From contig JAHBMJ010001186.1 of the NCBI GenBank assembly GCA_018398765.1, positions 1 to 34,393 on the forward strand: a DNA stretch of 34,393 nucleotides, read 5' to 3'. The notes under the pieces are model-generated. The model saw only the letters and a list, made by a program, of their open reading frames with translations. It was not told the origin of the DNA and made no database searches. Shown here piece after piece: positions 1-34,393 of the stretch. Numbering within the stretch: position 1 is the first letter of the stretch; every line of letters begins with the position of its first letter. Source of the stretch: Chromera velia (taxonomy: Eukaryota; Sar; Chromeraceae). Position numbers and translations under genes: made by a program.

Positions 1-111
1 CACACACACACACACACACACACACTTGCACACACACACACACTTGCACACGCACACACACACACACATACACACACACGCACTTGCACTTACACACACA
101 CACTTACACAC

Positions 112-150
<39 letters not shown>

Positions 151-160
151 ACACGTCCTC
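1..160. repeat. (CA)n microsatellite in the truncated first intron
   Basis: Nearly pure CA dinucleotides with scattered CTTG and CG interruptions. The stretch from here to the acceptor at 233-234 is intronic; the only open frames encode His-Thr repeats and are not credible proteins. Confidence 0.95.
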
Positions 161-234
161 AAAGCACACAGAGGCAAACACAGGCGTACATATACACATG
201 CACACACTCACACATCAAATGCATGACTTTTCAG

Positions 235-498
235 GTTGCGTCGCTCACGGGTACCACATAGGCACTGGGTATGGCAGCGGATTCCGACGCATTCACTGGC
301 GGCCAAATCTGGCCAACTGCCAATGGTATTACGAGAACGACCCGGACTGCTTTTACTTCACCTGGTGGCGGCAGGCCTACGGCGGGACACCGGGGCCTGA
401 CGGATATGAGAGGGCATGTGAGCTGTATAGCGATCTCTCCTTGGGCTTGACTCTCTCCTCCGATCCTTGGAACACAATGTCGTCTCCTAAATATTGCT
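235..498 (+). CDS. Exon: PAN/Apple domain, type a (block A1)
   Basis: Phase-1 exon opening GT TGC after TTTTCAG and ending TAT TGC T before GTGAGT. It encodes a Cys-rich module with a C-H-G-Y start, the core NCQWYYENDPDCFYFTWW, a later CELY strand, and a closing PKYC. This pattern (Cys, W-Y, Cys, F-x-F/W-W, Cys, final Cys) is the PAN/Apple fold, which binds carbohydrate or protein. Its closest partner in the window is the exon at 8782-9039, which shares the NxCQ/ECQ-WY core and the late G/SDP segment. It is the first domain seen here, but probably not the first in the protein. Confidence 0.8.
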
Positions 499-953
499 GT
501 GAGTCATTTTGTGTTTGCAATCAGTGGACTGAATGAAGCGGGTTTGTTTTTACACACTGAATGGAGCAAGTCGTGCACACTCGTTTCTCCCATGATTAAA
601 ACTTAGAAGCGAAAGATGCGACGCGTTTCTTCAATTGTTGCTGCATCGTTGCTCGAAGCAGTCAGCCGATGGTTGCGCGTCATGAAGTAAGATCACACGA
701 ATCAGTTTTCAAGAGTCTTTCAACCAACTGGCTGGTTTTTTTTTTTCACTTGAGCAGGTAGCGAGCATGTCGCGTTTATGCACCCCTGTCTGCCCACTTC
801 TCTGCATGATCCGAGGTGTGCTGAAAGAATCTTCGGTGCCTGTCTTTCACCAGGATGAAAAATCAGTGTTCAGTTGACCTTTCCACCTTTTTTGTCTGTG
901 TGTTGTGTGGGGGGAGGACACTCGCTTGTGTTCGTACCGATGAACCAATGCAG

Positions 954-1163
954 CATGTTACGACGAGCAAACGACAATCACCGGAGATCTCCTCTCGACA
1001 ACAGGGTCCATGACTTCCGCCATTGAGTGCAACAATCTCTGTGCGAACACAGCGTCCTGCGAGTACTTCGCGTACGACAAGAGCACGCAAATTTGTTCTC
1101 TGCACACAAACAACACGGCCACTTCCACTGTCGCCGCATCTATCGCGGGTCCCGGACTATGCG
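954..1163 (+). CDS. Exon: PAN/Apple domain, type b (block A1)
   Basis: Phase 1-1 exon of 210 nt, the same length as the other type-b exons at 3629, 9469 and 12203. The translation starts CYDEQTTITGDLLSTTGS, has the core ECNNLCANTASCEYFAYD, then a C-x-L-H-x-x-N-T strand and a final GPGLC. The LSTTGS motif is shared only with the exon at 9469-9678, which marks that exon as its duplicate. The donor is GTCAGT. Confidence 0.8.
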
Positions 1164-1269
1164 GTCAGTTTTTGTGGAACTTTAAGCAAGACCCGCGCGT
1201 GTTTTTCTAAAATGACTCTTCAGCTTACGCGGCTGCACTTGTTTCGCCAGAGCGATTGAGCACTGCCCG

Positions 1270-1301
1270 CTTACCTGCCTGCCTGCCTGCCTGCCTGCCT
1301 A
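1270..1301. repeat. (CTGC)n tetranucleotide array in intron
   Basis: About seven CTGC units lie just upstream of the next EGF exon, inside the 175-bp intron 1164-1338. Confidence 0.9.
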
Positions 1302-1338
1302 CGCTTATTCAGTTGTATGATTGAAAGTCTGCTTGCAG

Positions 1339-1458
1339 ACAGGGATGAGTGCGCGCTGAACATAGACAACTGCGACCCCGGGGCCAACTGTATGAACACC
1401 ATTGGAAGCTTCTACTGCAACTGCACAATGGGGTACACAGCAACCACCGGGTGTGAAG
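1339..1458 (+). CDS. Exon: calcium-binding EGF-like domain (block A1)
   Basis: Phase 1-1 exon of 120 nt. With the G from the previous exon it begins D-R-D-E-C and continues with ALNIDNC, GANCMNTIGSFYCNC and a final GC. All six Cys and the C-x-N-x-x-x-S-F-x-C calcium-binding/hydroxylation signature are present. Its ALNI-D-C segment resembles the EGF at 11216. The intron that follows (1459-2094, about 640 bp) shows no gene. Confidence 0.88.
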
Positions 1459-2094
1459 GTCAGCGAAAATCTCTTAGCATGATAAGTTGAATGGCCCTCG
1501 CTATCCGTTCCAAGCTTGATCAACGTTGCAGTTTGATTAGTGGCGTCTCCTTCCTTTTTTGACGTGTGGCCAAGCTTTTAGAGTATGCATCAACAGGAAA
1601 GGATACCTGAGGACCGGCCGGAAGGGTGAGAGTGTGAGTTTATGATTTTGGTATCGCGTGAACAAAAGCCTGTGCGGTGTTGGTGCATGTTTCACTGCAA
1701 ATTGACGGAATGACTCAATTTCCGCCTCCCTTTGGCACGACCTGATTGTCTCTTTTTTTTTTTGTCTAGACAGACAGCCTGTTCCTTCACTGGCACGTAG
1801 TCGCTCTCTCGAATGGCCGAAGAGCAAAATTGATTTGGGGTCTTTTCGGGACTCATGTGTCCGTTCGTCCACAGACCACGTGCAAAGAGCGTTTAAGGAC
1901 GAATGCAGCAGAGTGCTCTAGCTCTGTTCGGGATCATGCCCCTTCTTGCGTGTGTCTCGTTCTCGTGGCGAGCCAACAAAGCTGTCGCGGGGGTTGTTGG
2001 AGGCGACCACAATGCACCCAGCTTCACTCGTTGTCCGTTCGATCCAGATCTCTGCACGTGTTTTTACCCGTGTAAATGATTTGTATGTACGCAG

Positions 2095-2241
2095 ATGAAT
2101 GCATCGGGAGGGTTCACGACTGCGACTACGGAGTGTCTTGTACGAATACCGTTGGGTCGTTCACCTGCGCATGCGACACCCACGAGGAGTTCGTCGATGT
2201 CTCTCCAGCGCTCGGGGTGCCAAACGGAACGTTCTGCCAAT
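2095..2241 (+). CDS. Exon: calcium-binding EGF-like domain (block A1)
   Basis: Acceptor GTACGCAG is followed by AT GAA TGC, so the domain starts directly at D-E-C, two residues shorter than the usual D-x-D-E-C. Six Cys are present, with VSCTNTVGSFTCAC in the middle and an NGTFC end. The donor is GTGAGG. The tail VPNGTFC resembles the end of the EGF at 14258, so this loop type recurs. The next intron (2242-2755) holds no recognisable gene. Confidence 0.86.
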
Positions 2242-2755
2242 GTGAGGGGGTGCATGGAAGGGTGACGCATGCATGCCCCACAGGTGGAGAAATTTTCTCT
2301 GCGAACGAAAGGAAGAGTTTATGTCAAATAGAATTTCTGCAAGGCTAGGGTCTCCAGTTGACTACCCAAATGTTTCTCTAACCCACTTGTGTGCGCGTTG
2401 GTAGTCCTTGGTTCCTAATTACGTCCCGCACCTGCCTGATGCCTGTGTGTGTGCTTGTCTTATGCTCTCCTTTGCTCTCCTCAAGATCGTGTTCGAAGCT
2501 GAAAAATCCCAGCCGGAAGCGTCTCTCTTTTGTGAACTTGTTTGCTCCTGCTGAATCTTATTTTTTTTTCCTGTGTTCCATGCTTTGCGTGTTGTTGAGC
2601 TCAAAGCGGGCTGCCCGCCTTTCCTTCGGTTCGTTCTTGAAGCTACCTGTGAGTGCGTACATGTCCCATGGCCAGTCGGTTTCCACTTTTTGATCTTTCT
2701 GCCCTCCTTCATAATATTCCTTCTTCACTTTCGTTTCGTGTCATCGATCTTGCAG

Positions 2756-3013
2756 CTTGCTTCGACCCTGGCGTCTACATTCCAGACGTTGCTGGCGCTC
2801 TTGTGGACTATGTTGGGCCCAATGATGTAGCGCCAACGCATCAAGAATGTCAAGCCAGGTGCACTGCAACCCCAGGGTGCTGGTACTTCACGTGGTGGGA
2901 CTACAACTATGGTGGGGCATGGAAGGGAAGGTGCCTCCTCCAGGAAGATAATCACTACAGTGAGCGACTGGCAGGGGTTCCGTGGAGGCACGTTGCTGGA
3001 GGAAAATTTTGTG
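2756..3013 (+). CDS. Exon: PAN/Apple domain, type a (block B1)
   Basis: Phase 1-1 exon. It begins CFDPGVYI, has the core ECQARCTATPGCWYFTWW, a RCLLQEDNHYSERL strand and a GGKFC end. The C-x-DPG start, the LQED motif and the ER segment are shared with the exon at 11581, its apparent duplicate. The downstream intron (3014-3628) contains a (CT)n run at about 3271-3302 and otherwise pyrimidine-rich sequence. Confidence 0.84.
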
Positions 3014-3267
3014 GTCAGTTTGTAAGCGTTTTTTCTTCTTTATGCGACTTTTGGGCCCTGATTACAATAACACCAAAGTCATTTATACAGAGTTTGAGCT
3101 TCTGACTGTTTTTCAATCTTTAAAATGAATTTTTTGCGACGGTGATGAAAAGTCAGGTTGCAAGGCAAAAATCGTATGGCACCCTATATTGATAGACATG
3201 TTTGTTTTTCCTTTTCCCAGCAGTCTCACGACAAGAAGACCGACCTGAAGCCATGCATCAAGTTTTT

Positions 3268-3305
<38 letters not shown>

Positions 3306-3628
3306 ATGCTATGTGCATCACTTCTCCGTTCTGGTCCTCCTTCCTTTGTGTGGTTCCCTCTTTCTCAGACTGTCAGTTCACTCACTTCTCGCATCTATCT
3401 TGATTTCTGAGCAGAACACCAAATTTTCGTTTTCCCCCGGCAGTTCATGCTCACTGTTGCTTTTTGGACAGAGACAGACCCCATGCAGCCCTTCTCACCG
3501 TGTGCTCGTTCAATCAAAAGCGTGTCAATTGCTGATAGAGACGCTGTGTCTCTGTGTGAGTTTCCGACTCAGTGCTGAATGAGTAAAGCATTTTGATGAT
3601 CCATATATCCAATCAAGTCCCGCTGCAG

Positions 3629-3838
3629 AATGCTACTTTGTGGGAAAGAAACTAACCGGGAACGTAATAGCCACCGACAACAGCGCAATCTCTGTCACGA
3701 AGTGTCAGAGGCAATGCCACATTGATGCAAATTGCAATTATTTCTCCTTCGACCAGTTGAACCACATCTGCACGCATCACAGCGCAAACAGCACAGTACT
3801 AAACGACCCGGGAAGCATTATGGGACCGTCGATCTGCG
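3629..3838 (+). CDS. Exon: PAN/Apple domain, type b (block B1)
   Basis: A 210-nt phase 1-1 exon. The translation opens ECYFVGKKLTGNVIA, with the core KCQRQCHIDANCNYFSFD, a CTHHSANST strand and a final GPSIC. The VGK-x-x-TG-x-VIA motif recurs only in the exon at 12203. The donor is GTCAGT. The following intron (3839-4237) has a short CTAT/CTGT run near 4070-4100. Confidence 0.84.
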
Positions 3839-4237
3839 GTCAGTACGTCCATGTGTTGGACTGTATCTATGAAAATCTGTTCCGTTGCTCAGTCGGTTTG
3901 TTGGATTCTCAAGACTAAAGCAGGGAGGGTCCATTCTCATTAATGGCATGGAGCTTCGGGGAAATGTGTGGCGTCTTCCCTGCCATTGATTCTGCAGGAT
4001 TCTTCTCTTCTGCGCTGGGCGTCATGCAAAACAATTCTCCAGCAACCCTGCACCTTCTCTTTCTATCGATCTCTCTCTCTATCTGTCTATCTATCTACAG
4101 CCTCTTTTATTTGAGGAAGTCTGTCCGCAGCCCTTTTGCGGCTATCCTTCTGATGTTAGACCATCACGTTTAGGTGCTTTACTTGCTTGGTGGTCCCCTT
4201 TGTGTAATCTGTTCAAGTTCTCTTACCATGCATGCAG

Positions 4238-4363
4238 AGCGCGACGAATGCAGTGAGAATCTCCACAACTGCGCAAATCTGGGTGGCAACTGTACAGACA
4301 CGCAGGCATCTTTCACGTGCGAGTGCATTCGGGGGTTCAATGGCACAGGGGTGGATTGCCCCG
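4238..4363 (+). CDS. Exon: calcium-binding EGF-like domain (block B1)
   Basis: Acceptor CATGCATGCAG; phase 1-1. The domain reads E-R-D-E-C, LHNC, GNCTDTQASFTCEC and a GVDCP end, with six Cys and a calcium-binding consensus. The closest partner is the EGF at 12688 (RDECS, FHNC). The donor is GTTAGT. Confidence 0.88.
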
Positions 4364-4752
4364 GTTAGTGCCGCTCGCTCATTCATGCAATGTGATCATG
4401 CAGCTACACGCTCCTTTCATTTGCAGCATCCCCAACGAAAAGGAGTCTGAGCACTTCTCACTATCTGTGAGGTATGGGGAGAGGGGAGAAAAGTTTGAGG
4501 AAAAACAAACAAATTGTTTCTCCATGCAGACAGCAGCTGCCAGGAGACTCAGAGGCCTCTTTGTTTCAATCCATCGTGCAGGAGATGCGCAGTCAGGCAG
4601 GCAGACGGATAGATAGACCAGGAAATGGAGAGGATCGGATTTTCGAAATGGTAATGAAATGCTCCGACGTCTACTACGTTAAAGCACAAAGGCCATTTTC
4701 TGGATTGTTTTTGCATACGCACCCTAGAATTTGTTCCGATTGCTCTTTGCAG

Positions 4753-4896
4753 ACAACGACGAGTGCTCTGACCCTGCGTTCCCCCACAACTGCGACGCCG
4801 TGGCGAACTGCAGAAACACCGTGGCAAGCTTTCTGTGCGCTTGCCCTGCCACGGGGTGGTACGACATGAGCAACAACACGGGCGTCAACTGCACAA
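4753..4896 (+). CDS. Exon: EGF-like domain, near-identical twin of 13351-13494
   Basis: A 144-nt phase 1-1 exon. The protein reads D-N-D-E-C, FPHNC, ANCRNTVASFLCACPATGW and an NNTGVNCT end. I count only 6 nucleotide differences from the 144-nt exon at 13351, three of them in the first five bases. Neighbouring exons of the duplicated block are much more diverged. The donor is followed by GTCAGTCAGT, the seed of the longer GTCA array after the twin exon. Confidence 0.9.
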
Positions 4897-5262
4897 GTCA
4901 GTCAGTCCATCAATCAAGTGGCTCCTGCGTGAGAAGGCAAATAGCCGTGTATGAGAAAAACGTCCGTGATTGCCATGTGTACAGGTCTCTCATTATTCAG
5001 CGATTTCATTCTATTTGCAGTCAACCGCAGAGCTCGAACGCATTAGAAAGAAGCCATGCAGACCAATATATTTGATTCAACGCATGCAGAGGGAGCAAAC
5101 ATGCATGGTTCCGTGTTTCGGAAGACTCCATTGTGCACAATTAAGGGTTCGAAAGCATTCACGATATCCGTGGGCAGTTTTGAGAAATAAAGTTGCGCTC
5201 TACGATCACAGTCTTGGTTCTATCCCTTCTCGCTGCTTGGCTGCATGGGCTGCTGCACGCAG

Positions 5263-5418
5263 ATATCGACGAATGCACTGACCGGGACCCCATGTTCAGC
5301 CACGACTGCCACATGAACGCGACCTGTACGGACAACGACGGGAGCTTCGCGTGTGCCTGCCACGCAGGATTTGCAGATACGAGCTCGCCAGGAAGGGGGA
5401 CCGGTACGAACTGCACAG
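5263..5418 (+). CDS. Exon: calcium-binding EGF-like domain (block B1)
   Basis: Phase 1-1 exon that begins D-I-D-E-C-T-D, with FSHDC, ATCTDNDGSFACACHAGF and an NCT end. The DPMFSHDC segment corresponds to NPLFSNDC in the exon at 13876, in line with the block duplication. It ends the first PAN/EGF super-block. The next intron (5419-5934, 516 bp) is pyrimidine-rich towards its 3' end. Confidence 0.88.
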
Positions 5419-5934
5419 GTCAATCACCCCACCAGCTAGGGTGAACGACGTTTGTTTACATGTCCCGTCCCATCGCACTTTCATTTCCTTATGCGTTTGA
5501 CGGTACATACGCTTGCAAACAAAAAGAAATCAACACTCAGAGATGCAAGAAAACAAGTGCTGCTCTCAGAACAAGTGGAAGATGCCCTTTATTTTTCTTG
5601 AGATTTTTTAGCCATGCGCAAACAGGCAGCGCACCGTCAGATATGGACACCGTGTTTCAGGCAGGACACACATTGATTGCACAAGACTCTGCTCAAAAAT
5701 GCACAATATCCTTCGTCGTGATGGGCCTGGAGTAGAATGAACGCCCTTTTGATCTTGCTTTGTCCTCCGCCACACCCTTTTATTTTTTTCTCTTTTTCGT
5801 GTCTTCCCTTTTTTTCTGTTTGTCTTCCCTCGGAGAAACCTCGTTCCTCTTTAACGCTGTCAGCCCTTACGAGTGTGGAAGAATTTGCCTCCCTGTTTGA
5901 TATGTCAAGCGCGTGCGACTGCCTGTCTGCGCAG

Positions 5935-6159
5935 CCGTGTCTTGTGACGAGGTCAACGACCCCGATCCGAACGCGCTGACTGCCGAGGTGATCCGCACGG
6001 ACTCTTCGCAGACAGGGGTCACGAGCGACAGCGCCACATTCACCTACAGCTGCAACAATGGGTACTAGCTTGTGGGCTCTCCCACAACAACTTTCACCTG
6101 CACTGGGATCGCACTGGGAAGTTCTGCTTGGCAGGGGGGGACTTTACCCACATGCACAG
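5935..6159 (+). pseudogene. Sushi (CCP) exon 1 of 4 with an in-frame TAG stop
   Basis: This 225-nt phase 1-1 exon matches the next two sushi exons codon for codon (VSCDEVNDPDPNALTAEV, YSCNNGY, TCTGIALG, AWQGGT, TCT). At 6066-6068 the codon after CNNGY is TAG, where the paralogous exons have CAG, CAC and CAG. The exon has the same length as its neighbours, so no frameshift explains this; a C-to-T change does. If included, translation stops here. If skipped, the phase is kept, so the rest of the protein can still be made. A sequencing error or readthrough is also possible. Confidence 0.8.
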
Positions 6160-6481
6160 GTGGGTTCCTTCCTGAGTTGTGAAGGAGATTCAAGAGCTGC
6201 ATAGAGTACGTTAGAGGGGAGTTGGAACGTAGGGTGAATGTTTCGTATTTCAAACAGTAAAATGAAATCAGTTGACTCTCTCTCACTTAATTCAGATTTA
6301 TTTTCAGAAAGAATCTTTCTCAGTTGCCCAGCTAGTGTGCGCCTCTCACAGTTTGCACTTCCATCCCTTGAAGTTTCAGTGTACATCTCATCTCCTCGAT
6401 GCTGTTCTCGCTGCTGCTCTTGTGGTGATACTTGCAACGCAAAGTGACTTCCCTTTCCATTTTCCTGCGTATCAACCGCAG

Positions 6482-6706
6482 CGGTGTCGTGCAATCAGGC
6501 AACAGATCCCGATCCAAATGCCCTCTCTGCCGAGGTGATCCGGACAGACTCTTCGCAGACAGGAAACACCACCGACACGGCCACTTTCACTTACAGCTGT
6601 AACAATGGGTACCAGCTTGTGGGCTCTTCCACAACGACATTCACCTGCACCGGGACTGCCCTAGGAGCTTCCGCTTGGCAGGGGGGAACCGTTCCCGCAT
6701 GCACAG
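6482..6706 (+). CDS. Exon: sushi (CCP) domain 2 of 4
   Basis: A 225-nt phase 1-1 exon beginning AVSCNQATDPDPN. It has the four sushi cysteines, YSCNNGYQLVG, the TCTGTALGASAW tract with the conserved Trp, and a closing ACT. It is close in sequence to exons 5935 and 6997, indicating recent tandem duplication. Sushi modules typically mediate protein binding at cell surfaces. The donor is GTGGGT. Confidence 0.9.
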
Positions 6707-6932
6707 GTGGGTGGGTCTCTTCCCAAATTGGTTTGTGCTGCTTGCCCATGGAATGTATCAGGAGCATGCAAACCGACCAAGGAAAGTCGATCATGCGCAC
6801 TCAGAGCGCTCTCTGCCCGGCCTTGTGGGTCAATAGTCCGACACAGCTAGGTGCTTGTGCCGCTGCACAGTATACATGCCTTGTACTTGTTTTTGCGTTT
6901 GAATCGCCGGCTGAATCAATTTCAGCAATATT

Positions 6933-6934
6933 GG

Positions 6935-6970
<36 letters not shown>
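6933..6970. repeat. (GT)n microsatellite upstream of sushi exon 3
   Basis: Nearly pure GT repeats in the intron 6707-6996, ending about 25 bp before the acceptor GTGCAG. Confidence 0.95.
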
Positions 6971-6972
<2 letters not shown>

Positions 6973-6996
6973 TGCGTTACGCTGCGGTGCGTGCAG

Positions 6997-7221
6997 CCGT
7001 GTCGTGTCATGAAGTCAACGACCCCGACCCGAACGCGCTGACTGCCGAGGTAGTTCGGACAGACAACTCGCAAACAGGGACAACGACGGACCTTGCGACT
7101 TTCACCTACAGCTGCAACAACGGGTACCACCTTGTGGGCTCTCCCGCAACGAACTTCACTTGCACTGGGACTGCACTAGGAGCTTCCGCTTGGCAGGGGG
7201 GGACAGTGCCGACATGCACAG
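6997..7221 (+). CDS. Exon: sushi (CCP) domain 3 of 4
   Basis: A 225-nt phase 1-1 exon with VSCHEVNDPDPNALTAEV, YSCNNGYHLVGS, TCTGTALGASAW and a final TCT. It shares long runs with exon 5935 and keeps CAC (His) where that exon has TAG. The intron after it (7222-7649, 428 bp) contains a short (GAAT)n run near 7307-7330. Confidence 0.9.
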
Positions 7222-7649
7222 GTCTGTTCCTACGATCACAGCAATCACTGCATTGGTTCGGTTGTGATCCTTGTTTAGGGGAGAAAGAGGACCTGTACTT
7301 GAAAATGAGTGAATGAATGAATGAATGAATGTATGCGCTTGTTGCTTCCCGAGATCCTGCATAAGACAGACCCCCTGGTCAACGTAGCTTCGAAACCACA
7401 TTTGATTATTTGATGCACTACAGCGGCAACTGATGAAGCAGAAAAAATAGCTTTGTCACCCTGCTTGTCTGTCTACCCTCTCGTCCTCGAGCTACATGCG
7501 CCGAGTGGAGTCTCACTCTGATTTGAGTTTTTTTGGAATGCATGCGCGGAAGTTGAAACGATCCACATTGAGAACAGCATAGCACCACTGCTTGGTACGC
7601 ATGTGCCTTCATGAATGCATGCCTCTTTTCCCTCCCTGCTTTTTCGCAG

Positions 7650-7871
7650 CTGTCTCCTGCAATGAGGCATCAGACCCACAGCCCAACACCCTGGGGGCCC
7701 AAGTAATCAGAACAGACTCCGGACAGGCAGGAACAACGACGCAAAGCACCAACTTTGCATTCAGCTGCAACAACGGGTACCAGTTGGACAGCTCTGGGAG
7801 GGTCTCGTTTACTTGCACGGGCACTGCTTACTCATCGTGTGAGTGGCAGGGTACTCCCCCAACCTGCTCAG
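7650..7871 (+). CDS. Exon: sushi (CCP) domain 4 of 4
   Basis: A 222-nt phase 1-1 exon, the most diverged of the four: VSCNEASDPQPNTLGAQV, FSCNNGYQLDSSG, TCTGTAYSSCEW and TCS. An extra Cys in the SSCEW segment gives five cysteines rather than four. The donor GTGCAT is weak. The 371-bp intron after it ends in a GT run. Confidence 0.88.
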
Positions 7872-8202
7872 GTGCATGAGTCAGAAAGAAACGGAGTGTG
7901 TTTCTCAAAATGAAGGCATTGTGATTCTTGCAAAGCGTCTCGTACTGTCTTCTGATGGAATGCCGGACAGAATCATTTGGAAACTCCGATAGCAATTCGG
8001 ACTCGGCATTTCTTGTCCATGGATGCATGGACGATCCAGCGTTCGAATGTCCATTTGCAGAGAGCCATACTGCTACATTGTCAAACAGGTCCTCAAGTGC
8101 TTCCAGGTGTGTGTTTCCGCGTGTATGAAGGCGCATACCCGCAAAAACACTCGAACTTGTGAAATTCAAGTGAATCCCGAATGTGTACGTGACTGAGTGA
8201 GC

Positions 8203-8233
8203 ATGTGTGTGTGTGTGTGTGTGTGTATGTGTG
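8203..8233. repeat. (GT)n microsatellite before an EGF acceptor
   Basis: A GT run in the intron 7872-8242, just ahead of the acceptor GCGTGCAG. Confidence 0.93.
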
Positions 8234-8242
8234 GGCGTGCAG

Positions 8243-8383
8243 ACATCAATGAGTGCAGTGGCGGCACGCACGACTGCGCTTACGGAGCGTCGTGTACGAA
8301 TACAGCAAGCTCTTTCACATGCGCCTGCAACAAATCTCCAGGGCTGAGGACGTTGGAGAATCTCAATGGCACCGCGTGTATCG
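8243..8383 (+). CDS. Exon: calcium-binding EGF-like domain between sushi block and block A2
   Basis: Phase 1-1 exon that reads D-I-N-E-C-S, THDC, ASCTNTASSFTCAC and an NGTACI end. It occupies the place after block B1 plus sushi that the EGF at 14258 occupies after block B2. The sushi run may therefore have been inserted between block B1 and this EGF. The donor is GTGGGT. Confidence 0.88.
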
Positions 8384-8781
8384 GTGGGTGGGTTGATTGA
8401 ACAACCCCAGACACACATTGATTGTTGAACGCTTTCTGATTTGAAAGTGCTTCAAAAATGCCTGATATGGTTTGGGTGGGTGTATGCGTTTCTTGGCAAG
8501 AGACTGAATGAGGCAAAAATGGTACGGGTCCCTTTGATAAAGAAAATCCAAGAGATTGCCCGTATCCGAATAAAAGTGTTCCATAGTTACATGAGCTTCT
8601 CTTCTTGCTTTTTAAATATGAGGATCCCCCTGCGGCACGAATTAACATGTGCACGAAACCACTCAGCTGCCCGTACAAGTCGTTCTCCCTCATACAACTT
8701 TCTCTTTTTTACACGAAAAGCCCACAAAAAGAAAGACAAAGAGATCTGTTTTTTTTTTTTGTTCTCTTTATGACATCGCAG

Positions 8782-9039
8782 GATGCATTGAACATGGACG
8801 ATACATCCACCCCGCGAATCCTGGGGATGCCTTCGATTACTTCGACACGGTGGCGGAGTGCCAACAGTGGTACGACAAGGACACAAGCTGTAATTTCTTC
8901 TCGTATGCATCAGCCGACTGGGGAGGTGGGGCGAATCCAGCTTGGAACAAGCGGTGCACTCTCCAATACAGTGGCACTCCGACCGGTACCGGCCTGTCTG
9001 GTGACCCATACGGTCGCATGTCGGGCCCCAAATTTTGCG
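8782..9039 (+). CDS. Exon: PAN/Apple domain, type a (block A2)
   Basis: Acceptor CATCGCAG after a long T tract; phase 1-1. It begins GCIEHGRYI, has the core ECQQWYDKDTSCNFFSYA, a RCTLQYSGT strand, an SGDPYGRMSG segment and a PKFC end. It pairs best with the exon at 235. The donor is GTGAGT. The intron 9040-9468 shows no gene. Confidence 0.85.
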
Positions 9040-9468
9040 GTGAGTCCGTGCATGTTATCTCAAGCCCCCCGATAGTCTTTCACGCTAGCTCCGTTTTCAT
9101 CCCCACGAAGGTCTCTTTGTGGAATTCTTCTGTCTGACACGTGTGTTGATCCCCGATGCGCATCCTTTCGATTTGATAATTTCTTATCTTAATTGTCTTA
9201 TTGCATTGGTCCCAGATCTTTCTTTCGCATGCGAATTGCAAGTGGGCCGCTCCCTTCTTTGCCCGGCCCTGAATGAATCGAATAAGAGAATATCCATCTG
9301 CAATTTCACATCGCCGACTCAGTGACTCAGGTTTCTGGTCTTTTGCGAACGGCCCAGATTGATCCTTCGGTTTTGGTGCGGTGAATGCGGTGCGTGCACT
9401 TCCACCAGACTGAATCACTGATCGAGTGATTGAACGAACATCTTGACTGCCAATTTCCTTAATTGCAG

Positions 9469-9678
9469 AGTGCTACGATATCGGTCGCAGCATCAGTGAG
9501 AACGTCCTCAGCACCACGGGGTCCGTCGACACGGCTGTGGAGTGCAACTGGAACTGCCACAACGCGGCCACCTGCGAGTTCTTCTCCTACGATGTGGCCT
9601 CTCTCTCCTGCACTCTCCACACTGTGAACACCAGCACCAGCGCACAAGATTCTGTCGTTTCGGGACCCAAAGATTGCA
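9469..9678 (+). CDS. Exon: PAN/Apple domain, type b (block A2)
   Basis: A 210-nt phase 1-1 exon that reads ECYDIGRSISENVLSTTGS, then ECNWNCHNAATCEFFSYD, CTLHTVNTST and a GPKDC end. The LSTTGS tract links it to the exon at 954. The following 615-bp intron (9679-10293) holds no recognisable gene. Confidence 0.86.
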
Positions 9679-10293
9679 GTGAGTGTCCATGAATTCTTTC
9701 CGTAGGGCAATGTATGAATGGTAAATTGCTGTCAATAAGTGCTTCCAAGGAGTGTGGCATACATGCTGAGAACTTAATGCATCACAACGTCCATCTGTGG
9801 AGTGCATGTCTCGACAGTCGCTTCCGTTGCGGCAGTGCGTAGGGTTGTCTTTGGGTTGCCTCTTTCCCATTTCGTGTTCATGCACCTACGCATGAGGTTT
9901 TATGGGTGGGGCAGAGGACTAATCATTTGTGGACATGGAACAGAAGGGGCGACAATGCAGAAGAGGCATTGACACAAAGCATCAAACCGCTTTCGGAATA
10001 CATCACGATGTCCTCCAGGCATTTCATGTGCTGATTGTATACCTCCACTGCCGAATGGAATTGAGACAGACACAAAAACGAACGAGAAAATCTCGGGTTC
10101 TATTGCCAGCAGGACAACTCAGCGAAGCACAGGAAACATCTTCGAGTGATGGTTCAGACAGACCAGACAAAAAGTTTGCAGAGCCCTTGGTTGCCTGCAG
10201 GAATCTTTCACGAATTTGGGTATGGTAGATGAGCAAAAATTGAGGGGCTCTTACGTTCATCCTGTGATTTTGATCCTCTCTTAACGCACGCAG

Positions 10294-10431
10294 ACAAGGA
10301 TGAGTGCACATCTGGTGCTCACAACTGTGACGCAAATGCGACCTGCACGGACGTCATTCACAGCTTCACGTGCGCATGCAACGACGGTTTCCAAGACGAC
10401 AGTGCCGGCACTGATGCAACGTCATGTGCAG
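10294..10431 (+). CDS. Exon: calcium-binding EGF-like domain (block A2)
   Basis: Phase 1-1 exon that reads N-K-D-E-C-T, AHNC, ATCTDVIHSFTCACNDGF and a TSCA end. Six Cys are present with a calcium-binding start. The donor GTCAGC begins the 784-bp intron that carries the 58-bp acceptor ladder. Confidence 0.87.
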
Positions 10432-10732
10432 GTCAGCCGATCGAGTAAGGTCTTTGAGGTTCTGTGTCTCGACTTCAGAAATTCTCTGCGCCAACAGGCG
10501 TTTGGGTCGGCGGTCTTCAGGTGCTGGAATCGCACTTGCCATCATGTAGAACAAAGTTGCAGCGTATTGCGATAGTTCAAATCGGAACAGAAAGCTCAGT
10601 GTCACCAAGGATGCCTGTCTGTCTGAAAGTCCATGTCTCCAAAACTGTGTGGCTGTGGGATAATTGGAAACATTATGCTTTCTTTTGTGTCAATGACATG
10701 CCAGATACCAGTGCTGTGCAAATTCAATCGTC

Positions 10733-11260
10733 TTCTTCTACATGCATGAGTGCAGATGTGGATGAGTATGCCCTGAACATTCATGATTGCTCCTTCTACA
10801 TGCATGAGTGCAGATGTGGATGAGTGTGCCCTGAACATTCATGATTGCTCCTTCTACATGCATGAGTGCAGATGTGGATGAGTATGCCCTGAACATTCAT
10901 GATTGCTCCTTCTACATGCATGAGTGCAGATGTGGATGAGTGTGCCCTGAACACTCATGATTGCTCCTTCTACATGCATGAGTGCAGATGTGGATGAGTG
11001 TGCCCTGAACATTCATGATTGCTCCTTCTACATGCATGAGTGCAGATGTGGATGAGTGTGCCCTGAACATTCATGATTGCTCCTTCTACATGCATGAGTG
11101 CAGATGTGGATGAGTGTGCCCTGAACATTCATGATTGCTCCTTCTACATGCATGAGTGCAGATGTGGATGAGTGTGCCCTGAACATTCATGATTGCTCCT
11201 TCTACATGCATGCAGATGTGGATGAGTGTGCCCTGAACATTCATGATTGCTCCTACGGGG
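10733..11260 (+). repeat. Tandem 58-bp repeats, each with a splice acceptor plus EGF exon start
   Basis: Nine acceptor copies (first exonic base at 10756, 10814, 10872, 10930, 10988, 11046, 11104, 11162, 11216) are spaced by 58 bp; the last gap is 54 bp. Each unit carries GAGTGCAG or ATGCAG followed by codons for DVDECALNIHDCS (Y for C in units 1 and 3), then CTTCTACATGCATG, which restarts the unit. 58 is not a multiple of 3. Reading from any of the first seven acceptors hits TGA in the next unit. Acceptor 11162 stays in frame with 11216 because of the 54-bp spacing. Confidence 0.95.
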
Positions 11261-11350
11261 CTGAGTGCATCAACTCCATCGGCAGCTTCTCCTGCTCTTG
11301 CTTGGCCAACTACACAGACGCATCGACCCCCCCGGGAACTTTGTGCATCG
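11216..11350 (+). CDS. Exon: calcium-binding EGF-like domain (block A2), source of the 58-bp repeats
   Basis: With the last acceptor of the ladder the exon reads D-V-D-E-C, ALNIHDC, AECINSIGSFSCSC and a final LCI; phase 1-1, donor GTAAGC. Its first 13 codons are what is copied in the upstream repeats. Use of the acceptor before 11162 would add 18 residues (a second DVDECALNIHDCS followed by FYMHA) in frame, giving an EGF with extra cysteines. Confidence 0.88.
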
Positions 11351-11580
11351 GTAAGCCGGGCTCTTGTTTCTTTACTTAATTCTTTTTTTAGATGCATGTG
11401 TGCGTGGGCTCTTTTGTTTGCTTGATTTTTTTGTTGAATGCATATGTGCGTGGGTGCGTGTGTGCATGTGCGTGAAGGGGTAGTGTATTCCCACGCATTG
11501 AGAGACATTTGCCTGCACACAAAATTGTGAGAAGCCTGACCCTTTAATGTATGAATGCTTCTGCCCTCTTTCTTGTGAAG

Positions 11581-11820
11581 GCTGCTGGGACCCTGGTATG
11601 GTCATAGACGACTGGAGCAACCCGCTCGCGTCCTTCACCACTACCGACGCCAATGGATGTCAGGCAGCGTGTGCAGCAAATGCGGCTTGCTACTTTTGGA
11701 CCTGGTTCGACAACGCGGGTGGCGATTGCCGACTGCAAGAAGACCACGACAACCCCGAACGCTACACGTCGGGGACTGTACAGGACAGGTGGAGACTTGT
11801 CAGTGGACCGAAATTCTGCG
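11581..11820 (+). CDS. Exon: PAN/Apple domain, type a (block B2)
   Basis: Acceptor CTTGTGAAG, one of the few not ending in CAG. It begins GCWDPGMVI, with the core GCQAACAANAACYFWTWF, CRLQEDHDNPERY and a GPKFC end. It is 18 nt shorter than its partner at 2756, with a shortened loop after the W-F core. Phase 1-1, donor GTCAGT. The intron 11821-12202 holds no gene. Confidence 0.84.
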
Positions 11821-12202
11821 GTCAGTGACGCTGTCCCCGCTGGGCTCCTCCATGGGCCAGACAAAGAGGGCAAACTCATCCCTGCGTGAGGAAGGGACAG
11901 GCGTATCTCTCTGTGTGTCTGCAAATGGTGTGAGCGGCGTGTATTGCTCACAGTGGCGCATATTTTGCATTCTTCTGTGACTCTGGCCTTGTTTGCGTGC
12001 GTCTCTCCATGTCTCTCTTCATCTTGTTCCGTCTGCTCTTTACAAAATGACACCGTCCGGGTGTCGCAATGAGATCTCAGATTCGATTGCGATCCAGATT
12101 GACTTTCAAATACTCTGACTACCGCTAGATGCCTCGAAACACGCTGATTGCGATGACATTTGGTGATCTGACGCATGATTATGATTTCTATTCGCCCTGC
12201 AG

Positions 12203-12412
12203 AATGCTACGAAGTGGGAAAGAGGGTAACAGGCGACGTCATTGCGGCGTTTCCCACAAGCCTCTCTGCCACGAAGTGCCAACAGAGGTGCGATGATGAG
12301 CCCCTCTGCAATTTCTTTTCCTTCAGTCACGCGACAGGAAACTGTACCCTCCACAGCGGCAACACCACAGTCATCAGCGACGCAGCCAGCATCACCGCTG
12401 CCGAAATATGCT
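12203..12412 (+). CDS. Exon: PAN/Apple domain, type b (block B2)
   Basis: A 210-nt phase 1-1 exon that reads ECYEVGKRVTGDVIA, KCQQRCDDEPLCNFFSFS, CTLHSGNTT and an AAEIC end. The VGK-x-VTG-x-VIA and TKCQ tracts match the exon at 3629. The donor is GTCAGT. Confidence 0.86.
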
Positions 12413-12687
12413 GTCAGTTGCCTGCTTTTTTTATTGCTGCTGTGCCTCTGGATGTTGGTAATCACTTTGTCTGGCTTGTCTAAGCCTGTCAATCTTTGCC
12501 CTTCTGAGTTCTCTCACGTTTTTGTGTGCCAAAAATTCCTCATGAATGGAGAGTTTGTAGGACCTCATAAGTAGCATTGAAAAGGTTTTGAAACTTTTGA
12601 TTTGTACCTTCACGCTAGTCTAACGAGTGCAAACGATGACTTGAACAACCTGAGTAAGTGTGGGAACTTTGGTCTGCATGCTTTCAG

Positions 12688-12810
12688 TACGAGACGAGTG
12701 CTCCCGAGGATTCCACAACTGCAATCCCGAGGCTTCATGCAACAACACCGACGGGTCCTTCACGTATGCCTGCAATGCCGGGTGGGACGGGGACGGACTC
12801 ACTTGCATCG
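12688..12810 (+). CDS. Exon: EGF-like domain with one cysteine lost (block B2)
   Basis: Acceptor CTTTCAG; phase 1-1. It reads L-R-D-E-C-S, FHNC, ASCNNTDGSFTYACNAGW and a LTCI end. Where all other EGF exons have F-x-C-x-C, this one has F-T-Y-A-C: codon TAT replaces the expected TGT or TGC. Five cysteines remain, leaving one unpaired. It pairs with the EGF at 4238. The donor GTCGGT merges directly into a microsatellite. Confidence 0.82.
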
Positions 12811-12882
12811 GTCGGTCGGTTGGTTCGTTGGTTGGTCGGTTGGTCGGTTGGTTGGTCGGTTGGTCGGTTGGTTGGTTGGTTA
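12811..12882. repeat. (GGTC/GGTT)n array starting at a splice donor
   Basis: Seventeen or so tetranucleotides of the form GGTC, GGTT or CGTT begin exactly at the intron donor. The rest of the 540-bp intron shows no gene. Confidence 0.9.
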
Positions 12883-13350
12883 CACAGCTAGGCAGAGTCC
12901 TCTTTCTATTCTGGTCGTATTTCTCAGCTGTAGTTTTCGATGCAATGCGACTTGGGTCTCGCATATTTCACGCCTTTTTCTCGTAAATGATCTTCTGTCG
13001 ATCGGCCGTGAAAGGTTTGCAATGGAGCGAGCTCTTCCTCATCAGTTTTGCGCTTTTTTGATCCGAACCGTGCATTTTTGCCTGCCTGCGGGGATTTCGG
13101 TTGTGTTGTATTAGCGCATGAACTGACGAGACTGACAGAAACTGCAGCCCGCCTTCATTCACCCTTCTGCTATTGATTCTTGAGGAGGCCTCGTACTTTC
13201 TGGTCGCTTTTCGTCAGTTGTTTGATTTTGTCAGGCGTCGGTCCCGTTCTACGATTATGCAGGGTTCTGTGTTGAGGCATTTTTCACGTGTGCACGATAT
13301 CGGATGAAATAAAATACCTGTATATGCATGCGTGTGCCGGGTGAGAGCAG

Positions 13351-13494
13351 ATGTCGACGAGTGCTCTGATCCTGCGTTCCCCCACAACTGCGACGCCGTG
13401 GCGAACTGCACCAACACCGTGGCAAGCTTTCTGTGCGCTTGCCCTGCCACGGGGTGGTACGACATGAGCAACAACACGGGCGTCAACTGCACAA
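13351..13494 (+). CDS. Exon: EGF-like domain, near-identical twin of 4753-4896
   Basis: A 144-nt phase 1-1 exon that reads D-V-D-E-C, FPHNC, ANCTNTVASFLCACPATGW and an NNTGVNCT end. The only differences from the 4753 exon are at the N-terminus, one GAC/GAT and AGA/ACC in one codon. The donor is embedded in a GTCA array. Confidence 0.9.
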
Positions 13495-13520
13495 GTCAGT
13501 CAGTCAGTCAGTCAGTCAAT
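13495..13520. repeat. (GTCA)n array starting at a splice donor
   Basis: About six GTCA units start at the donor GTCAGT. The corresponding intron at 4897 has two units and then diverges. Confidence 0.92.
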
Positions 13521-13875
13521 CGTAAGCCATGCACTCGATTGCCTTCCTGGCCTGTCGGGTGCCCAATTCTTCTCTGAGGACCTCCTCGCAATTCTCTTTT
13601 TGGCGCTCTTTCGTGTCCGTTTTGGTGCGTTTGCGCTGTCTTCAGTAAGATCCTCCTTGGAGAGCACACACAATCCGTCTTTCTTTCCCTTCTGTCTGTA
13701 TGCCTTCCTGTCTGCTTGCCTTTGTGCTATCGGTCCTTTGTGCTATTCGGTCAGTCGTTTTGTGGGCATATGTGTGAATCGCTTGCCTGACCAGTCCTCC
13801 CCTATGGCTGTCTGTCTGTCTTCGGGTCGTTTGCTATAACTGCAGATATTAACGAATGCATTGCTGTACCTGTAG

Positions 13876-14022
13876 ATATCAACGAATGCACCGATCCGAA
13901 CCCCCTTTTCAGCAACGACTGTCATGCAGACGCCGACTGTTCGGACAACAACGGGAGCTTCACATGCGCTTGTCGGTTGGGATTCACAGAGAGTGCTCCA
14001 ATTAATGGGACCAATTGCTCAG
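13876..14022 (+). CDS. Exon: calcium-binding EGF-like domain with duplicated acceptor (block B2)
   Basis: From acceptor CTGTAG at 13875 the exon reads D-I-N-E-C-T-D, FSNDC, ADCSDNNGSFTCACRLGF and an NCS end; phase 1-1. A second acceptor (TGCAG, exon from 13846) lies exactly 30 bp upstream and is followed by DINECIAVPV, in frame. The start of the exon is thus duplicated, and two protein forms differing by ten residues are possible. The TGCAG acceptor matches the rest of the gene better than TGTAG. Confidence 0.85.
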
Positions 14023-14218
14023 GTGAGCTGCTTTCAAAACAAAGCACAGAAAAAGGAGCAAAAACATGAGACTGAGTAGAGTGCAGCTTCGCTTCTGTAT
14101 GGCAGCGAAAAACGCGCTCGTGGCAGGACATGCAAGAGAAGAAACACAGAGAAGTCAACTCACTCTCTCTGCTAATGCCACTTTTCGAGTGATTGATAAT
14201 CTTCACAGAATAAATTTT

Positions 14219-14246
14219 GATGCATGCATGCATGCATGCATGCATA
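14219..14246. repeat. (TGCA)n array next to an acceptor
   Basis: Six or more TGCA units precede TACCTGCGTGCAG, the acceptor of the next EGF exon. Confidence 0.92.
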
Positions 14247-14257
14247 CCTGCGTGCAG

Positions 14258-14401
14258 ACATCACTGAATGCACCGATCTGGTAGACGACTGCGACTTGCG
14301 GGCAGCATGCACAAACACACACGGAAGTTTCGTGTGCGAGTGCAATCTAGGATACGAAGACGTACCAGGCCTTGGCGCACCCAACGGAACTGTTTGCAGA
14401 G
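14258..14401 (+). CDS. Exon: calcium-binding EGF-like domain
   Basis: Phase 1-1 exon that reads D-I-T-E-C-T, VDDC, AACTNTHGSFVCECNLGY and an NGTVCR end. It is the first EGF after block B2. The donor GTCATT is weak. The 366-bp intron that follows shows no gene. Confidence 0.88.
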
Positions 14402-14767
14402 GTCATTTGGGCTAGACTCTCGGTCTTTGTTCAGTCTCCAAGTTTTCAAGCACACTCAGTCTGCAAATAATTCAAAGTAAACTGTAAAATGACAACGTGA
14501 AGCTTGCAGTGAGTGAAAAATGATGGGGGTGTGCTTCAAGAAGGTCTTCACGCTGTTTTGAAATTTCTTCCTCTCCGTCTTAGAATGTGGGTGTGTTCTC
14601 TGTCTCGAGCCTAGAGCCTCGCAGTCATATGCTCCGGCCTCACAATTCTGTCTTCTCCGACTGACGGAAACTTCCGTGTCTCATCTCGGCCGTATGCGTA
14701 GTCTTCCAAAGAAACAGCATTCATCTGCCATGCATTCACCGTTGCATCTATGCATCCATGCATGCAG

Positions 14768-14896
14768 ACATGGACGAGTGCACGCTCGAAATTGACACTT
14801 GTTCGGGGAATGCGACGTGCACCAACAACTTCGGGAGCTTTACTTGCCCCTGCAATCTAGGTTTTAGCTCCTCCGATAGCGGTGTCACATGCACAG
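14768..14896 (+). CDS. Exon: calcium-binding EGF-like domain
   Basis: Acceptor CATGCATGCAG; phase 1-1. It reads D-M-D-E-C-T, IDTC, ATCTNNFGSFTCPCNLGF and a VTCT end, with six Cys. The donor is GTACGT. Confidence 0.9.
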
Positions 14897-15227
14897 GTAC
14901 GTGTGTCGACTTATACCAATCAGACAATATTTTGTTCCCCAAATCTTCATTCCATTCAAACTGTCTTTTGTTCTTTGACAATATCTTTCTGTTCCTTTTC
15001 TGCTCCCTCAGAGTGACTCTGTTCTCCTTTCTATCACAGTCGCTCTCCCCTCGGGTGCTTCTCAATGCCAACATCTGATCTCTTTTTCCTCCCTTTCCTT
15101 TTGGAATGCGAAGAGACGTGAGCGGGAAGAAAGTGACATCGCCGAGTTTCCCTCCGCTCCATCGCTATTCCCAGTTTTTTAATTTGCTTCCCTCTATGTG
15201 CCCCCCGCATGACTTTGCTTTTCGCAG

Positions 15228-15329
15228 ACATCGACGAATGTTCAAGCAGTAGCCTACACAACTGCCACACGAATGCCACGTGTGCAAACACTGTTCCGTC
15301 GTTCACTTGCACTTGCAACGCAGGCTTCG
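15228..15329 (+). CDS. Exon: first part of an EGF-like domain
   Basis: Phase 1-1 exon of 102 nt that reads [28 protein letters not shown] and stops before the sixth Cys at donor GTGAGT. The missing end is supplied by the micro-exon at 15695. Confidence 0.88.
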
Positions 15330-15694
15330 GTGAGTCTGCAGTATATACTATGTAGTGTACGAGAGCATAAAAAAATTCTTTATCGCCACCGCACTGAATA
15401 ACGGTACGAAATATGTGTTCGTTCTGAAGACTGCTCTCCATTTGCATGCTTGTGCAGTCTTCGATGTGAACGACGTTGCGAATGAGCAGCCACCGGCATT
15501 TTTTTCGACAGTAAAAGGTTGCAAGGCGACGGATAAAAAAGGTTCTAAGTTAACTTGCTGTTGGAATTTCATGCAAACATTATCTGATGAATTCTTCCAC
15601 CTCATTGAGTCTTGAGGGGCTCACAAACCCGCAGAAAAAGTGTAAACATAAAATCAGTTCACAGATACTTCTTCTGTCTTTGACTGCGTTGCAG

Positions 15695-15718
15695 GTGGTG
15701 TGGGAACAAATTGTATCG
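15695..15718 (+). CDS. 24-nt micro-exon completing the EGF domain
   Basis: Between acceptor GCGTTGCAG and donor GTGAGT lie 24 nt. Joined to the previous G they read GGVGTNCI, exactly the G-x-G-x-x-C end of an EGF with the sixth Cys. It is the only micro-exon I found and is phase 1-1 like its neighbours. The next intron (15719-16118) holds no gene. Confidence 0.78.
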
Positions 15719-16118
15719 GTGAGTCAGTGCGCCTGTTCCACCCACTTTTATGCTTGAGGTCCCCCCCCGTCGTCCCATCTGACCTCCTTTGATTTTTGCG
15801 CTGGCCAAAATATGTTTTGGACTGGAACAACACTCATATCTCCACAGTGTCCTCTAGGTCCTCCGCCTCAATCAAGTGTCAGCCAGACTCTCCGCGGGGG
15901 GCGGGGAGGGTCGATGGACAATTAAGCCGCATAGGGCTTCAAGTGATTTTTCTTTCGTCATGTTCCTGCCAGACGTTGAACACATCTCAGACTTCTCGGC
16001 AAAATTAATGAAACCATGGATGTCCACAGTGCCTGCCTGCATGCCCCATTTAAGAAGGATCGGTCGACACACTTGATTGATTGCATGCATAGCCGCGTGC
16101 ATGGATGCATATATGCAG

Positions 16119-16571
16119 AGTCCTTCCAAGTCCTTTGTGGGTCCACAGTCTCCGTCTCCTCCGACAATGTTGCCGGGACCGCAGCAGCGGATGTGTGTGC
16201 ATTTGCTGCGGGTGAGGCCGCTACGCTGATCACATTCGACTGGGGATCGGGGCCCTGGACGGTCGGCAACCAGCAGTACCCCGAGAGATCTTATCACGTG
16301 AGCACTTGTTCCAGTACGACAGATTTCGACAGTCAGGACTCGGTGACGAACCTGAGTGATGCAGTCTGCTTGGGCACGCAGGCTGATGATGGTGCAAGCG
16401 GCTGCAGTGTGCGGCCAGATGCTGCATCGGTGTGGCTTTCCGGGACGATGGGGGAATTCTACAATGTGCGCGTTGCGGGCACGTCCGGAAGCAGTGGCAG
16501 CTTCTCGCTCGCAGTCTCCTCGAACTGCACGTGTACCGACTCAAAATACACTCTTGTTGGAGAGCTCTGCA
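16119..16571 (+). CDS. Exon: beta-sandwich-like Cys-containing domain (PPC-like?)
   Basis: A 453-nt phase 1-1 exon, the largest in the ectodomain. The translation starts ESFQVLCGSTVSV, has alternating hydrophobic strands, a YHVSTCSSTTDFDSQDSV tract, VCLGTQADDGASGC, a FYNVRVAGTSGSSGSFSLAV strand and a CTC/LC end. The STC-x-S-x-TDFD motif followed by a G-rich penultimate strand resembles pre-peptidase-C-type beta sandwiches. I recognise the style rather than a firm family. The donor GTCAGG merges into a GTCA/GGCA array. Confidence 0.7.
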
Positions 16572-16622
16572 GTCAGGCGGTCAGGCAGTCAGGCAGTCAG
16601 GCAGTCAGTCAGTCAGTCAGTG
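16572..16622. repeat. (GTCAGGCA/GTCA)n array starting at a splice donor
   Basis: Repeats of GTCAGGCG, GTCAGGCA and GTCA begin at the donor of the preceding exon. The rest of the 410-bp intron shows no gene. Confidence 0.92.
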
Positions 16623-16981
16623 GCTTGTCTTGCCCTACAAGGTGCATCATTGATACACAATGTCTTCGATGACTCATGTTTGCAATCTCTCAGCAGAGAC
16701 CCCTGCAGACAGAGGGCCAGTCAATAACTCAAAGAAAAAATAACATGCAGACTTTGGATCATATATGAATGCTCTATTCACTGCTCGTTGGGTGGGTGGA
16801 CCTGAGAACGGCGAGCCTGCTTCAGCTTCGCCTGTACCTAACCTTCCAAGGCTGAGATCTGTACCCGTTTTTGCAAATGAGCAAAGCAGGCTACGTGTCA
16901 TTCTTTGTATGTGTTTGTATCTCTGTGTTTTTCATTCAACTTCTACTTGACGTCCTTTGCTGTCTCGATCTGTCTGTGCAG

Positions 16982-17182
16982 ATTACGACGAGTGTGCCCT
17001 GGGGGTCCATCGTTGCAGTAGACGTACAGACTACTCGAATGTCTCGGCTTTAGAGTTGGGAGACCCAACAGTCCAAACAGCCACGTGCACAGACACGGAT
17101 GCCAGCTACACTTGCAGCTGTAAACTGGAGTTTGAGGATAAGGGCGTTCCAATGGGCATGGAGGCCGGCCTCTTTTGCGAAC
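16982..17182 (+). CDS. Exon: EGF-like domain with long first loop
   Basis: Phase 1-1 exon of 201 nt that reads N-Y-D-E-C-A, VHRC, then an insertion of about 20 residues before ATCTDTDASYTCSC and an LFC end. The insertion (from SRRTDYSN on) makes this the longest EGF here. The donor GTCTGT follows GAA C. Confidence 0.82.
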
Positions 17183-17568
17183 GTCTGTCTGGCTTTCTCT
17201 TCTGAAACAGATTGGTCCCAAGTCTGACTGTCTTTCTTTCTTTCTTTGCGTATGTGAATAGCTTAAAGGTTTTGTTACTGAAACACGGCAGTGCCTAAAG
17301 TTCTTGGTCTTTCTATGGCACCTGCAATTGTAGAGTGAATACATGACCAGGAGATCACATCTCGTGCCTTGCTGTCTTCCAGATGACCGTGTACGCGTAA
17401 GGCCTTCATGTCAGCAGTCGACAATCCGCAGTCTCCGCGTGTCAGCTGGTGCAACGAACTGCAAAGACCCAGTGACCATTCTTTGTGGTGTCTGATCTTT
17501 GTGAATGCGTGGAGTGTATAGAAGTCAAACTTAATTGTGCCCCTCGGATCATTCTTGCATGTGTGCAG

Positions 17569-17784
17569 CGGTGAAGTGCGCTCAGCAGCCGACGTTCCCC
17601 TCTAACGGCGTGCTCAGCTTCTCTGATCCAGTTTACACATTCACCACACAGGCGGAGACAGCCTTTCAATGCAACGCAGGGTATGTTTTAAGCACGTCCA
17701 CTTTTTTGCCCTCCGGAAAAATGGACTGCTTTGGAACCTCTCAAACGACCTCCTCGTGGCCTGCTGCGTCTGCAATTTGCGAAG
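17569..17784 (+). CDS. Exon: sushi (CCP) domain 5
   Basis: Phase 1-1 exon that reads VKCAQQPTFPSNGVLSF, AFQCNAGYVL, MDCFG, W and a final ICE. It has four Cys and the Trp before the last one. Unlike sushi 1-4 it has the PxxPxNG start common in this fold. The donor is GTAAGC. Confidence 0.88.
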
Positions 17785-18018
17785 GTAAGCCATGCTGTGC
17801 TGTTCAGACGCATCTTCGTGAACTCCTCCCTTCCTTCATATCCTTTCTCTTTTAGTGCTTTGATTATGGCGCCCGATCCCTTCCCCTCTTTGCCATCTTC
17901 TTCTTGCCTTTCCTGTGCCTGACTTACAACAAACATCACGACCAATTTTGCTGCAGAACCCCGCTGATGCAGTCAAAATCCACTGCTCTGCCCGATGAAT
18001 CCCTTTCTCTGCGTGCAG

Positions 18019-18127
18019 CTGTTGTGTGCGGGGGCCAAACTCCTGTGGCTCCCTATGGGGGTGTGATGACTCCCTCTTCTCCTCCTAACGGGATCAATTG
18101 GGTGACTGGAGACTCCGTGACGTTCTC
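18019..18127 (+). CDS. Exon: sushi (CCP) domain 6, first half
   Basis: From acceptor GCGTGCAG it reads VVCGGQTPVAPYGGVM and on to GDSVTFS, ending in phase 2 at donor GTCAGT. The downstream exon at 18362 supplies the rest. The split lies just before the second Cys. Confidence 0.8.
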
Positions 18128-18361
18128 GTCAGTCTTCTTCTCCTTCTTTTTCTTCCTGCCTCTCTCTCTCCCCCTCTGATCCCTCTCCCTCTCTCTGTCT
18201 CTCTTCCCTTACCCTTTCCCTTCCCTGTCTTTTCCCTTTTTCGATCAATTCACGCTTGGGAAGGAACATGTGGTACGATCCGTCTCTCGAACGACTCTAC
18301 GTGCTTGCGACCACGCCTGAGTCAGGAATGAATATGTATAGTTGTCTGCATGTCCCCGCAG

Positions 18362-18471
18362 ATGCAACGCGGGGTACAGCTATGCAGGGCCGTCAACATT
18401 GTCGTGCGAGGGCGTCGAGGGTGCAAGTCCGGAGGCTTCCGAGTGGCCTTCTCACTCAGCAGTCTGCCAGG
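18362..18471 (+). CDS. Exon: sushi (CCP) domain 6, second half
   Basis: The phase-2 join gives SCNAGYSYAGPSTLSCEG, then EWPSHSAVCQ with the Trp and fourth Cys; ends in phase 1 at GTGAGT. The upstream 234-bp intron is CT-rich. Confidence 0.82.
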
Positions 18472-18493
18472 GTGAGTGAGGTGAGAGACTCAG

Positions 18494-18592
18494 AATAGAC
18501 AGATAGACAGACAGACAGGCAGGCAGGCAGGCAGGCAGACAGGCAGGCAGGCAGGCAGGCAGACAGAGACAGACAGACAGACAGACATGCAT
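18494..18592. repeat. (CAGA/CAGG)n array in intron
   Basis: About 24 tetranucleotides of CAGA and CAGG type, ending ATGCATGCAGG. It starts about 20 bp after a GTGAGTGAG donor. Confidence 0.93.
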
Positions 18593-18804
18593 GCAGGAAC
18601 TGAGCTTGACAAGAGAGTGCGCTCCCCCCCCTTTTTTGTCAGTTAGTTGCCAGTGTTCCAATACACATTCATTCACAGACGTGTTCATTCACGTGATGTT
18701 TCACGTCATTCGTTCATGATAATTCCGATGACACGTACCAGATTGATGGAAAAGGAGGTTCATCAGCTGGGTCTTTTCTTTCCGTCCTTCGTGCATTAAT
18801 GCAG

Positions 18805-19032
18805 GAGTTCCTTGTACTGGAATCCCCCCAGCGCCTCCTCTTGGAGGGACGATGAACCCTTCAGTGCCCCCTTTCGACGGCGTCACCTGGCTGGGGGGGG
18901 ACATCGTCACGTCCCAGTGCAACTCGCCGTACCACACGGCAGGAGGGTCGCCATCGAAGAGCTGCGTGATCGACTCCGCCTCTGGTGGGGCTGTCTGGGA
19001 CGAGAGTGGGTATGTGTCGCCAACTTGCGCAG
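18805..19032 (+). CDS. Exon: sushi (CCP) domain 7 with an abnormal donor
   Basis: From acceptor AATGCAG it reads VPCTGIPPAPPLGG, SQCNSPYH, KSCVID, VWDESGY and PTCA, a full sushi with four Cys. The expected phase-1 donor after TGC GCA G reads TTGAGT rather than GTGAGT or a similar GT donor. Without splicing the frame ends at TGA (19038-19040). A GTGAAT donor five bases further would shift the phase relative to the next exon. Either the donor is damaged, or splicing is non-canonical, or a small exon was missed. Confidence 0.7.
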
Positions 19033-19368
19033 TTGAGTGAATGATTGGGCGGCTCGTGGGTTGCAGATAGTATTACGTTTTCTGCACACCCCACTTCGGA
19101 AGTGTTGCTTGATCTGTATTGTGAGAGGAATTTTGGCTGGTTTTAGACACAGACATAGACAAGCGTGGTACCCTCAGTTTCTTTTCTTTTCTTGCCTTCC
19201 TTTTCCTCTTTTAATTTCCTCCTTTCGGGTCGATTGCTACGTCTTTTTATGAACAATTTTGTGTGTTCTCATAGATGGGTACTCGCTGTCAAGTGGGTGG
19301 GGGTTTCCTTCTCTTTTTGTGTTGCGGAAGCCCCAATTGCCTCTTTTATGTCTCTTGTTTAACTGCAG

Positions 19369-19650
19369 ACGCAACCCCCCCAGTCATCTCGTGCACAGAC
19401 TTGAAGTTCGAAACCGACGCGCGGTCGTCCACCAAACGTATCGAGTCGGCAGATGAGATTTCGGACGTGGCTGAGTACTCCGACCTAGGCGGCATGCACC
19501 CAGACTCGCCTGTTTCTTATTTCAAGGAAGATGGGGTCACGCCGCTCTCTCTCCCTCGGAATTTTGAGTATGGTGCAACGAGTCTCATAGCGGAAGCGCA
19601 AGACGAGTCAGGCAACACTGCGAGGTGCACTTTCGTCATCAACATTATTG
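19369..19650 (+). CDS. Exon: HYR domain 1
   Basis: Acceptor AACTGCAG; phase 1-1. It reads DATPPVISCTDLKF at the start and YGATSLIAEAQDESGN then ARCTFVINI at the end. The P-P-x-I-x-C opening and the A-x-D-x-SGN-x-x-x-C-x-F-x-V ending are the HYR (hyalin repeat) signature. HYR often adjoins sushi modules in surface proteins, as it does here. The intron 19651-20077 shows no gene. Confidence 0.82.
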
Positions 19651-20077
19651 GTCCGTCGCTTCACTCTTTCTTTTGTTCATGGTGAAATCTTAGGCTTGCA
19701 AACAAATGGGTGTAATCGAGGCAAGCAACGTGCAGCTGTGGGTTGAGTTCCTTTCCATTCTCGCCCTAGCTGTTGGGCCTCCACGGTGCATCTGGAATTT
19801 GCATGGCATGCAGATTCGACGATCGTGCCCTGTTCCAACATGCTTGCAGACTGGACAATGTGTGCGCATCTGGATCAGATGCAGCAATGGAATTTGTGTA
19901 GAGTGTCCCTCCTCTCAGACTGGTTCAAAACTTGCAGAGCTCCGTTTGGTTTGTTCACTGTCCTACCGTGTTGGTGGCTTCTTGAGTCGATCAAATCAAA
20001 GAGATACGGCAACTGATTGCCTTTTGATGACTACGCATACTCGAATGAGTGCATGCGATTTGGTTGATTGATTTCAG

Positions 20078-20204
20078 ACAAGGAAGCTCCACAGATCCTC
20101 TGCCCAAACGGAATATTCCAGAACCAGGTCGAAGACATTCTCCCTCAAATTGCTTATCCGAACGAACCTCAGGGCATCGACAACGTTGATGCAGGCAATG
20201 TGCA
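20078..20204 (+). CDS. Exon: HYR domain 2, first part
   Basis: It reads DKEAPQILCPNGIF and on to GIDNVDAGNVQ, stopping in phase 2 at donor GTCAGT. It is the first half of a second HYR repeat, completed at 20641. Confidence 0.78.
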
Positions 20205-20640
20205 GTCAGTCAGTTTTTCTTTCGTTCCTTTTAATTCGTTCTCGTCATCATTTTGGGGATGAAGAGTGTTTATTTCAAGGCTGACCTTCATTAGGCGTTC
20301 TTCGGTAAAGAATATACAGACAAATGGCACGCCAAAATTTTAAATTACGATTGCATGAAAGCAAAGCGAGTGCAGGATTCTGCTTTCCGCTCGGTTCTGT
20401 CCCGCCTAGCCTTCTAAGCTTCTCTGATCTGCCAAATTTCCTCCTTTTTCTACCTGCCTGCACATTGCTCTCAAGATCAAAGCTTTTTCGTGCATCACAG
20501 CGAAGAATTAGGAGAAACGACGAGAGAGAGAGGACATCAGAATCAATCGATAGCTACATGGACATACAAAATTGCAGCACATTCATGTTTGTCATGCCGG
20601 CCCTTGAATTAAATTTCTCCACCATGTGTGACGCACGCAG

Positions 20641-20811
20641 ATTCTCTTACAGCGTAAAGAGCGAGTCAGAATTCCCTGTCGGCAGCACAATTGTGACAGT
20701 GACGGGGTCCGATTCGTCGGGGAACGAAGAGACCTGCGAGTTCGCAGTGACCGTGGCAGCCTGTCCAGCCAACTCGAAGAGAGCAACTGCAGAGGGAAAC
20801 TGCGTCTGCGA
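20641..20811 (+). CDS. Exon: HYR domain 2 end plus start of Cys-rich stalk
   Basis: The phase-2 join gives FSYSVKSESEFPVGSTIV, the SGNEETCEFAVTV HYR end, then ACPANSKRA and CVCE. The last part begins the GCC2/GCC3-like stalk. It ends in phase 2 at GTCAGC, directly before a (TTTC)n tract at 20817-20848. Confidence 0.8.
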
Positions 20812-20816
20812 GTCAG

Positions 20817-20847
<31 letters not shown>

Positions 20848-20848
20848 G
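20817..20848. repeat. (TTTC)n array next to a splice donor
   Basis: About eight TTTC units begin five bases after the donor at 20812. Confidence 0.93.
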
Positions 20849-21185
20849 CGTTCTTAGTGTCTTGCTGTCTTGCTCACTTACTTCCTCTCTTTGTCTTATT
20901 CTTTGTCCCTTTCTTACTTTTTTTCATTCATACTTTTATTCCGCCCTTTCTTCCTTCTCTTCCTCGTCTGTTCTCTCCTTCTGTCGCTCGTTCCTGCATG
21001 CAAGCACGCGTTCATCGGTTGATTCCAACATTTTCTTTTCTTTTCTTTTCACTCACCTACCTTTCAAAGCTGCATGTCAAAAAACGATACAGACAGACGT
21101 AAATTGTGTTTGCGGGGGAGAAGGCTAAGCAAACTGTCAGTGACGTAAACATCCGAGCGGGGAGAAGCAGTCTTCAGAATGACGG

Positions 21186-21229
<44 letters not shown>

Positions 21230-21238
21230 GACACACAC

Positions 21239-21282
<44 letters not shown>

Positions 21283-21310
21283 AAAGAGAGAGAGAGAGAG
21301 AGAGAGAGAG
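21186..21310. repeat. Compound (CT)n-(AC)n-(AG)n array with complementary ends
   Basis: CT repeats (about 21186-21210), AC repeats with a few interruptions (to about 21283) and AG repeats (to 21310). The CT and AG arms are reverse complements separated by the AC run. It lies in the 607-bp intron 20812-21418. Confidence 0.93.
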
Positions 21311-21418
21311 GAGATTCTGGAGGAAGAATTTCCTTTCTGAACGTGCATTGCTATCTGGAGAGGAAAAAACAATATACGAAATGAAACCCAAAGTGACTGA
21401 TTTACTGACGGCATGCAG

Positions 21419-21626
21419 CCCAGGATTCTGGCAGGACATGTCGTCACAGGAGAGCGGAGGTCTGAAGGCGGCAGGGTATTCCTCAACCATCTGCAACAAC
21501 TGTGTCCAAAATGCAAACAGTGCAAGGGGAGCCACACATCCCTCCGCATGTTTCTGCAACTCAGGCTTCTACTTCGTTCCCGACGAGACGCAGTCCTCCT
21601 CAGACTCCTACGCATTCTGGACTCAG
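21419..21626 (+). CDS. Exon: Cys-rich GCC2/GCC3-like stalk
   Basis: The phase-2 join gives DPGFWQDMSS, then ICNNCVQNA, ACFCNSGFYF and FWTQ at the phase-0 donor GTCGGT. The C-x-C-N-x-GFY motif followed by GKCTPCPENADC in the next exon is the ephrin-receptor-like/GCC2-GCC3 pattern found beside multi-pass domains in protist surface proteins. Confidence 0.8.
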
Positions 21627-21945
21627 GTCGGTCGGTCAGTGCGGAAGGAAGGAAGGAAATCCGCTTGCAGGCTGCATGGCAACTCTCTCTGTTCAGTCAG
21701 CACGAGCTTTCTCATCACCATCTTGACCTGAAATCCGTGATCACCTGAAAGACTTTCTCTGTCAGATTCATTCGTTGTTGGGTTCCTGCGTGCGAGTGTT
21801 CTTGCCTGTCGTTTTGTTCGAGAAACAAGAATAAATCTGTGCATGCATGAGTTGTGTCTCACGTCTGCTCGTCTAGTCCGTCTCTACACAAAATGAAATG
21901 GCACCAATGCCTGGATGATCCTCTTTCTGGATGCACGGAAGGGGA

Positions 21946-21981
<36 letters not shown>
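21946..21981. repeat. (CT)n microsatellite directly before an acceptor
   Basis: A CT run that acts as the pyrimidine tract for acceptor GCGTGCAG. Confidence 0.93.
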
Positions 21982-21983
<2 letters not shown>

Positions 21984-21989
21984 GTGCAG

Positions 21990-22333
21990 GGGAAGTGTAC
22001 TCCGTGTCCCGAGAATGCAGACTGCTTTGGTGACATTCTGGGCAGCTCTGTCGAGCAGGACGCTGATACAGTCTCAAGGCTTCTCACAGAGATGGAGAAC
22101 AAATCAGGTGATGAAAAGGCCGGGCAAGGAAATTTGTACTCTGGGAACGGTGTGACGACAAGCGCATCGGAAGTAGAGGAAGAGGCTTTTGCAGGAAGAA
22201 GAAGTGGCAACAATGCGGATAGCCACGTCGAAACAGTCGGACGGGCCCTCCAGACCTCATCGGACAGTTCCACCACCAGAACAGTTCAGGTCTACAATCT
22301 CACGCAACATTCGAGACCTCGACCACAAGACGG
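21990..22333 (+). CDS. Exon: end of Cys-rich motif plus Ser/Glu-rich linker
   Basis: Phase 0 start: GKCTPCPENADCFGD, then a low-complexity polar region (EVEEEAFAGRRSGNN and similar). The frame stays open to 22493. I place the donor at 22334 (GTCGGC) because the next exon needs phase 2. Other donors at 22376 or near 22405 are possible, so the 3' end is uncertain. Confidence 0.62.
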
Positions 22334-22924
22334 GTCGGCAGAAGACCGGAATGTACTTACAGGAAGAGGTATTACGAAAGAAGAAGCTAGACACGCACAA
22401 CGGGGGTGTCTAACAACAGCACCTTTCCCGTTCCCCAATAAATTGACAGTATTCTCTCTGCATGCCCGCATCGGTTCGCGTGACCCGTTTTAGCAGAAAA
22501 GGTGAAATGAATTGAAATTTGCCCAAGCAGGCACCGATTCTTCAATCCGCTCTGGGTGTGTGATGGCCGGAAAGAGACACTGTTTGAGATTATGCAAAGA
22601 CACTCCGCAGCGACATGTCCCTTCTATCAATACCTCATGCACCCGCCAACACAGTGACCCATTCACTCCCTCACTCGCTGGCTGAAACAGCGTCGGCATA
22701 CACGTTCTCACTGTAACGATGTTTTTTCTTCGTTACTGCGGAGTAGAAGACAAGAAGGAAGAAAATCTTGTTCTATCCCGTTGACCGAGAACAAATCGTT
22801 CTGTACTCGGTGTTGCTCTCGGAAATGTTCGTCTTTCTCGAGCCTCCTGAGTACTATGCTTTCTGCTGCCTGCCTGTCTGCTTTCCTCTCTCTCTATCGA
22901 CCTCCTTTTTCCACGTACGTGCAG

Positions 22925-23060
22925 GTTTTCTCTGATCAAGTCGTATCCAGATGCCGTGGTGGTCGAATGTGAACTTGAGACTGCATGCAAGCAGTCGGAG
23001 AACCAGACCCTATACCAATCAGAGGATGGAGGAGTGGAGTGCGGAGACGGAATGAGAGGG
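22925..23060 (+). CDS. Exon: Cys-rich stalk, continued
   Basis: From acceptor ACGTGCAG it reads FSLIKSYPDAVVVECELE, then TACKQSE, GVECGDGMRG at donor GTCAGT in phase 0. The pattern V-x-C-x(4-5)-A-C-x(n)-C-x-x-G-x-x-G runs into P-V-C-S-Q-C of the next exon, as is usual just before the first helix in this class. Acceptors at 22941 and 22951 are alternatives. Confidence 0.68.
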
Positions 23061-23212
23061 GTCAGTCAAAACAGAGAGGAATTTCCAGACCCTGCCTCTT
23101 CATCTGTCATCGATTTCATCATGTTATTCATTCATTCATTCATGCAATCAAATGACGTTGTTCTGCATTCTGTTTTTTGCCTTTGCTGCTTGTGATCGTC
23201 AGATGTGTGCAG

Positions 23213-23626
23213 CCCGTGTGTAGTCAATGCGTCAAGAACACCCAGCAAGTGTCTGATTTTGAACTTTGCTCCGAATGTCCGGCACTTGGATTCAATGTTA
23301 TTACGGCGATAGGGGCATTCCTGGGACTCCAGCTGTTCGTCCTGATCTACACCGGCATGAATGTCCGAATCTCTGACGAGGGCCTTCATGTGATTGTCTT
23401 CCGAAATTTGTTCAATTACATCGCGCTGATGGCCATTTTTACTGAGTTTGACCTCGCGTCGATCGATTTGCCAGAGTGGATCTCGGCTGAGTGGGTGCTC
23501 CCTTTCGATGCCATGCCTGGCGCAGGGGATGTGCTGACACTCAAATGCATACTCGAGCCGTTCGTTCGAAGTGCGGGATGGCAGGATAGCGATGAAGTTT
23601 TCATCATCATCAACCTTCTCACAAAC
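23213..23626 (+). CDS. Exon: end of stalk and membrane helices 1-2
   Basis: Phase 0-0 exon of 138 codons. It reads PVCSQC, FELCSECP and then helix 1 (FNVITAIGAFLGLQLFVL, nt about 23291-23359), a short loop, and a second hydrophobic stretch LFNYIALMAIFTEFDL. The N-Y-I-x-L-x-x-x-F-x-F-D-L pattern followed by a P-E-W and a later Cys is seen at this place in protist GCC2/GCC3 multi-pass proteins. The donor is GTACGT. Confidence 0.82.
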
Positions 23627-24094
23627 GTACGTACGTATGCTGCTCCCATGCACCTTGCCGGCCGAGCATCTTTTAAGACTCTTGTATGACAATCTGTGGT
23701 CCTCTTATGTTTCCTCGAGCCTCGTACATCTCTGCTGATTCTTATTTTCAAGAGCACCGCCGCCCGGTTTTGCTGTTGACGAGTATCGGACAGCTGCACT
23801 TTCATTTGCAAGAAGACAGAAGCGAAACACGTAGTTCTGAAGGAAGGCTGTAAAATTTCAGTTTGGCGTAATTTTCTTTGTGCGTCAAGAGAGAGCAGCA
23901 AGTACAAACAGACAAAGACAGAGATAGACACAGGCAGACACAGACAGGCAGGCATCGAGAGTCAGGCACACAGACAGACACGGATAGAAAAGAGCAGACA
24001 GACAGAGACAGGCAAACAAGCAGAGAAACACCCGAAGAGGCAGAAGTTACCTTCATTGTTTTATCCTCAATTGTTTGTTTGCACATATATGCAG

Positions 24095-24805
24095 ATGAAG
24101 TTGTTCTTCACCGTCGTCTTCTGCACCTTCATCGGATTCATGCTTGTCGGCATCTCGTTTTGTGTGGCAGAGTCTAAACGGCGTCGTATAGAAGGGCACT
24201 CGAGGAGATACGCAGAACGCGAATCACTGAGTGAATTCGGAGGCGGCGCGGGTACGGCAGAAGAAGGGGAGGGTACTGGAAGAGCGGGAGACAGGCGGCG
24301 GAGAAGGTCCAACAGTATGGAGGCACCTGAGCTGGTGGGTCTCACAGCTGCAGAGCGTCGGCAGCTAAAGAGAGAGGCCGACTATCGTATTCAAAGCCAA
24401 AGAGTGCTGAACATTTGGAGGTACAACTTCAAATTCAAAAAAGGACGGTCTCGCTTTGTGACCTTTGTATCCAGCGTCATGCTCGACTGCGTTCCTGTGT
24501 ACGTGATCGCATACGTACTCATGTTCGAGAACGCCTTGGAAGACTTGATTGCTCTCGTGAAGTGCGAACCGCTGGCAGACGGCCTACCGAGGGTAATGTC
24601 CGAGGCTCCTTCTGTCAGATGTGACTCGGAACTATACACCAAGTGGGTGGTCATAGTCCTCATTGTCATCACGGTGATGGCCTTCGTGATCCCTTCGGTG
24701 CTTGCCATTCTCATTCTCAGAGGGCAGAGGCGGATGGTTGGCCTAGCTGCCCGAGAGGCCCCAGTTCTACAGGACCTACGGCTTTCTCATTCAGGTCGGT
24801 CAATT
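24095..24805 (+). CDS. Exon: membrane helices 3-5 with a basic loop
   Basis: Phase 0. It opens with helix 3 (MKLFFTVVFCTFIGFMLVGI), a Lys/Arg-rich loop of about 85 residues (KRRRIEG, RRRRSNS), helix 4 (MLDCVPVYVIAYVLMF), a luminal loop with two Cys (KCEPLAD, VRCDSELY), and helix 5 (WVVIVLIVITVMAFVIPSVL) ending LILRGQRR. The ATG at 24095 follows an acceptor and need not be a start. I choose the donor at 24806 (GTCAGC) because it keeps phase 0. Confidence 0.78.
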
Positions 24806-24993
24806 GTCAGCAGAATCCATTCCTGAATTAAGCAGCGAATCCAGGGGGGCTTTTGAGCAAAGCGCAGAAACACACAAAATGACTGTACCGTTACATGCAA
24901 TGCCGTGTATGCACACTCAATTTAATTCAATTCATGATATTGACACCTAATCAATGTCCTGCCTCGATCGATATTCTGCCTTCCTGGTTGCAG

Positions 24994-25242
24994 GGAATGG
25001 AGCCTGAGTACGTCTACTGGGAGATCATCACGATCGTTCGAAAACTGGTGGTGCTCCTGGTTATTGCCTACTACCCAGGTGAAGACCCGAACATGCGCGT
25101 TTTCTCGGTCGCCATCGTGGCCGTGTTCATCGTGGCGATGCAGTTCTACGTGAGACCCTACGACAACAGGGAAAACTGCGCTCTTGACAGACTGGAGGAG
25201 CACGCTCTGTGTGTCTTCCTCTACACAGTCATCTGCTTTCTG
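24994..25242 (+). CDS. Exon: membrane helices 6-8
   Basis: Phase 0-0 exon of 83 codons that reads GMEPEYVYWEIITIVRKL, helix 6 VVLLVIAYYP, helix 7 FSVAIVAVFIVAMQFYVRPY, then DRLEEHALCVFLYTVICFL (helix 8). The Y-W-E-I-x-x-x-x-R-K-L and V-R-P-Y-x-x-x-x-x-N/D-x-L-E motifs are the most recognisable part of this membrane class. Confidence 0.85.
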
Positions 25243-25846
25243 GTTTGTCTTCTTCTTTCTCTACGTGCATGTCATATCAACCAGCGCCTGGATTGTCTGT
25301 GAGTGTGTGTGTGTGTTGTCATCCCGCTTTTGTCGTGCGTGTTCTTACAATTTTGTATCAGTGTGAACGCATGTCTGCGGATTTGGGCTTGTGGGTGTCG
25401 CCGTGTACGACCACTTCTTTGTGAGACTGCATGTGCATGTGCTTCGCTGAGTGTTGTCTTTGTGTCACTTTTGCAGTGTATATTGCCTTGCTGTCTCCCT
25501 TCTATCCCTCTCAACTCTGCAAAGCCTCTTTCTGCCTCTCCTTTCTGTGTGTCAGCCAAAAAGCCGTTGATTGATCATTTCAAGAAGGGATCGTCTAGAA
25601 ATATTCTGAGGAATGGCTAGAGACTTCGATTGTGCGTGAAATTCTCGGCCGGTCGGCTGGTGCCAACCAACAATTCAGGAGTCTGAAGTGAGTGTACATG
25701 AGAGTCCACGGACAGTGGGACAAGGCGACAAACAATTAACATTGCTTTTGAATTTATGTGTCTTGCTAATTGCGCCCTACTGGCTCATGCTACGGTGTGA
25801 CGATGGCTGCCACGATATATTTTCAAATGCTCGTGCATGCATGCAG

Positions 25847-26260
25847 TTCTGCTACATTGCCGACCTCCCTCCTTTGACCAACCTGGCCTTCGCGCTTCTG
25901 ATCTTCGTCATGAATGTTGACTATTTGAGGAGAAACTTGTCGATCATCGTGCTCGGGCAGGCACGAGAATTCTACGCATTCATTCTCGAATACAAACAGG
26001 CAGAGGACAAGGAGGCAGTCGTCGGATCGAGGTTTATGGTCCGGGTATGGGATTTCGCCGTGCCTATAGCTGACAGAGTCGCAGTTCCAATCATGCGACT
26101 GATTCTGCGGTATATAAATTTGTGGCGAGTGACGGTTCCGGAGAACAGCCCGATTGACAACTTTATCCTCAGACTGCAGAACGCCGAGAGCGAAGAGTTT
26201 GTAACCTTCCCGGCGTCGAAAATTCCTGCTCACGTTCTCTCCCTCTGGTCAATTCTACAG
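25847..26260 (+). CDS. Exon: helix 9 and start of cytoplasmic tail
   Basis: Acceptor GCATGCATGCAG; phase 0-0, 138 codons. It reads FCYIADLPPLTNLAFALL, IFVMNVDYLRR (helix 9), then a charged region (RNLSIIVLGQAREFYAFIL, KQAEDKEAV) with no further clear helices. An in-frame acceptor at 25678 would add 56 codons including another hydrophobic run (TLLLNLCVLLIAPYWLML). Confidence 0.78.
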
Positions 26261-26579
26261 GTTGGTCGATGGGTTTCTTCAACACAGCATTGTAATCTGA
26301 AAGCTGAGTCATGGTGTCAATATGGATTGAGTTTTCTCTCCCGTCGTTGCATCAAGCTTTCAAATATGCGCATTTTGTGCGGCCTTATTTTTCCCTCAGC
26401 GCTACTTTGTATTTAACCCTTTCGAGAATACAGAGCGATTCGATTGCACACATGCAAACAAAAGCAAGTACACGTTGGCCCCAAAACAAGATCCCTCATT
26501 GATCTCTGTTTGTCTACGCAAGATTCCTTTCACCCTCTGAAGACTCTGTGAAGGTTTCGACGGACCATCCTCTTTGCAG

Positions 26580-27698
26580 GAAATTTCGGACTTTTGGTTG
26601 ACCGAACTCGCAAAGGACGAGGCGGCAGAAAGAGAAAGACGCATCCTACCAGCTGAGCAATCAGTGAAGCAGAAGGAAAACGGCCGGAGGGAATTTCAGC
26701 ATTCACTTTCCAAAAAGAAGTCTCTATCGGATCTCAAGAAGTCATCAAGGAGCGTCACTCCGACGCTCAGTCTTGAGGACTCGCAGCTTAGGAAAGGAAA
26801 AACAAAAAGAATCGGTACAGCTGGATCCGATTCTCTTCAATCGTCGGGCGGGACTCATCAACAAAAGAACGAATGCCGTATGCCGCTATACTTTATGGAG
26901 TTTGCTGTTCGGTGGTCTATTGTGACCCACAAACACCTGACTCTCAACGACGAGCTGATTCGCTCTGCTGAAATTTGCAACGACCTTGACGAGCTTCTCC
27001 TCACAGCGCAAAGGATTCTCAAACCCAGACAGCTTGGAGAGCATCCGAAGATCACAACACACTCCCAAGGGTGTAAGCCTGCTTCGCTCTCTCAGCTGTA
27101 CAAAGAAGAAGCTGACCAACACCGCCGACAGTCTGCAACGCTCAGACGGCGCTGTTCAATTGCTAGCCAAAAGGAGGGAAACCGATTATCATCAGCAGCC
27201 AGAACTGCAGAGGCGACCAGCAACGAGAGACAAAGACACAGAGAAAGTGTCTCTGGCCCTTCAAAGACAAAGAGGCAGAGTGCCGATGTAATTTCCAACC
27301 TGGGCAGTCTGCCTGACTCTCCCCCCCCTCCCACCTCTTCCGCTCAGCAGATTGGAGACACCTCTATGGGCCCTCAGAGCGTGCTTTCTCGCCGGACCCA
27401 ACTACTGATGCAGGAAAGGGGCGGAACAGGATGGCGTCCTCTGACCAGGAAGGAATTGGTGCTGGCTGTACGAACGAGACGGCTTCAAGCGACCCCGGCA
27501 TCTCGCCTGGGTCCGGGTCCCCCTTCAAAGACCGAAAGCTTGCGTCTCATGGACTTACGCGATGATTCGCTTTCTCCTGCTGGCAAAGTCAAGAAAGCGC
27601 GCACCGGGATGAAAAGCCCCAAAATGCAAAAGTCAAAGAAGCGTCTGGAGAGAGGGAGTGACGCTGAAGTTCGGGTACCCGTCTCTGCAGAAGATTGA
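26580..27698 (+). CDS. Exon: long cytoplasmic Ser/Arg/Lys-rich region
   Basis: Phase 0 from acceptor CTTTGCAG: EISDFWLTELAKDEAAERER, many SR/KK and RRR clusters, a less charged patch MPLYFMEFAVRWSIVTHK with NDLDELLLTAQRIL, then Pro/Ser-rich and basic sequence. The frame ends with TGA at 27696-27698. If the downstream exons belong to this gene, splicing must occur before that, most simply at 27675 (CGG/GTACCC, phase 0, weak), or near 27587 (GTCAAG). Otherwise the protein ends here. No domain recognised. Confidence 0.72.
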   Translation, partial: EISDFWLTELAKDEAAERERRILPAEQSVKQKENGRREFQHSLSKKKSLSDLKKSSRSVTPTLSLEDSQLRKGKTKRIGTAGSDSLQSSGGTHQQKNECRMPLYFMEFAVRWSIVTHKHLTLNDELIRSAEICNDLDELLLTAQRILKPRQLGEHPKITTHSQGCKPASLSQLYKEEADQHRRQSATLRRRCSIASQKEGNRLSSAARTAEATSNERQRHRESVSGPSKTKRQSADVISNLGSLPDSPPPPTSSAQQIGDTSMGPQSVLSRRTQLLMQERGGTGWRPLTRKELVLAVRTRRLQATPASRLGPGPPSKTESLRLMDLRDDSLSPAGKVKKARTGMKSPKMQKSKKRLERGSDAEVRVPVSAED

Positions 27699-27799
27699 TT
27701 GATTGAGGGGGCGGAAAACATTCCGAAATTTCTTTTTGGACGCAAAGTCTCGAGCACCGGGAGATCCTCAGGTTTCCCCTACGACACCGATGTTCTTGC

Positions 27800-27838
27800 A
27801 GTCAGTCAGTCAGTCAGTCAGTCAGTCAGTCAGTCAGA
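27800..27838. repeat. (CAGT)n array
   Basis: About nine CAGT units after TCTTGCAGT, in the stretch 27699-28344 between two exons. A CTTC run lies at 27975-28012. I see no gene in this interval. Confidence 0.94.
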
Positions 27839-28344
27839 TTTTCTGTATTGATTCTGTGCAAATTTTAGTGGGAAATCCCAAGCTGTCGATCTGTCTTCGG
27901 ATACTGCAGCATGTCGGCCTATTCGCATACAGATCTGCATGAATCCTTGCATTTTCCACACACACTCGTGGTTCCTTCCTTCCTTCCTTCCTTGCTTGCT
28001 TTCTTCCTTCCACATTTTCTTCTACCGTCTCATGCTATGTGTGATTTACGTCAATCCACAAAGTCTTGCCGCCTTATGCAGTCAGAGTCAGTCCATATTC
28101 TAGCTGCACTCCGTCCGCAGGCGTATGTCTGTGTGTATGTGAAAAGAGAGTGAGTGAGGTAGAGACGTCTACCAGATGTGAAGTGAATGCGTCCTCTCAA
28201 GATGTGCATAAGGACATTCGCATATTGATTTTTGAAGCAACTCACAACAACTTGAACAAAATGTCAGCTGCAAACAAATGCAGACAGTCACATGATAATT
28301 AAGTCGATGCCCCCACGACGATAAATGGATCTGCCTGCCTGCAG

Positions 28345-28470
28345 GACATCGGTGAAGCTTTTTTCTCAGGGGGTCTGAACAGTAAGGCCCTCTCGGAAGG
28401 TTTACACATGGATCAGCTGGAGTTTGGTGTCCGCAGGCTGAAAAAAATGCATCCTGCTGTGCTTGAATGG
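28345..28470 (+). CDS. Exon: tail segment DIGEAFF-type
   Basis: Between acceptor CTGCCTGCAG and donor GTACGT lie 42 codons in phase 0: DIGEAFFSGGLNSKALSEGL, then DQLEFGVRRLKKMHPAVLEW. It is predicted amphipathic and helical. It cannot be a first exon in this phase without an upstream partner, which favours linkage to 26580-27674. Confidence 0.7.
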
Positions 28471-28942
28471 GTACGTACGCTTTGTCTGTCAGTGCTCTCT
28501 TTCGATTTGTATCGATCTTTTTGATCGACATATCTGTTTTTGGACATAGAATGCATTTGAAAATCTGTGTTGCATCATTTAAAGAAAGAGTCAGGCAGTC
28601 ATGTACAGAAAGGTTTGCCGGATGTTGTTACGTGATGGAGTTTTTCAATGAGTCTACATTTCATACCTGCATGGCTGCGCTGCATTGGCTATATATCTTT
28701 GGGGTGAGCTTTCACTTTGCGTGGTCTCTCTCCTTTTCTCAGAACGTTTTTGACGTTCTCTCTTCAGTGATACAGCACAGGCAGTGATTGACAACCAGTC
28801 GGTGAGTCGGTGAGATTTACTTTCAATGGAGAAAAGGCAATTAAAGGAAAGGCGCTACACTCTGCACGGCTCTTTTCTGCATCTTCATCAAACTAGCAGA
28901 TTCAACGTATGTTCTTCTCGAATCCTCCGTGTGCATATGCAG

Positions 28943-29208
28943 CATTGGTTTGCATTCCTTGCCGTCAAGCACCGACAGCAGATGGCCAATTTCACCTCCT
29001 ACTGGCTGAGACACATGGCGACACAGTCAAGGGCGCTGGTCAGGCAAGGGAACTGGGGGGAGGACGAGATCATGATGGTGCTGGCGGGGCAGCAGGGCGA
29101 GGAGAAATTCAGGTTCAAGCCGCAGATCCTCTCCGAAGCCGCCAAGTTTCTCCCAGCTCCCGGATCCTCCCCGAAGCAGAAAGAGAAGAAGCAAGGAGGT
29201 GAAAAAGG
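28943..29208 (+). CDS. Exon: tail segment, basic-aromatic helix
   Basis: Phase 0 start, phase 2 end. It reads HWFAFLAVKHRQQMANF, TSYWLRHMATQSRALV, then an acidic-basic mix and KQKEKKQGGEKG at donor GTATGT. Together with 28345 this forms a cytoplasmic helical region of unknown role. The 472-bp intron before it holds no gene. Confidence 0.74.
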
Positions 29209-29586
29209 GTATGTCTCTTCCTTCGTTTGCTTGCATTTCGAATGGTTGTGCACACAGCCTTCCGACAGCAATGTCCGTCCTTCATTACTGCTCTTTGACA
29301 CGCAAGTCAATTCACATTGGAGTGGCTTTATGAAGAGTGGAAGGAACTGCGGTGGGCAGGGCAACACAACTGTGCACACATGAAGAAAGTATCCTTTTCT
29401 GCTGCACAGTCCGAATTGAATTTGAAAAGGACGCTCAGGAAACGACTGGCGCGTAACAGAGAAGTAACATATAAATGTGCATATTATTGATGATAATCAA
29501 TAACACAACGGTCCATTCTGGCTTCAAAGAGCGTTCCTATGGAATTCGCGATTTTGCGTTTCTTTTCTCCACTTTTGCTCACGCAG

Positions 29587-30110
29587 ATTGGCTTTCCAAG
29601 GCCCGAGCAACAGAGAAGAAGTCGTGCGCCTGGTGGAGGTGAACTTTGGAAAGACAACCGCTCAGCTGGTCCGCGTGGTCGTCCCCCTGAACGACACGTT
29701 CGGCAATTTATACTCGGTGGAGGGGGACAAGAGGCGGGTGGTTGTTGTTGAGGAAGGCGAACGTATGACCGTCTGGATGAAAATCGTTTGTCCGCGAAAC
29801 GGATTCGAGATTTTCAAATTGTCGGAAAAGAAAGATGTCCTCGAAAACGGGCAGGCTGATGCAGGCAGAGAGGAGGGGACAGAGGCAGACGGAGACGAAG
29901 TTGCAGAATCAGACGCAGATGGTGTTTCAATCGCTTTTCCTTTCCCAAGCGACAGGAGAGCGATGGAGGGAGGTACTTTCGATGAGGGCATAGCTTCTCC
30001 TTTCCCTATCTCTCACCGAGGGGGCGAGGCAGACTTGGAGCAGCCAGAAGGAGAGAAAGGCGACGGAACCCGAGGGGCATACGAAACGGGGCCGCAAGGG
30101 CATCTAAAAG
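29587..30110 (+). CDS. Exon: tail segment with small beta-like region and acidic linker
   Basis: The phase-2 join gives LAFQGPSNREEVVRLVEV, NFGKTTAQLVRVVVPLND, GDKRRVVVVEEGERMTVWM, then a Glu/Asp-rich linker to HLKG. The strand-rich first 75 residues look like a small folded domain, but I do not recognise it. It ends in phase 1 at GTCAGC. Confidence 0.74.
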
Positions 30111-30454
30111 GTCAGCCTATCGCAAGAAAAGGGCAAAAAATAAATAGCAACTTTAAGAAGGAAGAAAGAAAGGAAACACAGAAGCGATGAAAAAGTGCAT
30201 GTATTGATACGAAGCAAGACCCTAGCATGAATATGAAAAGCTGTGGGAGGGACGAAAGAAAAGTAATATGGCCTCATCGATCGTACATGAGGTCTTTTTT
30301 TTCGAACGCAGATTCGACCCTATGTGTTGTCGTGCATACAAAGAGAAACCAAATTCAGATAGAAATGGCACCAGAAAATTCCATTTTGTCGGCTGCACAT
30401 GTCAATTCAATTCACGCGTTTAAGTTTCCTGAAGATCGATGAATGAATTTGCAG

Positions 30455-30574
30455 TGAAAGGCACCTCTAAAGGGCAAACCGAGAAAGAGGTCCAAGCAGC
30501 TAGTGCAGATCCAGAGGGATCTGAGAAGAGCAGCGAGATCCGCTTTGGGCCTGAGGGGTACAACAGGCTCCTCG
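30455..30574 (+). CDS. Exon: polar tail segment
   Basis: A 120-nt phase 1-1 exon that reads VKGTSKGQTEKEVQAASADP, EGSEKSSEIRFGPEGYNRLL. The donor is GTCAGT. The 344-bp intron before it and the 384-bp one after it hold no gene. Confidence 0.7.
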
Positions 30575-30958
30575 GTCAGTAAAGAGATAAGTTAATTCAG
30601 GACGTTTGTTAATTAATTCGATGTTTTGGACGTTTGTTTACTTATTCCCTCATTTCCATGAAAGTCCGATTGAGGTTCAGCCCAGAAGGCTGTAGAACGT
30701 TGAAAAAGCCTTTCCTGTCTGAGTGCAGTCCCATGGTGGGTCATGATGAATTGTCACTCAGCTGTTGGGCTGTTTTGCCTTCCTGCCATTTGGTCCATAA
30801 AGTAGGTGCGGTGAGAGCATATTCGGATTTTTGCAAAACAACGGGCCATTCTTCTGTCGGTGCGCATGATAGTATGAGGAATTGATGCAAAGGCAAACGA
30901 TCTGCAGTTTTTCAATCAAACTGAAAGCAACAACGACACTCTCCATATAATATTGCAG

Positions 30959-31024
30959 CTGCCAGCGCGGTGGGTGACCGGCAGAAAGATGAGGCCGTAG
31001 ATGAGAGTGACTCGAGCAGCGAAG
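30959..31024 (+). CDS. Exon: short acidic tail segment
   Basis: A 66-nt phase 1-1 exon (AASAVGDRQKDEAVDESDSS, then SE) from acceptor TATTGCAG to donor GTCTGT. It fits the acidic composition of the final exon. Confidence 0.65.
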
Positions 31025-31256
31025 GTCTGTCTCAGAAGGGACTGCTATTCCAGTTGTAAGGTGCTTCGTCAAGCTATTCATTCCTGCGCCTGCATGTTCT
31101 TATCATCTTTTGTCTTTCCTGTTTCAAAATTGCCCTTCTCGATCTTATCATTTGATTCATAGTCCGCCACTCGTTCTATGCCCATCGCGCCGGTCTGTCC
31201 CTTTCGGGGTTCAAACTTGATTTCTGTCTGTTTCATTTGCTCAATTCAATTTGCAG

Positions 31257-31837
31257 AGTCTTTCCTGGAGCAGTTTGGAGATCTCAAAGAGTTGCTGAAT
31301 CTAGCAAGAAAGCGGGTAGGGGACGAAGAGTCCGATGGAAGCTCAGCAAAGGAAAACGACTCCGAGTCCTCCAATGGAGAGCCGTCACCCCCACAAGGAC
31401 TGCCAGGAGGGAAACCAATTACGGAAGAAAAAAGCGTTGAAAAAGTAGACTCGGAGGACCACGAAGGTTCGGAAGAAGGGGACGGCTCTGAAGAAGAAAG
31501 TGTTGAAGAGGTGGAGACAGAGTCCGAAGAAGAGGAGGAAGAGGAAGACGGCCACTCTGAGGAGTCTGAGTCAGACAAGGAAGAAGAAGCGCAGGCCGCT
31601 GGAAGAAATCAAGGCAACCGTCGGGGCTAACGGGTTGCCGCCGCCTCTTCTGATCATGCTGCAGCAGCGAAGAGCACACAGAGGGATCTTCCAAAATCTG
31701 AAGAAGATCAAAAGGCTGTCAATACAGATGCCCTGCGTTCTCAGAGCGTGTACGTGACACAACAGTCGAAGGTCGGGTCTGTTTCTGAAGTTTCGGAGGA
31801 GGACTCCGAATCTGAATCAGAATTAGATGGCCCGTGA
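31257..31837 (+). CDS. Last exon: acidic Ser/Glu-rich C-terminus, with an internal TAA or 45-nt intron
   Basis: Phase 1 start. It reads ESFLEQFGDLKELLNLARKR, then a long run rich in Ser, Glu and Asp (EESDGSS, EEEEEEEDGHSEESESDKEE). The frame meets TAA at 31628-31630, but the same frame stays open for 68 more codons of matching composition (KSTQRDLPKSEEDQ, EVSEEDSESESELDGP) to TGA at 31835-31837. A 45-nt in-frame intron from 31620 (GTCGGG) to 31664 (GCTGCAG) would remove the stop. Either end is possible. Confidence 0.68.
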
Positions 31838-32240
31838 GACATACAGATGAGAAACTTTAGAAGGAAATCATCCGAGAGAGAGCTTCGGCATACAGGCTGG
31901 ATTGAGACAGCCGGTCTGACTGGTGTGAGCGGTATGGGTCGGAGGCAGGCAGGGAGATCGGCTCTTTTGCTGTGAGGCAATGCACACTTTAAATTCTACC
32001 AAACCCACAGGGAGATCACTCAAATGATTTTTTGAATATTTTTTCATCAAGTCTTAGGTCAGGATCGAGATGTAAACAGTCAAAAGAACAGCATCAGCAA
32101 AAGTTTATCAATTTTCCCTTACGGCCCAAGGCGCATGCGAATTTTGTTTTCCATCATTTTACGCATGTCGCTGTCTCTCAAGGCTTTTGTCTCTTTGCCA
32201 GTATCATTTTCCTTTTTTCTTATCACTGTCTGCCTCAGGC
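31838..32240. other. 3' flank without recognisable gene
   Basis: Beyond the last stop I see no conserved frame. A canonical AATAAA signal is not obvious in the first 400 bases, so the transcript end cannot be placed. The last bases of this interval are pyrimidine-rich. Confidence 0.6.
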
Positions 32241-32270
32241 TTGTCTATCTGTCCGTGTGTCCGTCCGTCC

Positions 32271-32306
<36 letters not shown>

Positions 32307-32345
32307 TCTGTCTGTCTGTCTGTCTCTCTGTGTTGTCTGTCTGTG

Positions 32346-32390
<45 letters not shown>

Positions 32391-32404
32391 CGTCCGTCCG
32401 TCCG
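32241..32404. repeat. (CTGT/CCGT)n tetranucleotide array
   Basis: Forty or so CTGT units with blocks of CCGT at both ends. Frames through it encode Cys-Leu-Ser-Val repeats and are not genes. Confidence 0.96.
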
Positions 32405-32445
32405 TGTGTGTGTGTGGGTGTGTGTGTGTAAGTTTATGTGTGTAA

Positions 32446-32483
<38 letters not shown>

Positions 32484-32615
32484 ATATATAAGTGTGTGTG
32501 TGTGTGTGTGTGTGTGTCTGTGTCTGTGTGTATGTGTGTGTATGTGTATGTGTGTGATAGTCAGTGTGTGTGTGTGTGTATGTGTGTGTGTATGTGTGTG
32601 TAAGTGTGTGTGTGT

Positions 32616-32659
<44 letters not shown>

Positions 32660-32675
32660 GTGTCTGTCCGTTTGT
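32403..32675. repeat. (GT)n microsatellite with interruptions
   Basis: Long GT array broken by TAAGT, TATGT and TCTGT units. Frames through it encode Cys-Val repeats and are not genes. Confidence 0.96.
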
Positions 32676-32699
32676 GTCTGTCCGTTTGTGCCTCTATGT

Positions 32700-34393
32700 G
32701 GATGTGTCAGACTGCTAGTGGATGTGTATACACTGTAAGTTAAGCAGTGATGAAAACAAGGCTGGAACACTCAGTTAAAGCAATGTGGAAGCTTGGATAA
32801 AGTAATTCTAGGTTTGAGTAGAGACAAACAAGATATAAATGTAAAAGTATGTACCAGTGAAACTACGTACCTTCTTGGCTACTGAAACTAGGTACCAGTA
32901 TAGACCACTAATTATTACTTTAAGATAAACTCGCTTTGTAATTAGTGACAATTGTCTTCAAAACACGCATTAGAAAATGTATATGCCCATTTATGCATAG
33001 CTGGGCATCGAACGGCCAGGGGCCAGGGCACGTTGACGGGCAGGGCCGCGCGCCACAAGCAAAACAAGCGAACAACACATGGAGTTGCGCAACACTGTAT
33101 GGCGGTCGGATTAATTAATTGAGGGAATTAATTAATACGTACAATTGGAAATACGCATGCAGTAATGAAATAAATCAGATTAGTGAGATTGGAGTCAGAT
33201 TGATACGATTGAACAAAGAGAATCAGAAGTACTCAGGACTGACAGACTTATGATATATTAAGACAAGATAAGATCTCTTCATAGGCAGTGAGCCTGGGGC
33301 CGCTAGCCTAGTAGAAATTTTCTGCATTAAAGACTACTAAGAATCACACTTTTCAAATATAAAAATAATCAAAATATTCAATTATAATCAATCAACTTCT
33401 GAGAACTTGAAAAGTAATTATATTTAATCAATTTTGATTATACAGCCTTGGCTGTAACGCCCTGGATGTAGGTGATAATAGAGTGTATTATGATATACAA
33501 AGAAATTTCTAGAGAAATTTATAATCTCTGTAATAATTAGTTACTTTAAGCTGGTTGGTTACTTAGTTAATTAGAAGATATCGAACCCTACAGTTAGTGC
33601 TTTAAGCTCCAAATGACGGTGCAAGTCGAGGCTTGGTATACAGTGGATGGTAAGTGGACCGGAGGGCACCCCGGAACATAAATCCTATCCTATTCTAAAT
33701 AAAACATTGAAATGATTGGATTAATAACAGCATTACTACTAGTAACTATACTAGTAATTAAATTATGTCACATAAGAGTTATGTGCTCATGTTCAAAAAA
33801 TCTAGGCGTCAGCTAAAGAAAAAAAAAAAAAAGAAAAAAAGTAAACGATCCGAGGAGATCTTTTTTTTTTTTTCTTTTTTACTTTTTTACCCTGAACAAC
33901 ACTTAACAACAGTTGTGCAACACATCAACAACACTTGAACAACAGTTGTTTGGCCAAAAAAGAAAAACAAAAAGAAAAAAAATAAAGGATTTTTGGGGAT
34001 CTTTTTTTTTTTTCTTTAGCCGACGCCTAGCAAAAAATAAACTTTTTGGAATAATTAACTTACAATGATAGTCTTTGTTGTGAACCACCTCAGTTCACAC
34101 CTACCATCCGACTTGCCTGTATCGCGGGGCAGCCTCGTCCCTAGTCGGGCCTAGTGGACTTAGTAGTGGTGCAAGCAGTGCGCCACCCCTGCACTGCCTG
34201 TTAATCGGCCCCGACCGGCATGTGTGCAGGCCTATCGCATTCTATAGCGTGCAGTGATTGATGGATTGATGTGAATCCTCACACCCAAAGAGTGTGATTG
34301 ATGAAATTAAAGGCTAGCAATACGTTTTTACGTTTGTTACCCACATCATACACGTAAGTCTGTCAAACACATGCTAGTACATCATCCGTCTAC
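32700..34393. other. AT-rich region of different composition, no gene recognised
   Basis: AT content rises sharply past 32700, with islands of high GC (33015-33060, 34120-34230). I find no credible coding frame, rRNA or tRNA. Notable elements are a direct repeat of GAAACTA-GTACC type (32850-32900), a hairpin TGCCCA/TGGGCA (32984-33007), a near-palindrome around AAATTTCTAGAGAAATTT (33503-33520), and the foldback at 33802-34030. It may be part of a transposable element or another repeat family. Confidence 0.5.
33802..34030. repeat. Inverted repeat with A-rich/T-rich arms (foldback)
   Basis: CTAGGCGTCAGCTAAAG followed by a poly(A) tract at 33802-33831 is matched in reverse complement by a poly(T) tract followed by CTTTAGCCGACGCCTAG ending at 34030, with one mismatch outside the homopolymers. 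The 170-bp interior has a second GATC-T-rich block at 33857 and repeated AACAACAGTTGT motifs (33905-33950). Confidence 0.85.

Follow-up and report, generated by a model that had tools for sequence, protein, structure and literature searches.

Zhuo et al. are said to have described, in PNAS in 2007, human introns that arose from tandem arrays, the units of which each carry splice sites and so give many alternative sites. At the locus reported here, unlike in those arrays, the repeat straddles the border of an apparently older phase-1 intron beside an EGF exon, and no new intron is created. In Drosophila, according to the summary account of Lehmann et al. 2010 (PMC2891723), a tandem duplication was compensated by intron formation. 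As in that case, a frame-harming local duplication appears to be neutralised here when a duplicated splice site keeps the extra copy intronic; in the Drosophila case as outlined there, however, a new intron formed in an exon from a proto-splice site, whereas here an existing acceptor seems to have been copied many times while the intron grew. The locus also resembles tandem acceptors of the NAGNAG type, as outlined in PMC2279118 and PMC1449888, in that several acceptors would compete at one intron end, but its AGs lie 58 and 54 nt apart from copy to copy rather than a few nucleotides, it has nine sites, and every copy is preceded by upstream signals of its own. Like the AG exclusion zone presented in the outline of Gooding et al. 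2006 (PMC1431707), AG is depleted before the acceptor in the EGF introns of this genome. Unlike simple first-AG scanning as sketched in that paper, the signals in the array restart in each unit, so that the unit in use cannot be predicted from scanning alone.

Introners, on the descriptions given in PMC9860276 and PMC7789003, are comparable in that a short palindromic element lies between duplicated splice sites elsewhere in this genome (L058, L068 and L070). In contrast to introners, which repeat as introns at many places, the array unit occurs only at this locus among the matches listed and the array is without such an element; moreover, the 28-64 bp repeats that flank the element in this genome exceed both the 3-9 bp target duplications given in PMC9860276 and the 3-5 nt direct repeats given in PMC7789003. 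Direct repeats at splice borders have likewise been interpreted as remnants of insertions or of break repair in the main account of PMC11782384, although the repeats described there are 4-30 bp long and common to both ends of one intron, whereas those here stand at one end, head to tail. A literature search restricted to the titles and abstract openings of open-licence papers gave, among the entries listed, no description of acceptor ladders of this kind.

The locus lies in the window, by which we mean the whole stretch of 34,393 nt that was analysed, contig C1185 of a 177.8-Mb assembly. The spliced exons mark the DNA as eukaryotic, and the host is probably a photosynthetic unicellular relative of malaria parasites, whose lineage would lie near the Apicomplexa. 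Chromera velia is the probable species, on the basis of 58 light-harvesting gene matches, from a family that also gave matches in a cyanobacterial control, of 11 alveolin matches, likewise obtained in a bacterial control, and of size, GC and the literature; among the best 60 of 660 and the best 60 of 537 matches to light-harvesting proteins of solved structure, there was no near-identical chain. The original prediction, made from this DNA, was of a ladder of nine acceptors produced by tandem duplication of the 5' end of an exon together with its 3' splice site, and this is what we find (Table 1). The array has a Tandem Repeats Finder score of 991, the top among 46 rows for the window, and contains nine TGCAG/ATGTGGATGAG sites (the slash marks the intron/exon border), the last intron bases being 10755, 10813, 10871, 10929, 10987, 11045, 11103, 11161 and 11215. 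The spacing from acceptor to acceptor is 58 nt seven times and then 54 nt once. With head-to-tail units in the range of about 10-100 bp and high identity between them, the array is a minisatellite (VNTR) that multiplies a splice acceptor, and it is one of twelve acceptor duplications that we read in the genome.

Table 1. Coordinates of the array and of associated features in the window
Feature	Position	Strand	Details
Tandem array	10735..11254	+	58-bp unit x 9.0, 98% matches (Tandem Repeats Finder)
Copies 1-7	10756..11161	+	First exon bases 10756, 10814, 10872, 10930, 10988, 11046, 11104; each leads to TGA
Copy 8	11162..11215	+	54 nt, open, in frame; if used, an insert of 18 residues, two of them cysteines
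Last acceptor, ATGCATGCAG	11206..11215	+	GAGT of copies 1-8 missing; 43 nt to the nearest upstream AG, against 5 nt in copies 1-8
Exon 17, upstream EGF exon	10294..10431	+	Phase 1-1, donor GTCAGC; hand-made model and Pfam EGF_CA on joined exons
Intron 17, to last acceptor	10432..11215	+	784 nt; first array acceptor after 324 nt
Exon 18, EGF exon	11216..11350	+	135 nt, phase 1-1, donor GTAAGC; EGF_CA E 2.9e-12
Second acceptor-spanning duplication, same gene	13831..13890	+	30 bp x 2, 86%; CTGCAG/ATATTAACGAATGC and CTGTAG/ATATCAACGAATGC; in frame, +10 residues

The array unit is composed of a branch-like TTCAT, a pyrimidine-rich stretch, an ATGAG-TGCAG acceptor and the first 37-38 nt of the exon; after the pyrimidine-rich stretch, the acceptor region reads ATGCATG(AGTG)CAG. 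Each copy includes the TGCAG acceptor and the first 13 codons of the EGF exon, as had been proposed. In the two copies tested, a branch-like YTNAY precedes acceptor 8 by 34 nt and acceptor 9 by 30 nt; the corresponding position holds identical or one-base-variant sequence in copies 2-7 and unique intron sequence in copy 1. Within the exon heads, copies 1 and 3 have TAT where TGT is found elsewhere (Tyr for Cys), and copy 4 has ACT where the remaining copies have ATT. When a 97-nt array query was run against the 177.8-Mb genome, at least eight overlapping matches were returned, all of them at the array locus among the matches listed. Calling the copies acceptors or decoys follows from homology and reading frame. 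The array RNA does not form a notable hairpin (MFE -188.6 kcal/mol, z -1.46), 10 of 100 shuffles being equally stable. A function for the UGCAUG present in each unit was considered and rejected, since TGCATG is abundant throughout the window and resembles the acceptor context favoured in this genome. The window has 121 occurrences of TGCATG where 34 are expected; 19 of the 121 fall within the array, and the rest lie partly in ATGC microsatellites and acceptors.

Reading frames were followed from each acceptor after joining to the G of exon 17. As anticipated, all of the first seven acceptors (7/7) lead to a TGA in the next unit, while the final spacing of 54 bp leaves acceptor 8 with an open frame that would add the residues DVDECALNIHDCSFYMHA; positions 11162 and 11216, put forward earlier, correspond to the base at which the exon begins in copies 8 and 9, respectively. 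A plain EGF exon is obtained only from acceptor 9, and the exon would measure 135 nt via this copy, as opposed to 189, 247 and more via the other copies. Exon 18 matches EGF_CA (Pfam PF07645) with 47.0 bits against a cut-off of 27. The host gene, for which 26 exons spanning 235 to 15329 were modelled by hand, combines PAN/apple, EGF and Sushi exons, as identified by Pfam in six peptides that cover portions of it; the general account of PMC4501334 remarks that SUSHI and EGF proteins are expanded in chromerids. The length of every modelled exon (26/26) is divisible by 3, so that skipping or re-splicing could be tolerated in frame, and 25 of the 26 are stop-free in the phase-1 frame. A Sushi-like exon, exon 10 (5935-6159), has an in-frame TAG at 6066-6068; with its length divisible by 3, this exon could be skipped in frame. 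The locus does not conform to intron gain by tandem duplication, since other EGF exons start at the same domain point and in the same phase in the absence of an array, as does exon 3 at 1339, behind a 175-nt intron. These paralogous EGF exons of the gene suggest that intron 17 is older than the array.

To survey such duplications, the whole genome was searched with a pattern consisting of AG followed by an EGF start (D-x-D/N-E-C). This gave 377 + 314 matches, compared with 12 + 11 for the reversed pattern. The matches listed cover 100 of the 691 places and, for four sub-patterns, 100 of 190, 100 of 107, 67 of 67 and 100 of 292. Matches less than 200 bp apart were taken as a cluster. Thirteen clusters were found among the matches listed, all of which were read, and 12 of them are duplications of an acceptor together with an exon head. 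Among the matches listed, these 12 have 11, 9, 4 and 3 acceptors, then 2 in each of eight clusters; two lie in the window, namely the array and the duplication at 13831-13890. The sub-pattern that was covered in full (67 of 67; reversed control 5 + 8) yielded three clusters among 64 independent places. The longest ladder seen, in C3347 (L065:760-1420; G000:C3347:37600-39700), has eleven acceptors (TGCAG/ATNTTGACGAGTG, one TGTAG, one AGCAG), with T-runs and GT repeats between the copies and one EGF exon behind them. Further ladders have four acceptors (C1414, L071), two copies of which no longer match the pattern, and three acceptors (C44, L055). An open six-cysteine EGF-like exon follows the last acceptor in 11 of the 12 clusters, the exception being L068. 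The thirteenth cluster, C1963 (L066; G000:C1963:21500-23200), was dropped as a degenerate GATGTGGATGAGTG-rich repeat that lacks both a preceding TGCAG and a following EGF exon. Experiments on built constructs have addressed which of several near-identical sites is selected in splicing. The clusters of 2, 3, 4, 9 and 11 acceptors provide a natural series, with similar local sequence and in one genome, in which the effect of position can be tested, that is, whether a site is chosen for its position relative to the donor upstream or to the exon downstream.

Which of the nine acceptors is used was addressed through site strength and local context. An acceptor matrix was derived from 105 single acceptors, for which the median of 12.7 is a score on the training sequences themselves. 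Copies 1-8 score 13.5 and copy 9 scores 13.7; matrix strength does not set copy 9 apart. The array copies are thus as strong as other acceptors (13.5 against the median of 12.7), with the nine copies representing one clonal repeat. In the other 11 clusters the last acceptor is the strongest in none, scoring below at least one upstream copy in eight and tied in three; examples are L058 (0.7 for the last acceptor, 11.7 upstream) and L070 (2.1 and 10.2). In 20 of 103 ordinary EGF introns, the score of the expected acceptor is equalled or exceeded by that of an AG lying 10-300 nt upstream. The consensus TGCAG is strong at the EGF acceptors of this genome, with T at -5 in 113, G at -4 in 117 and C at -3 in 119 of 120 sites (window and L047-L062, array copies included).

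The EGF introns of this genome have an AG-poor zone before the acceptor. The nearest upstream AG lies at a median distance of 40 nt and within 10 nt in 7 of 100 introns, whereas at other TGCAG sites the median is 16 nt and 315 of 979 have an AG that close; an AG within 6 nt upstream was found at 4 of 100 single acceptors. The AG-free stretch of 5 nt in copies 1-8 is atypical against the median of 40 nt, while that of 43 nt in copy 9 is typical. In copies 1-8, the AG located 5 nt before the acceptor forms a close acceptor pair with it, but out of frame. The AG-free stretch is the sole local feature that we found in favour of copy 9, and it represents a single event. Recognition of exons as units would favour the last copy by exon size. 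We infer that productive splicing proceeds via the last acceptor (11215/11216), because this acceptor alone has a complete, normal-sized EGF exon next to it and an AG-free stretch of the usual kind before it. A minus-5 AG was also considered as a general mark of unused copies, and this rule fails elsewhere: of the 11 further clusters, two (L049 and L068) have their longest AG-free stretch at the last copy, and in L058 the AG is nearer in the last copy (5 vs 9).

The recurrence of acceptor duplications points to an unusual local-duplication process. A first test, on acceptors with a called donor (71 of 120), counted 24-mers that recurred within 250 bp, and found 8 of 71 at acceptors against 379 of 16932 in the background. 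Two of these eight came from the array, two from a whole-exon repeat in L054, one from L056 (offset 247) and the other three from L049, L055 and L058. With shifted 24-mers the counts were 3 of 70 (-12,+12) and 5 of 71 (exon head), and donors gave 2 of 71, both from the whole-exon repeat. A second test examined a 24-mer across each of 108 independent acceptors for recurrence within 200 bp, at 17 loci (the window and 16 stretches from the first 100 listed places). At two mismatches or fewer, 6 of the 108 acceptors recurred, compared with 233 of 9782 background 24-mers (2.4%, p 0.045); the corresponding numbers were 6 and 251 at three mismatches (p 0.060) and 7 and 258 at four (p 0.025). One of the six recurring acceptors, L054 at 4551, has its copy downstream rather than upstream. 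When the window array is left out, 5 of 107 acceptors recur (p 0.113); the excess of duplication at acceptors is weak, and is not significant without the locus of discovery. Duplications that span donors are present too (L056 and L071). In the sampled DNA, sites of many kinds show frequent local duplication, and the array fits such a genome. A donor-side counterpart of the acceptor ladder is seen at L056:5590-5830, with three copies of an exon tail and donor around a palindromic element.

A short palindromic element (TTTCATACAGAATTC...GAATTCTGTATGAAA, with variants) is found between two acceptor copies in L058, L068 and L070, and partly in L067. Its 20-bp end, GAATTCTGTATGAAARTAAA, has 537 exact matches in the genome, whereas the reversed control has none. 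Nine of the ten element places examined lie between direct repeats of 28-64 bp (L047, L050, L053, L054, L056, L058, L059, L068, L070 and L071), although the repeat in L059 consists in part of element-like sequence and that in L050 is a weak match (26 bp, score 11). Among the ten, seven places lie outside acceptor pairs, and six of these seven have such repeats, compared with 44 of 1402 random points, or 54 if low-complexity repeats are counted. Several of the listed element matches are regularly spaced, 69-103 bp apart (C90, C201, C335 and C416). The element core has no match in the window, and a link between the element and the window array is hypothetical.

Overall, the locus is probably the product of a tandem duplication across the border of intron 17 with the EGF exon that was expanded to about nine copies, with the last acceptor in use and the array passive. 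A short tandem duplication would have taken in the pyrimidine-rich stretch, the acceptor and 13 codons at this border, and would later have been enlarged to about nine copies by slippage or unequal exchange; slippage had been suggested as the source from the start, and either process is plausible. Each copy would then bring a near-complete 3' splice module, giving nine almost equal acceptors in the pre-mRNA. Since the duplicated stretch holds such a module, the extra copies would remain inside the intron when splicing occurs at the last one. Acceptors 1-7, if used, would lead to an early stop, and acceptor 8 to an 18-residue insert. The array is probably young and neutral. Most likely, it is neutral or slightly costly rather than a regulator, and a visible instance of the local duplications, tens of bases long, in which this genome is rich. 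Microhomology was considered as the origin and set aside: the junction between copies has only 2 nt common to the exon and intron sources, an overlap that does not demonstrate a homology-driven origin.

Other explanations were weighed against this passive expansion. The array could instead be a device that regulates output, in which acceptors 1-7 divert transcripts to decay, the copy number sets the level of protein and acceptor 8 makes a longer isoform. That seven of the eight upstream acceptors lead to a stop while one is in frame is consistent with this proposal, as are the scores of the upstream copies, which resemble those of the single acceptors in the matrix training set, and the presence of ladders with differing copy number at other EGF exons. 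Selection left no sign that we could find, however, and copies 1 and 3 lack a cysteine codon; fillers and spacings vary among the other clusters, like duplications occur at other acceptors, some donors and introns, and all eight upstream copies have the AG at minus 5 that is rare in the genome. We consider regulation by the array to be very unlikely. It is quite unlikely, too, that exon 18 is skipped or the gene decaying, with the array lying where splicing no longer matters: the symmetry of all 26 exons would allow exon 18 to be dropped in frame, and exon 10 has its TAG, but exon 18 encodes an intact EGF_CA domain between a consensus-like acceptor and donor, 25 of the 26 modelled exons are without a stop, and open EGF-like exons with six cysteines lie behind the duplicated acceptors in 11 of the 12 clusters.

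The number of copies might, alternatively, be a product of assembly, if the filling of gaps with short reads lengthened or shortened the repeat. The longest exact repeat in the array is 200 bp (10955-11154 against +58), so reads shorter than 200 bp cannot count the copies. Should the genome be the Chromera velia assembly of 2015, velvet at k 71 was used together with gap filling, as stated in the assembly description of PMC4501334, and the 200-bp repeat is longer than this k-mer; N is found in 3 of the 16 sampled stretches (181, 337 and 1) and may mark gaps. The assembled copy number may be unreliable in this respect. Against an artefact, distinct units are needed to account for the TAT of copies 1 and 3, the ACT of copy 4 and the 4-bp difference of copy 9, the window is without any N, and arrays with other units are found elsewhere in the genome; of the explanations considered, this one has the lowest probability. 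A broader proposal concerns an active process in the genome by which the tens of bases surrounding a break or insertion are duplicated, the palindromic element or a simple repeat often serving as filler. Copies that span a 3' splice site would put the insert in the intron and the gene would survive, the ladders being the visible survivors and the element a mobile sequence that is hidden by duplicating the host splice site. We regard this as unlikely.

In the second acceptor-spanning duplication of the same gene, at 13831-13890, the upstream acceptor scores 10.0 and the last (13875) scores 3.4. As the upstream acceptor is the stronger, the exon may start at 13846 instead of 13876. Elsewhere in the gene, the EGF exons at 4753-4896 and 13351-13494 encode near-identical protein (NDECSDPAFPHNC... 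and VDECSDPAFPHNC...) and both donors start with GTCAGTCAGTC, which suggests a recent duplication of a part of the gene.
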